Part shown: positions 1 through 64,000 of the stretch, one piece after another | Layout: every line of letters starts with the position of its first letter | How positions within the stretch are numbered: the first letter of the stretch is position 1 | Origin: Spraguea lophii | Lineage: Eukaryota > Microsporidia > Spragueidae | Assembly (NCBI GenBank): GCA_001887945.1 | Contig: LDOQ01000342.1 | Location: 61,835-125,834, forward strand | Length of the DNA stretch: 64,000 nt | Direction: 5' to 3' | Made by a program: the position numbers and the translations under genes | The notes under the pieces: generated by a model | Told to the model about the DNA's origin: nothing | Database searches by the model: none | The model's input: only the letters and a program-made list of their open reading frames with translations

Positions 1-765
1 AAGAAGTGAAACACCTTTAATATATTCCACAACAAAACATGCTGTAGTTTTTGGACAAAAGAATGTATAACAATTCATAAGATGTTTATGTTCATCTTTT
101 CTAAGAATACCATGTGCTCTTTTTTCGGATTTTAAAAAATATTTTGCTCTGTAAAGCAATCTTCTGTCACGTGGTATTAAAAGCTTCATTAATACTTCTT
201 TATTTTTTTCATCATTTTTATACACTCTAAACTCTCCTGTACCACTTCCATGTAAATTTCTTGCAAAACTATAATTTTTTTTAAACATAATTTCTCTTCT
301 CGGTTCAGATACTTTATTATATTCTCTCCATTCGCTAGAACATCCCAAATTTCTTAGATTCTCTTCCCCTTCAGATAATGTATCTTCTTCTGAATAATAC
401 ACTCTTCTATCTATAGCTTTATTTCTCTCTTTTTCACTATCAGAATCTGTAAATTCTGTTGTATCTGTTAAAGATTCACTTGAATCTAAAAATACACCAG
501 GACGTTCTGGATCTGGAATCCTTGGATATGTATAATACATTCCATAAGGATCTATTATCATTCTCTTATGAGTATGAACCTGTGGTGATTCTGCTGTAGG
601 TTTCTTTGTTGTAGGAATAAGCATGAATTGTAAATTATTTCTATTGAATTTCTTCTGTCTTTCTATTATTGCCAATCTAACTTTATCTTCTCTTGTAAGT
701 TCTCCACATAAATGAAGTTGAATAAAAAAAATAGTAATAAACATAATGGACTGAAAAAACTCCAT
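1..765 (-). CDS. Secreted protein-kinase-like protein (3' part beyond window edge)
   Basis: The gene runs off the left edge, so only the first 255 residues are visible. The start at 765 opens with a signal peptide (about 20 residues: MEFFQ, a hydrophobic run, then LCGE). A low-complexity acidic linker follows to about residue 165. From about residue 175 it resembles a protein-kinase N-lobe: a glycine-rich loop (HGSGTGEF), a beta-3 lysine in VLMKL, an alpha-C-like glutamate in KSEKRAHGIL, and a hinge-like VVEYIKG just before the edge. Seen: signal peptide and N-lobe pattern. Inference: a kinase or pseudokinase that enters the secretory pathway and may be exported to the host. The catalytic HRD and DFG motifs lie outside the window, so activity cannot be judged. 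No C-run precedes this start, unlike most neighbours. Confidence 0.6.
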   Translation of the reverse strand, partial: MEFFQSIMFITIFFIQLHLCGELTREDKVRLAIIERQKKFNRNNLQFMLIPTTKKPTAESPQVHTHKRMIIDPYGMYYTYPRIPDPERPGVFLDSSESLTDTTEFTDSDSEKERNKAIDRRVYYSEEDTLSEGEENLRNLGCSSEWREYNKVSEPRREIMFKKNYSFARNLHGSGTGEFRVYKNDEKNKEVLMKLLIPRDRRLLYRAKYFLKSEKRAHGILRKDEHKHLMNCYTFFCPKTTACFVVEYIKGVSLL

Positions 766-1739
766 TTATATAAAATGTTCCTTGAATAGAAATGACAAGA
801 CATTATTTTTTTCAATAAAAATTTTTTTTCTTTTATTTATAATAATTGTTATGTAGAAAACAACTTAAAACTTTAAGAATTGTGATTTACTATATAATAT
901 TTAAAAGTAATTACTTAATTAGCTTATATATAAAAATGGCATTTTATATTTATTTGATATTTTTTTTAAAAATCAGCAATTAATTGTATTCGTTATGAAT
1001 AATTATAAATATTAAATAAAAAAACGTATATTGAGAAGTCTTATTTTTGACAGAAAATTTAACTATTTTCATATAAATTAAAGTATATTAGGTGATAATT
1101 ACCCTTTTTCAAATCATATTTTAATTATCATCAAATGTTAGAGTGATTGAAGCCGTTATAAACTAATAGGTATTATTATTAGTTTATTATTATTTGATAT
1201 TATCTAAAAGATAAAGTTAGTTTTAATTTGGAATTTAGATAAAATATCTTAAATAGGTTTATCGACCATAAATTATATTGTAAGATAAAGTTAATGTATA
1301 TATGTAAAAGACCGTTAAAAAAATTTATTGTCGTAAAGTGATAATTAAATGTTAAATTTAATGAAATTGAATTTTCAAAAAAATAATAATGAATATATGT
1401 GTATTCAGTTATTTGAATTAACTATTCTTTATATGATTGTTTTACTGTTATATCGAAGCAGTAATATAATATTATATTTACAATCGTGAAATTGATTTGT
1501 GATTCTATTAATACTATGCCATAAAGAAAATAAAATCTCATTTTAAATAAAAAAGAACGATAATACATATTACACGCTGATTTATAACCACTGGAATAAA
1601 GATAAACTAAAATTAATAAATATCTACGATAAAATTAATAAGTATAAATAGATAAAAAGATTAAAGATCTTAAACTACGATGAATCACAATTATTCAAAC
1701 GATTTGAATATAATTAAAATATTATTATTAAAAAAACTT
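766..1739. other. Intergenic region, with a possible short SINE fragment
   Basis: No convincing gene is present. About 40 bases near 1278-1317 (gtaagataaagttaatgtat, then tatgtaaaag-accgtta) line up with the 3' half of the SINE at 27925-28415 on the plus strand. This is weak evidence for a very old, eroded copy. The rest is AT-rich with stops in all frames. Confidence 0.35.
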
Positions 1740-2465
1740 TTATTTTATGTCATAACCAATACCAAAACATTTTGACAATGGTTCTAATATATTTTCTTTC
1801 CATACATTTATCAAATTGATATTTTCTTCTATATTATCTTGTTCTACCTCTATGCAATCTCCTTTGAACACCATTTCTGTATTACTAAACACATTCCATT
1901 CTTTCATTTTAAAATTCAACTTTATTTTATCATCTACTGCATTATATCTTACATCCTCCATTATAAGATTTTTTGGTTTCCACATAAACATAATATGTCT
2001 TTGTGTAAAACAGTTTATGATATTTGATTTATCTGTAAATAATTTAAGTTGAATTTTTTTTTGTGTTTTATTTTTATGTGTTGTAGTTTCCACATCAATA
2101 CTATCTTCCACACTTTCTGTATTTTCTATTACTTTATGAGAATATTTCTTTATTGCTTCTAATTCAAATGTTTTTATAATATTTATAAATTCATATTTCA
2201 ATTTTTCATTATTTGTGATGATATCGTCTGCTGTACTATAATTATCATATTCATATAATTTTATTTTATCTTTCTCATTTTCTATTATTCCTTTGATAAA
2301 ATATATAATTCCTACTTTTCCCATTCTTTGTGTTATATGTGCTTTAATATCAAACTGTTTGCATTTACCGATATATTTTTCTATAGTAGTGATCAAATAT
2401 TGTGTAGACCATTCACTAATGTTGTATTCTGACCAATGGTAGTTATTGGGATTGTGGCTAAGCAT
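1740..2465 (-). CDS. AHA1: Aha1-type activator of Hsp90 ATPase
   Basis: This 241-residue protein matches the co-chaperone Aha1/AHSA1, which binds Hsp90 in the cytosol and stimulates its ATPase cycle. The N-terminus carries the family opening (NPNNYHWSEYN, then an amphipathic helix with EWSTQYL), followed by the Aha1_N beta/alpha domain to about residue 115. A charged linker (about 116-140) leads to a C-terminal SRPBCC/START-like domain. In that domain IMFMWKPKNL, KLNFKMKEWNVF, VEVEQDN-like spacing and the closing helix with GIGYDI fit the family. Length is shorter than the roughly 340 residues of animal and yeast homologues, mainly through a short linker. The start codon has only a weak CACC upstream rather than a clear C-run. 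Confidence 0.85.
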   Translation of the reverse strand: MLSHNPNNYHWSEYNISEWSTQYLITTIEKYIGKCKQFDIKAHITQRMGKVGIIYFIKGIIENEKDKIKLYEYDNYSTADDIITNNEKLKYEFINIIKTFELEAIKKYSHKVIENTESVEDSIDVETTTHKNKTQKKIQLKLFTDKSNIINCFTQRHIMFMWKPKNLIMEDVRYNAVDDKIKLNFKMKEWNVFSNTEMVFKGDCIEVEQDNIEENINLINVWKENILEPLSKCFGIGYDIK

Positions 2466-3465
2466 AAAAAAATTGTAGGTGAAATAAAATATATTTAATT
2501 TTTTCTAGAAAAAATAAATTTTTAAATAATAGTTTAAAATGATAGTTTGATATTTTTTAAAAGGTTTTATTTTGTCGCTATACGTCATCATATGAAATGT
2601 TTTAATGTTTTAAGTGTATCAACTGATAAGAAATTAGATGAAAATATTATTATTTTATTACAATCGTATTCATAAGATTTTTGATAGTTATATAATATTA
2701 GAACCATTATATGAAAATATATATAACTATCTATCATAGATTCTATTACAATAATAAAATAAAATATATAAACTCAGAATATAAAATTAAAATATTATTT
2801 ATCGTAATCAATTATAATATCACACATGCGATATATGACAATAAAATAAATACTCATATAAATATTAAAATAAAAAGAAATTAAAAAAAATATAAATAAT
2901 TAAATATTTGTTTTATTTATGTTTACAAGACCAGTCAGAACGCTACAGTACTACAGTGTATATACTGCAACTACTTATCATAAAAATATTCATAGTATTA
3001 TTACAGTAACCATACATCTTCATCCTGGCCGGAAATGGTACAGTTCATCTGAACATGACTGCGAACTAACTATACAAATGATTCTGAAAAGTACAGACGT
3101 CGCTAGGGTAGAAGAAAAATATAATATATATACACAAAAAAATTTAAAAATATGGGTCAAGAAAATAGATTATATGTTTATTATAAATATAGTAATAGGT
3201 ATTATCATTTAATTATAAGTATTATATAAAAATATTATTCTTTTTATAATATTTTTTCTTTTAAAATTCCATTATTTTTTTAATCATAATGATTTAAATA
3301 TATGTGATGTATCTAATTTTTTCTAAATCTACTATTAAATTTTGTTACCACATCATTCCAGATTACTACAAATAATATTATATAACATATTACTAATAAA
3401 TATACAAAATAATAGAAATATTATCTTATATCATCAATAAGTAATTTACTTTACTTAATATTTAT
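2466..3465. other. Intergenic region
   Basis: About 1 kb without a supported gene. A 97-codon open frame on the plus strand (2919-3212) has a more balanced codon content in its first half, but it lacks a C-run start signal and any family resemblance. I treat it as chance or an eroded remnant. Confidence 0.4.
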
Positions 3466-3874
3466 TTAATCTTTCTTCTTCTTATCTTTACTTAAAAAAT
3501 AAATAACAATAGCTATTAATACTACTATGCCTGCTATAAAATAATATTTATAACCATTCATAAACCTATTACTCCCATTTAAATTATTATTATTTTTACT
3601 ATTATCATCTAAATCTTTATTATCATTTATTATATTATCATTTAAATTACAAACATAATAATCTTCTAACATATTTTCAGCCGTAGCAGAATGTCCTACA
3701 TTTATAAACATATCAGTAATATCAGTACCTAAAGATTCCATAATAACATCTTCACCACCAGGATGCTAAAATTAAAATAATACTTACATTCTCAGCAAAA
3801 GATTTTATATCGTATATTTTATCTTTATAAACAACATAACCATGCATTTTAACATAATTCATATCAGCTATCAT
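3466..3874 (-). CDS. Tail-anchored cytochrome b5, two exons (3788-3874 and 3466-3765)
   Basis: The spliced product is about 128 residues and matches cytochrome b5, the haem electron carrier of the ER face that feeds desaturases and other oxidases. Exon 1 (29 codons) starts right after TACCCT and encodes a start typical of the family (MHGYVVYKDKIYDIKSFAEN). Exon 2 opens exactly with the haem-binding HPGGEDV motif and continues with the second haem-ligand region (NVGHSATAENMLEDYYV). An Asn/Asp-rich linker leads to a single C-terminal membrane segment (about 20 hydrophobic residues) and a Lys-rich tail, the signature of a tail-anchored ER isoform. Reading through the intron would shift the frame and hit TGA within five codons after HPGG is lost. 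Both haem histidines are present after splicing. Confidence 0.88.
3766..3787 (-). other. 22-nt spliceosomal intron in the cytochrome b5 gene
   Basis: On the minus strand the intron begins GTAAGT and ends TAATTTTAG, 22 nt in all. Removing it joins AAT to CAT and restores the HPGG haem motif in frame. The end motif (TTAATTTTAG) resembles the end of the eL37 intron (CTAATTTTTAG), consistent with the fused branch-point/3' splice site of microsporidia. Confidence 0.85.
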
Positions 3875-3968
3875 AGGGTAATATTTTAAGTATTATAATA
3901 ATAACATTAAATGATATATTAAGATGATCATATTAAAAGTATAATAAAGATGTTAAATAATATTATAA

Positions 3969-4362
3969 AACTCGTTTAATCTCGTGATCATGGGATAGTA
4001 ATTAAATCCTAAATCTAATTGACTCAAATCCCTCACAAATAAAATCCTTTAAAATAAAAAACCTAATTGAGTATAACTTAATTATGTATTATAAAATAGC
4101 ATTAATATTAGGTTAAAGTAGTGTTTAGCTTGTGTAATTGCAATTCCTGTATTGATTAATCGTTAGGTCAATATTATATCAAGAAGATAGTTATTATCAC
4201 CTTAATCTGATAGAGTGATGAATATACCATATACAATATCCTAGTACATAAGATAAAATAAAATTAATACGTACATGTAAAAGCACCAGTTAGTACAAAT
4301 TATTCAAGAATCTAACAATCTCAGACCATAATAAACTACAACCATCTGAATCATTTTAATTA
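3969..4362 (+). mobile_element. Degenerate SINE, copy F
   Basis: This near-full-length but heavily eroded copy is of the same family as 27925-28415. The B-box region survives as gactcaaatccctca. Internal blocks such as taaagtagtgtttagct and cctgtattgatta are nearly unchanged, and the 3' part (accagttagtacaaatt, cagaccata) is clear. It sits between cytochrome b5 and the next gene upstream. No target-site duplication is visible. The gap to 4464 holds nothing else. Confidence 0.75.
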
Positions 4363-4464
4363 AAGGGTTATTATCTATTAAATTAAAAACATATAAATTT
4401 TATTATAATAAGATTATTTATTAAATATAAAAATATTTTATTTCTATGAATCAAAAAAATATTC

Positions 4465-5373
4465 TTAAATTACCTTTGGAACAAATATCTCCACACTATT
4501 TACTTCATCTTTTAACATAAACTGTACTCTCAACACATCATCTCTGAATTCCAACAATACCAATTTTACAATTTTTTTCAAACTCTGATACATCTTAATC
4601 CACTCATTATTACATTTAAAATATACCTCACTCCGTCTTATATCATTTATATCACTTATATCACTTTGTCTTATATTGTTTATAATCTTTATATTATTAA
4701 ATGTTAGAATATCTTCTCCTGTATTTATTTTTCTTCTTACAACCATTTTATTATTATTTATTTCATATACCACATACGAAGAAAACAACATTAATGATTC
4801 CAATATTTTATAATCCAATATACATTTAATAAATATTTTACCATTTATACCATATTCTATATTCTTAGTTTGTATAAGTGGTATAGAACATACCATCTCC
4901 TTATTATTATCACATTTTATAAAATGTAGTTTATCAGATATTTGTATAGAATAATTATTTTTATAAAATTTTATATATTTTAACAATGTTTTAAAATCTA
5001 TCGTAATAGTTCTATCAGTGGAAGAATACAATGTAGTAGATAGATTATCTTCAGTAATAAAATAACTATTCGTATTAGTGATAGTATTGTTGGTAGTGAT
5101 ATTGTTAGTAATATCGTTAGTAGTAATATGATTGTTAGTAATATTATTATTATCATCTTTTAAATAATCATCTCTATCATCTCTACCATTATCTCTATTT
5201 TTATCATTATCTACATATGTAAATGATGGATATCTTATTGTTATTATTATCTTCTCTATATCATATGTATATAATGTTATTGTATTTTCTGTTGTATTTA
5301 TAGTTATAAATTTATAATTATGTGGTATAGATTGTATAACAGTAGAAAATATATTATCATTTATATTTATCAT
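4465..5373 (-). CDS. Possible Rad1-like sliding-clamp (9-1-1) protein
   Basis: This 302-residue protein carries a low-complexity Asp/Asn/Thr-rich insertion at about residues 58-105. The rest alternates short beta strands as in PCNA-fold proteins: a stretch like FKTLLKYIKFY after a DRTITIDF strand, a middle segment with VCSIPLIQ, and a C-terminal strand pair (LVLLEFRDDVLRVQFML, then VEIFVPKVI). The order resembles Rad1, a subunit of the 9-1-1 DNA-damage checkpoint clamp loaded at damaged sites in the nucleus. This is inference from pattern, not from a diagnostic motif, so it could be another clamp-like or unknown protein. The start is preceded by ATCCTT, a weak C-run. Confidence 0.4.
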   Translation of the reverse strand: MININDNIFSTVIQSIPHNYKFITINTTENTITLYTYDIEKIIITIRYPSFTYVDNDKNRDNGRDDRDDYLKDDNNNITNNHITTNDITNNITTNNTITNTNSYFITEDNLSTTLYSSTDRTITIDFKTLLKYIKFYKNNYSIQISDKLHFIKCDNNKEMVCSIPLIQTKNIEYGINGKIFIKCILDYKILESLMLFSSYVVYEINNNKMVVRRKINTGEDILTFNNIKIINNIRQSDISDINDIRRSEVYFKCNNEWIKMYQSLKKIVKLVLLEFRDDVLRVQFMLKDEVNSVEIFVPKVI

Positions 5374-5884
5374 AAGGATATAAAAATATTTTAACGATAT
5401 AAATATGATTTATATGTGATTTGTATGATAAGTGTGATAAAGATATGAGTATTGATTTGTATGATAAATGTGATATGTATAATAAATATAAAACAATGTA
5501 ATCTGAAACTTTGATATTATTATAATCATTTATATTTCTTATTAAAAAAAGATATAATATTTTATTCAAATATCACTAAGATCTTTTAAAAAATCTTAAG
5601 AAGATTAATAATATTTGGATTTAAAAGATATTTAGAAATCATAATTTTAAAACAATATTTTACCAATAGAATTAATATTAATATTTATTTAATTATAAGA
5701 TATTTATATAATAAGTATACGTTAGAGATAATATTTCTAATAGATAAGAATTATAATCTATACACGTAATAATATTTCTATAGTAAATATATCATATAAA
5801 ACTTTTAAAATAATCATACTATAATATTATAATTATAATCAATTCACATAATACTATAATACATATTATAATAATTTTTACCCT
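5374..5884. other. Divergent intergenic region between the Rad1-like gene and GPI12
   Basis: About 510 bp shared by two divergent genes. It includes an imperfect repeat of gatttgtatgataaatgtga-type units (about 5410-5480) and a TTTTTACCCT element ending two bases before the GPI12 start. No additional gene is supported. Confidence 0.5.
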
Positions 5885-6970
5885 ATGATATTTACATTTA
5901 TTCTTCTATCTATTATATTTTCTTATATTTTATTTATTATATCAAAATATTTACAAATATATTTTATTATAATAATATTATTTATATTTATTATATTACG
6001 TAATATTAAAAGATTATACAATAATAATAATATAGATGGTAATATTTATAATGTAGATGGTAATAGTGATAGTAATAAAAATATAGATGATAGTAATAAC
6101 AATCATACTACTATTACTAACAAACATATTAATACCACTAACAATCATACCAATAATCATATTATCACTAATAATATTATTATGGATAATATATGTTATT
6201 CTCTTCTACTTATTGCACATCCTGATGATGAATTAATGTTCTTCTCTCCATTACTTTTGAATATTACTAATATTATTATTATATGTTTATCTCATGGTAA
6301 TTTTTATAATGAAGGTAATAGAAGAGTGGAAGAAATAGAAAATGTATGTAATAAATTAAATATAAAATTAATTATATTAGATTATGAGGATAATGGAGAT
6401 TGGAATGAAAATATAATAAAAAATAATATTATTAAATATTTATATAAATATAATATAAAGAATATATATACTTTTGATAATAATGGAGTAAGTAAACATA
6501 AAAATCATATATCATGTTATAATATAGTACAATTATTAATACAACAATATAATAATGATATTAATGGTAATAGTATGAGTGATATTAGTGATACTAGTGG
6601 TAATGGTATGAGCGATAATAAATATATGAATGATAATAATACTAACGAGTATATTAAGACTACTACTAACAATATTATTACTACAAACAACCGTACCACC
6701 ACCAACAATCATACTAATAACCATACTACTAACCATATCACTAATATCATTAACGATATAAATATTTATTGTTTGATATCTAAAAATATATTTAGTAAAT
6801 ATATCATAGATATAAAGAAATATAATTATTCTATAACATTAAGTATTATGGATTATTTTAAACCTTATTCTTTATTTAAATATCATAGATCACAGGATGT
6901 ATGGTTTAGAAAAATATATTTTATTTTTAGTAATTATATTATCTATAATGATTTTATAAAGATTAAATGA
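5885..6970 (+). CDS. GPI12: GPI12/PIG-L N-acetylglucosaminyl-phosphatidylinositol de-N-acetylase
   Basis: This enzyme removes the acetyl group from GlcNAc-PI, the second step of GPI-anchor synthesis on the cytosolic ER face. The 361-residue protein begins with a strongly hydrophobic membrane anchor (about residues 1-40). It then shows the family zinc/catalytic motif AHPDDE at residues 111-116 and GVSKHKNH at 201-208, whose histidines complete the metal site. Two Asn/Thr/His-rich low-complexity insertions interrupt it: about 46-100 before the catalytic domain, and about 222-285 between the HxxNH motif and the C-terminal strands. They explain the extra length over the usual 250-300 residues. 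The start lies immediately after TTTTTACCCT, a typical start signal of this genome. It is convergent with ENP2. Confidence 0.92.
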   Translation: MIFTFILLSIIFSYILFIISKYLQIYFIIIILFIFIILRNIKRLYNNNNIDGNIYNVDGNSDSNKNIDDSNNNHTTITNKHINTTNNHTNNHIITNNIIMDNICYSLLLIAHPDDELMFFSPLLLNITNIIIICLSHGNFYNEGNRRVEEIENVCNKLNIKLIILDYEDNGDWNENIIKNNIIKYLYKYNIKNIYTFDNNGVSKHKNHISCYNIVQLLIQQYNNDINGNSMSDISDTSGNGMSDNKYMNDNNTNEYIKTTTNNIITTNNRTTTNNHTNNHTTNHITNIINDINIYCLISKNIFSKYIIDIKKYNYSITLSIMDYFKPYSLFKYHRSQDVWFRKIYFIFSNYIIYNDFIKIK

Positions 6971-7192
6971 TTTATTATGTGTTATTGTTATTATCTTGTT
7001 ACTGTTGTTATTGTTATAAGTATGTATTATTATGTTATTTGTTATTGTTATCATCTTTATATCCATTACTTTATTTCATCTTACCTATCACTGCCTTATC
7101 TTATTCATCACTGTTCTATCACTGTTCTATCGTCCTTTTACCACCGCCTTACTATCACCTTATCATTCTCTTATTATCTTATCTATCATTAC

Positions 7193-8122
7193 TCACATTA
7201 CATTTTCTACAAAAGTACACCATTGCGGTATTCTTCCTAATAATTCTGAATAATATGTTTTTATTTCTCCTGTATCATATCCTACTGCTATTATACCTTC
7301 TATATTTTCTATTTTATTTATATTTTTATCTGTTATTTGTAATTCTAATTCATGGTTATTATATAAATTTATGGTTTCTTTGGATGTTGATATTATTTTA
7401 TTGTTATGATATTTTATATTTGTTATGTTGTTATGTGTTAATTCGTTAAGTGGATTGGTTGATCTGAGATCGTGTTCTATTATTTTGTTATCTGTTGATA
7501 TTATGAAATTGATTCCGTTGTTGGAAAATTGAATATTCGTAGGGTTGGTGTATGATAGGGATTTTATATGTGTTTTGGTTCTATTGTCAATAAAAAATAG
7601 AGATTCTGAGTTAGTACATCCTATTAACGGGTGTTTGGGATTTATATCTATTGATTCAGCTTCTATATCTATTGGTGTTTCAAATCTACCATCTTCTAAA
7701 TTAAGTGGTAATATTTTTTTACCTATGATAAAAAGCTCGCTTGTATTTCTATTAAAAATAATATCTCGAGGAAAGAAATCTATATTTGTTGTTTCGTGCT
7801 TTCCGTATTTTGCATGAAATTCTATTCTTTTGTCAGTTCTGAGTAATGCTAATTTTTGATGATTATCTTCTAATGGTTGAATTTTTATTATTTCACAATC
7901 TAAATTTCTTTCTAAATGAAAAGAAAGGTTGTTGAGATCATGTATTTTTACAGATGGTTTGTATGTTCCGGAGGAAATAAGAAAATTTTTGTTTTTTGTT
8001 AATTTAATGTCTGTGCATGATACAGCAAAATTTAAATTCTGTAATAAATCTACTTCTTTGTAGTTTTTAGATGTTTCAGTATCTGATTGATAATTATTTT
8101 TATTTTTATTTATTTTCGCCAT
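7193..8122 (-). CDS. ENP2: ENP2/NOL10 small-subunit processome WD-repeat protein
   Basis: The 309-residue protein matches the WD40 core of ENP2/NOL10, a nucleolar factor of early 40S pre-rRNA processing. Family blocks are visible: ISSGTYKPSVKIHDLNNLSFHLERN near residues 50-75, EFHAKYGKHETTNIDFFPRDI in the middle, DINPKHPLIG, and the C-terminal signature PQWCTFVENV. Yeast and human homologues are about 700 residues. Here the protein stops right after the propeller, so the long charged C-terminal extension is missing. That kind of reduction is common in microsporidia. The start follows ACCCAA on the minus strand. The gene converges on GPI12 with about 220 bp between the ends. Confidence 0.85.
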   Translation of the reverse strand: MAKINKNKNNYQSDTETSKNYKEVDLLQNLNFAVSCTDIKLTKNKNFLISSGTYKPSVKIHDLNNLSFHLERNLDCEIIKIQPLEDNHQKLALLRTDKRIEFHAKYGKHETTNIDFFPRDIIFNRNTSELFIIGKKILPLNLEDGRFETPIDIEAESIDINPKHPLIGCTNSESLFFIDNRTKTHIKSLSYTNPTNIQFSNNGINFIISTDNKIIEHDLRSTNPLNELTHNNITNIKYHNNKIISTSKETINLYNNHELELQITDKNINKIENIEGIIAVGYDTGEIKTYYSELLGRIPQWCTFVENVM

Positions 8123-8341
8123 TTGGGTAAAATATTTTTATTTTAAAAATAAGTTTAGAAATAAATTTAGAAAATTATGTTATAAAAAATATGATAATTG
8201 CTTTCTAAGGAATTAGTAACTATTCGTATATTAGTTTTAATATTATACAATAATATTTATATTATTGTATAATAATTGAATATTTTTATAAGTTATATTA
8301 TTCTTTATTTTTATAACTTCAATATTATGTTCATTTATATT

Positions 8342-8947
8342 TTAATTATTCGTCATTTCTATAATTTCAATGTTATGTTCTTTTCTTTTTAAATATCCAT
8401 GTTCTAATATTCCATTTATATTTTTACATTCTTCCAAAAATTCTTTATTAAATATAATATCTATTATACAATTTCCATTATCAGTAATTAACGGACCTTT
8501 CTTTTTATCTGTATATCTCAAATTATATTCTATTTTTTTATCTGTTAATTGCTTTTCAACATATTTTACAGCTGCTGGCATTATTTCCAATGGAACTTTT
8601 AAACCTTTAAAATTTTCTCTGTATTTATTCACTTGAACAAATATCACATTTTTATTACTCATATTAATTAATAATTTCTCATAAAAAATCGCACCGCCCA
8701 TTCCTTTTATTATTTCATCGTCATTATAATAATCTGCACCATCTAAATATATATCTATCACAGAATGAGCTTGTATTTCTGATGCATTAATATCCTTACT
8801 GTTTATAAATAATAAAGTATCCATACTACTGGAAACAAATATCTTATTTTTTAATGCTTTCTTGTCCATAGAATCAATTATTTTGTGAAGTGTGTTACCT
8901 GTTCCTAATCCTATTACACTCGAATTTTCTATTATATTTTCATACAT
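8342..8947 (-). CDS. RKI1: Ribose-5-phosphate isomerase (RpiA type)
   Basis: This cytosolic enzyme interconverts ribose-5-phosphate and ribulose-5-phosphate in the non-oxidative pentose phosphate pathway and supplies ribose for nucleotides. The 201-residue protein shows the RpiA phosphate/sugar-binding motifs in order: GLGTGNT (13-19), DGAD (69-72) and KGMGGAIFYEK (81-91), whose glutamate (E90) sits where the family's general base is. It is shorter than the usual 220-260 residues, because the N-terminal helix is almost absent. The usual C-run is not seen before this start, so an upstream exon cannot be excluded, but all catalytic motifs are within the open frame. Confidence 0.9.
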   Translation of the reverse strand: MYENIIENSSVIGLGTGNTLHKIIDSMDKKALKNKIFVSSSMDTLLFINSKDINASEIQAHSVIDIYLDGADYYNDDEIIKGMGGAIFYEKLLINMSNKNVIFVQVNKYRENFKGLKVPLEIMPAAVKYVEKQLTDKKIEYNLRYTDKKKGPLITDNGNCIIDIIFNKEFLEECKNINGILEHGYLKRKEHNIEIIEMTNN

Positions 8948-9145
8948 AAATTATTTTTTCAAAAAAGAAATATATATAATACAGGTTAGATAATATGTAA
9001 TCTTATAGGTTAAATAACAAACATAAATATCAATGATTTTCTTATATTTATCTTGGTTATTTCTTATAACTATTTTTGTTACCAATAAAATATATTTATT
9101 CTTTCAAAATAATCAATTGGGTGTTATTATACAATTTTGTGTAAA

Positions 9146-10522
9146 TTAATGATTTAAACAACAGATGATGGTTTTATGAAGTAATTTTTCTATAAAGGCT
9201 AATTCTTGATCTGTAAGGATTTCTCTTTCTGTTAATATTTGATATGATAATACAAATGATAACAAAGAAGATAATATTCTAGGACTAGATATTTTATGTT
9301 TATTCTTTAAATTATTAAATATTTTCATTATGGATTTAGAATTATTTTTAGATAGGTAATCTATTTCTTTTAATGTATATTTTATATTACTTTTAATTTT
9401 TTTATATTTATAATCCAATATACCACCTTTAATATAAAAATGATGATCAGCATGTATTTTTTTCTTCTTACTTTCTGAGCATATATACACGCCATTGTCT
9501 AACTTTTTCTCTTTTTTATAATATTTAAGAGGAAGCTGTATTTTTAAAATTTTAAAACAATTCTTGAACATATGATTAATATAAAATGAATCATCTGTGT
9601 ATATTAAAATACTATTTTCTTTTAAAAGAAGAATACCTGTTATAATAAGACATGTAGCAAAAGATTCTGCAACGGTATTTTCATTAACTATTATATCTTT
9701 TATTATTGAAGAAATATTATTACTATTTGATATTTTTATATCACATGATGTAGAAATGATATGTAACATAGGAATACATTTATAAAATCTTGTAACAACA
9801 CCAAATACATAAATATCTTCATTAATTATATTTAAAGGAGTATCTGAAGCACAAAATATATTATATCTTCTATCAGACAATATGTAGAAGTATATACTTT
9901 TAACCATTCTATAAGCAAATAACTCTTTCAAATTTGATTTACAGTTACAAAGAAGGTGTTCCTGTGTATATTCCAATTCATTTGTAAATTTTATATATCT
10001 ATTATTACAATATAATAAATATTTTTTTTCTGGACATTTATTATTTCTACATGTATAAATCTTACTCAGTAGATTATTTTTTATTTCAACCAATGTTAAT
10101 TTTCCTTTAAAAGATATAATAGGATAACTAAGTGAATGATATATTTTATTATCTATAAGCTCACTCTTTTGTAATGTGTAATTGTAAAAATCACATAATT
10201 TTTTTGTTAATATGGTATTGGGGAATGATGTGAAAATGGGTTTTATTTCTATTAAATCTTCATAAAATACTTTTATATTTTGAAAAGGGATTCTATTTTT
10301 TATTTTTAAGATAATTTCTTTTTTTATTAATGATAAATTGCAATCGTTTATTAATGATAATATGCTATTGGGATGGGTATTGTAAAGTTCCATAACATCT
10401 ATTATAATATCTATAATGATTTTTTTATGTATTATTTCTTCAATAAATGAATCGTTTACAGCTTTATCTATATTTTCTATATTACTTAGTATTATAGTAT
10501 CTATAAAAGAAAAATTTAACAT
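9146..10522 (-). CDS. MCM-domain-like protein, possibly MCMDC2-like, no ATPase motifs
   Basis: The 458-residue protein has no exact family signature, but its layout is that of an MCM protein. There is an N-terminal helical part, then an OB-fold-like stretch (YPIISFKGKLTLVEIKN) containing a zinc-ribbon-like pattern (C-x4-C near residue 165, C-x-C about 30 residues later). A strand block (SDTPLNIINEDIYVFGVVTRF) resembles the MCM OB region, and the C-terminal winged-helix-like segment has ISSPRILSSLLSFVLSYQILTEREILTDQE. Walker A, Walker B and arginine-finger motifs of active MCM helicases are absent. This recalls the meiotic, ATPase-degenerate MCMDC2. That identification is inference. No C-run at the start. 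It could otherwise be an orphan zinc-binding protein. Confidence 0.45.
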   Translation of the reverse strand: MLNFSFIDTIILSNIENIDKAVNDSFIEEIIHKKIIIDIIIDVMELYNTHPNSILSLINDCNLSLIKKEIILKIKNRIPFQNIKVFYEDLIEIKPIFTSFPNTILTKKLCDFYNYTLQKSELIDNKIYHSLSYPIISFKGKLTLVEIKNNLLSKIYTCRNNKCPEKKYLLYCNNRYIKFTNELEYTQEHLLCNCKSNLKELFAYRMVKSIYFYILSDRRYNIFCASDTPLNIINEDIYVFGVVTRFYKCIPMLHIISTSCDIKISNSNNISSIIKDIIVNENTVAESFATCLIITGILLLKENSILIYTDDSFYINHMFKNCFKILKIQLPLKYYKKEKKLDNGVYICSESKKKKIHADHHFYIKGGILDYKYKKIKSNIKYTLKEIDYLSKNNSKSIMKIFNNLKNKHKISSPRILSSLLSFVLSYQILTEREILTDQELAFIEKLLHKTIICCLNH

Positions 10523-11173
10523 TTGAAATATGAATCTGTTTTCTTATATAGTTTTTTGCATGAATATATAACCTAAAAAAAGAAGCTTTACTAATATTTT
10601 TATTTATGCTTTTTATGCAAACGTTATATTATATAGATTTAGTTATTTAAATATACGAGAATTTATATTAAATTGAACAAATAAAAATCTATATAATTCA
10701 AACAGTTTAAAATCAATTATGTAGCTAAAATATATTTAATTATTTTATTTGTTGATTTTAATCTTACTTATAAATAATATACCAAATACTCATAATTTAT
10801 TTTGTAAAGTGAAATTTTTATTGGAATTTATTACAATAAAACAAAATTAATTCTCTAATTTAAAAACTTTTAATTATTATTTTCAAAAGTTTATATAATA
10901 TTTAGAAGTTAATTTAAATAGAACAACTCATTTTAATGGTTTTTAACGATAAATATATTTATTACTTATAATCATATAAAGTGAATTTTAACATGTTAAA
11001 GTTTTTTAAAAGATAACAGTTCAAGATCGTTTAAAAAAGCTTTTTAAAACATATATTTTACAAAAATTATAACTTAAAAATAATAATAAATTGTATTAAC
11101 ATGCATAAATTTTTAAAAATTTCTATATATGGAACTTTGTTTGTTTAATAAAATATAAATATTCAATGAGAAT
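10523..11173. other. Intergenic region
   Basis: About 650 bp, AT-rich, with stops in all frames and no repeat or RNA signal that I can recognise. It separates the MCM-like gene and the RPC6 gene, both on the minus strand. Confidence 0.5.
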
Positions 11174-11845
11174 CTATAACCCATTCAAAATTCTATAACC
11201 TATTTTCCCGTTAATATCCAATTGTTGTATAACTTCATCATAACACATTACATTCATTAGTTGCTGTAAATCCTCAATCTTAATATTCGTTGTAATGATA
11301 CCACTATCTATAATAAAAGTATATATTTCATCAATGGTTAGATGATCATCATACTTCTCTACCTTCCTTTTCCCAATATACTTATATATTATTTCTATTA
11401 TCTGATCTACAAATTCTTTATCTACATTTCCACTATTAAACCATATACCACCAGATACATCAACATTATGTTCTGTACCATACAACATATACATTTTTGT
11501 ATTATTCTTAAAATTCTGTACTATTTGTATCACAAAATCATTTTTCATCTTTTTTAATAATTTAGTGAGTAGAGTCTGAGGAATCTTAGTTTTTAATTTT
11601 AATTCTCTAAGTGTTAATGCACCATGAGTAGATAATTCTTTAACAATATCTTCTTCATGGTTACTGTTATTATATCGTTTATATTTAATTTCATTTCCAT
11701 GTTCTACAGCTATCTTTTTTCTTTCTATTAATTGTTTTAATTTATTAAGAATACTTTTCTTAGATAAAGATGGAAATTTATGAACAATTTCTTTCTCAGT
11801 AACACCTTCCTCAGAGTTTTCAATAAATTCTAAAAATTCTTTCAT
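11174..11845 (-). CDS. RPC34: RNA polymerase III subunit RPC6 (RPC34/RPC39)
   Basis: This is a subunit of the Pol III-specific heterotrimer that helps open promoters of tRNA and 5S genes. The open frame extends upstream, but only from a TTG codon. The first ATG at 11845, preceded by ATCCTC, gives 223 residues and begins directly with the first winged helix (KEFLEFIENSEEGVTEKEI). A second winged helix follows (DIVKELSTHGALTLRELKLKT), then the family block YMLYGTEHNVDVSGGIWFNS and the C-terminal part with the LTIDEIYTFIIDSGI and MNVMCYDEVIQQL helices. It is shorter than the roughly 317 residues in yeast and lacks the extended C-terminus. Confidence 0.85.
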   Translation of the reverse strand: MKEFLEFIENSEEGVTEKEIVHKFPSLSKKSILNKLKQLIERKKIAVEHGNEIKYKRYNNSNHEEDIVKELSTHGALTLRELKLKTKIPQTLLTKLLKKMKNDFVIQIVQNFKNNTKMYMLYGTEHNVDVSGGIWFNSGNVDKEFVDQIIEIIYKYIGKRKVEKYDDHLTIDEIYTFIIDSGIITTNIKIEDLQQLMNVMCYDEVIQQLDINGKIGYRILNGL

Positions 11846-12104
11846 GAGGATAAAAAATAAAATGACAATTAAAACCCTCAAATATAATGGTTATAAGTTA
11901 TTATTAATTATAACCAGTTAATTTAAATATTTAACTTAAATAGATGTTCTCAAAAAATTTTTGTATTAATCAAGAATGTAAAATAGAAGATAAAGATTAT
12001 ATGTTTTAAAAAATTTACTATCGATAAAGCCTCTTTTAACTATAAAAAATATTAAAATAAGATAATTTTACAATATTAAACAATTACACACATAAAACAT
12101 TAAT

Positions 12105-12410
12105 TTATTTTAATTTTAAACATATCAAAAAATAATTTTCATTTTTCTCATTTATTTCCATTATTTTATAAAATCCATCAGATATAAATTTCTTGTCGTT
12201 TATTGTAAATAACACTTCTCCTTTCTTCACCTTCTTTTTATTTGTAATATTTCTTATCTCTTTATTTAAAGGATTTGTAAATATAAAAATATTATTAGGA
12301 CAATTAAGTATTTTTATATCTTCTTTAATATTTATATTAAATATTCTATCTTTTTTTCCGATATTTTCAATTGTTAGTAATCTATTAATATTTTCATTGT
12401 CTAAATCCAT
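12105..12410 (-). CDS. Small conserved-looking orphan protein (101 aa)
   Basis: I do not recognise the family. The start is supported by AAACCCTCT directly upstream of ATG, the strong start signal of this genome. The protein is soluble, Lys/Asn/Ile-rich and predicted to be beta-rich (RIFNINIKEDIKIL, NIFIFTN, EVLFTIN, YFLICLKLK). It has no membrane segment or signal peptide, and the pattern would suit a small OB or Sm-like fold, but that is a guess. It lies between RPC6 and eIF5, all on the minus strand. Confidence 0.65.
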   Translation of the reverse strand: MDLDNENINRLLTIENIGKKDRIFNINIKEDIKILNCPNNIFIFTNPLNKEIRNITNKKKVKKGEVLFTINDKKFISDGFYKIMEINEKNENYFLICLKLK

Positions 12411-12461
12411 AGAGGGTTTAACGTGTAAATAATTATTATTTTAAAATATAAATATTTTCTT

Positions 12462-12580
12462 TAAAATGAAAATTTTATTTATTGAAGTTTCCTGACCTGT
12501 TATTGTTAATGGCCTTTAGTTCCCGAAATATATTTAAGTTTGTACTAACTAATTTCGTTACATACATATATTAATCAACA
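12462..12580 (-). mobile_element. Degenerate 3' fragment of SINE, copy I
   Basis: Read on the minus strand, this piece matches the last 120 bases or so of the SINE. On the plus strand the blocks gaagtttcctgacctgtta, aagtttgtactaactaatttcgttac and atacatatattaatc correspond to the element's 3' end in inverted orientation. The tRNA-like head is missing. It lies in the 340-bp gap between the 101-aa orphan and eIF5; the rest of the gap is plain AT-rich sequence. Confidence 0.65.
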
Positions 12581-12750
12581 ACATTTTAATACCGTATGCT
12601 TATATGTATTTAAAAGATTCATTCTGTTATATTTTCCATTCGATCAAATCGCAAAACAAAAAATAATAATTATATAAAATTTATTAACGAATATAAATTT
12701 AAATAAAAAACATTTCTTTCTTAAATCATACCAACTATAATAAATTATTT

Positions 12751-13191
12751 TTATTGTTCATAAATACTTTTCTTTTGTGTAACCCCCTTTTTTACAACAT
12801 GTATCAAAAATTTATTTTCTCCAAATTTTGATTTACACCCACAAGCTAAACATTCAAATCTCAAGGAATTATTTTTTATTTTATATTTTCCTTCTGGATT
12901 TCTACATTGTGGACACAAAATATAATTTTCTATAAAATTATACAATATTTTTTGTAGATGATTACTATCAAATTTTCCATTAAGAATTATTCTGTTATTT
13001 TTATCTATCTTGCCAGCACATCCTAATTCCATTGTAATGTATTTGTGGATTAATTCTACGTCAAAATTTAAACTAGAGGATATTTCATATAGATTTAATA
13101 GAACAGTATTGTTCTTTTCATGTGCAAGTGTAATCGATGGCATTTTATAACGGTAAAAAGAATCAGTGATAGTAGGATCTATATTTAACAT
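12751..13191 (-). CDS. TIF5: Translation initiation factor eIF5 (GAP domain and zinc ribbon only)
   Basis: eIF5 is the GTPase-activating protein for eIF2 in the 43S/48S complex. The 146-residue protein starts with the eIF5 hallmark DSFYRYKMP, whose arginine (R14) corresponds to the arginine finger needed for GTP hydrolysis. It continues through the eIF2B/eIF5 domain (NRIILNGKFDSNHLQKIL, a close match to the NG-x-H-x3-L pattern) to a C4 zinc ribbon (Cys 93, 96, 114, 117). The FYRYKMP start separates it from eIF2-beta, which shares the rest of the domain. The C-terminal W2/HEAT domain of other eIF5 proteins (about 400 residues in total) is absent. The start follows ACACCCTA. Confidence 0.88.
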   Translation of the reverse strand: MLNIDPTITDSFYRYKMPSITLAHEKNNTVLLNLYEISSSLNFDVELIHKYITMELGCAGKIDKNNRIILNGKFDSNHLQKILYNFIENYILCPQCRNPEGKYKIKNNSLRFECLACGCKSKFGENKFLIHVVKKGVTQKKSIYEQ

Positions 13192-13404
13192 TAGGGTGTT
13201 TAAAGAAAATAAAATTTATGAATTGAATTTTTACAAAGAATATCAAAATAATAATTTTATATACTTTTTTTTGTAATATAAATATCTTTAAAATAATATA
13301 CGGGGAAGATGATTTTTTTTTCTCTGATGAAGAATAATATAAATGTTTTTATGAAAATAAAAGAACATAATTTATTTTTAAATATTTTTAACTTTAACTG
13401 TTTT

Positions 13405-16400
13405 TTATTTTATTTCATTGAAAATAATTTCTTCTATTTTTTCTACGCATACTTCTTTTACATACATATCCATAGATAAATAATATCCGTTTACATCTCT
13501 AAAATATACTTCTAAGGATTCATAATTAAATATAATTTCTTTATCTTCTTCTATATATTTTTTAAATGATGTATATAATAGTGGTATTCTTTTCTTTGGA
13601 ATTATTATATCTTCTTGTACTACAACATTGTTATATACTAATCTTTGGATTTTTTTAAAAAAGCTTTTTTCACATATGAAATATTTAAATCTTGATCTAG
13701 GTGATTGTGGGCATTTCAAATGTTCGTTGGTATTTATAAGTAGTGTTTGTGATTCCTTTTTTTCACTGGTAAGAGTTTTACTTGTTTCTTGTGATTTTTT
13801 AGTTTCTTCGGTTTGATTGATTACTGGAATATGTTGTTTTATATTTTCATAAGAAGAATCGTTAATTGAAGATCCACTTTCATTAAGGAAAGACATATCG
13901 TCTGTAGGCTTGATTGAAAGATCTTCTATTTTAGATTCTACATCTTCTGTTTTTGGTTTTTCTATGACTGGAGTTTCATCTTCTTTCTCATTTTCAGGAC
14001 ATTCATTATTTTCTAATTCTTCATATTCTCCATTTGAACTACTTTCTTCTACTTCTTTATCTTTTGTAATAACTATCTCTTTTTCATCCTCTATAATCAC
14101 TTCTTTTTTCATCCATTTAACAATATATTTGTCTCGTTCCGTAACAAAAGGATCTAAAAGTAGAAATTTAAGTTCTGCTATTTCTTCTGAATCATATGTA
14201 AGTACAGTATCCATAGAAAATAAAATATATGTAAAGTATATGAAGTCTTTACCTGATAAATTTTTGGAACAAAATGATTCTAAAGAACTTATTAACTGGG
14301 AAAAATAGATAGGGAGTAAACTAGTAAGTTTTGAATGATCTATTCTTATAAAAATAGTCGATATTAGTAAATAAACATATTTTAAAAGATAAAAGCTGTT
14401 AACATTTTCAATGGTATCAGGTACATTAATCTCATCACTTATCAATCTTATAAATTTGGGAATGCAGTAAGTATACTTATTCTTTTTTCCGCTTAAGAGT
14501 ACACATATCATTCTTTTAATATTTTCTATTTTGCATGTCTGAAAAGCTTCTTTACTCATAAAAAATTTACTTTCCATTTTTAAAAATAATTCATTCATAA
14601 ATTCAGGTGTAATATTGTTTGTCATTATTTTTTGTTTCTCTTTTAATATAATGTAATCTTTAAAATAATCATCATTTAAAAAATATTCAAAATATTCTTT
14701 TTTGAAATTTCTTAGCTCTTCAAGGTTGACTAATATTTCTATCACTATTCTCTTTAAATAATATAAATTATTATCTTTAGGATCATCATATAAATCTAAA
14801 AGCATATCTCTTAAAATTTCTCTTTGCGTCTTAGGTTCATAAGCTAACGAACTTCTTAATGATGTATATGAATTGACGGTATTAATAAAAATAACACTAT
14901 TGTTTTTTGAAATAGACTCTTCATTATCATTTTGTGGCAATCTAATATTCTCATCTATTATATCATCTAAAACACTTCGTTCTTTACTATAAAAATATTT
15001 GTATTTTGATACTCTTCGCTTTTTTTTCTCGTTGGCTAATTTCAATCTTAATATATTCAAACTCAATATTATTAGAAGATTTATACTTTTGTTAGAAAGT
15101 AATTCACTGTAATTTTTAGATAAAAGATATATTTCATTCATTATGAGAACCACTAATTCCTTTTCTGTAATCTTTCCCTGATTAAATAATTTAGTAAGAA
15201 ATAAAAGTGTATTTTCTATCAATTTAATACAAAATAATTGTTCTATCTCAACTGGATTATTCTCTGATATTGTATTTTTCTTATTATCGATTAAAAAATC
15301 ATTCTCGTTTAAGAGAGAAATTTTATTATCTATGAAAGATTTTAATGCAATATCATCTGTAATTTCTTGTGTTTTTAATCTATTAATCTTTTTTAAAATC
15401 CAAAAATAGAGATTGATTGATTCATGTTTACCTCTATTAAATATATTTTTTAAATTATCCATATTATCATTTATTGTGTGTATATTATCTTCCTTACTTA
15501 ATGTATCGTCTATTTTTATTAATAATTTACTAATAGTACTGTTTGAAAAGATATTAATATTATTTATTATGATAGAAAACATATCTTTTGCTTGTGTAGG
15601 TGGTAAAAACTGATAAATAATATTGCTGTTAACTATAAATACCAGGCTCGAAATAAACAGAATTTTGTTGTTGTGATATAACCTATCCATTATATTTTCT
15701 ACAATCCTAAGAGTATTTCCCGTTATAATATAATTGGTGTTTATCTCGGATATTTCAAAAATATAAGATATAATCCCAATAGAAACTGAATAAAATTTTT
15801 CACTTGGTATTTTTTTAGATATCACCTCTCCTATTATTCTCAAAACCATGAATAATCCATTTTCATCTACCATAAAATGTGATCCGGTGTCAATAGATTT
15901 TGTCAATTCAAGAATATTATTGGAAAATTCATTAATAGCACAATATAACATTTCTTCTCTTATTTTCATATCTTTTATTGCAAATATAAATTCTGTGTTA
16001 TATTTCAACATATTTTTCATATTTAACAATATCTTATCTTTATAATGACTTTGATTTTTTATTATAAATTCAAACACCTCAATAGATCTTATAAACAATA
16101 ATGGGTAATTCATTATATTATCTAAATATTCTTCTATGTAGTTGGTATCACTGATCGTTGTTACAAATTCATTTTCTATCAGATATATAATAATTTTTCT
16201 GCTCATATTTCTAATATAGTAGTTTAGATTGTTTTCCGTATCTCCATACAAATATTTTGTTTGTTTGGTTTCGGTGAAAATATTATACGAATCGTCCCCT
16301 TCATTTGTTGATGCATGTTCATCCTTTGAAATATTTATTTGCATTAACAATGTTAATAATTTTCTATCTTCTGCAACTGTTCTCAAAAATATATTAAATC

Positions 16401-18894
16401 TCCCTGAATATTTTAAAAGATTATCAAATGTGTCTAACGCAGATATTATCATAGAAATATCTAAAATAAAAAATTGTTTGTTTGTTTCATTTCTTTCTTT
16501 ATGCACTTTATGCTTTGTATCATTTTCATCTATATAAAGGTCGCTATTTTCTTTTTCTACGTTATTTTGTTCGGGAATAGTTTTTGATACAATACCATGA
16601 GATAATCTTTCTATCAAAGTATTATATAACTCCCTGTATTCTACTATCCCAGAAATCAAACATAAGAAACCCATATTTCTATTTCTCTTGTAATTACTAT
16701 TGAGAACAAAAAACAATCTATAAAAAATACCAATGTTAAAGTTATTACATAAATAGAGCAGAAAATTACAAACTGCCTCAATCTCATCTATTTTATCGTG
16801 TACGCCATTTTTTGCTACCATTGCGGTACTTTCACTGTTAAATTGGCTTTCAAGACATTCAAAAAACTGAGTACTATCTTGATAATTAGATTCGCTAGCA
16901 ATTCTTTTGTATTTGAACAATGATTCCAGAATATAATTTTCAAATTCATTATAAAAAATCAATGAATATTCATAAAATACCTGATAATTTTTAACTTGTA
17001 AATTCCTATATAACAAAACAAAAATTTCTTTAACATATCTTGATTCTAATTTTTGTTGAGTATTAAATTTTTTATAGATGCAAAGAGAAGACTGTATATT
17101 CTCTATATTTTCAATGCTATACTTATGCACACCAATCATTTCTGTTTTATTCAAATTAATATTACATTTCTGAATAAGAAAAGATGCTAATAAAAAATCC
17201 TCTTTAAGTATGGTAAATATTAATCTTTTTAGAACGCTGTTATAATTATTTGTAAGAAATTTTATATTATCCATTTTTTCAGATAAATAATATTCTTCAA
17301 GTACAGATATATAATCCTCAATAGATTCATCCATATTTTTACCATCATTTTGATCTTCTATAAAAATTATATGTTTAATGCATTCTATGATAAACAATCT
17401 CAATTGATGTTTATCAAAAAGTTGATAATTATTTAGAATGTATAATAATAATAATTGTAGATCCACATGATTAGAATTTGTTTCAAATACTTGTATATTT
17501 TTGAATGTCCATATCAAAACTTTTAAATACTCGTTTACGCTTACTGCTATTACTTCAATCTTTGGTTTGTTTTTACTTTGATTTACTTCATACGAAAAAC
17601 TTTCATTTATGTTAACGTGTGATGGTGGAAATGGAATACTCATACTAACACTTTCATTATCAGTACTCTCATTAGTGTCTATTTCTATTCTCTTTATAAT
17701 TTTAGATGTATATATGAAAATTATCCTCCATAAATATGGTATGGTAATTGTATCTATGAATAGATTAATACTAGGTATTGTTTCTAAAACAGAACATTTA
17801 GTATTATCTTTATATTTCGTTTGTGTTATAGTAGAATTTATATCTAATTGTTTAGGATATTCTTTGCAAAGGATAAATATACTGTTGAAAAGAGTTACAT
17901 CTAAAATTTCTTCTATCTCTTCTATCTCCATTAATGCACAAAGGACTTGGAAAAAGTTTTTATATTCTTTAGATTTTAGAAAGGTTTTTAAACTATCATT
18001 AATAATAGTATTGATATCAATGTCTACCATAACACCATTAGATACGGCTTTATTTGCTTTATAATAAGCATATACTCTTTTATTTAGAGCCAAATCTTTT
18101 TTAAGAAATAATTCTAAGATAGATTTGTTAAGATCAACTATACCATTATGAGAATACCAAGGTATTGTTAATGGGAAAATACTGATTATAATATCCATTG
18201 TACCTCTAACAACTATAACTTCATTATCACGCAATCCTTCTATTAATGCAGACACTATCAATCTTTCATTAACTCGACCTTCTGTTGTAAGTTTTTGTTT
18301 TAGAAGATAATTGATAATGGGCGTACGTAAGGATTCATAATATAAAAAACATGTAAACACAGAAGTATAGAATGTATGTTGAGATATTGATGATTGTAAT
18401 TTTTTTATTATCTTAAGAGATCTAGGATAAAATTCAGATGTTTCTTCTTCCATACCGGGTAATAATCCTACAAGAATATTTCTAGAATAATGTTCTAATT
18501 TATGTACATCTTTATTTACTATATATTTCTCTATTAATTCTAAGTACGTTGGTTTAACTATAAGTTTAGAGTGAATAGAAAATGAAAAGAATCCTAAGGT
18601 TAGAATATTAAAATTATTGAGCATCTCTTCTTCTGATATGATAGAAAATATTTTCTTATATACCATTAAAGCTTTATTATGTACTCCTGATGGCAATAAA
18701 GGATTTAAAGACTGATTTAATCTTTTATATAATATTTTCTTATAAGGAATGAAATTATAATTATATTTACTAAGAGTATCATAAACATCATTAAGTAGAG
18801 AAATGAAATCCGACCATTCTTTAGCTGTTTTAAACGCATTAAGTTTCTTTTTCATCTCTGTAACATATTTTTCTCTTTGTTTGCTTGCTATCAT
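13405..18894 (-). CDS. DOP1: DOP1/Dopey-family protein (1829 aa)
   Basis: This is a giant peripheral membrane protein that in yeast works with Mon2 in endosome-to-Golgi traffic and cell polarity. The first 300 residues match the Dopey N-terminal domain: KTAKEWSDFISLLNDVYD, FIPYKKILYKRLNQSLNPLLPSGVHNKAL, then LVGLLPGMEEE and the conserved GTMDIIISIFPL block. The remainder is a long helical, HEAT-like array with an acidic, low-complexity stretch at about 1590-1690 and a short conserved-looking C-terminal cap. It is slightly longer than yeast DOP1 (about 1700 residues), which is striking in a genome that otherwise shortens proteins. The start follows ATCCCTATA. It is the longest gene in the window, with no interruptions. 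Confidence 0.9.
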   Translation of the reverse strand: MIASKQREKYVTEMKKKLNAFKTAKEWSDFISLLNDVYDTLSKYNYNFIPYKKILYKRLNQSLNPLLPSGVHNKALMVYKKIFSIISEEEMLNNFNILTLGFFSFSIHSKLIVKPTYLELIEKYIVNKDVHKLEHYSRNILVGLLPGMEEETSEFYPRSLKIIKKLQSSISQHTFYTSVFTCFLYYESLRTPIINYLLKQKLTTEGRVNERLIVSALIEGLRDNEVIVVRGTMDIIISIFPLTIPWYSHNGIVDLNKSILELFLKKDLALNKRVYAYYKANKAVSNGVMVDIDINTIINDSLKTFLKSKEYKNFFQVLCALMEIEEIEEILDVTLFNSIFILCKEYPKQLDINSTITQTKYKDNTKCSVLETIPSINLFIDTITIPYLWRIIFIYTSKIIKRIEIDTNESTDNESVSMSIPFPPSHVNINESFSYEVNQSKNKPKIEVIAVSVNEYLKVLIWTFKNIQVFETNSNHVDLQLLLLYILNNYQLFDKHQLRLFIIECIKHIIFIEDQNDGKNMDESIEDYISVLEEYYLSEKMDNIKFLTNNYNSVLKRLIFTILKEDFLLASFLIQKCNINLNKTEMIGVHKYSIENIENIQSSLCIYKKFNTQQKLESRYVKEIFVLLYRNLQVKNYQVFYEYSLIFYNEFENYILESLFKYKRIASESNYQDSTQFFECLESQFNSESTAMVAKNGVHDKIDEIEAVCNFLLYLCNNFNIGIFYRLFFVLNSNYKRNRNMGFLCLISGIVEYRELYNTLIERLSHGIVSKTIPEQNNVEKENSDLYIDENDTKHKVHKERNETNKQFFILDISMIISALDTFDNLLKYSGRFNIFLRTVAEDRKLLTLLMQINISKDEHASTNEGDDSYNIFTETKQTKYLYGDTENNLNYYIRNMSRKIIIYLIENEFVTTISDTNYIEEYLDNIMNYPLLFIRSIEVFEFIIKNQSHYKDKILLNMKNMLKYNTEFIFAIKDMKIREEMLYCAINEFSNNILELTKSIDTGSHFMVDENGLFMVLRIIGEVISKKIPSEKFYSVSIGIISYIFEISEINTNYIITGNTLRIVENIMDRLYHNNKILFISSLVFIVNSNIIYQFLPPTQAKDMFSIIINNINIFSNSTISKLLIKIDDTLSKEDNIHTINDNMDNLKNIFNRGKHESINLYFWILKKINRLKTQEITDDIALKSFIDNKISLLNENDFLIDNKKNTISENNPVEIEQLFCIKLIENTLLFLTKLFNQGKITEKELVVLIMNEIYLLSKNYSELLSNKSINLLIILSLNILRLKLANEKKKRRVSKYKYFYSKERSVLDDIIDENIRLPQNDNEESISKNNSVIFINTVNSYTSLRSSLAYEPKTQREILRDMLLDLYDDPKDNNLYYLKRIVIEILVNLEELRNFKKEYFEYFLNDDYFKDYIILKEKQKIMTNNITPEFMNELFLKMESKFFMSKEAFQTCKIENIKRMICVLLSGKKNKYTYCIPKFIRLISDEINVPDTIENVNSFYLLKYVYLLISTIFIRIDHSKLTSLLPIYFSQLISSLESFCSKNLSGKDFIYFTYILFSMDTVLTYDSEEIAELKFLLLDPFVTERDKYIVKWMKKEVIIEDEKEIVITKDKEVEESSSNGEYEELENNECPENEKEDETPVIEKPKTEDVESKIEDLSIKPTDDMSFLNESGSSINDSSYENIKQHIPVINQTEETKKSQETSKTLTSEKKESQTLLINTNEHLKCPQSPRSRFKYFICEKSFFKKIQRLVYNNVVVQEDIIIPKKRIPLLYTSFKKYIEEDKEIIFNYESLEVYFRDVNGYYLSMDMYVKEVCVEKIEEIIFNEIK

Positions 18895-19895
18895 TATAGG
18901 GATAAGAACTACAATATTTTTTATAATTAAAAAAGGAGAAAATAAATAATAACTATGACTAAGAAATATAAAGTATCCAATAGAATAAGAATAGAAATAT
19001 ATAATATTTTTACGCTATAAAAATCAATGATTATCAAATAAAAAGAGATTGGTTAAAAAAATAAAACCAATTATATTTAAGATTTAAATAAATATAAAAA
19101 AAATATATTAAAAATTATAATACAATTTAATAATACATATAAAATATTAAGGTATTTTAATTTAAAAATTATTATATGAATTACAAACATTAGATCTTTT
19201 AATATTATATACTAGATTATATAATTATATATAATATAGATTGTGATTGATAACTAAATTGTTCTGTAATGTCTTCTTATTACTCATTTACAATAATTTC
19301 AAACATATATGAAAAAGATATTTACGATAATGAGAAAAGAAAGTTATGTTAAAATAAATGGATATTATATGGTATAGCTTAGTTATTGTTTTGTATAATA
19401 AGCTTATTATTGATTGAAACAATAATAATTAGTATGGTTGTTATTCTTATATTGATTTATAACTTAGGTATTATTGACTCAAAAAAAATAGAATCATATT
19501 AAAGTTTAAAGTTGATAAAAGATAATAATGTAAAATTGATAAAAGACAATAATAGGTATATAAGTAAGTTTCTTATGTTTTATAGCATATTTTACAATAA
19601 GATATTTTTTAAATTAATATCACCAGTATGATTCTTTATAAATAAGTATTTTAGTAAAGGTATTTATATTATTATTTAATAAAGATTAAAAATAATTTAA
19701 TTTATAATTTTTATTTATAAAAATACGGTTGTATACGAAACATTATAGAATATTAAGATTATTTTTAATCTAAGTAATAGAGATTAAGAATAAATTAATT
19801 AAAGAAATAACTAACTACAACAAATACAATTACATATTATAAATATTATATTTTCATAAACAACTGTTTATTTTCCTTATTCCTTTTTAAATTTA
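18895..19895. other. Intergenic region
   Basis: About 1 kb upstream of DOP1 and downstream of the V-ATPase gene. It contains only AT-rich sequence and a short imperfect inverted repeat around 19376-19420 (agcttagttattg and its near complement). I see no gene, RNA or element. Confidence 0.5.
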
Positions 19896-20357
19896 TTATG
19901 ATTTAGCTAACAACAATGAGAAGATAAATCCAAATAATGGTATAATTTCTATGAAAATAAATAGCACAAAGAATTGTACTGTAAATTTCTTCTGTTGTGC
20001 TTTTGTAACTGCTGAGCGTTCTGTAACTGCACCACATGCATATGCACCAAATCCTGCAGATGCTCCTAAAATAGTACCAGCGCTTAATAATTTTAGTGCA
20101 AGACTTAAAGAAGTAACTTGCTGTTTAAAAAATATAGCAAACACAATAAAAACAAAAAGTATTGGTGCTGTGGTGAAACCACAGGCTGATATTCCTGCGA
20201 CTATATCTCTTTTGATTTCTGCTGCTGCACACACACCACGGGCTACTCCTATCATTCCTTCAGCTGCTCCATAAAATGCTGGTACACTTAGAAATATGAA
20301 AAACAATGCGGTTATTAGATTGACATAAAAATCTTTGTCGAATGAAAATTCAGTCAT
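19896..20357 (-). CDS. V-ATPase proteolipid subunit c, paralog 1
   Basis: This is a membrane-rotor subunit of the vacuolar H+-ATPase. The ATG at 20357 is chosen over an upstream in-frame ATG because it follows TTAGGGGT and gives 153 residues, the normal length, aligned with its neighbour paralog. Four membrane segments are seen. TM1 begins with the Gly/Ala-rich AFYGAAEGMIGVARGVCAAA, and TM4 contains FIFIEIIPLFG with the proton-carrying glutamate at residue 137, the same position as in canonical c subunits. QQKKFTVQFF precedes TM4. It is divergently paired with 20534-20995. The Ala/Gly-rich packing and intact glutamate suggest the functional c (Vma3-like) subunit. Confidence 0.9.
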   Translation of the reverse strand: MTEFSFDKDFYVNLITALFFIFLSVPAFYGAAEGMIGVARGVCAAAEIKRDIVAGISACGFTTAPILFVFIVFAIFFKQQVTSLSLALKLLSAGTILGASAGFGAYACGAVTERSAVTKAQQKKFTVQFFVLFIFIEIIPLFGFIFSLLLAKS

Positions 20358-20533
20358 ACCCCTAAAATAGAAAAAATATAAAAATAAAAAAATGATCATT
20401 TTTATTTTTTCAAACAAATTCAAAACTGTTTCAAAGAAAAAAAATATTTTTCAAAGTTTAAAAAAACATCACTGAAAAATCAATATGAAACTTTGTTTTA
20501 ATTTATTTTAAATTTTTCTAAAAGGGGTTAACC
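20358..20533. promoter_or_regulatory. Shared bidirectional promoter of the V-ATPase c pair
   Basis: A 176-bp AT-rich gap separates two head-to-head proteolipid genes. Both coding strands read AGGGGT just before their start (TTAGGGGT-ATG on the minus strand, AAAGGGGTTAACC-ATG on the plus strand). This is a G-run instead of the C-run seen at most other genes here. The matched elements suggest co-regulation of the two rotor subunits. Confidence 0.55.
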
Positions 20534-20995
20534 ATGACAATCGAAGATAAAATATTTGACGATAAATTTTATTTTGACATCCTACGAGTTATAATCCTTC
20601 TATCACTATTACTCCCAGTATTTTTTGGAGCTTCAAAAGGCCTAAAAATGGCAGGAGAAGGAGTATGCACATCATCACTGATAAAAAGAAATCTTACTAG
20701 TTCCATCGCACCCTGTGCTTTTATCACCACACCCATAATGTTTTCCTTAATAGGATTCTTCACTATTAAAGACGTAGAAATACGGAGTTACAACCAAGGT
20801 TGCAGACTTCTTGCAGGAGCCACCATGCTTGGAATACCAGGAGGATTTACTGCATATTATGCAGGAGAAATAGCAAAATATTCTATTGTAGCAGTAGTAC
20901 AACAAAAAAAATTTACATTCCAATTTTTTGTAACATTTATATTTTTAGAGATTATACCAATATTTGGAATGATTCTATTTTTTGTTATAAAATAA
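20534..20995 (+). CDS. V-ATPase proteolipid subunit c-like, paralog 2 (c or c')
   Basis: This second 153-residue rotor proteolipid is transcribed away from paralog 1. Four membrane segments are evident. The TM1 motif PVFFGASKGLKMAGEGVCTSS is the same as in the paralog in outline but has lost several small residues. TM4 carries FIFLEIIPIFG with the essential glutamate at residue 139. The block VQQKKFTFQFFVTFIF before and in TM4 is almost identical to the paralog. The divergence in TM1-TM3 fits a c' (Vma11-like) role in a mixed ring, but that is inference. The start follows AGGGGTTAACC. Confidence 0.88.
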   Translation: MTIEDKIFDDKFYFDILRVIILLSLLLPVFFGASKGLKMAGEGVCTSSLIKRNLTSSIAPCAFITTPIMFSLIGFFTIKDVEIRSYNQGCRLLAGATMLGIPGGFTAYYAGEIAKYSIVAVVQQKKFTFQFFVTFIFLEIIPIFGMILFFVIK

Positions 20996-21482
20996 AAGAG
21001 AAGATATTTTTAAAATAAATTATTATTTTGACCGTATTCTGCTGTATAAATATTATTTTAAAATATTTATTAAAAAATAGTATAATTACGTTATCTATCT
21101 CATATATAATTTTATATTCTTACAACTTAAACTGTAATAACGATAATAAATTATATTTTCTAATAATTATACATTCAATATAATGATATTTAAGTGATAT
21201 TTAGATAATTTTCTTTAAAATAAATATTCTTTATAACTTTTAAAAATTATTCTTTGGCTTTTCTATGTTTTATAAATAAATTATTTAAATATTTTATTAT
21301 TATTTAGAGAATAATACCTTATCATTTTGTAATATATAAATAGTTATATACATTATATTATGATTTACTTATTATACATTATACTATTATACATTATACT
21401 ATTATTTATTTACTTACTTATTATTTTTTAAAGGAAATAAAAATATATTTTGTTTTCTTTAAAAATTTACTATTCCCCCTTT
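20996..21482. repeat. Intergenic region with a short tandem repeat (about 21370-21402)
   Basis: About 490 bp without a gene. Around 21370-21402 the unit attatacattatact (15 bp) is present twice in tandem, followed by a third partial unit. The region upstream of CPSF30 ends with TTCCCCCTTT, the start signal. Confidence 0.5.
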
Positions 21483-22019
21483 ATGAGAGAGCCAGTGTTT
21501 GATTTTGAAGAATTTATAAAAAATACACGTAAGCTTGTAGAAGAGGATAATATATACTGTGAGCCATATCAAAAAAATCAATGTTTTAAGAAAGATTGTT
21601 CTAAATTTCATATAAAATTGGAAAAGGCTGTAATATGTAAGCATTGGTTAAGAGGGTTATGTAAGAAGGGAAGGCAGTGTGAATTTTTACATGAATATAA
21701 TCTTAAAAAAATGCCGGAGTGTTGGTTTTTTTCAAAATATGGAGAATGTGCAAATCCAGAGTGTAATTTTTTACATATCGATCCAAATAGTAGTTCTAAG
21801 GAGTGTTTGTGGTATAAAAGAGGATTTTGTAGGCATGGGATGATGTGTAGAAATAGACATGCTAAGAAAAAAATATGTTTTTCTTATTTTTATGGATTTT
21901 GTATTGCAGGAAGTAGTTGTGATTTCGGACATCCTAAACATGAAATACCGGATCAGATGCAACAGAGGGTGGTTCAGGAAAAAGACATAATACCAAAACC
22001 TAGAAAAGTTTTTAAATAA
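21483..22019 (+). CDS. YTH1: CPSF30/Yth1 CCCH zinc-finger protein of the polyadenylation complex
   Basis: This subunit of the cleavage and polyadenylation complex recognises the poly(A) signal in pre-mRNA. The open frame extends upstream only from a TTG codon. The ATG at 21483 lies just after TTCCCCCTTT and gives 178 residues. Five CCCH fingers follow one another, each with the C-x(5-8)-C-x(4-5)-C-x3-H spacing: CEPYQKNQCFKKDCSKFH, CKHWLRGLCKKGRQCEFLH, CWFFSKYGECANPECNFLH, CLWYKRGFCRHGMMCRNRH and CFSYFYGFCIAGSSCDFGH. This is the CPSF30 arrangement without the C-terminal zinc knuckles of animal homologues. The 3' end faces the transporter gene at 22051. Confidence 0.93.
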   Translation: MREPVFDFEEFIKNTRKLVEEDNIYCEPYQKNQCFKKDCSKFHIKLEKAVICKHWLRGLCKKGRQCEFLHEYNLKKMPECWFFSKYGECANPECNFLHIDPNSSSKECLWYKRGFCRHGMMCRNRHAKKKICFSYFYGFCIAGSSCDFGHPKHEIPDQMQQRVVQEKDIIPKPRKVFK

Positions 22020-22050
22020 AAGTAATTTTAAAATTTATTTATTAGAAAAA

Positions 22051-23091
22051 TTATTCTTTTACTTCTATTTTTAAATCCTTTTTTTGTTCTTCCTCGATCT
22101 TCTCTATCTGTTCTTTTTCAATCTTCTTAATGCAATGTTCCGTAGAATATGTCAAATAGAAAGAAGATCCTAAACATATCAAATAAAGTAAAATATAAAA
22201 TATTTTATCAAATCTCTTAAAACTATCCTTGGTAAAGAATGCTCCACTTTTTATCAATCTTTTAAAATATGTTTTATCCATACTCACAAGAATAAAATAT
22301 AATCCAATATAACAATTATTCGAAAGAAGAGAAGCTTGAAATGAAATTGGAGAATATTTTTTTATAAAGAATGGTGATACAGCATATACCAATGTCAATG
22401 CAGCACCAAAACCTATTATTGGCATCCAATGCTTTGTATAATATTTGAATAATTCAATAGGCATCTGAGCATTCTTTTTATCAACAATAAAAGATACAAC
22501 AAGTGTTATAGGGATTGCGAATGCAGCCATCACAACAGAATAGTAATTTACATCATAATTCTGTAAGATCTGAAATTGAAGATATAAATCTATTGTTATG
22601 GTAATATTCGATAGAAGAACGAACAGTGTGGCAAGAAAGGTTATTTTAAGATTTCCATAAGAAAAATAGCTTATAAAGAAACAGAATACAATAATAAAAA
22701 TAAATGCCAATAGCTTATATAACGTTATATCTTCTTTTTCTTTACGTATGTATTTTTTATAGACTACAGAAATAGGGAATCCTAATTGACTTATAGCAAC
22801 TACATAATATAATGATGCTCTATCAATAGCCAATAACATAAATGCATTTATAAGAACTTCTGTAAGACTTACAATAAATATCTTCAAGAATGGTGTTGTA
22901 CCTCCTTTTTTTGCTCCTCTAACCACAATTATTATAGAATTAGCTATTATAAGGAGAATAAAAAATGTACAAAGTTTTGTAAAAAGCCAACAATTGTTAT
23001 CTATATATCCAGATAAATATAAATAAGCTGCAAAACATATTGATATTCCTTGTCCACAGAAACCTTTTATAAGATTTTCGTATACTACCAT
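22051..23091 (-). CDS. DMT-type multipass transporter, nucleotide-sugar-transporter-like (paralog of 59313-60197)
   Basis: The ATG at 23091, preceded by ATACCCACC, gives 346 residues; the open frame above it begins with TTG and is not used. About ten hydrophobic segments span the protein, with a charged cytosolic C-tail (Lys/Glu-rich, about 25 residues). The mid-protein block YYVVAISQLGFPISVVYKKYIRKEKEDIT recurs almost unchanged in the gene at 59313. So does the late block KKYSPISFQASLLSNNCYIG. Size, topology and the ISQL-P-I pattern fit the drug/metabolite transporter superfamily (SLC35-like). The substrate is unknown; nucleotide sugars for the ER/Golgi are one option. Confidence 0.65.
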   Translation of the reverse strand: MVVYENLIKGFCGQGISICFAAYLYLSGYIDNNCWLFTKLCTFFILLIIANSIIIVVRGAKKGGTTPFLKIFIVSLTEVLINAFMLLAIDRASLYYVVAISQLGFPISVVYKKYIRKEKEDITLYKLLAFIFIIVFCFFISYFSYGNLKITFLATLFVLLSNITITIDLYLQFQILQNYDVNYYSVVMAAFAIPITLVVSFIVDKKNAQMPIELFKYYTKHWMPIIGFGAALTLVYAVSPFFIKKYSPISFQASLLSNNCYIGLYFILVSMDKTYFKRLIKSGAFFTKDSFKRFDKIFYILLYLICLGSSFYLTYSTEHCIKKIEKEQIEKIEEEQKKDLKIEVKE

Positions 23092-24252
23092 GGTGGGTAT
23101 ATTTTTAAAAAAAATATAAGAGAAAAAATCTCTTTTGAAAAATATTGATATGATAAAAGTATATTTTTTTAATAACAAAATAAAGAATACTTTTAAAAAG
23201 TGATGGTATTTTCAAAAATATATTGATATAGTTAAAAAAATTACCCCGTTATTTCTATTCTTTTACAAAATAAATAAAAAAATCACATATAAATATTCCT
23301 TTTTTGATGATATTAAAGAAACATTAGAGAGATTCATTGAAGAAATGAATTAAAATTTATTTATTATCTTCTTATAAGCCTAAAATATATCCCATTAAAT
23401 ATATTAATTATTTGATACTTAGGATCTTTGATAACTATAATTTTTTTATAAAAATATGTTTCCATTCTTTTTATTTCTCCAAGTAAAATCCAGTTCAAAT
23501 GAACAAACACTTAAATTATATACGCTCCATATACAACAGAATATTTATATTTATTAATAACCTCAATTAATGGTCTTTAAATTGAAAGATAAAGATTTAT
23601 TTTAAAAATCAGTAAAAAGGTAAAAATTATTTTCATATATTAATAATTTTAATTCTGTAGTGATAATAAGTGTTGAGCATAAAAACTCGTAAAAATGAGT
23701 GTAAGGTTTTTTCCTTTAGTAAAAAATAAAAAAAATAACCTCTTATGAATTATTCTATAGATAATAGAATTAATATTTATAATTTATAAAAATTATCGTA
23801 TTTTATTTGAAATAATTGATATCCAATTTACAACATCATTTTCTATTCAATCTCTTGCATTTTTATTTCTGGATACGAAAAATTATATAAAAAAATAATT
23901 ATTTACTAATTCTAGTTATCATGTTATTAATAACAGCAAGTCCACATATTATAAACTTTAATTCTAAGTATATCATCCATTGAACAGGATAAAATCAATC
24001 AAAATTTTATCTTTTGTTTCAAAATCTCCAAATCCAACTTTTTTTTAAAAGTATTCTTTAAATATAAAAATAGACATAAAAATATTGTACATATCAAAAC
24101 AAAAAGATATCATCCACCATTAAAATTGTATATTAAGTATATTTTATCCTTTATTTATAAACAATGGTTTTAATTAATATCATTTGTTTTGATATGTAAA
24201 ATATTATTGATTTGTTTTGTATATTTAATAATTCTAAATTTTTTATCCTTCC
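23092..24252. other. Intergenic region with a possible coding remnant
   Basis: About 1.16 kb upstream of uridine kinase. Between about 23205 and 23353 one plus-strand frame stays open for some 50 codons (ending IKETLERFIEEMN) and contains an ACCCC run, but it has no ATG. I read it as a gene remnant or chance. Nothing else is recognisable. Confidence 0.35.
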
Positions 24253-25107
24253 ATGACAGGAAAAATATATGCATTGATAAAGGAGCGATTTTCTCTATCC
24301 GAATCTAAAAAGATTGTGATAGTAATACACGGACAGAGTTCTTCAGGGAAAACAACTATATCAAGGACATTGGAAAAATTATTTAATAAGAATGATATCC
24401 CTAATATTTATATCGGATTGGATTCATATTATAAAACATTCGATTTTTCTAAACCTGTCGAATCTTATGATTTTGATAATCCCGGTGCATTTGATTTTGA
24501 TAAGATTTATAAAACTTTACAAGCGATAGATAATGATTTGGATGAGATACCAACATATTCGTATTGTTATAAAAATAAAATATTGGAAGGACCAAATTAC
24601 ATAAAAAATTATAAACCTAAAGTAGTGATAATAGAAGGATTGTATGCACTTAATCTTTTTAATAAGAAATCTTTCGATCATGAGAATTTTGATCCTTGGA
24701 CAACAATTTACCCAGAAAAATTAGTAGAAAAATTCACATATAAAAATTTCCTTCCTCTTAAAATCAGACTGACCCTATGTAAGAATTTAGGTCGGCAAAT
24801 ACGAATTGAAAGAGACGTAAAAGAAAGAGGAAGAACAGTAGAATTTGCTACTAAACAATTTGAAACACAGGTATGGCCGGCAACACAAAGATGGGTAAAC
24901 ATGAAAGAATTCAAAGAAGATATTACCATAGTACATGGCAATTTCAATATTAAAATGGTTAATGCACTTCTTCGTGGAATAATGGATTTTATGAGAATGA
25001 AATCTGATAAAAACCAACTTGATAGCAAATATACTTCATTGAACCCGTTGGATTGTTCTAATGAATGCAGAGAGTCAACTGAAAGTTTGCTGTTAGAAGA
25101 TAATTAA
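24253..25107 (+). CDS. URK1: Uridine kinase
   Basis: This cytosolic enzyme phosphorylates uridine or cytidine in pyrimidine salvage, important in an organism that cannot make pyrimidines de novo. The 284-residue protein has the P-loop GQSSSGKTT at residues 27-35. Next come the substrate-binding block GLDSYYKTFDF and YDFDNPGAFDF, the Walker-B-like VVIIEGLYAL, and the LID region RQIRIERDVKERGRT typical of the uridine kinase/phosphoribulokinase family. The C-terminal 30 residues are variable and Ser-rich. The start follows ATCCTTCC. No uracil phosphoribosyltransferase domain is fused, unlike in plant and animal long forms. Confidence 0.93.
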   Translation: MTGKIYALIKERFSLSESKKIVIVIHGQSSSGKTTISRTLEKLFNKNDIPNIYIGLDSYYKTFDFSKPVESYDFDNPGAFDFDKIYKTLQAIDNDLDEIPTYSYCYKNKILEGPNYIKNYKPKVVIIEGLYALNLFNKKSFDHENFDPWTTIYPEKLVEKFTYKNFLPLKIRLTLCKNLGRQIRIERDVKERGRTVEFATKQFETQVWPATQRWVNMKEFKEDITIVHGNFNIKMVNALLRGIMDFMRMKSDKNQLDSKYTSLNPLDCSNECRESTESLLLEDN

Positions 25108-25688
25108 ACATTGGAAAATAGTTTATATCGTTTGTTAATATATTTATTCTAATAGCCTTATCTTTAAAATATCAATAATCTTGTATAAGTATAGTATTAT
25201 AACATTTATTTAGGTCTCTCGGGTTGAAAACTAGGAATATGCGTATAGTTTAATTATTTGAAATTAATGTAACTATGTTCTTTAAATAAATAAAGAATAA
25301 CTATTAAAGTAAATATCTTCTATAAATAAATATTTTTATGGCCAAAGAATACATTATAAAGTTATATTAACTTTATTTCTATTATTAAATATCTTTACTT
25401 GTAAAAATATTATTTTATTCTGAATTAATTTCATTAGAATACGAATATTATAATTTTTTATGACAAAATTTTTGGTAAAATACATAAATTTTATATAATA
25501 AATATGAATTATTTACCATAAAGAATAAAATTCAATATTCATTCAATATATTTTTTTATATTTTTCGATTAAATAAAATATTTATTTTGTATTTTAAAAA
25601 ATATTATGTTTAAACTCTTTCATTATTTTCCCATTGTTAATCCATTAATTTTTTTTGAAAATTTATTTTTTTCTTTTTTCTCACCCTA
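25108..25688. other. Intergenic region
   Basis: About 580 bp of AT-rich sequence between uridine kinase and the ubiquitin-eL40 gene. I see no gene or repeat apart from the CTCACCCTA start signal at its right end. Confidence 0.5.
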
Positions 25689-26072
25689 ATGCAATTATTT
25701 CTAAAATCACCTAATGGTACATCCACAATTGATTTAGCATTGGAAAATACTCTTGAAAATGTTTTGACAAACGAAGGAGTTTCTACTGAAAACAACAGAT
25801 TCATATATAATGGTAAGCAAATGGATACAAACAGATGTTTATTTGAATATGGATTTAAAGGTTTAGAAACAATATATGTCACTGGAAGAATTTGTGGTGG
25901 AAAATTAACCGATGATGATAAGGTATTAGCTATAACAAAGTTTGAGAAACAAGTGTGTAGAAAGTGTTATGCAAGACTTCCTATAAGAGCAACACATTGC
26001 AGAAAGAGAGCTTGTGGATACTCAAGTAAATTGAGAGGAAAGAAGAAGAGAAGAGATGAAAGTAAGAAATAA
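25689..26072 (+). CDS. Degenerate ubiquitin fused to ribosomal protein eL40
   Basis: This 127-residue fusion has a ubiquitin-like N-terminus (residues 1-71) and eL40 (72-127). The ribosomal part is clear: a C4 zinc site in [22 protein letters not shown] and a basic tail; it belongs to the 60S subunit. The ubiquitin part keeps the I44/G47/K48-equivalent block (RFIYNGKQ) and a Gly-Gly junction. It is five residues short of ubiquitin, has lost the segment with K27/K29/K33, and ends GRICGG instead of LRLRGG. Fusion with cleavage at GG is the normal delivery route for eL40. Here the released moiety looks like a chaperone-type leader rather than a working ubiquitin. The start follows CTCACCCTA. Confidence 0.9.
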
Positions 26073-26250
26073 ATTTTTAAGAAAATAAAAATTATTTTTT
26101 TAAAGATTTGAAACAAATAATTCTTTTGATCGAAGAAAGAAAAAGTAGTTTTTCATTTATTACCTCAAATAAATGTTATTTTTCATTATAAATTATTCAA
26201 AACATTTTATTTTTTGCAAAAAAATAATTATTTGATTTCTATTTAAATAT

Positions 26251-27021
26251 TTAATATAATTGCTTAGGCTCTAAAAAATTACTCAAAGAAATATACAAAG
26301 CTTCCAATCTTTCTATGATCTCATTAAGATTTTTCTTTCTTATTTCTTTTTTATCCATAATTTTATAAAAATTTATAATTTTAACTTTTCCTACACATTC
26401 TTCCTCTATTCCATTTACAATCTTTTTATTTTCTATAATTTCATTCTTTATTTTGTTTTTATAATATTTTAATATTCCTAATGTTATTCTTTTCGTGTCG
26501 TTTGATAATAGATAAAATATTTTCTCATCAATTTTTCTCTTTTTTATTTTCTTAACAAAAATATCTATTTCATCTTTTGAAAATACCAATCTTTTAAGTT
26601 CTTTATGAAATTCATTTATTTCAATAATGATTCCTAGTCTTTGTTGTATTCCAATAACAATATGTTCTTCTAAGCCCATTATTTTATATGTAATATTGCA
26701 TTTTAGTAAATTTATTAAACTTTTATCCATTTTTATAAGACTTTCATCTTTTAATTTTTTTAGAAGATTGTAATCTACATTCTTAAGAAAGAATCTATTG
26801 CTATTAAAATACCTATTTTCTGCTAAAAAGAAAAATAGATTTTTGAATAACTTAGGTTCTGTCATTGTTAGAAGTCTATTGTAAAGAAAATCTAATTTTT
26901 CTACAGGAATAATTTCATTTTTTTCTAAGTATGGAGATGTGTTCAATGAGACAGCATCTTCATTAGATTCCAAAGGTTTACATATTTCATTGTTAAGATG
27001 GACTTCTGAGTATTGTCTCAT
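26251..27021 (-). CDS. Orphan helical protein (256 aa)
   Basis: I do not recognise the family. The protein is intact, Lys/Ile/Asn-rich and mostly helical, with no signal peptide or membrane segment. Helices such as EKLDFLYNRLLTM, LKKLKDESLIKM and the closing NEIIERLEALYISLSNFLEP suggest an all-alpha interaction module. The start has only GAAAACC upstream. It sits between the ubiquitin-eL40 gene and the RRM gene and shares the minus strand with the latter. Codon composition resembles neighbouring real genes, so I consider it real. Confidence 0.7.
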   Translation of the reverse strand: MRQYSEVHLNNEICKPLESNEDAVSLNTSPYLEKNEIIPVEKLDFLYNRLLTMTEPKLFKNLFFFLAENRYFNSNRFFLKNVDYNLLKKLKDESLIKMDKSLINLLKCNITYKIMGLEEHIVIGIQQRLGIIIEINEFHKELKRLVFSKDEIDIFVKKIKKRKIDEKIFYLLSNDTKRITLGILKYYKNKIKNEIIENKKIVNGIEEECVGKVKIINFYKIMDKKEIRKKNLNEIIERLEALYISLSNFLEPKQLY

Positions 27022-27224
27022 GGTTTTCTATTATAAAGATTTATTTGTAAAAAAAATATGATTGTATCAAAAATCTGATAAATCGATAGAATTGGATTGG
27101 AATGACATTATAAATTTGTTTGGCTTATTATAATGTAAAATATAGAATTTAAAAACAATATTTTAATATTTTTAATAATTATTTTTGTAATAAAAAGCTT
27201 CATTCAGCTATACTTTTAAACATT

Positions 27225-27836
27225 TTAATTATATCTTTCTCTAATCATTTTCTCTATCTGTTTTAATTTCGAAAAAATAAATTCATCTAAAGCTTCAACA
27301 AACACATTACCAGTTTCTTCTTTTTCATTAATCACTTTGGCTACTATTTGCTCCAATTCTTCTCTTTTTTTCGGATTATTATCCCAAGCCAATTTACATT
27401 CCACTTTACCTTTATTAAATGCATTTACATTTATTTTTAAAGCTTCTAAAGCTGCTCTACTATCAAAAAATTCCACATATTTTTTAAAATTCTTATAATC
27501 TCTCACTTCCTTTATCTCACCAAACTTTTCCAACTCATCATGTATTTCCTCATCAGTAAGTGGGGCTTGCATATCTTTCATTGATAAAAATACTGTACCT
27601 TGACAAGCATTTTCTAATTCTTGAGTATGTAAACAAAAATTAACATCTATAAAATTTTTATGAAGTTCTTTATAGGCTTCCACAGCAGTTCGTAAATCGA
27701 AGAATGTAATAAAATCAAAATCATCATTTATTTTTATTATTTCTTTATATTCGAAATTGTTTATAATATTAGAAGATGCTTTTGTATTTCTAAGAAGCAA
27801 AACTCTGGTCTTGGTAGATAGTTTTTGATCATACAT
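27225..27836 (-). CDS. Mei2-like RNA-binding (RRM) protein
   Basis: This 203-residue protein has a degenerate first RRM (about 10-80) and a clearer second RRM (about 82-155): GTVFLSMKDMQAPLTDEEIHDELEKFGEIKEVRDYKNFKKYVEFFDSRAALEAL is split across RNP-like strands. The combination of 'GEIKEVRD' and 'YVEFFDSRAA' is typical of the Mei2/AML family, RNA-binding regulators of the mitosis-meiosis switch. The family's distinctive C-terminal RRM3 is not seen; instead a charged helical tail follows. The start is directly preceded by AATCCC. It may equally be a general hnRNP-like protein, but the second RRM favours the Mei2 group. Confidence 0.7.
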   Translation of the reverse strand: MYDQKLSTKTRVLLLRNTKASSNIINNFEYKEIIKINDDFDFITFFDLRTAVEAYKELHKNFIDVNFCLHTQELENACQGTVFLSMKDMQAPLTDEEIHDELEKFGEIKEVRDYKNFKKYVEFFDSRAALEALKINVNAFNKGKVECKLAWDNNPKKREELEQIVAKVINEKEETGNVFVEALDEFIFSKLKQIEKMIRERYN

Positions 27837-27909
27837 GGGATTAAATGGTTTAAATGTTTTTTAAAAATATATAAAATTGTAAATATTAGAAACATGAAAA
27901 AAGTTTATT

Positions 27910-27924
27910 GAGATTAAATTTCGT
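27910..27924 (+). repeat. Left target-site duplication of SINE copy A
   Basis: The 15-bp sequence gagattaaatttcgt occurs here and again at 28416-28430, immediately after the A-tail of the element. A duplication of this length with an A-tail is the mark of target-primed reverse transcription. Confidence 0.85.
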
Positions 27925-28415
27925 CCCGCTTGGCCCAGTGGTCGTGGGGTGGTAACCAAACCCCAAGCCTGGCGGGTTCGAATCCCTCATCCAGAAAAAA
28001 ATTTTCAAAACAAAAAAAAATAATAATAAACGCAGAAGAGAAGAAAAAGGTTGTTGAGTGGGTGAGGTTTCGATAGTGCAGCATAGCTGTGCTTTGTATG
28101 ACGGCCCCGCTACTAGATTAAAGTAGTGTTTAGCTGATGTAGTTGCAATCCCTGTATTGATTAGTGACTCGGCCAATACTATGCAACGAAAGAGGCTGGG
28201 AATTCCTTAAGAGCTGGAAGTGGGGGCGGCGACGTGCACCAGACGCAAAATCCTAACACTCTGGAGCATAAGGTAAGATGAGATTAATGCATATCTGTAG
28301 CGAAACCAGTTAGTACAAGTTTAATTTCGCTCGAGGAACCGAAGGTCACAGACCATGGTAGGCCGCAACCGGCCAGGAAACTTTGATAAATAAAAGTTTC
28401 ATTCGTAAAAAAAAA
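27925..28415 (+). mobile_element. Full-length tRNA-derived SINE, copy A
   Basis: This 491-bp non-coding retroelement has a much higher GC content than its surroundings. Its head carries a Pol III A box (tggcccagtgg, 27931-27941) and a B box (ggttcgaatcc, 27975-27985) at normal tRNA spacing. An A-rich linker, a unique body of about 380 bp and a 3' end with nine A residues follow. A 15-bp target-site duplication flanks it. It encodes no protein: the open frame on its minus strand is an artefact that recurs in every intact copy. Such elements are moved by a partner LINE; none is visible here. Nearly identical to the inverted copy at 29219-29710, so recent. Confidence 0.9.
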
Positions 28416-28430
28416 GAGATTAAATTTCGT
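28416..28430 (+). repeat. Right target-site duplication of SINE copy A
   Basis: An exact second copy of gagattaaatttcgt, directly following the nine-A tail of the element. Confidence 0.85.
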
Positions 28431-29206
28431 AACAAATTTTTATTTCTGAAATTTATAATAAAATCTTCCATATTGTTTAAAATCCAAAATTTAAAAAAAT
28501 TCTGATTTAATTTTTACCGACCCTAAACTTGATTTTTTGAATTTCACGATGGAATAATAAGCAAAATTTAAAATATATATCATATAAATATGTAAAAATG
28601 TAAGCATAATATTTAAGATTTAAAAATATAGTTTAAATTCATCTTTACTGAAAATATTTGTAGCATTTCAAAAAATACCATTTATTTTTGAGGATATTAT
28701 AATTATAAAAGGACAACAAATAACGTATTCAAAGCAAAATATAAATAAAATTTGAAATAATAAAATATAAATACAAACAAATTATTTGAAAATATAAAAA
28801 ATATTTTGTATTGTTGAGTAGCGGATTATATTATTATATGTTTCAATCAAACAAAACAATGTGAATATAATTAAATTGATATTAAACATGTAAAATATAG
28901 ATATTTTTACTTTTTTTTATAAAATATTTTTTAAAAATCGGTAAGAATGAATTATATAAACATGAAAAAGAATCCTTAAACAAAAAAACCGAAGGATTTA
29001 AAACAAATAAGTGTTTATTTTAAATATTACAAATCAGGCAAACTTCTTCAAATAAAAATCTCTTTTTTTAATAAAATTAAATAAAATAATTGTTATCTGC
29101 TTTTTTAGAGTATTCATATTAAAAATTAGCTATCTTTCCAGAAATTTTTTAAGATATCTCCAGATTATCCTTATGTGTGTATTATGTTATTTTATTGTTT
29201 ATAAAT
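28431..29206. other. AT-rich spacer between inverted SINE copies
   Basis: About 780 bp with no gene, RNA or repeat that I can recognise. It forms the loop of the large inverted repeat made by SINE copies A and B. Confidence 0.55.
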
Positions 29207-29218
29207 TATTTTTGAAGT

Positions 29219-29710
29219 TTTTTTTTACGAATGAAACTTTTATTTATCAAAGTTTCCTGGCCGGTTGCGGCCTACCATGGTCTGTGACCTTCGGTTCCTC
29301 GAGCGAAATTAAACTTGTACTAACTGGTTTCGCTACAGATATGCATTAATCTCATCTTACCTTATGCTCCAGAGTGTTAGGATTTTGCGTCTGGTGCACG
29401 TAGCCGCCCCCACTTTCAGCTCTTAAGGAATTCCCAGCCTCTTTCGTTGCATAGTATTGGCCGAGTCACTAATCAATACAGGGATTGCAACTACATCAGC
29501 TAAACACTACTTTAATCTAGTAGCGGGGCCGTCATACAAAGCACAGCTATGCTGCACTATCGAAACCTCACCCACTCAACAACCTTTTTCTTCTCTTCTG
29601 CGTTTATTATTATTTTTTTTTGTTTTGAAAATTTTTTTCTGGATGAGGGATTCAAACCCGCCAGGTTTGGGGTTTGGTTACCACCCCACGACCACTGGGC
29701 CAGGCGGGAC
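29219..29710 (-). mobile_element. Full-length tRNA-derived SINE, copy B
   Basis: This is a 492-bp element on the minus strand, nearly identical to copy A along its whole length (a few substitutions, for example gcctggcccag for gcttggcccag at the start). Its T-run (29219-29226) is the A-tail in inverted orientation. A 12-bp duplication, tatttttgaagt, lies at 29207-29218 and 29711-29722. A and B boxes are intact apart from a B-box A-for-G-strand change (ggtttgaatcc). The plus-strand open frame here is spurious. Confidence 0.9.
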
Positions 29711-29722
29711 TATTTTTGAAGT

Positions 29723-30215
29723 AATAATGAATATTAATTGTCCTAAAAGGAATATTAAATTTAAATAAGAAAGAATTTTAATTATTTTTAAGGGTTTTAA
29801 ACATTTTAGATTAAGTATATTTTTCACAAGATCAAAATTATGATCTTTGTGAAAAAATATTGTTAAATTACGTCAAAAGCACGTTGTTTAAATCCATATT
29901 TTTCTTTTTTTAAATAACCCTTTAACCATCGGTAGTTGTTTTTATTATTTAAGTGTTTATTTTTTGGTCCTAGAAAATTTTTTGAATGATTTATTTTATA
30001 ATGTTTATAATTTGGGTTTGAAGATCGTTATATATCCTCCTTAACAATCTATTATTATTAAACATTCTTTGACATGTTTCTTAATAGTGCACCTCTAAAA
30101 AATTTTGCATTTCTTGTAATTGTTACATCAAAAAGAAGAAGAATAGAAACATACTATTATTATGAAGATAATTAGTTTATCGATTATCGACCACTTCGAA
30201 TGTATTGTTATAACA
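29723..30215. other. Intergenic region
   Basis: About 490 bp, AT-rich, no gene. A short perfect inverted repeat (tttttcacaagatcaaaatt and atgatctttgtgaaaaa, about 29819-29858) could form a hairpin. Confidence 0.4.
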
Positions 30216-30873
30216 ATGACTGAAATGCTTCCTGAAAAATAAGAAAATGTAGAAGAGGCGCTGGTTAAACTTTTAAATCAGTTAAATTTCAATTATAACA
30301 TGACTACAGATAAAATTTATTGTTTAGACAGTCAAGAAGAAACTTTTATAGCAACGTACTTATTTATGAAGCAAGGGAATGATTGTAGTTCTATTGAAAA
30401 AAAGATAATAGAAATATTTACAAATCTTAAATTTGATATACAGAAAGAGATCACTATTGGTAACGATGAAAGTGAAGAAATTGGACGTTTTAAACACTGA
30501 AAATTATATTAACAGTAAAACTTTAATTCGAAAAAGTAACCAATTTATATGGTAATATATATATGATACCGGATTACATGATAAAAGATATATAATTGAA
30601 CAATTTTTTAGTAAAGTTATTTTTCAATCGATAATCGAAGAAATCAATAAATATCTAAGAATTGAAAAATATGGTTTAACCTTATATAATCAATTAAGAG
30701 AATATTTAACTAATAGATTTGGAGAAAATTTAGATTTAAGTAATTTATTCGAATACTTTGATGATAAAAATCATTTTCAAATAAATGATGAATATGCTCG
30801 TAAACTTTTAAAGTCGATGGAATACATTTGTATAGAAACGAATAATGAAAATAGATCGACAACGGTAAGATGA
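30216..30873 (+). pseudogene. Decayed protein-coding gene of unknown family
   Basis: Coding-like sequence spans 30216-30873 in two frames. The first frame (ATG at 30216) has an in-frame stop at 30240, then 80 good codons to 30500 (VEEALVKLLNQLNF, then MTTDKIYCLDSQEETFIATY). About 30480 the coding frame shifts; the next frame (NTENYINSKTLIRKSNQFIW, stop, YDTGLHDKRYIIEQFFSKV and onward) continues with one stop to 30873. The amphipathic, charged character persists through the shift, which argues for one original gene. I do not recognise the family; it may be a lineage-specific gene or part of a transposon. The following 370 bp hold nothing clear. Confidence 0.5.
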
Positions 30874-31249
30874 AACAGGATGGTTTTAAAAAATATGTAC
30901 AACATTACGATTTTCATATAATATTCCAATGTTTCAGGGTATGTTTGCATTAATCGAACGAAAAATTTTTATTTGTTACAAGTCAAGTTAGAATAAAATA
31001 TAAAAAAAAAATTTAACATAATTAAATCGATAAAACTAGACTAGCGGACATATTATTAATTTGAAATTGTCCTGATTCTTTCTAATTTGATTAGAATAAG
31101 TGTCGAGAGCAATAAGAATATATTTATAATAGTCGAATAAAGTATTTTAATTTTCATAAAATAAAAGTAAAATATTCGTTCAAAAACAATTACAGTCGAG
31201 ATAATCCACCTTTAAAAGAGGTATGCATTAACAATTTAAGTATTTCGAG

Positions 31250-31990
31250 TCAATTTGAAGTATATATAAGCATGAGGGTTTCTCTATTATTGCATTGTAT
31301 TTGAAATAATATCCCAAACATATGTTTCCTTCCGTTTAAAGAGATGGGAATGATAGTTTGCGTAACAGGTAGTTGTTTATTAGTTAAGAACATGGGTTTA
31401 AGTGATTGTTTGTTTTTATATCGTAAAACAATTTGAAAGGTGTCAAGCTTTGTTTTTTTTCTTATTAGTGTGCCATGAAATATTCCAATACAATCAACTT
31501 TCATTATAAAGAACAAAATGTTTCACAAAAAGTCATGACCATTATTAAGTAATAATAAGCAAACAAATTTTCAACTTTTATTATTACGAATAAAATAATC
31601 TGATATTTTCCCCGATTTTCATATTATTTCTGCTTTTTTCTCATTAATCTATCACTTGATATTTCTGAAGTATCATTTTTTTCGAATTTTATTAAAATAA
31701 TTAATTAACCTATTTTGGGATATATATATGAATGTTAAAAATATTGGAAATCATATTATTAACTTCATTTTCACCTTTTTCATTAGTGAATATTGTTTTA
31801 ATAAATTAATTTTTTTTTCTAGCTTTTTTAATTTTTCTCGTAATTTTTTAATAAAAAGCATTACTTCCCGCCTTTTTTTAATTGTTAATCTTATTATTAT
31901 GAAATTTTTATTTATTTGTCATTTTTTTGAAGAGATAAATTTTTTCTGTTCATTATTAAATAAAAATAAAAAAAAATCAATTATATATGG
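31250..31990 (-). pseudogene. Possible coding remnants on the minus strand
   Basis: An 88-codon open frame (31250-31516) with a mixed amino-acid content and no start signal is followed upstream, after stops, by coiled-coil-like stretches (KKLREKLKKLEKKINLLKQY, about 31780-31880, and NDTSEISSDRLMRKKQK, about 31635-31685). The pieces are in different frames. They may be one broken gene or unrelated remnants. No family recognised. Confidence 0.25.
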
Positions 31991-32864
31991 TTAATAAAAA
32001 TTACAGAAAATGTAGAAAAATTATTCAATTCTATTTTTTTCTCTTATATATGTCTTTCTAATTTTTTTTCTAAATTAACCATGTTCATTATTGCAAAGAT
32101 TCATTGTAAATTAATCATATTAGATAATAAATATTTATTTACATCATTAATAATCATCATACGGCTATAACTTATTATTTTATTTATTTTATTAATATAA
32201 CGAATTATACAAAAACAGTTTATTTTCTTAATATATTTTTAAAAAGTGATCCAATTTCTCGTGTGTATCAAAACAAAAATTAAAATGTCAAGAGCCAAAG
32301 TCCATGGACCATAGTAAGCTTTAACTAATTGGGCATTTCTATAATTAAAAGTCACATTAAAAAATTTAAATGATAAAGATTATTTTTTAATTACTTATGG
32401 TTGAGAGAAATAAAGAAAATTATAGATAAATTATATCCAAATGAATATAACAATATCTTAAAATCTAAGATCAATAATGAAGATAAATGATACAAAACAA
32501 TTGTTGTTATATTGCAGATGTTTATTTAATAAACGAAGAAATATGCATATGTAATGACAATACTTATAAAAACATCATTTTTGAAAAAATATAAAACATT
32601 AAATAACATTACAACTAAAGATAATCGTGTTAATCTTAATTCATTTTCTAAATAAACAATAGCAATTCTTTATCGACTGTTTCAAAAACCTTGATAAACA
32701 ACTCACATACTACAATATTGCATTTATATACATTAAAATATCCTTATAAAAACAATTTGAAATATTTGATTTATAATATATATTATAAATTATTGTTAAA
32801 CTTGATGTACTTTCTACAAATATATATTTTTATCTTTATAAAAATATATTTAAACACTTCCCCA
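31991..32864. other. Intergenic region with SINE fragment H
   Basis: About 870 bp without a gene. A SINE 3' fragment lies at 32270-32360. The region ends at the TTCCCC start signal of the RPA3-like gene. A longer open frame overlapping that gene upstream from 32691 is ignored because it is low-complexity and lacks a start signal. Confidence 0.5.
32270..32360 (+). mobile_element. Degenerate 3' fragment of SINE, copy H
   Basis: The end of the element is recognisable: agagccaaagtccatggacc followed by atagtaagctttaactaa aligns with the consensus ...gaggaaccgaaggtcacagaccatggtaggccgc. It ends near an A-run. The 5' part is missing, as expected for truncation on insertion or later loss. Confidence 0.6.
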
Positions 32865-33116
32865 ATGTTTACACGCTTAGAAAATATAAAAAACAAAAAA
32901 GAGATATATTCATTTGGAAAAATAATATTAAAAAGAAAAAATTATTATGTCCTTGAAGAAAATAGAAGCAAAGTAATTTTAAAATCTATAAAACCACTTA
33001 TAGAAAATAGATATATAAGATTTTATGGAATAAAAAATAGTAAATATATAAATGTTATATTTTCTGAAGAATTGAATATCGATATAAATTTATTAAAAAA
33101 AATAAATAATAAATAA
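32865..33116 (+). CDS. Small OB-fold protein, RPA3-like
   Basis: The ATG at 32865 is preceded directly by ACTTCCCCA, which picks it over the longer frame from 32691. The 83-residue product has the strand pattern of an OB fold (YSFGKIILKRKNYYVLEE, KVILKSI, YIRFYGIK, YINVIFSEEL) and ends with DINLLKKI. That resembles the closing helix of RPA3, the smallest subunit of replication protein A that helps trimerise the ssDNA-binding complex. Length is slightly under the family's 110-120 residues. The call is by pattern only; other single-OB proteins are possible. Confidence 0.5.
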   Translation: MFTRLENIKNKKEIYSFGKIILKRKNYYVLEENRSKVILKSIKPLIENRYIRFYGIKNSKYINVIFSEELNIDINLLKKINNK

Positions 33117-33597
33117 ATTATTATTAAAATGTAGATAATAAATAATGATAGATAATAGATTATTACCAAATAAACAATAAATAAATTATTATTAGAAAAT
33201 ATAACAACATTATTATTAGAATTTAAATAATATTAATGGTTGATAATATTATTACATACCATAATTTTAAAACCTTATTTTAATATGTATTTTATTTGAT
33301 CTTTGCGATGAAAAATATACTTCATAATAATTATGTTTATTTGTTATCTTATTAAAAACAATGTTTAAAACATTGTCTTATTAAAATAGTTGTATATATT
33401 ACAGTTTCATATTCTTATAAAATTTATCGCCTATCAATTACCATAAAAAAATGAAATTGCATATTATTCTCTTTCTTTACCTACAACAACACTGGAACCA
33501 CCAATAATATTTTTACGATATAAGTTATCTATAAAACATAAGTTACAACCCTTTTGAAACTGTTATTGACTATAAATATAATTTTTATCCCCTTGGT
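33117..33597. other. Intergenic region
   Basis: About 480 bp, no gene. Simple repeats of taataaataaattattatta type occur near 33110-33200. The ATCCCC start signal of PTPA lies at its right end. Confidence 0.5.
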
Positions 33598-34521
33598 ATG
33601 GATACACAAGAAGAGTTAGATAAAAGATTTTTGAAGACCAAAGCTTATAAAAAGATAAGATTCGTTTTTGAAAGATTTTTAGGTAAAATAGAAAAAACGG
33701 GTGGTTTCGGGGTCATAGGTTCAAACACACTAGTTATGAGACTCCTTGCGAAAACAGAAAAATTGATGGATAGTGTGGAATTAGAGTCTGGCGGAAATAA
33801 GGTTGGAAATATGGGTGCTCTTAAATTTTTAAAAAAACTGAAAAAGTTATGTCCTAATGTATATTTTTTAAATTCATTTGGTAGTAAAAGATTAGATTAT
33901 GGGACTGGTCATGAATTGAACTTTTTCGCATTTTTAGTTTGTTTAAAGTTTAAAATGAAATTAGATATACATGAAATAGATGGATGCCTTATAGAATATT
34001 TTAGAATTATAAGAAAATATTTACTGAAATTTCATTTAGAACCGGCAGGATCACACGGTGCCTGGGGTTATTGTGATTATCAGATTTTTCCTTTTCTTAT
34101 AGGTGCCCTCCAAAATTTTAATGAAGAAAGAACACTAGGACAAAAATATGGGCCTATTTTAGAATCCCACTCCATCAACCCCGGACTTAATATTGTCCCC
34201 AATACAGAAGATGAAATGTATAATTCACTTAGCTTTATTGCTTTTCAAAAAACAAAAATTAATAAAATAAAATTCAAAAATCATTCACCAATGTTATACG
34301 CTCTAAAAGATAAAACCTGGGAAGACATTGTAGAAACATTAACTAGGTATTTAGAAGATAAAGTATTTGGAAAATACGTTGTAATGCAACATTTCGCATT
34401 TACATATACATTATCTAAATATGAAGTACCACCAGTAGATTCTTCTGATGATGACATACCTCATTATGCTACATTTAAAGTAAATCATGGTTCCCGCAAT
34501 GAGATATCTAAAAGATATTAA
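33598..34521 (+). CDS. RRD1: PP2A phosphatase activator PTPA
   Basis: This is a peptidyl-prolyl isomerase-like activator that helps load and activate protein phosphatase 2A in the cytosol and nucleus. The 307-residue protein carries the family's conserved blocks: RLDYGTGHELNFFAFL (DYGTGHE at residues 100-106), EPAGSHGAWGYCDYQIFPFL (EPAGSHG at 148-154), then MYNSLSFIAF and HSPMLYAL. The C-terminal KYVVMQHFAFTYTL matches the family's QHF-x-F-G/T segment. The length is normal for the family. The start follows ATCCCCTTGGT. There are two paralogs in yeast (RRD1, RRD2); I cannot assign one. Confidence 0.93.
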   Translation: MDTQEELDKRFLKTKAYKKIRFVFERFLGKIEKTGGFGVIGSNTLVMRLLAKTEKLMDSVELESGGNKVGNMGALKFLKKLKKLCPNVYFLNSFGSKRLDYGTGHELNFFAFLVCLKFKMKLDIHEIDGCLIEYFRIIRKYLLKFHLEPAGSHGAWGYCDYQIFPFLIGALQNFNEERTLGQKYGPILESHSINPGLNIVPNTEDEMYNSLSFIAFQKTKINKIKFKNHSPMLYALKDKTWEDIVETLTRYLEDKVFGKYVVMQHFAFTYTLSKYEVPPVDSSDDDIPHYATFKVNHGSRNEISKRY

Positions 34522-34918
34522 GCTTGCGTAGTAAAATATAAATAGACAAGAATGTGGATTCTACTCTATGATGTAACGAAATATTATTAAAGTATTTTTT
34601 AATATTGTTTTTCTTTTAATGATAATATTAAAAATATGTTAATCATTTTCTGATATATATTTTTATATTTTCATATATTTTATTCTTTTATAATATATAT
34701 GATTTTGTAAGGATAAATATATATATAACTTTGTTATTATTATTCTTTTATAATATAAATATAGCTTAGTAATATGTCATTAGAATCGTTATTTATTTTT
34801 GGGTAAAAATAATAAAACTCAAAAAAAGAAAATATTACTAAGTTATACTACGTCCCCTTAAAATAAAATATTATTAATATTTAAAAAAATAAAATAAAAT
34901 ATTTTCCAATTATATTTT
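34522..34918. other. Convergent intergenic region
   Basis: About 400 bp between the 3' ends of PTPA and the proteasome gene. It holds two similar stretches of tattcttttataatatata type (about 34680 and 34737), but no gene. Confidence 0.5.
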
Positions 34919-35608
34919 TTAATCTTTTCTTAAATCGTATACCATTCTTTCCATACCACTTCTCTCCACAACAATTATTTCCAAATAATCTCCAGTTTTT
35001 ACATCTCTCTCAGCCGCTGCATTAAAAGAACTTCTTACAATTTCTATAGCTTTATTTTTATCAATATCCAACAAACTAGGATCTACTTCTTTATTCCAAT
35101 TTCTCTTATTAATTAATGAATCCAGTAATGGTTGGATCATACTGGCTGCTGATCCATCTACTCTACATTTATTTAATGAATATGAACCTATGCAATCAAA
35201 AGAATACAAAAGAAATTCATCACTCGTTTTTTCATATCCACCTAAAGAACAAAATACATAATAAGGAAAAAATCTTCTGGTATATAATATATTGAACAAT
35301 AAATGTGCTGCACTACTTATTTTCATAGGACCATTTCTTTGTTCATAAACAATTATTTCGTATTTTAATCTTTGAAAAACCTCATAGACATCAGCATAAA
35401 ATCCTGTACCACAAAATATTATATTTTTGTACCTAAATATTTTACTGGATTCCCTACTGTTTATCAACGAACCAGTACTATGTCTTGTATCAGCACTAAA
35501 TACAAGACAGTTATCAAGGGATAGACATAATGTAGTACCTGTATTATTGTCATATACATCCTCCTCTTTTACTTCATGTGAAATGAATAAATCCTTTTCT
35601 ACCAGCAT
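34919..35608 (-). CDS. PRE7: 20S proteasome subunit beta-6 (PRE7)
   Basis: This is a non-catalytic beta-ring subunit of the 20S proteasome. The start is set at the ATG at 35608, since CCC sits directly before it (between two ATGs, ATG-CCC-ATG); this yields 229 residues. The beta-subunit fold opens at NNTGTTLCLSLDN with DTRHSTGSLINSRESSKIF. The subunit-specific signatures of beta-6 follow: LYTRRFFPYYVFCSLGGYE, YSFDCIGSYSLNKCRVDGSAASMIQPLLDS and AAERDVKTGDYLEIIVV. The RRFFPYYVF and SAASMIQP blocks distinguish it from the other beta subunits. No processing to a catalytic Thr1 is expected. Upstream in-frame codons to 35674 are probably untranslated. Confidence 0.93.
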   Translation of the reverse strand: MLVEKDLFISHEVKEEDVYDNNTGTTLCLSLDNCLVFSADTRHSTGSLINSRESSKIFRYKNIIFCGTGFYADVYEVFQRLKYEIIVYEQRNGPMKISSAAHLLFNILYTRRFFPYYVFCSLGGYEKTSDEFLLYSFDCIGSYSLNKCRVDGSAASMIQPLLDSLINKRNWNKEVDPSLLDIDKNKAIEIVRSSFNAAAERDVKTGDYLEIIVVERSGMERMVYDLRKD

Positions 35609-35989
35609 GGGCATAAAAGAATGTTTGTTTTTTAATAAAAATAAAAATATCACTGGATTATAATTCTTTATCATTTAAAATGAAGATAACAATAATATCC
35701 TTTAAAATATATTTGAGATCTTTAAAAAAGAGACCTTATTAACATAAAAGCAATACGAAAAATAAATAATATATTTAGGTTGAAAGTAATGAAAAATAAA
35801 ATAATAAAGAAACAATTAAATAAAAGCTGGATAATTCTTAAAATTATCTGATAGAAATATAATGCTTATTTAATTTTCTTATTTAAATATTCAGCAACAC
35901 TTTTTTCCTTTATATCAATTATCTATGATTTATAATATCTTAATAACATTCCATTATATAATTTTTAAAACACAACAATTTTATTATAC
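35609..35989. other. Intergenic region
   Basis: About 380 bp, AT-rich, with no recognisable content between proteasome beta-6 and the next minus-strand gene. Confidence 0.5.
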
Positions 35990-36199
35990 CTACCATTCCA
36001 TATTATTTTTATTCTTAAATCTTTTTAATAAATCTCTAAAATTTCTTTTCTTCATTTCCTTTGTAAATATTTTCTTAGCATAATCTTCATCATACAATTT
36101 ATCAGAATATTCTAAATCATCAGATAATATAATACCTAAAAGAAAATATAAATTATCTTTAGATATATTTTTTAATATTGATAATCTTCTATTTTTCAT
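35990..36199 (-). CDS. Small basic orphan protein (69 aa)
   Basis: I do not recognise it. TTACCCAT directly precedes the ATG, so the gene is likely real despite its size. It is Lys/Arg-rich and helical (ILKNISKDNLYFLLGIILSDD, then KKIFTKEMKKRNFRDLLKRFKNK). No signal peptide or membrane segment. It could be a small ribosome- or RNA-associated protein, but nothing in it proves this. Confidence 0.6.
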   Translation of the reverse strand: MKNRRLSILKNISKDNLYFLLGIILSDDLEYSDKLYDEDYAKKIFTKEMKKRNFRDLLKRFKNKNNMEW

Positions 36200-36643
36200 A
36201 TGGGTAAATAAATATAAAAGAAAGAATAAATAAAAATATATATATTATCGTCATACATTATATACATATTAATATTATTATTTTCCCATATGCATGGGAA
36301 TTGATAACAAATTAATTAAAGACATTATTAATTATAACAGTTATAATTTATTATTTCTTTAGTTAACTTATTGTTAGTGATTGTATGTGTAAGATAAAAT
36401 GATATTAATAATTTATATTTGGTTATACAAAAGTAAATATAAATGTATAAGAATATAAAATTATATTCATTTTATTATTTATTATCATAAACTGTATCCA
36501 TTTTATTATTTATTATTGTAAATTATATTTCACGTATAACAACGTAGGAAATAATAAATATTTAGTTAATAATACATTTATTTCTTATACCGTTATCCAA
36601 CAATTAAAATTAAATAATATAAATTTTTTAATAGAAATAAATT
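36200..36643. other. Intergenic region
   Basis: About 440 bp. Contains a near-palindromic cccatatgcatggg (36289-36302) that places a CCC before an ATG on both strands, but the reading frames stop after a few codons. Nothing else seen. Confidence 0.4.
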
Positions 36644-37147
36644 TTATTCTTTTACTTCTACCACATCTCCTTCCTTAATATTATGTTCTCTCTTTACTGC
36701 TATTACTTCTATGTGGGATGGTGATTTATTGTATGGTTTTATTCTTCCGAATGCACCATGTTTTCTTCCGTATATCTTTGGGGCCTGATTGACTTGTATG
36801 TGTTTAATAACTAATTCACTGGTTCCTAATCCTTTCTTTTCTGCTTCTACCAAAAGATCTTCTAACATTTTTTTTACGAATGCTACTGATTTTACAGGCC
36901 ATTTTCCTTTATCAGTACCAAATTCCTTGGCTTGTGGTGTTCTACCGCATTTCTTGGCAAATCTGAATACAGGGATGCATTTTTTGAAACGGAGTACATC
37001 ATTGAGATAGGCTATGGCTTTGTTAAGTTCCATAGTTTTTATGATGTTGCAAACTTCTCGTGTGTTTTTGAATTTTATTTTTATGTTGTTGTATTGAGAA
37101 CGAACACTGGTTGCTTCTGAGATATCGCATGAATATTTGTGTGCCAT
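36644..37147 (-). CDS. Large-subunit ribosomal protein uL22 (eukaryotic L17)
   Basis: This protein lines the polypeptide exit tunnel of the 60S subunit. The 167-residue product matches eukaryotic L17/uL22 throughout: KIKFKNTREVCNIIKTMELNKAIAYLNDVL, the CIPVFRFAKKCGRTPQAKEF block, KGKWPVKSVAFVKKML, and the beta-hairpin region IKHIQVNQAPKIYGRKHGAFGRIKPYNKSPSHIEVI. The C-terminus is shorter than in animals. The start follows CTACCCTTATT. Unlike eL37 in this window, it has no intron near its start. Confidence 0.95.
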   Translation of the reverse strand: MAHKYSCDISEATSVRSQYNNIKIKFKNTREVCNIIKTMELNKAIAYLNDVLRFKKCIPVFRFAKKCGRTPQAKEFGTDKGKWPVKSVAFVKKMLEDLLVEAEKKGLGTSELVIKHIQVNQAPKIYGRKHGAFGRIKPYNKSPSHIEVIAVKREHNIKEGDVVEVKE

Positions 37148-38316
37148 AATAAGGGTAGAAAAAAATATTTATTATTTTTTTTAAAAAAAATAAATTTTTG
37201 AAAATATAATTCAATTGAAAAATAATATTTACTATTGTTAATTTAATAAGATATTCGTATGTTTATTACAGTAATATCCACAGTAATTATAAATACAATC
37301 AGGATAGTATTAATATTCTATTTTGAATGGTGCAATTATTTTAGTTTGAATAATATATTGCTATTTCGTTTTAAAAGAAATAACGATAATTTTTTAAACA
37401 AAAAGTTGTTAAAATTATTTTTTTGTAGTGGTCTTCTTTTCCATTCCTTTTTTAATTAGATTTTTTTTGAATATACATCAAAAACTCTTGTTTTTAAGCA
37501 TTTATCAAAAATTTTAAATTGTTTTAGTTATAGATAAACTTTTTGTTATAAATATATTTACAGAGATGAGTAGATAATTAAATCAATTTAATATGTTGTT
37601 ATATATACTTCATAAATTATTTTTTTCTAAAAAATATAAAATATTATTCATGGAAATGTTTTCATAAAAATATTATCGTATAATGTTTCATCTTTTTTTA
37701 AAGTTAATATTTTTGTGTTTATTTTATTTTCCATCTTTTTTTATCGGATTTTTCTTTGAATTTTCGAAAAAAAATAAAAATATTTAATTTCTAATCGAAT
37801 ATTTTACCTGTTGATATTAATAATCATATATAAACTTTCTATAATATCCATTTAAATCTTAATTGAAATCTTATTAAACCAGATATTAATTTAATGTTAC
37901 AATTTATCTTCATTCGTGGGGGATTATTATTCTTTCTCTTCTTTCGAAAGAATATATATTTTTATATCACCACTCATCTTTTCTCTATCCTGTTTTAATT
38001 TTTGTAAGTCTTTTAAAAAATTATTCCTTCTTTAATACTAGTAGCATTTGATATAGAAGGAACTATTTCTGCTGTATTTTTCATCATTATTATTTTTTTT
38101 AATTTCTCGGTATTAATTTTTTTATTTTTTCTTGTATTATCTATCGTATTTATGTTTATTTTATTTGTAAAATTTTCTATGATAATATTTTATTTTTTTC
38201 TAAAATCGAAAGAAGAATCCTATATAAATAAAAACCCCAATTAATATTTTTAATAGGTATTTATAGAATAATATTTTTTTGATAATAAATATAAGAAAAA
38301 AAAATAAAAAGGCCAT
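37148..38316. other. Intergenic region with a small coding remnant
   Basis: About 1.17 kb between divergent uL22 and the ubiquitin protease. Apart from the remnant at 37927-38180 I see no gene; a 66-codon plus-strand frame near 37259 looks like chance. Confidence 0.45.
37927..38180 (-). pseudogene. Small frameshifted coding remnant
   Basis: On the minus strand one frame stays open from about 38174 (TIDNTRKNKKINTEKLKKII, then MMKNTAEIVPSISNATSIKEG). At a T6 run it breaks; the next frame reads KDLQKLKQDREKMSGDIKIY-ILSKEEKE before a double stop at 37924-37929. The amphipathic character continues across the shift. Family unknown; a sequencing error in the T-run is the other explanation. Confidence 0.3.
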
Positions 38317-39648
38317 ATGATCAGAAAAAAGAATTTATTAATTGCATTTATTATTATATCTTTACTTTTCGTAATATTATTTACTAAAGAAAAACTAGAA
38401 AATAGGAAAGCATCCAAGAAAAGCAACATAGATTATTCGTTAACCAATATTTCATACAAAAAGGAACAAAATCCTATATGTATCAATTTGAACAACTCAC
38501 AATATAAAAAATTAGAATATTTAGATATTTATGATAGAGGTAAAGAAGATTGTTTTAAAGATCATTGGTCAGATAGCAATGGAACCAAACCACATAAATA
38601 TAATCTAGAAAATAAAAAAATTGTTTCTCAACAAAATAAAATTGAATTATGTAACTTACAATTTCCTGATAACTATAAAATCAGTACGCATTCTTATTTA
38701 TACAGAAAAAACATAAGACGTATTCGTTTGCAATTTGTTATTACAGTTGATAATAGTTTAGATACTCAAACTCTCAGAAAACCAGATATAGATGGAAAAA
38801 TATATGAAAACCTTATAGAAGAAAATTCAAATGATATTGTTTCATTATACAATGAAATTCCTAAATGTTCATTATTACAAAACAAGACAGGAATATGTTA
38901 TTTGAATTCTGCAATACAGGCTATATTTCGTTGTGAAAGTATTTTATATTTTCTTGAAAATGTATTTGACATAAATAGTGTTGAACATAACCTTAAAAAC
39001 ATCTTTTCATTAATGTGTCTTGGAAATAAACATCAATATTATTTTGTACATTATTATTCGAATATTTTTTATTATACAGGGTATGATTTTTGTATAAACA
39101 ATAAAGGGGGATCTACTATTGAAATTCTTATAAGGATTTTTACAAATATATTTTTATCCCGTGTAGCAAAACAAACACTGGAAGAAGTTTTTTATAGTAA
39201 TTTCAAAAAATTTATACTTTCTATTACAGATGTGAAAATTAGAAGTTATATAAAAAAAATATTTCAGGACAGCACACTCCCTTTATTTTACGAGTGCACA
39301 TTGAATAAAAATCAAATAATAGATATAGTTACATTGGAAATGGAACAGTCAAGACATCCTGCGAATATTATTCCAATATATATTAATGATAATCCCAACA
39401 TAAATTTTTCAGAATCAGATTGGATCGATTTACAACAAGAAATAAGAACAAACAATTTGGTTTATGAATTAAAATCTGTAACGTTCAAGTTCGAAAAAAA
39501 TAACGAGGGCCATGCTATAGCTTATGTAAAAGGTAAAACAGAATGGGAATTTGCAGACGACAATATTTACGATCCTAATCACAAATCAGACTACATTAAC
39601 TATCATGTTAATTTACTTCTTTTTGAAAAAGTTCAACTTAAAAAATAG
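38317..39648 (+). CDS. Membrane-anchored or secreted ubiquitin-specific protease (USP/peptidase C19)
   Basis: This 443-residue protein has an N-terminal hydrophobic segment (residues 7-22, NLLIAFIIISLLFVIL) after three basic residues: a signal anchor or signal peptide. The USP catalytic domain follows from about 180. Its Cys box is LLQNKTGICYLNSAIQAIF with the nucleophile C194. Its His box is GHAIAYVKGKTEWEFADDNI with H399 and the downstream acidic residues D414/D415 near the usual Asp/Asn. The fingers and palm are short, and no zinc site is seen. The usual role is to remove ubiquitin from cytosolic proteins; an N-terminal membrane segment suggests an ER, surface or exported position. The start follows GGCCAT rather than a C-run. 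Confidence 0.8.
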   Translation: MIRKKNLLIAFIIISLLFVILFTKEKLENRKASKKSNIDYSLTNISYKKEQNPICINLNNSQYKKLEYLDIYDRGKEDCFKDHWSDSNGTKPHKYNLENKKIVSQQNKIELCNLQFPDNYKISTHSYLYRKNIRRIRLQFVITVDNSLDTQTLRKPDIDGKIYENLIEENSNDIVSLYNEIPKCSLLQNKTGICYLNSAIQAIFRCESILYFLENVFDINSVEHNLKNIFSLMCLGNKHQYYFVHYYSNIFYYTGYDFCINNKGGSTIEILIRIFTNIFLSRVAKQTLEEVFYSNFKKFILSITDVKIRSYIKKIFQDSTLPLFYECTLNKNQIIDIVTLEMEQSRHPANIIPIYINDNPNINFSESDWIDLQQEIRTNNLVYELKSVTFKFEKNNEGHAIAYVKGKTEWEFADDNIYDPNHKSDYINYHVNLLLFEKVQLKK

Positions 39649-40183
39649 ATTCATAAACAATCCGAAACAATAAAAATAAATTAAATAAGTTTAATGATAT
39701 TTAAATATTTTAATATGTGTTTACAATATAATTTCAATCATAATTACTAACATCTTTTTATTTAATAAAGAATATTTGTTTTATTCTTAATTTTCATGTA
39801 GGATGATCCATTATTTTATTTAATAAAAAACAGGTTTTTTATTTAGATACCACATTTTTAATTTTATTATTGTTTTTAATTACTAACAAATTATAATATA
39901 CTCTATTACAGGTATTATTTTTAATACGTTAAAAGTTTATTTATCTGTTATGTATATATTAGATTGTGTAATATAGAAAATATAATTCAGCATTTATCAT
40001 GTCAATAGATAATAAAAAGTTTCCTGGCATGGAAACAAAAAACATACTAGTAAAAGACATTTAAAAGTATAGAAAGTTTTAATTTACTTTAAATAACGAT
40101 AAAAAATTCGAAAAAACTTTTTTTGCTTTCTAAAGATACAAAAAATTATTAATAAAATTTCCGATGTTCTTGTATTTATTAGT
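39649..40183. other. Intergenic region
   Basis: About 530 bp downstream of the protease, without a gene. A short stretch near 40015 (aaaaagtttcctggc) resembles the SINE 3' end in inverted orientation but is too short to call. Confidence 0.4.
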
Positions 40184-40640
40184 TCATTTTGCTTTTAAAT
40201 GATCTCTTAAGTGTTTCCCTTCAATTTCAATCCTTTGAATATTTATTTCAACATTATTGGGATCAACAAAAAATTTTTAGTGATTAATAGTTAAATGCTA
40301 TGTACTGAATTTCCTAAAAACCTCTACCCCTCCAATAATCAGTAATTATAGTTATTTGGGATCTTACGTTCCTATATATAACTTTTGCGAAACTCTTAGA
40401 ATTTTTTTTGTCGTTATTACAAAGAATAAATCATTATTTTTTATACATACATCATCTACAACCCAAATTTGTTTTTTTATTATATTTCCTTTAATAACAG
40501 ATATTCATCTATTTCAATTGTATAATACCTACCACGAATTCGTTTGGGTCGGAATAACTTTTGCTAATATATATTTCTTATTTTTTAATTGTCTTCTTAT
40601 TCAAGCCTGTTTCTTAATTTTATTTTTTTCAGAAAATTTG
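40184..40640 (-). pseudogene. Merlin-type (IS1016-like) transposase relic
   Basis: On the minus strand, coding pieces in different frames follow the order of a Merlin/IS1016 DDE transposase. There is QIWVVDDVCIKNNDLFFVIT (a strand after the first catalytic Asp region), then TIITDYWRGRGF (the second Asp in a TDYW motif like the family's SDCW), then FFVDPNNVEINIQRIEIEG and KHLRDHLKAK ending at TGA at 40184. The last part matches the family's FVDP...T..IE..W..LK block. At least two frameshifts and several stops break it, so it is dead. It abuts the SINE copy C on its right side. Terminal inverted repeats were not found by eye. Confidence 0.65.
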
Positions 40641-40647
40641 TAAAATG

Positions 40648-41127
40648 TTTTTTTATTAATGAAATTTTTATTTATAGAAGTTTCCTGATCAACTGTGGCT
40701 AACCACGGCCATGACCTTTGGTTCCTAAAGCATATCTAAGTTTGTACTAACTGGGTTCGCTATAGATATGCATTGATTTCATCTTACTTTATGTTCTAGA
40801 CCGTTAAGGGTTTGTGTATGGTACACATCGCCGACCTTTTTTCCAGCTTTTAAGAAATTCCTAGCCTCTTTGTTGGCATAGTATTAGCCGAGTCACAAAT
40901 AAATACAGTGATCGCACTTACACCAGCTAAACACTACTTTAATCTTGTAGTGTGCCGTCGTACAAGACACAGCTAATATGCGTTATTGAATCCTCACCCA
41001 CCAACAATCTTTTTCTTCTCTTCTGCTTTTATTATTTTATTTTTTGAAAATTTTTGTGGATGAGAGATTCGAACACGCAAGGCTTGAGACTTGGTTACCA
41101 CCTCACGACCATTGGGCCAAGCAGGCC
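40648..41127 (-). mobile_element. SINE copy C, full length, moderately diverged
   Basis: A 480-bp element on the minus strand. The T-run at 40648-40654 is the A-tail; the tRNA-like head is at the right end (the B-box region reads tgagagattcgaacacgc, the A-box region attgggccaagca). It is about as complete as copies A and B but carries many substitutions and small indels, so it is older. No clear target-site duplication. Confidence 0.85.
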
Positions 41128-41507
41128 TTTAATCATAATATAATTACAATGACTTCTCCTTTTTTTTCTGTTTTTTTCAATTCTTAAAAAAGGATGGAAA
41201 ATGAAGTATTTATTACATTCCTTTTTAAATAATGGTTACAACGATTGAAAATCAATATTATGAATAATTGTTATTAAAATAATTTAAGGGAGGAATTATA
41301 ATATTATAATTATGATTGCTTAGTTGTAAATGTTTGATATTATAATAAATAGATAAATATTTATAGATATTTATAAATATTGGGTTTTCTTTTATACTTT
41401 AAAGTTCAAATTTTCAAATTCAATTACCCCAAAATTTAAGTTGTTTTTTTTTGATCTTTCAAATTATGATTTTTTTGGTTTTTAAATATATATTTCCTTA
41501 CCCCATA

Positions 41508-42164
41508 ATGAATATCAATAACATGCTATATTATGGTCTATATTTTTTTGCTTTTTCAACAATGAATAAGTTTGTATTCTGTAATAAGGATGGAAATCCA
41601 ACGTTAACGACATTAGAAACATCAATAGGAGAAGTAGTATCAGCATTAACAGCTTTACAGGATGAATTAAATGCAAACATTCTAGATCAATCAAAAATAG
41701 ACGCGGCAGGAACTGTAGCACAAAAAGCTGCAGAAAATACACTAGAAACAGCAAAACAACTGAAGCCAATAACAAATTATGAAGAACTAATAAAAAAAAT
41801 ACAAAATCTATTAACCAAAATAACTGATGACGTAAAAAAAATGGAAAGAATACAGAATTACAATCGCACAAAAAGGACGGGCATAATGACCAATTTACAA
41901 ACGGAAGTAAAAGAAATAGAAGAGATGATAAAAGGTCAAATAAAAAAAGAACAAAACGCACAAACAACAATAGAAAATCCCGAAGTTAATAAAACCAAAG
42001 AACAAAACGTACAAAAAACAGAAACGTTGGAAGGTGATAAGACATCTGAGCAAACCGATAACAAAGAAAAAGCAAAAAAGAATGGGTTTGAAAATAGTAC
42101 ATCTTTTTTGGTATTATCCCAGCTCATATTGTTTACGCTTTATTTATTCTCAGACAAAGAGTAA
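41508..42164 (+). CDS. Secreted coiled-coil protein with a hydrophobic C-terminus (possible surface or spore-wall protein)
   Basis: The ATG at 41508 follows TTACCCCATA and gives 218 residues; the longer frame begins only with TTG. The N-terminus is a signal peptide (MNINNMLYYGLYFFAFSTM). Residues about 30-150 are a helical, coiled-coil-prone region (ETSIGEVVSALTALQDELNA, then ELIKKIQNLLTKITDDVKKM). A Thr/Glu/Lys-rich low-complexity linker (150-195) follows. The last 25 residues are hydrophobic (SFLVLSQLILFTLYLFSDKE) after a small-residue stretch, which fits a GPI-attachment signal or a membrane anchor. I do not recognise the family; spore-wall or plasma-membrane location is inference. Base composition is less AT-biased than in its surroundings. 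Confidence 0.7.
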   Translation: MNINNMLYYGLYFFAFSTMNKFVFCNKDGNPTLTTLETSIGEVVSALTALQDELNANILDQSKIDAAGTVAQKAAENTLETAKQLKPITNYEELIKKIQNLLTKITDDVKKMERIQNYNRTKRTGIMTNLQTEVKEIEEMIKGQIKKEQNAQTTIENPEVNKTKEQNVQKTETLEGDKTSEQTDNKEKAKKNGFENSTSFLVLSQLILFTLYLFSDKE

Positions 42165-42742
42165 AATACAAAAGAATTTTGCGTAAGTCTTTATTACCCT
42201 AAGTAATAAAAAGATTTGAAAAAAAAATTTTTTTAAAGTTTTTATTGTAATAGAGTAGATATAATTACGTATAAACATCTATTCGTTTCTATTTATTCTT
42301 TCAAATTTTTTTTTCATTAAATTTTTAAATTGTGTATTATATTCCTGTGACAAAAGGGATATGATACATACTCGGTGTTTTGTTCATTATTACTTTAATA
42401 ACAATATCATATACCAAAATAATTGAAAAATACAATACGATGTGAACTTTCAAATTATTTATTTTAAAAAAATGTTAAGCGTATTTCTTATTTTTATAAA
42501 TAATAAGTTTTTAAAGCCTTTTTAACATTTTTTTATTAAATTTCTAATAACGTTTTTGATAGTATTGGTTTTTAATGGCTTTTTACCGTTTACTCGTTAA
42601 AAAAAATGAAAAAAATTCTAATTATATCTGAAAAAAAGTAAAAATTTTTAAGGTATAAAGAAAAAGAGATATTGCAAAATATATTTTAAAAGTTGATAAT
42701 TAATAAAAAGATGGTATAAATGATGGTGAAACAAGATATATT

Positions 42743-43110
42743 TTGGAAAATAAGCACACTCGAGCATATACATCTTCAAATGTTATTGATAATAAAATAT
42801 ACTTGGAAGATTTTAATAAGAATAGGAAGGAAAAGTTGAAAGAAAAATATCAGTATCAACAACATCGTATTAGAATAAATAAAGCTTCAGGCGAAGTAAA
42901 TAAAAATTATGATGAAATTAAAATTGCGGAATATTTTTTAAAAAAATATATAAAAAACAAAATATATATTTTGTTAATTTACATAGGAAAAGATCGGAGG
43001 ATTTTACTATAGCAGAAATACCTTTACCAGAGTTCCGTAATATCATAAAGGATTTTGCAAATAAAGACATATTTAATATAGATGGAACAAATTTACAATG
43101 GAATGTATAA
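42743..43110 (+). pseudogene. Probable pogo/Tigger-type transposase relic
   Basis: An 89-codon frame from 42743 (basic, helical: NRKEKLKEKYQYQQHRIRIN) breaks near 42985. A second frame then continues KRSEDFTIAEIPLPEFRNII and DFANKDIFNIDGTNLQWNV to a stop at 43110. The latter resembles the pogo/Tigger/CENP-B DDE domain, where a leucine/proline-rich linker leads to a (D/N)-I-(Y/F)-N-x-D-E-T block with the first catalytic Asp. Here DGT replaces DET. Only this part is recognisable, so the call is tentative. Confidence 0.4.
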
Positions 43111-45200
43111 TAAATAAATGTGATGTGTTCAATGAAAAAAATAAAACATTGTTAACTTTAATATTTGATATTTCTATGTTGGGTGAGAAACTGTAACTTT
43201 TTATCATATGTAAAAACAATAATCCTCGAATTTTTTAAAAAATACCACCACGAAGATATAAATTTAATATACAGATTAACCAACATTGTCTAATTTATTG
43301 GCGTATTTCATCTTTATCACGTTATGTTCGAGATAATCCTTGATTAAATTCTCAGCATGATAATTATTCGAAGTATGTGTGCCATTTCGTGGACATCTTT
43401 TAAACATATTAAATCGTTAAAAAACATACGCGTTAATATTTTTTTAAATAGTAATTATATATATTTACTTATGATATTTGAAATAATCTGATATCATTTA
43501 TTGTAGTGACGCCTTCGTCTTAATAATTTAATATCTAAATAAAAATTTTAGAATCTTTTATTTGTATTGTTTTATATGTCAAGCATCGATTTAAAATAAA
43601 TGATCCTTCATACGGTTTATACCACACTTATAGAAAAAATATTATAGAATATTTGAAAATATAGAATGAAATATTTCAAAAAGAAAATATAAAAATTTTG
43701 TTTATTTTATATAAGTTTTCAGGGTATAAGATATCAAACTTAACATATTCAAGTCCTGCTAATTATAAGCATTTACTGTAAATAAACAAATAAACAAAAA
43801 ATATTCCTCAATGAATAATTTTTTTTATTGTAATAGAACCTTAAATAAATTCATTAATAACTATTCCATAAAATGCTTCAATTATTAATCTTTGATCTTT
43901 TAGACCATGAATATAAAATGTACTTAAAACGATTTTAATACGATCAAAAGATGAATGATATATTGGTATATAAGATATTTGTGTTGTTTTTTCTTAATAG
44001 TTTGATACAGATGTAGATTTATGAAATTTAACATTGTTAAGAATTAAAATAATATTAAAAACAATTACATTATTTTTATGACATCTACTATGAATTCTTT
44101 CAAACTATTATCCTTATATTCTTGTCATTTAAATTTTTTTTTATCTCAGAAGGTGGAAAATAATACAAATATATATTTTTATATTAAGTGTTAGGTCATA
44201 TATGTTATTATATGAACATTTATGAGATTATATCCATAATTATTATTTGTATATGGAGAGAGTCATTACAATTTTTTATTTATCTTTAATATGTTTGGGC
44301 AATAATTAGCCATTCAACTTTTATCATTGTCTGATAACATAATTAAAATCTTATTTTTTCGGTTTCGGAATGTGTCACTCATTCTTACCACCGGTGAATA
44401 ATGAAATCTAAAACTGTATTATCAATCTACTATACAAACTCATTATAAACATTAATCTGAACTAACACGTCTTTCTTTTAACAAACATTTATCTAAAAAT
44501 AATCGTATCGATCATATTATCTTAGGATTTCCACCCTTCTTATAAATATAACCAATAAAACGAACAAAGATAATTATATAGAAATTTTAATATCTTCTAT
44601 ATACTATATTTCCATACGTTAATTATTTCTATCAATTTAAATTTATTTTTCAATAGAAACTTTGCAATACTTAATTATTCCATTAAACATTCTATCGTAA
44701 TAGCATATTTTCCCCTTTGTTAAACATCATTTTTTATCTAAATAAATTAAAAAATATATCTAAAAGTCCATCGTCTTCAAATGAAAACTAAGTTATATTT
44801 TAAAAAGTAAAATAAGAAATAACACGTATTATCCAACATTTTAATATTTAATACTTTATTTTCTTTTAAATTTTAAATTCTAATAAATTATTTTTTAATA
44901 AAATATCATTTAATATTTTACAGCTACTCTGCATTATCTATAAAAACAAAAAAAACACGAAACAATACCACTGAATATTTTTATCTTCAAAATTATTTTA
45001 CCTTCAAAGAATTACTTTACATTCAAAATATCATTATCTTCTTATATTTTAATATTATGATTGTACCATAAAATAATAAAATACCAATAATAAAAATATA
45101 ACATCAAGCACTATTTCTACAACAAAAATTATAAAAAGCAATGTTGTCATAATTATTTTTAATAAAAGTATAAATATATTTTTTAAATTACAAATAAATT

Positions 45201-45310
45201 GATATGATATGATAGATTACTAAGTATTAAATTAAATTATAAATTGATATATGTGATATGATAGATTATTAAGTATTAAATGTATATGATATGATTGTAT
45301 ATGATAGATT
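45201..45310. repeat. Imperfect tandem repeat (about 49-bp period)
   Basis: The block gatatgatagattactaagt-attaaat (45206-45232) recurs with one change at 45255-45281, followed by a partial third unit (tatatgatagatt). Confidence 0.6.
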
Positions 45311-46156
45311 AAATAAATTAACCTATAATAATATAATCTTATTTTCTTATATTAAATATTAAATTATAAATAAATACAAACGATAGAATACATTATAAAT
45401 CATTTATATTATACTATTTTCAACCAATGAAATAGCATGTATCAGGTTTCGTACTAAAAGAAATATTATTTTTGATAAATTTTATTAAAATCAATACAAT
45501 TATTTAAGTCTTTTTAATAATTAATTAAAATTGTTTTATAACTTAACTTTAATATTTATAATATTTCTTTATACGAATATATTATCAGAAAAAATACTCT
45601 TTTAAAATTATAATCTTTTAAAATTAGCATGATTATAAACAATAATATATAATGATATAATATAATATAGTAAAATGATAATATTATAAAGTAAAATAAA
45701 CGTTTAAAAAATTATTTTATAAATTTATAAATCAATTATATTGGTATTATAAAAAATGTATTAATGTATTTGATATTCTAAAAAAATATTAGATTTTTAT
45801 ATATTCTTTTTTTTTATAAAATAAATGGTTTTAACTTATTACGCTGTTAAATTATTAGTCCATTAAAACACTTATATTGAGTGGGTTTACTATCTAAATA
45901 CGTTATTCTATGTAACTTTATTGTTTAAACTTTTAGATTGTGGTATACATTATTATTTGTTCTTACATAGTAGATATTATTATATCTCAAATCTTTATGA
46001 TATTCATAACTTATTTTATAATATGATATTTAAGAATCTATAATTAATATAAAATTCTTTCATGGAACTAATCCAGTATTATTCTAATATAATAGAAAAT
46101 TAGATATAAAAAATAATATAAATATTATTATACTTTTAGAACATATGATATTGAAA

Positions 46157-46216
46157 CTTATAATTATTTCAATATTAGAATTTATAATTATTTCAATATT
46201 AGAACTTATAATTATT
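46157..46216. repeat. 24-bp tandem repeat, about 2.5 units
   Basis: The unit ttataattatttcaatatta (plus gaac/gaat) begins at 46158, 46182 and 46206 with almost no change. It is upstream of APC11. Confidence 0.65.
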
Positions 46217-46324
46217 CTTTATTCTATTTAGAAAGATTATTATTAGTAAATTACACTACCATTTAAAATATATTCTTCTTATCAATCTATTATCAAATAA
46301 TTTTGTTTACAAAAATTACCCTAT

Positions 46325-46600
46325 ATGAAAAGAATACGAATAAAAAGTATTATGCCTACATTTTCCTGGAAATGGTCTTTAAACCAATCTACGAATATGT
46401 GTTGTATTTGTCAACAAGAATTTGAACAAATGTGTTTTGAATGTAATCATCCTACCTCATGTGTTCCGTGTATAGGTAATTGTAAACATATATTTCATTT
46501 TCATTGTATTAGTGCGTGGATGGAAACTAATAAATTATGTCCTATGTGTAGAAAACCCTTCACAATCAAAAAGAAATATAAATGTTGTTCTGTAGATTAA
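46325..46600 (+). CDS. APC11: Anaphase-promoting complex RING subunit APC11
   Basis: This catalytic RING-H2 subunit of the APC/C ubiquitin ligase recruits E2 enzymes to degrade cyclins and securin. The 91-residue protein matches APC11 in size and layout. An N-terminal strand (MKRIRIKSI, then FSWKW) is followed by the first Cys pair (CCIC), the extra zinc-site insert between the first two pairs that is typical of APC11 (CFEC...SCVPCIGNCKH), the RING-H2 histidines (CKHIFHFHCISAWM) and the last pair (CPMCRKPF). The start follows TTACCCTAT. It is intact and unusual only in the short Cys-rich tail KCCSVD. Confidence 0.92.
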   Translation: MKRIRIKSIMPTFSWKWSLNQSTNMCCICQQEFEQMCFECNHPTSCVPCIGNCKHIFHFHCISAWMETNKLCPMCRKPFTIKKKYKCCSVD

Positions 46601-47236
46601 AATAATAAATATAAAATATTCTTTTTTATTATATTTTATTTCTGTTTATATTATTTTAGATGTAAAGTTATTTAAAATAATAAATAAAATAAAAGTATTA
46701 AAGATATTTAAATTTCTATAGAATTTATTTTTTTATTAGCAAATATAATAGAAGTATATTATGATTTAAAATATTTTTTATAAAAGAGATATTTAAATGT
46801 ATTAATATAGTATCTTAAATATTATGTTAAGATATATAAATATTGGTATTTTTTTATTTAAATCATTTGTATAAGATATATTTTTAATTATCTTCTTTTT
46901 TTAATACATTCATAAAATTATCATTTGATGTTTACTCCTTTTGTTACATAATTTACTAATGGTTATTACTATAAATGATATTTATTTTGAAAGATTCGTG
47001 ATGGTTTTGTTTTTAGAAAAAATATATAAATATTTCATTATAATATAATGTTTATTTTATCTAAAAAAAAATTATACTTTTTGGTTTAAATATTTTTTTA
47101 TAATATTTTATAATTATATTTTTGTTAACAATATTTCTATAAATTAATTATACGTGTTAATAAAATAATAATATATTTTATTTTCTCGTGTTTAAAAAAA
47201 TATTTCTGTAAAATATTATTTTGCTCCTTTACCCAT
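46601..47236. other. Intergenic region
   Basis: About 635 bp, AT-rich, no recognisable feature except the TTTACCCAT start signal before the RMND1-family gene. Confidence 0.5.
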
Positions 47237-48214
47237 ATGGCTTCTCAAAATATATCTATTGCAACATCTACGATTTTTCCACGCAAACAAGCACGTATAG
47301 AAATGCGTACTCTAAAAACCGGCTTTCCATTACGCACTGTCCCTATAGAAGAATCTCCGAAAGATAATGTATTTGATAAAAATGCTGCATTAAAACCAGT
47401 ATCAGCGTATTGTACGGCTGATAGAATAAGAATAGTAGATTTAAAGAAATTTGCTAGTAATTCTGATATATTTATTCATTCGGTTATATATTTTGGAGAG
47501 TGTTTGTATTTGTCTGCAAAAGATGATAATGAAATTACTGATATTTTTGTATTTGATTACGGTGTAACAGTTTTGTGGGGTACTGCTGAAGCTTTGGAAT
47601 CTAAAATATTAAAAATTGTTACTAAATTTGAAGAAAATAGATATCCGACAAAGAAAATAGAAAAGGAGTGGTTTAGATATGGCATAGTAGAAGATAAACC
47701 TGTGGTTATAAATGATATAATATATCTTAATTCAGATGATTTTTTTAATAAAATGGTTATATCCTCAGCAATTGCACAGAGTGTAAAATTGGATTTTTTT
47801 GAAGAATTAACGGATAGAACCATAGACACTGTAAAAAACTTACCGGATGAAATTGAAGAAAAGGATTCAAAATCTAGGACAAGAAAGGAAGTTTTAAAGC
47901 TTTTATCTATATTACATAAACTTAGATTCAATATAAATTTAATATCTAATATTTTAGATGATCCTGAAATACTTTGGTATCATCCACAATATTCCGAGCT
48001 TTATGAAGCCTTTAGACATTATTTGGGAATAAAAAATCGAGTAGAGTTACTTAATAAGAGATGTGATACAATCCACGATTTATTATCAATAATATCAGAA
48101 AATATAAATACCAGGACATCAGAAAGATTAGAGAAGATAATGATAGGGTTAACATTTACAAGTGTAGTCGTAGGTATTATAAATATAACATTATTGTTTT
48201 TAAAATTCAGATAA
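47237..48214 (+). CDS. RMND1/Rmd1-family (DUF155) protein
   Basis: The 325-residue protein matches the DUF155 family (yeast Rmd1/Rmd8/Sif3, animal RMND1). The family hallmark is at residues 106-115, FDYGVTVLWG. The middle carries IYLNSDDFFNKMVISSAIAQSVKLDFFEE, corresponding to the conserved 'K..iSHALAQSvkL..fE' block, and a helical part with TRKEVLKLLSILHKLRFNINL. The C-terminus ends in the typical ERLE-x-I-M-I-GL segment and a single membrane span. In yeast these proteins act at vacuolar or other membranes; in animals RMND1 supports mitochondrial translation, which this organism probably lacks. The start follows TTACCCAT. Confidence 0.88.
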   Translation: MASQNISIATSTIFPRKQARIEMRTLKTGFPLRTVPIEESPKDNVFDKNAALKPVSAYCTADRIRIVDLKKFASNSDIFIHSVIYFGECLYLSAKDDNEITDIFVFDYGVTVLWGTAEALESKILKIVTKFEENRYPTKKIEKEWFRYGIVEDKPVVINDIIYLNSDDFFNKMVISSAIAQSVKLDFFEELTDRTIDTVKNLPDEIEEKDSKSRTRKEVLKLLSILHKLRFNINLISNILDDPEILWYHPQYSELYEAFRHYLGIKNRVELLNKRCDTIHDLLSIISENINTRTSERLEKIMIGLTFTSVVVGIINITLLFLKFR

Positions 48215-49383
48215 AAAAATAAATAAATGTATTTATGAAATGAAAGTTGTTATTGTTTTGTTATTTAAAAAAAATGTTTTTATTTATATGATTTTTTTGA
48301 AATAAATATATCTTTCATTTATATGATTTTTTAAAATAACATTTTAATCATCATCAAAATGCTACTGCCGGTTGTGGTCAACCAAGATCAGAGTTCGTTA
48401 ATTCATTGAAACACGAATAACTTATATTAACTGGTTCCGTTACATATATACATTACTCTTATTGTACATCCTATTCCAGCGTATTGTAATTTTGTATATG
48501 ATGTAAACATTATTTTACTGTTCTTAACAAGATTCTAAACTCGTTTTGGAATAGTGTTGGCCGGCCATTAATAAATACAGATGTTATAACTATATTAGCT
48601 AATCATTACTTCAATCTAGCTATAGATTATTGTACGAAACATAACCAAACTATGCTATTAATTTTTCTTTCACCCAACTTATCTTCTTTTTTCTTCTATC
48701 TCAATTACTTTGTTATTTTTTTGTTTTAATTTTTTATACGTAAGAATTAGAACGCGCTAAATTTAGGATTTAGTTTCATCTCTACTCACCAAATCAGGCA
48801 GGTGCGTAAATATCGTTGTTTTAATTTTTTATTCATAATCAAAGAAGTATTAAGAAATATAACATTAAAGATTATATGAGATGTGTTGCAATTCCGAACT
48901 AATTTAGTTTATTATTATATTTATATAAAGAAATACGTATAAACATGATTTGTCCAAAACTACATTTTAATAAAAATCGAAAGACAATAGACTACTACAT
49001 ACATTGCGGTAACTATACCGGTAATGGTAATGTGATTGTGTTGCAATTAATACCTTTTCCTCCTAATAACTTTTGGATTTATAATTTTTATAATCGAATA
49101 ACGCTATAATATCGATTTGTATCAAAAATATCATTATAATATATTTACATTTAAGTTGGTTATATCGATATTTATGATATACAGCTTTCTAAATCTCGTA
49201 ATATTACGACACCTAAAAAATAAAATGATATATCTTAGAATTTAAATTAATAAAATCGAATATTATTGTAATAAACAAATAATTGAATCTTGTTAGTTAT
49301 TTTTAAAGATTTTTTACACAAATTTTTGATTAAAACAAATTAATATAATGTTTTTTATTTGGAACAATTTAATAATAAATACT
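48215..49383. other. Intergenic region with SINE copy D
   Basis: About 1.17 kb. It holds SINE copy D and, to its right, AT-rich sequence without a gene. An unusual GC-richer patch (attgcggtaactataccggt-aatggtaatg, 49004-49033) has no open frame of note. Confidence 0.5.
48325..48803 (-). mobile_element. Degenerate full-length SINE, copy D
   Basis: This old minus-strand copy spans the whole element: tgccggttgtggtcaaccaa (3' end inverted), ttaactggttccgttacata, then aatacagatgttataactat and tattagctaatcattacttc, and a head region at the right end (aatcaggcagg). Many substitutions, mostly C/G to A/T, as expected for old CpG-poor AT drift. Confidence 0.75.
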
Positions 49384-50652
49384 TCATACTGCTAATAGCA
49401 CTTTTTTTAATTTCTCGATTTTAGCAAAATATCTAAATGTTGACTTCGATTTTATATACCCTAAAAATATTTTACACACAAGAGAATTGTCTTGAGTAAA
49501 TAAATATCTTCTAATTTCTAATTTAACGCTTCTTTGTTTATTATACAATTCAGATATTGTTTTTACAAAATCGGTACATCTATTTTTAAAGTCGTCTGGG
49601 GAGATTAATTCAATTTTAACGATAGAACAATCTATTTTAGAAAAATCATTATATAATTTAGTTAGGGTTGTATTAAATCGATCCAAGCATCTTAAATAAT
49701 CATTCAATTTGGCAATAAGTTTTCTTTGCTTCTTCGAATATTTTAATGATTTAAACTCTTCGATAATTTCTTCGAATTTAAGCACACATAGATATTTATC
49801 ATTATCTATATCCATTATTAAGTTTGGTACGTTTCGAATAGATTGTAAAAATAAGAGTAATTTTTTTTTAAATTGACTCATGTATAAATCATTTTTTACA
49901 CGTTTTTTGAAAACTTTTTTATCAAAGGCTTGCAAAGATAGAAAAAATTTTTTCAATGCTGACAAAAGTTTTTTCCCTAAAGGATTTCCATCATCCGATT
50001 TTGAATTGGAAATTTTATACAAACTTGTATTTACTGGGAAATAAAAACTTTTTCTTCTAATAATTTCTTCACAAAGGTTTATTACTTTTTCCCAATTTTT
50101 TATTGCAACACGAAGATATTCATCATAAACCTGTTTACAACAATGAGAATTATAATACCCTATAATATTTGGGAATTTTGATAATGATTTTTTCAATGAT
50201 TTAATTCCATCGATTTTCCTAAGTTCTTCTCGTTCGAAAAACAAAGCTTTTATTTTTATAAATATACTCACAAAATTTATAGTCTCTTTAATCTTTTTTT
50301 GCAGATGTCTAATTTCAGAATTTGATATTCCTAAATATTTAGCTTTATCATATTCATTTTCAATTTCATATACATAATCATTAAGGAAGAATAATTTGGG
50401 GTTTTGCAATGCTATTTTAAAACATGTTAATTTTCTATTAAATTTTCTCATTGCATTGAAATATTTATTAGTAGGTGGTTTTTTTATTGAAGAAATATCC
50501 TTAACATTCGTTTTATAAGCTTGTATATTACTAATACCACTCGAACTTCCATCTGTTTGACGTATAAAAGAATTTTCTATTGAACCACCAAGATTTCCAT
50601 CCTCATTAGTATCACCAATAGAATATACGAAAAGACAATAATATAATAACAT
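49384..50652 (-). CDS. Secreted orphan protein (422 aa)
   Basis: The start is backed by AGCCCCGT immediately upstream. A short signal peptide is followed by the mature start (MLLYYCLFVYSIGDTNEDGN). The rest is helical and strongly basic (Lys-rich), with helices such as IRHLQKKIKETINFVSIFI and KKLLSALKKFFLSLQAFDKK. There is no second membrane segment and no domain I recognise. It is likely one of the lineage-specific secreted proteins microsporidia place in the spore wall, the polar tube region or the host. It is flanked by SINE copies D and E. Confidence 0.7.
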   Translation of the reverse strand: MLLYYCLFVYSIGDTNEDGNLGGSIENSFIRQTDGSSSGISNIQAYKTNVKDISSIKKPPTNKYFNAMRKFNRKLTCFKIALQNPKLFFLNDYVYEIENEYDKAKYLGISNSEIRHLQKKIKETINFVSIFIKIKALFFEREELRKIDGIKSLKKSLSKFPNIIGYYNSHCCKQVYDEYLRVAIKNWEKVINLCEEIIRRKSFYFPVNTSLYKISNSKSDDGNPLGKKLLSALKKFFLSLQAFDKKVFKKRVKNDLYMSQFKKKLLLFLQSIRNVPNLIMDIDNDKYLCVLKFEEIIEEFKSLKYSKKQRKLIAKLNDYLRCLDRFNTTLTKLYNDFSKIDCSIVKIELISPDDFKNRCTDFVKTISELYNKQRSVKLEIRRYLFTQDNSLVCKIFLGYIKSKSTFRYFAKIEKLKKVLLAV

Positions 50653-51433
50653 ACGGGGCTGTTAAATATCGCTTTATATATAATTAAATATACTAGATTT
50701 AATAGATTATCTGAATTTAGAATAAACGTATTCATTAATATCTATTTTAACCTTAGTAATATTAATTTTAAAAAACATGTGTAATTTTTTATCCATAATT
50801 GTACATCGGCTATAATAAAAATTAAAAGAGAAAATTAAAATAAAAAAATATCCTCATTTTTGAAAAAAGTTTTAAAGCCAGTTTTCTATTGATAATAGAA
50901 TGATAATTAAGGCGTAAACATGATGAGTTCAAATATCTCATATATAAAAAATATCAAAACAAAAAAATAAAAAATGGAAGAGAAGAAGATGGTTTGAGTA
51001 TATGAAAGTTCGATAATGTAATCTAATCATGTCTTATACAACCAACTCGTGTTATGTTAAAGAAATGGTTAATTAATGAAACTATAATCCTTGTTCTTAT
51101 TAATAACAAAAATAATATATATCTAGAACGAATTTAAATCCTATATAAATAGAAAACGAATATGATGCCTACCATATATAAAACTCCAGCACTCCGAAAC
51201 ATAAGGCAAAATGAAATTAATACATATATCTAACGAAGACAGTTAATACAAATTACTTGTATATTAAAAAATCGATAGAGTTACATTATGGTAAACATCA
51301 ATCAACCTGAATTTTTTGGATATGATTAAAATGTCATTTAAAAAAACGAAGGAAAATATTAACGAAATTTGAAAAATGTAGTAAAATACTACATAATATT
51401 TACAATAATTAAATTTCAAACATTTTTATTGCG
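50653..51433. other. Intergenic region with SINE copy E
   Basis: About 780 bp, mostly the old SINE copy E, without a gene. Confidence 0.5.
50876..51346 (+). mobile_element. Degenerate full-length SINE, copy E
   Basis: An eroded plus-strand copy. The B-box region is gagttcaaatatctcatat; the A-rich linker (aatatcaaaacaaaaaaata) and the following gaagagaagaagatggtttg match the consensus, as do actccagcactccgaaacat and gttaatacaaatta near the 3' end. It ends in an A6 run at 51341-51346. No target-site duplication found. Confidence 0.75.
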
Positions 51434-53848
51434 TTATAAATCCTTTACCTCTCTTTCATTCTCTTCAATTTTTTGATCGTTAACTGATTCTTTAGCCTCT
51501 AACTTTGATTTTCCATCTTCACCAATATTAAAAGTCATTCCTTGGAGTTTTTCTTTTAACTGATCAAAAATATTACCGTATTTACCATCCTTAAGATCAT
51601 CAAACTTAATGAAATGGGATTTTTTTGATTCTGGTTGTTCTTCAGTTTCTCCGTCAACTGGCTTATTGTCAATAACTGTTTCTTCTAATTCTTTAGAAGG
51701 TTCGCTTGGTAAGGCATTTTCCTCGTTCTTTTCCTCATCTTTTTTATCTGTTTCTTCATTTTTATCTTGGAGTTCTTTATCAGTGTTTTTCTCTTCATTC
51801 TTCTTTTCTGTTTCATTTTCTTCGTTTTTCTTTGCTTCTTCCTCTTCAACTTTCTTCTTTGTTTCCTTTTCTTCCTTCTTTTTTGCTTTTTCCTCTTCAG
51901 CCTTTTTCATGGCTTCTAATCTCTCTTTATTTCTTTTATATGCCTTATAAGTACTTTCCAAATCTATTCTTTTTTCCAAGAATACATCTTTCAATAAGTC
52001 CATATTATCCTTATTTTGATTATACCAATCTTCCGTTTCTTCAATATCCTTATTCATCTTTTCTATAATATCTTTATCTTTTTTCGCTTTCATTTCGTTT
52101 ATACATTCAATTAATTGATCAACACTATCTTGTCTTCCTTCAATACCAATTCTTCTACGATTATTGATTACCAATTTAGAATCATAAAAGCTTATAAAAT
52201 CTTTAAACTTTTTAAAAGAAGATGCCTTTTTGTCATTTTCATCTTTCTTTTCTCCTTCCTCCAATTCATCATTACATTCAATACCATATATTTTATTATA
52301 GATTTTTCTTACTTCTTCTAATTTTTTATTATATTTTTCTTTATCTTTTTTAGTTAAATATTCCATTTCATCTCCTCTCTCCAATAAATCTTTTATTTTC
52401 ATTCTATTAGTTCTCTCCATCAAAAAATCTTTAAGATTTTTATCTTTCTTGGTATATTCATTCTTATCAACCACTACGCTTTTATTATCGTCTATTTTTA
52501 AATAATGATGTTTGCATCCACCAGCCAGAACATCTCTGGAATACAATTGTTTACCCTGTGAAAGAAATTTAGATGCTTTAAATGCTGATAAAGGAACGAT
52601 TTTATATAATTTACCATAATAACCTATAGAAAGATTTGGTTCATTTTCCATAGTTTCCTTATCATTGTTCGATTGCTGTAATAAAGTTGAAATTTCATCT
52701 TCAAGTTTTTTCATTTCCTCTTCTTTATCTGAAACATAATTTTTTAGTTTATTAATTATTTTTGTTAAATCAAAATCAATTCCTTCAAGAACTAAAAAAT
52801 TATTTTTAACATCGTCAACAAAGAATTTAAGTTCAATTTCATTGTGTTTATATCCATTATTCTTAACCTTTCTAGATATTTCATGAAATAAATTATATAT
52901 ATCTACTGTAACTTTATATTCTTTCTCTTCTTCTGCTTCAATAGCATATGGGATAAATTTTACGTGTTTTTCTACCAATAAGGTTTTTAATTCTTCTAAT
53001 TTATCTTTAATGCTATCATTTTCCTTAATATTCAATTTCTTTTCTATATCCATGATTATCTGAGCTTCTATTTCTTCTAAAACTATATTTTCAACTTTCA
53101 TTTCAACTTTCTTATTAAATATTAGCTTTTTTTGCTTGTAAAGATAATAATTTAAATCTATGACAATTAATTTATAATCGTTTTCATCAATTACAATTTT
53201 ATCTTCTTCTCCATTTACTTTCTCTTTAATCTCTTCTTTTACTTCTGCTTCTTCGTTCTTTTCAGTAGCCTCATCTTTATTTTCTCCTTCAATATTCTTT
53301 TCTTCATCGTTTTTCTCCTCTTTATTTTTCTGTCCTTTACCTCTATCTAAACTCAACATCAAACAAGAACTCAAAGGAACTGCTTTTACCAAATTTACAT
53401 TTGCATTAACAATCGCTGTTACTTTATCAAAGAACACAATATCATCAGGAAGAACAAAAATGGTTGGCTGACCTTTCAAATCCAAATTAAACAATAAAAG
53501 TGACAATAAATTATTTTTAGATAACTTAGTATCATATGTTTCTATTTTATATTTTTTTTCATCTGCTAATCCTTTTTTCATAAAATCACAATACATATTA
53601 GGTTTATATTTCTTTTTTACAACAACTTTATCTCCACGTATAAAAAATCCCATTCCAAGATTAGCTTCACTTCCTATTGCTTTTACTTCATTATCAATTT
53701 CTACTGTTTGTAAAGATAAAAGAGTATCATCATAATACAATGTATATTCAGCGTGTACCAGTCGTGTAAATAAAACAAAAAACATTATCATTGCTTTAAA
53801 TATTCCTTGAACATCTATATTCGTAAAATGTGTTTTTGTTATGTTCAT
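51434..53848 (-). CDS. Divergent ER Hsp70-superfamily protein (GRP170/Lhs1-like), acidic insertions
   Basis: The 804-residue protein has a signal peptide (cut after about residue 33, VHA-EYTL). The next 500 residues follow the order of an Hsp70/Hsp110 ATPase domain in degenerate form: EVKAIGSEANLGMGFFI, LSLLLFNL with TIFVLPDDIVFFDKVTAIVN and NLVKAVPLSSCLMLSL, LIVIDLNYYL, and late SRDVLAGGCKHHYL (cf. the family's DE-x-VA-x-G-A-x2-x-A-x-L). A helical C-terminal region with MNKDIEETEDWYNQNKDNMD resembles the Hsp110/GRP170 lid. Two Lys/Glu-rich stretches (about 170-220 and 640-770) interrupt it. The phosphate-binding loops are not intact. The last residues are VKDL, not a standard KDEL. Seen: layout; inference: GRP170-like. 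Alternative: a secreted KE-rich structural protein. CCC lies 12 bases before the start. Confidence 0.5.
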   Translation of the reverse strand: MNITKTHFTNIDVQGIFKAMIMFFVLFTRLVHAEYTLYYDDTLLSLQTVEIDNEVKAIGSEANLGMGFFIRGDKVVVKKKYKPNMYCDFMKKGLADEKKYKIETYDTKLSKNNLLSLLLFNLDLKGQPTIFVLPDDIVFFDKVTAIVNANVNLVKAVPLSSCLMLSLDRGKGQKNKEEKNDEEKNIEGENKDEATEKNEEAEVKEEIKEKVNGEEDKIVIDENDYKLIVIDLNYYLYKQKKLIFNKKVEMKVENIVLEEIEAQIIMDIEKKLNIKENDSIKDKLEELKTLLVEKHVKFIPYAIEAEEEKEYKVTVDIYNLFHEISRKVKNNGYKHNEIELKFFVDDVKNNFLVLEGIDFDLTKIINKLKNYVSDKEEEMKKLEDEISTLLQQSNNDKETMENEPNLSIGYYGKLYKIVPLSAFKASKFLSQGKQLYSRDVLAGGCKHHYLKIDDNKSVVVDKNEYTKKDKNLKDFLMERTNRMKIKDLLERGDEMEYLTKKDKEKYNKKLEEVRKIYNKIYGIECNDELEEGEKKDENDKKASSFKKFKDFISFYDSKLVINNRRRIGIEGRQDSVDQLIECINEMKAKKDKDIIEKMNKDIEETEDWYNQNKDNMDLLKDVFLEKRIDLESTYKAYKRNKERLEAMKKAEEEKAKKKEEKETKKKVEEEEAKKNEENETEKKNEEKNTDKELQDKNEETDKKDEEKNEENALPSEPSKELEETVIDNKPVDGETEEQPESKKSHFIKFDDLKDGKYGNIFDQLKEKLQGMTFNIGEDGKSKLEAKESVNDQKIEENEREVKDL

Positions 53849-55387
53849 ATTCTAAGTTAAGGGTAGAAAGTAATTTTTTTCATATTTTTTTTGATTCTTT
53901 TTTTGATTCTTTTTTCTAAAAGGATTGGATATATTGTTTATTTACTAAAATAAATATTCTATTGAAAATATTTAATATCATTGATAAAACTTGGAATAAA
54001 AGTAAAATATAAATCATATTTCAAAAACGAAAATAAATTTAATATTTATAGAAGTCAAATTAAATTAATTTAAATATAAATATAATATTCATCACAAAAA
54101 TTAAAAATATAAAAATATACGCTATTATTTTCTTTAAATCCTTTTTCTTATTAATATACTAAATTTGTCACTTCTTTACCAAATATATTCAAAATATTGT
54201 AAACATGTTAATAAGTTAACATCACAAATCCTACTAACAAAACTTGAAAAAGATTTATAAAATTTAAATATTATAAACTCTAATTGGAAAAACAAAAAAA
54301 TAATATAAAATTGATAGCTAAATAAATTTTAATGTAATAATATTTGTGAAGTTGTCTTAAATTGGTAATAAAATCAAAATACATTACTTCTATTAAGATT
54401 ATGAAACATAATATTATTAACCTATTGAAAAACTCAAAATCATTCAAAAAAACAAAGTATCATTAAAATTGTCGAGAGCAATATAATTTTATTATATATT
54501 TTGATCATATTTCAAACCATAAATTATTGTAACATATAAATCTGAATATTATTAATTACTTCAATTATATTATTTTATTATTATTTATTTGTGGTTTTTA
54601 ATATTATTAAATATTTTCTAAACAAAAAAAACGATAATACTACTTCAGAATAAATATATTTAATGGAATAACATTTTATAAAAATTATCTAAATAATGGA
54701 TTACATTACAATTTATTTTCTTTTTTAAATAAATATAAAAGTTATCTGGTTAAATATAAAGTATAGGCAAGAAAATGATATAGAGAATAACACAACATTA
54801 TATAAAATTTATTTATAAAACTTATCACATAATCTAAATAAGCAGTTCATTTAGTATATACAATTTTAATATATTCAAATCATCAAATAAAATAATAATT
54901 AGTTATACATTGAAAATTTAAAGATATATTATTCCTTCGTATTTATTATCAACATCTGAAATAAATAAGAAATATATTTTAATATAAATTAATTTTTATT
55001 AATTTTTATTAATAAATAAACATTTATTATTAAATAAGGTAACTTTAATATTTAAATGAATAAAATAAGAGGAGATTAATGTAATTATTGTAATATTCAG
55101 AAATATAGGTGAAAAATTTTCTATAAATCAAATTATAATTTAAAGAATATGTAATAATATACTATTTTTACATATAATAATATACAGTCTATCATACTCA
55201 TAATGAGAATATAAATTTTATATTTGATAACAAATATAATAATACAATATAGGGTTAACAAGGAGATGATTGAATATTCATTAACATATATAATGATTCT
55301 AAAAATTATATAAAAAAGTTATAGAATGGGTTTTAGTGTTTTATTTTTTTAAAATATTTTATTTCAAACATACAAGAAGAAATGTAA
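53849..55387. other. Intergenic region
   Basis: About 1.5 kb of very AT-rich sequence without an open frame of interest, repeat or element that I can recognise. Confidence 0.55.
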
Positions 55388-56470
55388 TCATTCAAAGATA
55401 CATTTGCTAATTTTTAACAATGGACTAAAACAAAAACGAATATTGTTTATATTATTACATTGAATACATTCTCCTGATTTAAATTTATAAAAAATATTTT
55501 TACCATCCTGATAATTATATTTAGTAAGCTTAGAATTAATATTTTCTATCAAATTACAGGATAAATCTAAAGACTGTATTTTCTTTGAAAAATATAAAAA
55601 TTGTGGGAAATATATTATTTCATTATGAGATAAATCTAATTTCTTAAGTGTCTCTATACGTAATATTGATTCTGGAACTTTTTTTAAATTATTAAACGTT
55701 ATTATAAGAATTTCTAAATTATTTAAACTTCCTATGTTATAAAATATTTCTAAAAAATATTTTTGATTTAATTTTCCTAATCCATTAAGCTTTAATTTTA
55801 ATTTTTCAATTTTTAAAGAAATTGGATTAGGATCATATGTGAATTGTAAAACTTTTAACGGTGTTCTTACAATTGATAACATCTTTAAATATTTTATTTG
55901 ATTGTATATTGGAATTATAAATGTATCTATTTTATTTTCCTGTATTTTTAAATAATTAAGACTTTCAATAATAAAAATCGCGTCTGGCATATCAATAAAA
56001 TTATTATTTTTTATCGAAAGATATTTAAGATTGCTTAATACAGATAATACAGCAGGAATACTGCTAATTTTTGTATTTGTTATTTTAAGCACAGAAAGTT
56101 TCTCCAAAAAAATAATATATTTGGGAATATTCATTATGTTTGAAGATATTTTATTACCATCATCATCTATATCCAAATTTATATCAGGAACACATTCGAT
56201 ATATTCTATATATGCATTTTTCATATCTTCATTATATCCTACATTGTATACAACATGAGAATTTTCTAGAAATTCCATTAATTCTTTTCTCTTGCATATT
56301 ATTTTATATTCGTGATTATTTGGAAGTTTTTCTGAAATATGCTTGAAAATAAAATCACTTAAAATTATTCTTTTACAATTTTCGTATTCGATACATTGGA
56401 AGCCATGATCGTATGAAAAACAAAATAGAACATAAGTTAGAAAAGGAAGATGTTGATAAATCATTAGCAT
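55388..56470 (-). CDS. Secreted leucine-rich-repeat protein
   Basis: This 360-residue protein begins with a signal peptide (PFLTYVLFCFSYDHG) and has leucine-rich repeats from about residue 120 to 320. Repeats such as LSVLKITNTKISSIPAVLSV, LKYLSIKNNNFIDMPDAIF, LEILIITFNNLKKVPESIL and LKKLDLSHNEIIYFPQFL show the L-x2-L-x-L-x2-N-x-(I/L) pattern. The ends are Cys-bearing, with FQCIEYENC at the start and GECIQCNN and FCFSP at the end, which would suit caps held by disulfides outside the cytosol. LRR secreted proteins form expanded families in several insect and aquatic microsporidia. Ligand and location are unknown. No C-run precedes the start. Confidence 0.8.
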   Translation of the reverse strand: MLMIYQHLPFLTYVLFCFSYDHGFQCIEYENCKRIILSDFIFKHISEKLPNNHEYKIICKRKELMEFLENSHVVYNVGYNEDMKNAYIEYIECVPDINLDIDDDGNKISSNIMNIPKYIIFLEKLSVLKITNTKISSIPAVLSVLSNLKYLSIKNNNFIDMPDAIFIIESLNYLKIQENKIDTFIIPIYNQIKYLKMLSIVRTPLKVLQFTYDPNPISLKIEKLKLKLNGLGKLNQKYFLEIFYNIGSLNNLEILIITFNNLKKVPESILRIETLKKLDLSHNEIIYFPQFLYFSKKIQSLDLSCNLIENINSKLTKYNYQDGKNIFYKFKSGECIQCNNINNIRFCFSPLLKISKCIFE

Positions 56471-58006
56471 ATGAATATTTTCTAAATTTATATTAACATT
56501 AAACTTTTATGATTTATATATGTAATATTAAAATATTTATTGATGTGATATAAAAATATATTTGATCGATCTTCCTAATAAATAAAATAAGATATTGTAA
56601 TGATTAATAATCCTGTTTAAATAACTTTATATGATGCATTGAATATTATTTAGAAAGAAAAAACTATCAATCGCGTTCGCGTATATTTCTGAATTATCAA
56701 AGCTTATAAAGGTTTTAGAATGACTAACTGTTAAATACTATATCTTTGATTTAATACTGATTTATATATTTCCACATTATGTTTTATTATTGGACATCTG
56801 CAATATTGGTCAATTCATACATTACTGATGTTAATTTTTATTTTCCTACCGATGTCTATACACATAATATATTTCTTTTAGTTTTATAATTTTGTTTAAG
56901 AAAAAACTTTCGTTTATTCCAATAATAATACGATTAATAATTATATTCATTCTTATAATTATAATTTATATAGGAATTACTGTGTCAATAAACTTTTCAC
57001 AGATTCTCAGTCCCCAATATATTTTTCAGATAAATTTAATTTTTTATTTGCTTTCGACAAAAGAGTGGAAAATCCTTCTTCCACCTATTACTAAGATTTT
57101 ATCAGATAAATTAAATCGTTGCTTGTTTCCTACACTTAATGGCTTATAAAAAATTCTTATTATTTTTAATTGATAATTTGTTATTTAAAAAAGAAAAGTT
57201 ATTTGCTTTAATACTCTATCTTTTTTATTCTAAAGAACATCTCCGTTTATAACCATCCATAATATTTAAAATTTAACCAATGTTATAAAAATATTACAGG
57301 TAAATAAAATATCTATTTTTGATAATATGATATTTATTTAAAAACTTGATTATATTCTATTTCTTAAATAATTTTGTTGAATCTTTAAATTTGTAATTTC
57401 ATCTTCATACCAAGATCTCATTTATTTATTTTAATCTTTATATATTCCAACATCACTGTCCCTGCTTCATAAATAACCAATGATGATATTGATTCTCCTT
57501 TTTCTCATGCCTTTAAATTTATAACCATGATCACCATATAATATAATTGTGTGTTATTTCACTTGTTTAAGAACTTATTAATTTCCAAATTGTTTATTTG
57601 TTAATAAGTTCATATTTTCTATATCTTTTTTAAATGTCATCTTTCAAATATTGTTTTCAAATGTATTCACTTTCAATTTTATAATAACAAAAGAAATATA
57701 ATTTTATTTTTAACAATATTTCTAAAGAGAAAATATAAAGTATTTTATTTATAAATATTGTAAATTTCTTTATAAGCCAATTTTATACATAATTTTTATT
57801 TTTAGAAATTTCATAATCTTTGATAACCATGTGTCATATTTTTATTAAATTCAATATTTTAAAAAATATTTTGAATTTGTTAAAATAAATGGATAAAGTT
57901 TTTCTCTCCCTTTGGCGGAAAACAAAAATAAAATTCAATATTTTTAAAAAACAAGCCATTCTTCAATTTTTATTTTTTTATAAAAAAAAATTTTACCACC
58001 CATAAA
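56471..58006. other. Intergenic region
   Basis: About 1.5 kb. An 85-codon hydrophobic plus-strand frame at 56892 lacks a start signal and is probably chance. The region near 57420-57560 keeps a coding-like flavour on the minus strand (GDHGYKFKGMRKRRINII), perhaps a gene remnant. It ends with TTACCACCCATAAA before eL37. Confidence 0.4.
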
Positions 58007-58315
58007 ATGGTAAGTTTAAATTATTTTTCTAATTTTTAGTCCAAAGGTACACCAAGTAACGGTAAAAAGAACAAACGTAATCACACAACATGCTGCAGAT
58101 GTGGATCTGTTTCTTTTCACAAACAGAAAGGAAAATGTTCATCATGTGCTTATCCAGAAAAGAAAATGAAGAAAATGCAAAATAGAAAGGCAATGTTAAA
58201 AAAGACAACAGGTACAGGAAAAATGAGACATATGAAGAAAGAAAGAATTAGTAGAAGAGCAGGATATCCAGGAAACCCAATATTGAAAGAAATAAGAAAT
58301 AAAATTAAATCATAA
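58007..58315 (+). CDS. Large-subunit ribosomal protein eL37, intron after the start codon (58007-58009 and 58040-58315)
   Basis: A zinc-ribbon protein of the 60S subunit. Exon 1 is the ATG alone, following TTACCACCCATAAA. After a 30-nt intron, exon 2 encodes SKGTPSNGKKNKRNHTTCCR, the CxxC zinc knuckles (CRCG, CSSCAYP), and the family's TTGTGKMRHMKK motif. The whole product is 92 residues, the normal size. Unspliced, the ATG would read into a stop after about ten codons, so splicing is required. Introns directly after the start codon of ribosomal protein genes are typical of microsporidia. Confidence 0.93.
58010..58039 (+). other. 30-nt spliceosomal intron of the eL37 gene
   Basis: It begins GTAAGT and ends CTAATTTTTAG, with the probable branch-point A in CTAAT eight to nine bases before the end. 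Its excision joins ATG to TCC. Confidence 0.9.
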
Positions 58316-58378
58316 TTTTATTTAGGTAGCTTTTTTAATTTAAAATATTTTTATAATAAAAATAATCTTTTACCCTCT

Positions 58379-58933
58379 ATGTATTGGTTTTGTTTTTCTT
58401 TTTGTGCATTAAATATACATTTCAATAAAGAAATATCCAATAATTATACCAAATTACGTACATATGAAGATGAAAATAAAATTTATGAATTTTTCACAGA
58501 CAACAAAAAAAATAATCCCATATTCATCCAAATACATACCCCAGTAATCATCAATAGATTAATAGAATTACAATCACCAATAACATATATTGAAGGTAAC
58601 ACCAAATACTCCATACAACCGTTCAAAGAAATTATCGTTGAAACAGATGATTATAAATTCTCAGCAGGAATTTATCATAACACACAACTTACACTCGATA
58701 ATAATATCACCCAGATATTTGAAAATGGAGATTATTCAGATACAATTAATAAAAAAAGATGGAAATCCATTGTATATTACATACCAGCACCTACCCCGTT
58801 AGCTATAGAGCGTATAACAGAAAAAGAAGTATGTGTGTATGAAATTATCATAAAAGGAAATATCATGACAAATTGTATTACAGACGCAATAAATGTTTAT
58901 CCAAGAATTATAAATAAAAAAAAGAAAGAATAA
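58379..58933 (+). CDS. Secreted MRH-domain (mannose-6-phosphate receptor homology) lectin-like protein
   Basis: The 184-residue protein starts right after TTTTACCCTCT with a short hydrophobic signal (MYWFCFSFCALNI). From about residue 95 it resembles an MRH domain, the sugar-binding fold of OS-9/Yos9, glucosidase II-beta and GNPTG. The block ITQIFENGDYSD has the ligand Gln (112). R127 lies in KKRWKSIVYYI. EKEVCVYEI supplies Glu 148, Cys 152 and Tyr 154 in the family's E-x3-C-x-Y pattern, with the partner Cys 166. INVYPRI at the end recalls the VYPTL that closes the domain in some members. The usual second Cys of the NGD-x-C motif is Ser. A role in ER quality control or surface glycan binding is inference. 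Confidence 0.55.
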   Translation: MYWFCFSFCALNIHFNKEISNNYTKLRTYEDENKIYEFFTDNKKNNPIFIQIHTPVIINRLIELQSPITYIEGNTKYSIQPFKEIIVETDDYKFSAGIYHNTQLTLDNNITQIFENGDYSDTINKKRWKSIVYYIPAPTPLAIERITEKEVCVYEIIIKGNIMTNCITDAINVYPRIINKKKKE

Positions 58934-59312
58934 AAAAATTATGATGGAAAATAAACTTTTTATTAATTCGGTGATATTAATATTTTTTAATAACATTTAT
59001 TTGATACAATGATAAATATATTTACTTTAATATCAGATAATGAAATCTGATTAATTTTATTTCAAAAAAATAATATGAAACAATAATCTTTAAATATTAC
59101 AACGTAATTTCAATTAAATGTTTATTTATCCATTTCATTATAAATTCTTTTAAAATACAAATAATTTATAAAATTAATATAAAAAATAATTAAGAAGAGG
59201 TTCTTTTCCAATTGTAGAAAAATATTTCTTATATTTTTTATAAAAGAAAAGGAAATAATTTTTAAGCTTTAATTATTTGAGTGTTAACAAAAATTTATTT
59301 ATGGTTTTTTGT
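58934..59312. other. Convergent intergenic region
   Basis: About 380 bp between the 3' ends of the MRH-like gene and the second DMT transporter; AT-rich, nothing recognisable. Confidence 0.5.
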
Positions 59313-60197
59313 TTAAATTTCTTCTTCTGCATCTGAATATATCGTTAAAATAATAGAAGATGTAATACATACTAAATATAATCCTAATTTCACATATGAA
59401 AAATTAGGACCTATCATTTTAGCTATTCCGAGATATGAACTGGAAGAGAGCATACTGGTTTGAAAACAAATGGGTTTATATTTTTTAACGTATCTTGGAT
59501 TCATAAGATAGGCAGAGGATAGAAATAAAGAATATCCTAAAATATAAAATATATTATTTTTGTAGAATGGAAGGATTTCGTTCATAGGAAGAAAATGTTT
59601 ACGATCAAGAATAGATGTTAAAATCAAACCAATTATAAAAGAATAAAGGGATAGATATCGTAAATGTAATTTTACGTTACATTTTTTTATAATATTTTGA
59701 ACCAAGTATAGATTTACTATGATAGCAATATTTCCAAGTAAAGCAAATATTGTAGCTAAAATAGAAAATGTAAAAATATCATTATTCTTATTTATGAAGA
59801 ATGTAATTATTACTAACATTAAGAATAGGAATAATTTTGTAATCGTTATGTTTTCTTTCTCTTTTCTGATGTATACTTTATAAATAACATTTATTGGATA
59901 GATTAACTGTGATATAAAAGCTACATAGTAAGATTGTGTTAATCTGTATGCGTATAACATAAAAAGTACCACTCCTATAATAGAAAATGAGCATATAAAA
60001 ATTTCTTTATGTGGTGGATTTCCTTTCCCTTTGAAAAATAATTCATTCAATGTAAATAATGTGATAAAAAATATACCGATAGTTAAAAATAGCCATGTAT
60101 TTTTAGGAAGATTGTTTGCACAGAATCCATAACAACCAAAACATAATCCAATACATTGACCAAAAAGACATCTAAAAAATAAATCTTTGTATTTCAT
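59313..60197 (-). CDS. DMT-type multipass transporter, paralog of 22051-23091
   Basis: This 294-residue protein with about ten hydrophobic segments starts just after ACGCCCCG. The block YYVAFISQLIYPINVIYKVYIRKEKENIT is nearly the same as in the gene at 22051. So are KKYKPICFQTSMLSSSSYLG and the general spacing. It lacks the charged C-terminal tail and the loop insertions of the paralog. The two are dispersed duplicates, about 36 kb apart. A nucleotide-sugar or drug/metabolite transporter of the secretory pathway is the best guess; the substrate is not evident. Confidence 0.65.
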   Translation of the reverse strand: MKYKDLFFRCLFGQCIGLCFGCYGFCANNLPKNTWLFLTIGIFFITLFTLNELFFKGKGNPPHKEIFICSFSIIGVVLFMLYAYRLTQSYYVAFISQLIYPINVIYKVYIRKEKENITITKLFLFLMLVIITFFINKNNDIFTFSILATIFALLGNIAIIVNLYLVQNIIKKCNVKLHLRYLSLYSFIIGLILTSILDRKHFLPMNEILPFYKNNIFYILGYSLFLSSAYLMNPRYVKKYKPICFQTSMLSSSSYLGIAKMIGPNFSYVKLGLYLVCITSSIILTIYSDAEEEI

Positions 60198-61210
60198 CGG
60201 GGCGTAATTTTATTTTTTTATAAAATATTTTTATTTCTGAATTATCCCGAATTAATAAAATTTATTATATGAAAAAAAATTTTTTTTATTTCTAATATTG
60301 AATATAAGATAAGATTAATGCATATCTGTAGCTAAATCAGTTCATACAAGTTTAAATATATTTTAGAAACCAAAGGTCATATACCGCAGTAGAGCACAAC
60401 CAACCAGAAAACTTCATAAATAAAAGCTTCGTTTTTAAAAAAATATTTCTAATTAAAACAATCGTAACGGCGCATATTTTAAAAAAATTATAAATCATTT
60501 TTAATAGCCTCTTACGAAAAATACTATATTTATAATTGGATTAAAATACAGAGATTATTACTTTAATTATTGTAATCAGCAGATATTCTCATATTAATAG
60601 ATACTTTCATTGATCTTCGTTTTTAAAATTATTTATAAAATATATTCATTATATAAAATTAACTGTAAATAATAAATAAAATTGAATAACAACATGCAAA
60701 TTTATTTTAAAATTATTAAACGATATTAAATTATTTTAAATATTGAAAATTGCCAAGATATGGTTCTATCTGATAATTTGAATACTAATAACATAAATAT
60801 AAAAAACTATGTTATGATTTTTCATATGTTCTTACCATGTTAAAATTATGTTTGATTAATAATTCAAGCATTTTTATTTATTATAAATTTTTTTATACTT
60901 TTTGATTGCAAATTAAAATATAAAATATATATATAGCACCTACACCATATTATCATTTATGATAAACAAGCATAATAAGTCGGTGAAAGATTTTCTTCTT
61001 TTCTTATGGAAAGAAATAAAAATAATTTATGATATATTAAAACAATTCCAATGCAAAAAATATTAGAAGTATAATTCTAATATACAATATCTTTTAAAAG
61101 ATATCATATGAATAGAAACTCAAAAATTTTATGTTAAAAAAATGTAAATATCCTTTAAAATAATAATTTAACTGAAAAATTAAGATATTTTTGAATTTTG
61201 TTTTATACCC
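60198..61210. other. Intergenic region with 5'-truncated SINE copy G
   Basis: About 1 kb between divergent transporter and coiled-coil genes. Apart from SINE copy G (60297-60443) no feature is visible. It ends with TATACCC before the next ATG. Confidence 0.5.
60297..60443 (+). mobile_element. 5'-truncated SINE, copy G, with target-site duplication
   Basis: This has only the last 147 bp of the element, still close to consensus (taagattaatgcatatctgt, then aaccaaaggtcatataccgc), ending in seven A residues. The 10-bp sequence tatttctaat lies at 60287-60296 and 60444-60453. The duplication directly brackets the truncated copy, so truncation happened during insertion, as in LINE-type reverse transcription. 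Confidence 0.8.
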
Positions 61211-62053
61211 ATGGGCGTACCTCGAAAAATAGTTGAAAAGGTTAAACAATGTTTAAACGATTCAATAACATTTTTAAGTGGATTTTCTATTTCATCTAAC
61301 AGTTCTTTATTAAATGATAAACAGGAAAAATGTGATGAAATAGAAATTGAGGAAAAAAATATAACAGAAGAAAAGGTACCAGAAAATAATATTATCAAAG
61401 AAACTATTAAAACACAAAAAATTGATATAATAGATAATAAGGATAATAGTATTTTGAATGAAAGTGCATTAAAAGAATATTCTACAACTATATTAGTGGA
61501 TAGCAAATCAGAAAATGGATCGTATTGTGAAGATAAGGTTGTTATGAGTAAATTGGAGTATAGTAATATGGTTGATGAGCTAAGTCAGATTAAAAATGAA
61601 TTAAAAATGAAAGCGGAAAAAGAAAAAGATTTAAAAAAAACAATATGTGATTATGATAGTACTCTTACTTTTATTTTAGAGAAAGAGCAAACTAATGATG
61701 TTGATATATTGAAAGGTATGCTTAGAGATAAAGTTAAGTTGATAAAAGAATTATATACCGAGATAGATAAACATAATGAAAATACTGAAACTTTACAATC
61801 TTATATAGCATCTTTGAAGAATGATCTTATTAGGTCTAAAGAAAGAGCAGATGCATTTAAAAGTATAGGAAAAGAAAAGATTAAAAAAATGGAAAGAGAA
61901 GTTGATGTGTTGAGAAATATGTTGGAGATGGAAAAGGATGAGAAGGAAGATTTGAAGAGTAAATTAAAAGGTTATGGCACGTTTAAAGAAAATGAAGAAA
62001 TAGCAAATTTAAGTAAGGAATGTTATGAAGAGAAGAAGGTGAAAAGAGAGTAA
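61211..62053 (+). CDS. TACC-like coiled-coil protein
   Basis: This 280-residue protein starts directly after TATACCC. The first 120 residues are low-complexity, acidic and probably disordered. From about 120 to 265 it is a long coiled coil. Its features (DSTLTFILEKEQTND, IKELYTEIDKHNENTETLQS, then LKNDLIRSKERADAFKSIGKEKIKKMEREV) mirror the TACC domain, including its 'E-x2-f-x-dl-x2-R-x-e-k' and 'Y/A-x-LK-x-HAEeKl-x2-A' registers. TACC proteins bring microtubule regulators (XMAP215/Alp14) to spindle poles. The call is by pattern; generic coiled coils can imitate it. Confidence 0.45.
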   Translation: MGVPRKIVEKVKQCLNDSITFLSGFSISSNSSLLNDKQEKCDEIEIEEKNITEEKVPENNIIKETIKTQKIDIIDNKDNSILNESALKEYSTTILVDSKSENGSYCEDKVVMSKLEYSNMVDELSQIKNELKMKAEKEKDLKKTICDYDSTLTFILEKEQTNDVDILKGMLRDKVKLIKELYTEIDKHNENTETLQSYIASLKNDLIRSKERADAFKSIGKEKIKKMEREVDVLRNMLEMEKDEKEDLKSKLKGYGTFKENEEIANLSKECYEEKKVKRE

Positions 62054-62069
62054 ATTAAATATGCATAGT

Positions 62070-62537
62070 TTATTTTTTTAGAAATCTATTTTTCTTTAAA
62101 AATTTACCTATTAGTAAATATTTTATGTTTTTAATCTGTAAAGAAAATACATGGTCGTTCTTCGGAAATTTTTTTATTTTGTTATCTGGTAAAATTATAA
62201 GAAAAATATTTTCTCTCTCTTGTGTAACAATTCCTTCAATAATTTTATCCCCGTTTTTCAATTTAAGCTTAGCTCCTGTTAATTCGGTTTTGCATAAAAT
62301 ATTTATAAATTGATGTGCTGAGACGTTTAAATGTAGGTTGTTGATATATTTTTCATGCTCCTCATTTATTTTGAGCCAGTTTGTATATGAAAGAGATAAA
62401 TTGGGTGAAGGCATTGATTTTTCGTTTTGTTGAATAACTTTTTTTAATGGCGTTTGAAAAAGTAATTTTGCTTTCTTTGGATTTATATCACCTTTTTGAG
62501 ATTTTGAATTTAAAAACTTCTCAACGTCAAATTCCAT
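62070..62537 (-). CDS. POP4: RNase P/MRP protein subunit POP4 (Rpp29)
   Basis: This is a protein subunit of RNase P, which trims tRNA 5' ends, and of RNase MRP. The 155-residue product has a poorly conserved N-terminal half. The C-terminal Sm-like Rpp29 domain (about 75-150) is recognisable: LTGAKLKLKNGDKIIEGIVTQERENIFLIILPDNKIKKFPKNDHVFSLQI, here split by eye into strands, then the GKFLKKNRF end. The conserved GAK/GxxxxL start and 'T.N.F.I' strand fit the family. The start follows TTACCCTTATAA. It is 75 bp from the divergent tRNA-Cys gene, which is a substrate of the enzyme. Confidence 0.82.
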   Translation of the reverse strand: MEFDVEKFLNSKSQKGDINPKKAKLLFQTPLKKVIQQNEKSMPSPNLSLSYTNWLKINEEHEKYINNLHLNVSAHQFINILCKTELTGAKLKLKNGDKIIEGIVTQERENIFLIILPDNKIKKFPKNDHVFSLQIKNIKYLLIGKFLKKNRFLKK

Positions 62538-62612
62538 TTATAAGGGTAAGTCATTTCAAAAGTACAAGAGTAAATAATATAATTTATAACAATTCAAAAC
62601 ATGAATTGTAGC

Positions 62613-62685
62613 GGGGCAATAGCTCAGTGGTTAGAGCATTCGATTGCAGATCGAACGGTCGGTGGTTCGAGTCCGCCTTGCCCCT
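62613..62685 (+). tRNA. tRNA-Cys (anticodon GCA)
   Basis: A 73-nt cloverleaf. The acceptor stem is GGGGCAA/TTGCCCC. The D arm is gctc-agtggtta-gagc, and the anticodon stem TTCGA/TCGAA has loop TTGCAGA, giving anticodon GCA. The T arm is GGTGG/CCGCC with loop TTCGAGT. The discriminator is T (U), as in most tRNA-Cys. It has no intron. A box (tagctcagtgg) and B box (ggttcgagtcc) are consensus. A T7 run at 62688-62694 is the Pol III terminator. Confidence 0.97.
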
Positions 62686-62687
62686 TC

Positions 62688-62694
62688 TTTTTTT
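62688..62694 (+). terminator. Pol III terminator of tRNA-Cys
   Basis: A run of seven T residues three bases after the tRNA end. Confidence 0.85.
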
Positions 62695-64000
62695 ATGTTG
62701 AATATTTTTTAATTCTTAGTCTTTTTTAACAAAACATGCTTATAACAAACTGGGTTTTTACTTGATTTTTCACATTCTTTGTATAATACACACAGGGTAT
62801 TATAATAATCACATTAGCTTTTATCTGAATATTTTAAACAATCAATACTGTGTTTATAATACATATTTAATATTATCTTTTAACGTTCCTTAGTAATTTT
62901 TAATATTTCTCATGATATGGGACATATTCTCCCAATTCATAAAATAAAAATCAACATTGATATCACTAAATATTAACTCGTTTATAAAGAATTTAAATAT
63001 ATTATTTCTTTAAATATCGTTTTTTTGATATTTTGATTTTTATCTTTTTATAGTCTAATAGAAATTAATCAAACAAATTCAAGGTATTTTTAATGGTAAG
63101 ATTAATCTTCGACGGACTTATTTAATAATTATGTGCAATTAAATAATATGAAGTTTTATATTAGTATTGTTCATTTCATGTGTTTACCAATTGTAGTTGT
63201 CATACAACCTTAATATGATATTTCTTTTACGATAAAAATCATATTAACATAATAAGAAGTTTTAATCATAGCCAAATAATAATAATTTCTTCGTTTATCA
63301 TAAGCAATATAATAGTTATTAAAGATATTCAAAGTTTTGCAAAAAAAATAATTCTAATATTAAATAAAGTATTCTGAAATTTTATAAATTAATAGGAATG
63401 TGTCTAAATGGAAATTATTTCAATATAATTAAAACTAAGCAAAAAATAAATAAATAAACATTATTAAATCCCGTGGATTAATAAGGAAAAAAATAGGAAA
63501 AGAATATCTATCGCATTTACGGATAGTCATGAAAAGTGTGTTTTACGACATTGTTCAAATTCGGTTGGAAAAAAATAAACAACTCCTTTTTCTAGAAGAA
63601 TATGAGTTAACTTACATACGAGTATTTAGTATGATTATTCACCTATTAATATTGATGTTTTCTATTATCGTCCTTCTTCAAGAAATAGAAATGTATTTAT
63701 GTGTGTTTTATTTGGTTCGAAAGGCATATTTAAGCGCAAATTATAAAATGATGGTTTTTAACACGGATTTTTTAAGTGATATTCTGATAAATCTATTATA
63801 AATAACCAGTTTCGGGTTATGAAACGAACACGGGACATTTTTGAAAGTAATTAATTTTTTTTTGAACCCTTCTTTTTTTTTGTAAAAAAAATAACCAAAA
63901 ATTAAATAAAATTTAATAATTTCTTGTTAAAACAATTAAGAATAACTAGTTTATAAAACTCTTCTTTTAAATTCTTCCTTAATTCGTAAGTATTTAAATA
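62695..64000. other. Intergenic region to the window edge
   Basis: About 1.3 kb. A 90-codon plus-strand frame (63529-63801) starts with ATG but has no start signal, no homology that I can see, and a mixed, partly hydrophobic content; I leave it as doubtful. The remainder is AT-rich with several poly-T and poly-A runs. Confidence 0.45.

Follow-up and report, generated by a model that had tools for sequence, protein, structure and literature searches.

Where a SINE has its 3' end in common with a LINE resident in its own genome, the two form a stringent SINE/LINE pair. In the eel SINEs with UnaL2 and in Chlamydomonas SINEX-3_CR with L1-1_CR, as described in PMC3747384, the SINE is short, its 3' end is common to the resident LINE and the tail carries a stem-loop. 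The SINE family of Spraguea lophii described herein is alike in these respects, and some stringent-type SINEs covered by PMC3747384 end in poly(A), as it does. Unlike the eel and Chlamydomonas pairs, it belongs to a microsporidian, keeps the hairpin block with the ~105 nt of LINE 3'UTR after it absent, and is known from sequence alone.

Two fungal families are also close. MgSINE of Magnaporthe (472 bp, ~100 copies, cited in PMC5063351) is a tRNA-class fungal SINE that, by its description, is comparable in size and copy number; the S. lophii family differs in its setting, a genome of 5.3 Mb. AfuSINE2-1a of Aspergillus fumigatus has a 3' end resembling the 3'UTR of the resident LINE I-1_AF (Tad clade), according to PMC5063351. 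That account gives at least 4 copies and names the tRNA source, whereas the S. lophii SINE has roughly 250 copies or more and no recognisable source among the 48 distinct tRNAs of its genome.

For microsporidia, the elements recorded in transposon papers are LINEs, LTR retroelements and DNA transposons (PMC3749934, PMC4202319, PMC3486916). Table 1 of PMC4202319 gives one LINE family for S. lophii, and one passage of PMC3749934 calls five of the 20 LTR retrotransposons. The word SINE is absent from the main texts of these S. lophii, Trachipleistophora hominis and Parisot papers. The original prediction knew of no SINE family in this group. Our literature search, whose scope left out most subscription journals and supplements, likewise found none described; however, a SINE class total is listed for Nosema bombycis (28,669 bp, 0.18% of the genome; Table 2 of PMC3614468). 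That table entry comes without a sequence, structure or partner, unlike the S. lophii family.

Structure of the SINE copy at 27923-28415

The window is the whole 64-kb stretch of S. lophii DNA that was analysed. An A box, a B box at tRNA-like spacing, an A9 tail, a perfect 15-bp target-site duplication (TSD) and a high GC content had been predicted at 27910-28430, and all were confirmed. The copy is full-length, with both boxes, a body of ~300 nt, a LINE-like 3' region, A9 and the TSD. The unit measures 491-493 bp, and its GC content is 44.6% vs 22.6% for the window. We regard its identity as a SINE as virtually certain. Its features are given below; counts over 30 copies, here and later for TSDs, boxes and age, refer to the best 30 of 40 copies with flanks and are hence biased toward the window's copy.

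27910..27924, plus strand: left TSD GAGATTAAATTTCGT, 15 bp, its last GT common to the element's 5' end
27923..28415, plus strand: young full-length SINE copy (locus L001), one of the best 40 near-full genome copies (96-100%)
27931..27941, plus strand: Pol III A box TGGCCCAGTGG; 29 of 30 copies show the A-box pattern
27975..27985, plus strand: Pol III B box GGTTCGAATCC, beginning 44 nt downstream of where the A box begins; 28 of 30 copies have it
28002..28005, plus strand: TTTT, possible weak internal Pol III terminator; TTTT hereabouts in 28 of 30 copies
28291..28378, plus strand: tail region akin to the LINE, matching L076:1788-1873 in the LINE 3'UTR at 72.7% over 88 nt
28330..28377, plus strand: two-hairpin block, GGTC-ACA-GACC within a 4-bp stem, then GGCCG-CAAC-CGGCC; the LINE tail forms both too
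28407..28415, plus strand: A9 tail; 6-12 A end the aligned part in 30 of 30 copies
28416..28430, plus strand: right TSD GAGATTAAATTTCGT, a perfect 15-bp repeat

The element had been predicted to span 27925-28415. The 3' end at 28415 stands, but the 5' start was revised. AGT precedes CCCG in 22 of the 30 young copies and exact TSDs end 2-4 nt ahead of CCC in 19 of 22; the element therefore starts with (A)GT, at ~27923 in the window copy, where the GT is also part of the 15-bp repeat. Exact 15-mer pairs 300-700 bp apart (with at least 3 different letters) occur three times in the 64 kb, presumably including the pair at 27910/28416, so that this lone TSD proves little and the proof is carried by the family statistics.

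The window ORF list holds no ORF of at least 120 aa that overlaps the SINE. In the 751-bp stretch around it, neither inverted repeats nor direct repeats besides the TSD were found, that is, none of the terminal repeats that mark LTR elements and MITEs. This bears on the reading that the unit is a MITE or other DNA transposon, or a Cassandra-like LTR element with a small-RNA-like promoter. Elements of such kind exist (PMC10886601) and those classes also make TSDs; against this, the TSD length in the present family varies from 10 to 17 bp, an A-tail is present and one copy is 5'-truncated, besides the missing terminal repeats. We consider this reading extremely improbable.

An RRM-like ORF (27225-27836, minus strand) has its start codon ~90 bp from the SINE; the SINE lies upstream and may thus sit in the promoter of the RRM-like gene.

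Promoter and tRNA source

The B box is inexact in two copies (L002 and L021). The start-to-start spacing from A to B box is 44 in 25 of the 27 copies that have both. The element had been called a tRNA-derived SINE; a multi-copy SINE with Pol III-type boxes was indeed found, but 'tRNA-derived' proved too strong a term. The head was reported as a tRNA neither by ARAGORN nor by the Rfam tRNA model, and Rfam returned for it only a 13-nt match to a tmRNA T-arm (E 0.088). A scan of the whole unit against Rfam at low thresholds gave 4 hits, none convincing. Comparison of the head with the 48 distinct tRNAs of this genome (57 loci) gave no recognisable source, with a best score of 16.2 (Arg-TCG), while tRNAs of different isotypes scored a median of 26.4 and a minimum of 14.5 against each other. 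Since none of the 48 could be recognised as the source, we speak of a tRNA-like promoter instead. The predicted fold of the head is no better than that of shuffles (z -0.58). Degenerate heads can occur in accepted SINEs.

Terminators of the 48 distinct tRNA genes consist of T5 or longer in 43 and of T4 in 5. The TTTT at SINE position 77 may therefore be a weak terminator, and it could stop Pol III early.

Copy number and target-site duplications of the family

The assembly searched comprises 5,273,041 bases in 73 contigs. Further copies with TSDs were expected from the original prediction and were found: every one of the best 40 among 457 first-look candidates is a near-full copy (96-100%), and 4 more matches were partial. 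With up to 3 mismatches, the whole assembly contains 246 sites for a body motif, 156 for a B-box-region motif and 137 for a tail motif, the last including some LINE-B ends (within 3 mismatches; as few as 2 bases different). The reversed motifs gave 0 sites each. The SINE was also sought in viral contigs, which held 0 exact matches to one 24-nt motif.

By a strict rule, 22 of the 30 copies lie between exact TSDs, which measure 10-17 bp. When flanks were re-paired between copies, a repeat of at least 10 bp appeared in 0 of 5785 pairs (null maximum, 9). Among the eight copies without a strict exact TSD, L011, L016 and L023 showed 13-14-bp repeats in a looser scan; in L007, L019, L021 and L028 a TSD is lacking or doubtful, and the eighth copy, L020, is treated below. 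At L022, a young SINE lies within the tail of an old one, with the TSD ACCAAGAAACTTCTG, and the joined flanks (insert and one TSD copy removed) align as a single old SINE over positions 115-486 at 72%. The copy adjoining L020 begins at ~position 110 and is thus 5'-truncated. None of the findings that speak against a SINE (no more copies, shared flanks or a protein-coding element) was made. Given this anatomy, we infer that the family moved by target-primed reverse transcription.

At L020 (C1:142809-144273), a full SINE and the 5'-truncated one stand inverted to each other with swapped TSDs, ATGTATACACAATAA and TTCATTGATT. This is expected if recombination between the two inverted SINEs flipped the ~600 bp between them.

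The multiplicity of copies might also come from segmental duplication or from an assembly artefact, and many contigs do begin inside SINE or LINE sequence. Yet the 30 copies have different flanks, which on re-pairing never share a repeat of at least 10 bp; we find this explanation hardly credible. The contigs that start in or just before a SINE or LINE are C3, C15, C22, C25, C36, C47, C48, C54, C56, C60, C72, C21, C63 and C11, and the tail motif stands at 56-89 in C15, C25, C54, C56 and C60. Because so many contigs begin there, these repeats seem to limit the assembly.

Divergence of the 30 copies from their majority consensus averages 1.4%, and is 0.2% for the closest two copies. Most frequent among the 207 counted differences is C>T (68), though part of these differences is noise from aligning the A-rich linker. 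Variants held in common by copies suggest that the young SINEs had several sources. As had been predicted, the family looks recently active from these sequences. It could instead be dead, its mobility old and its copies kept alike by gene conversion; no complete LINE was seen among the loci read, and the window's two copies are closest to each other (99%). We judge this very unlikely, since copies lie in unrelated flanks with perfect TSDs and as little as 0.2% from the consensus, and non-LTR retrotransposon transcripts are reported from germinated spores of S. lophii (PMC3749934).

A probable resident LINE partner

Contig C21 (locus L076) opens with two consecutive LINE 3' parts, LINE-A and then LINE-B. 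The LINE-A part ends in GGTTTTCTCCTCCTCTGGTGGAAAAC-A9; the LINE-B 3'UTR runs from ~1780 to an A10 near 2000. The best 40 of 109 candidates for the LINE-B 3' end include 11 further matches of at least 186 bp (71-95%), plus shorter ones and SINEs. The start of contig C72 (L039) carries a LINE that breaks off within its RT: GDWN and SDH, which we take to be endonuclease motifs, were recognised by eye in the ORF, and RT-like sequence continues to where the contig stops. This ORF has no Pfam match at E 0.001. Most similar to it is P0121 (31% over 99%), a protein with endonuclease domains; the next ones are Smittium culicis proteins, several of them named 'Transposon TX1' in their source. The endonuclease matches of the C72 copy are split over two frames. 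A degenerate copy at C1 contains an L039-like RT piece (67% over 39 residues) and then the LINE-B 3' end (64% over 481 nt). Because this one degenerate copy joins both halves, the C72 ORF was provisionally assigned to LINE-B. No LINE contiguous from endonuclease to 3' end was present in the loci read, and the RT middle parts seem to be missing from the assembly.

Fragments of both lineages that are 5'-truncated and flanked by exact 10-14-bp TSDs, similar in size to those of the SINEs, were found at C8 (AAATTAGAATAA) and C6 (ATTTGCCCAA) for LINE-B and at C34 (TATTTCAAAAAACA) for LINE-A. Around a further LINE fragment, at C7, the repeat is imperfect, and the fragments at C4 and C5 lack a clear exact one. 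Scanning the assembly with the reverse-transcriptase model PF00078 gave 9 matches, of which L039 is the LINE of C72, and L034 and L037 look like LINE remnants. L031, L032, L033 and L036 were rejected as LINEs, their ORFs appearing Ty3/gypsy-like (with Pfam for L031 and L033), and L035 and L038 were recognised as telomerase. This telomerase reverse transcriptase (C2:66528-67271) has long asparagine-rich insertions.

A LINE partner had been predicted, to be sought by a match to the last 50 bp of the SINE. The LINE-B 3'UTR is related to the SINE over ~90 nt near the SINE end. The alignment scores 37.5; 2000 dinucleotide-shuffled versions of the LINE average 9.5 and never exceed 18. The predicted LINE partner was thus found in the resident LINE-B, but the match does not extend significantly to the final 26 nt. 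These last nucleotides before the A-tail resemble LINE-B weakly, and a fraction of 0.015-0.17 of 197 A-run controls scored equally; as such controls in an AT-rich genome match it, the likeness of this block was counted as non-significant. The tail core GAACCRAAGGTCNCAGACCRTGGTRGGCCGCAACCGGCY is common to the C21 LINE and the window SINE. For both tails the predicted fold is GGTC-GACC enclosed by a 4-bp stem, and then GGCCG-CAAC-CGGCY. Measured against shuffles, the SINE tail has the better fold (z -3.61); a longer LINE-B piece does not (z +0.40), though it contains both hairpins. The SINE is without the ~105 nt of LINE 3'UTR that come after the hairpin block.

Does the mover read these hairpins? 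It might be a relaxed, L1-like LINE that needs only an A-tail, the shared hairpins being a relic of the SINE's origin. All 30 copies end in 6-12 A, and LINE-A and LINE-B both end in A. On the other hand, a single comparison, within the window, ties the shared block to LINE-B: a LINE-A piece (L076:1-1154) matched only outside SINE copies and the LINE-B 3'UTR matched both young SINEs; moreover, several older SINE copies have retained the tail. We consider the relaxed alternative unlikely and the use of LINE-B machinery by the SINE probable.

A LINE origin of the SINE body was looked for in L076, L078, L079 and L080. The sole strong match (98%, 303 nt) was a SINE copy within L078, and the remaining matches were short, with E 0.09 or worse.

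LINE-A is a second lineage with its own hairpin-like tail, seen at L076:820-1154 and 17 further sites, many of them short fragments of 44-200 bp. In the window its tail matches lie at 57041-57100, 57884-57932 and 60973-61022; no head or body of a second SINE family was visible by eye at these places (57041, 57884, 60973). Of the loci suspected of a SINE with a LINE-A tail, the one read (C34) has the usual tail, and the LINE-A fragment behind it is a separate piece. At L117 (C7:97180-97320), a SINE-like or tRNA-like head is interrupted by 44 bp of LINE-A with an imperfect 10-bp repeat, as judged by eye; this head resembles that of the young SINEs but differs from it.

Other SINE copies in the window

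The window holds two young copies and 8 older hits (61-80%), some of which are probably pieces of one copy. SINE copies of graded age cover ~4.8% of it, including the following.

29218..29710, minus strand: second young SINE copy (L002), 99%, inverted, own 11-bp TSD CTTCAAAAATA, B box inexact
40648..41125, minus strand: older full-length SINE copy, 80%, GC 37.9%
48327..48775, minus strand: old SINE copy, 63%, GC 27.6%
50901..51346, plus strand: old SINE copy, 61%, GC 24.2%
60305..60443, plus strand: old SINE 3' part, 78%
4106..4369, plus strand: old SINE fragment, 63%; 3984-4067 probably belongs with it
12455..12576, minus strand: old SINE 3' part, 70%

GC content declines with age, from a mean of 45.4% in young copies through 37.9% in the 80% copy to 24-29% in the six other old pieces measured. 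High GC therefore marks young copies and does not, taken alone, point to a foreign source.

The two young copies are nearest to each other (99%), yet each has its own TSD. They stand in opposite orientation ~800 bp apart (27923-28415 and 29218-29710). A read-through transcript of both would form a long RNA duplex; genes for Dicer and Argonaute are reported from S. lophii (PMC3749934).

Other genes

A ubiquitin-eL40 fusion at 25689-26072 matches PDB 7QCA chain LMM, from the S. lophii ribosome (PMC10522483), without a mismatch (127/127 residues). The best named relatives of a proteasome subunit at 34919-35674 are microsporidian (~50%), and the Vairimorpha necatrix proteasome shows 39% identity. 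The DNA therefore comes from S. lophii or a very near relative, and an origin in Nosema or Vairimorpha was rejected. A U3 snoRNA was detected at 2930-3100 of the window on the minus strand (41.5 bits). The microsporidian SSU rRNA model gave no match in the assembly among the best 5 of 45 candidates, and the rDNA may be missing from it.

Discussion

The best explanation of the data, to which we assign a probability of about 0.9, is that the S. lophii SINE is transcribed by Pol III and mobilised through LINE-B by means of its tail hairpins and A-tail. RNA polymerase III would transcribe the SINE from the internal A and B boxes, giving an RNA whose terminal part is akin to the 3'UTR of the resident LINE-B, which is probably of the endonuclease-plus-reverse-transcriptase type. 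The LINE protein would recognise this RNA by the two hairpins and the A-tail, and reverse transcription at a nicked target would leave the 10-17-bp duplications. SINE and LINE-B together look like a recently active stringent-type pair.

As a type of element the SINE family is unremarkable; its novelty lies in its host, a microsporidian. It is likely the first characterised microsporidian SINE family and part of a stringent pair that is still active, with two LINE lineages bearing different 3' hairpin tails, one of which was captured by the SINE. If this is true, the choice of template by the LINE would be set by the tail, because the two lineages differ in their hairpin tails and the SINE took up one of them. 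The same reading includes a long-lived and continuously renewed lineage in a highly reduced eukaryote, whose young SINEs and LINEs are GC-rich in a genome of 22% GC and whose old copies drift toward the genome composition.

The S. lophii SINEs give insertion markers for strain typing, and their fall in GC from 45% to 24-29% with age offers a clock for genome decay. The SINE/LINE pair is also a natural test of whether hairpin-based recognition of LINE tails extends to microsporidia.
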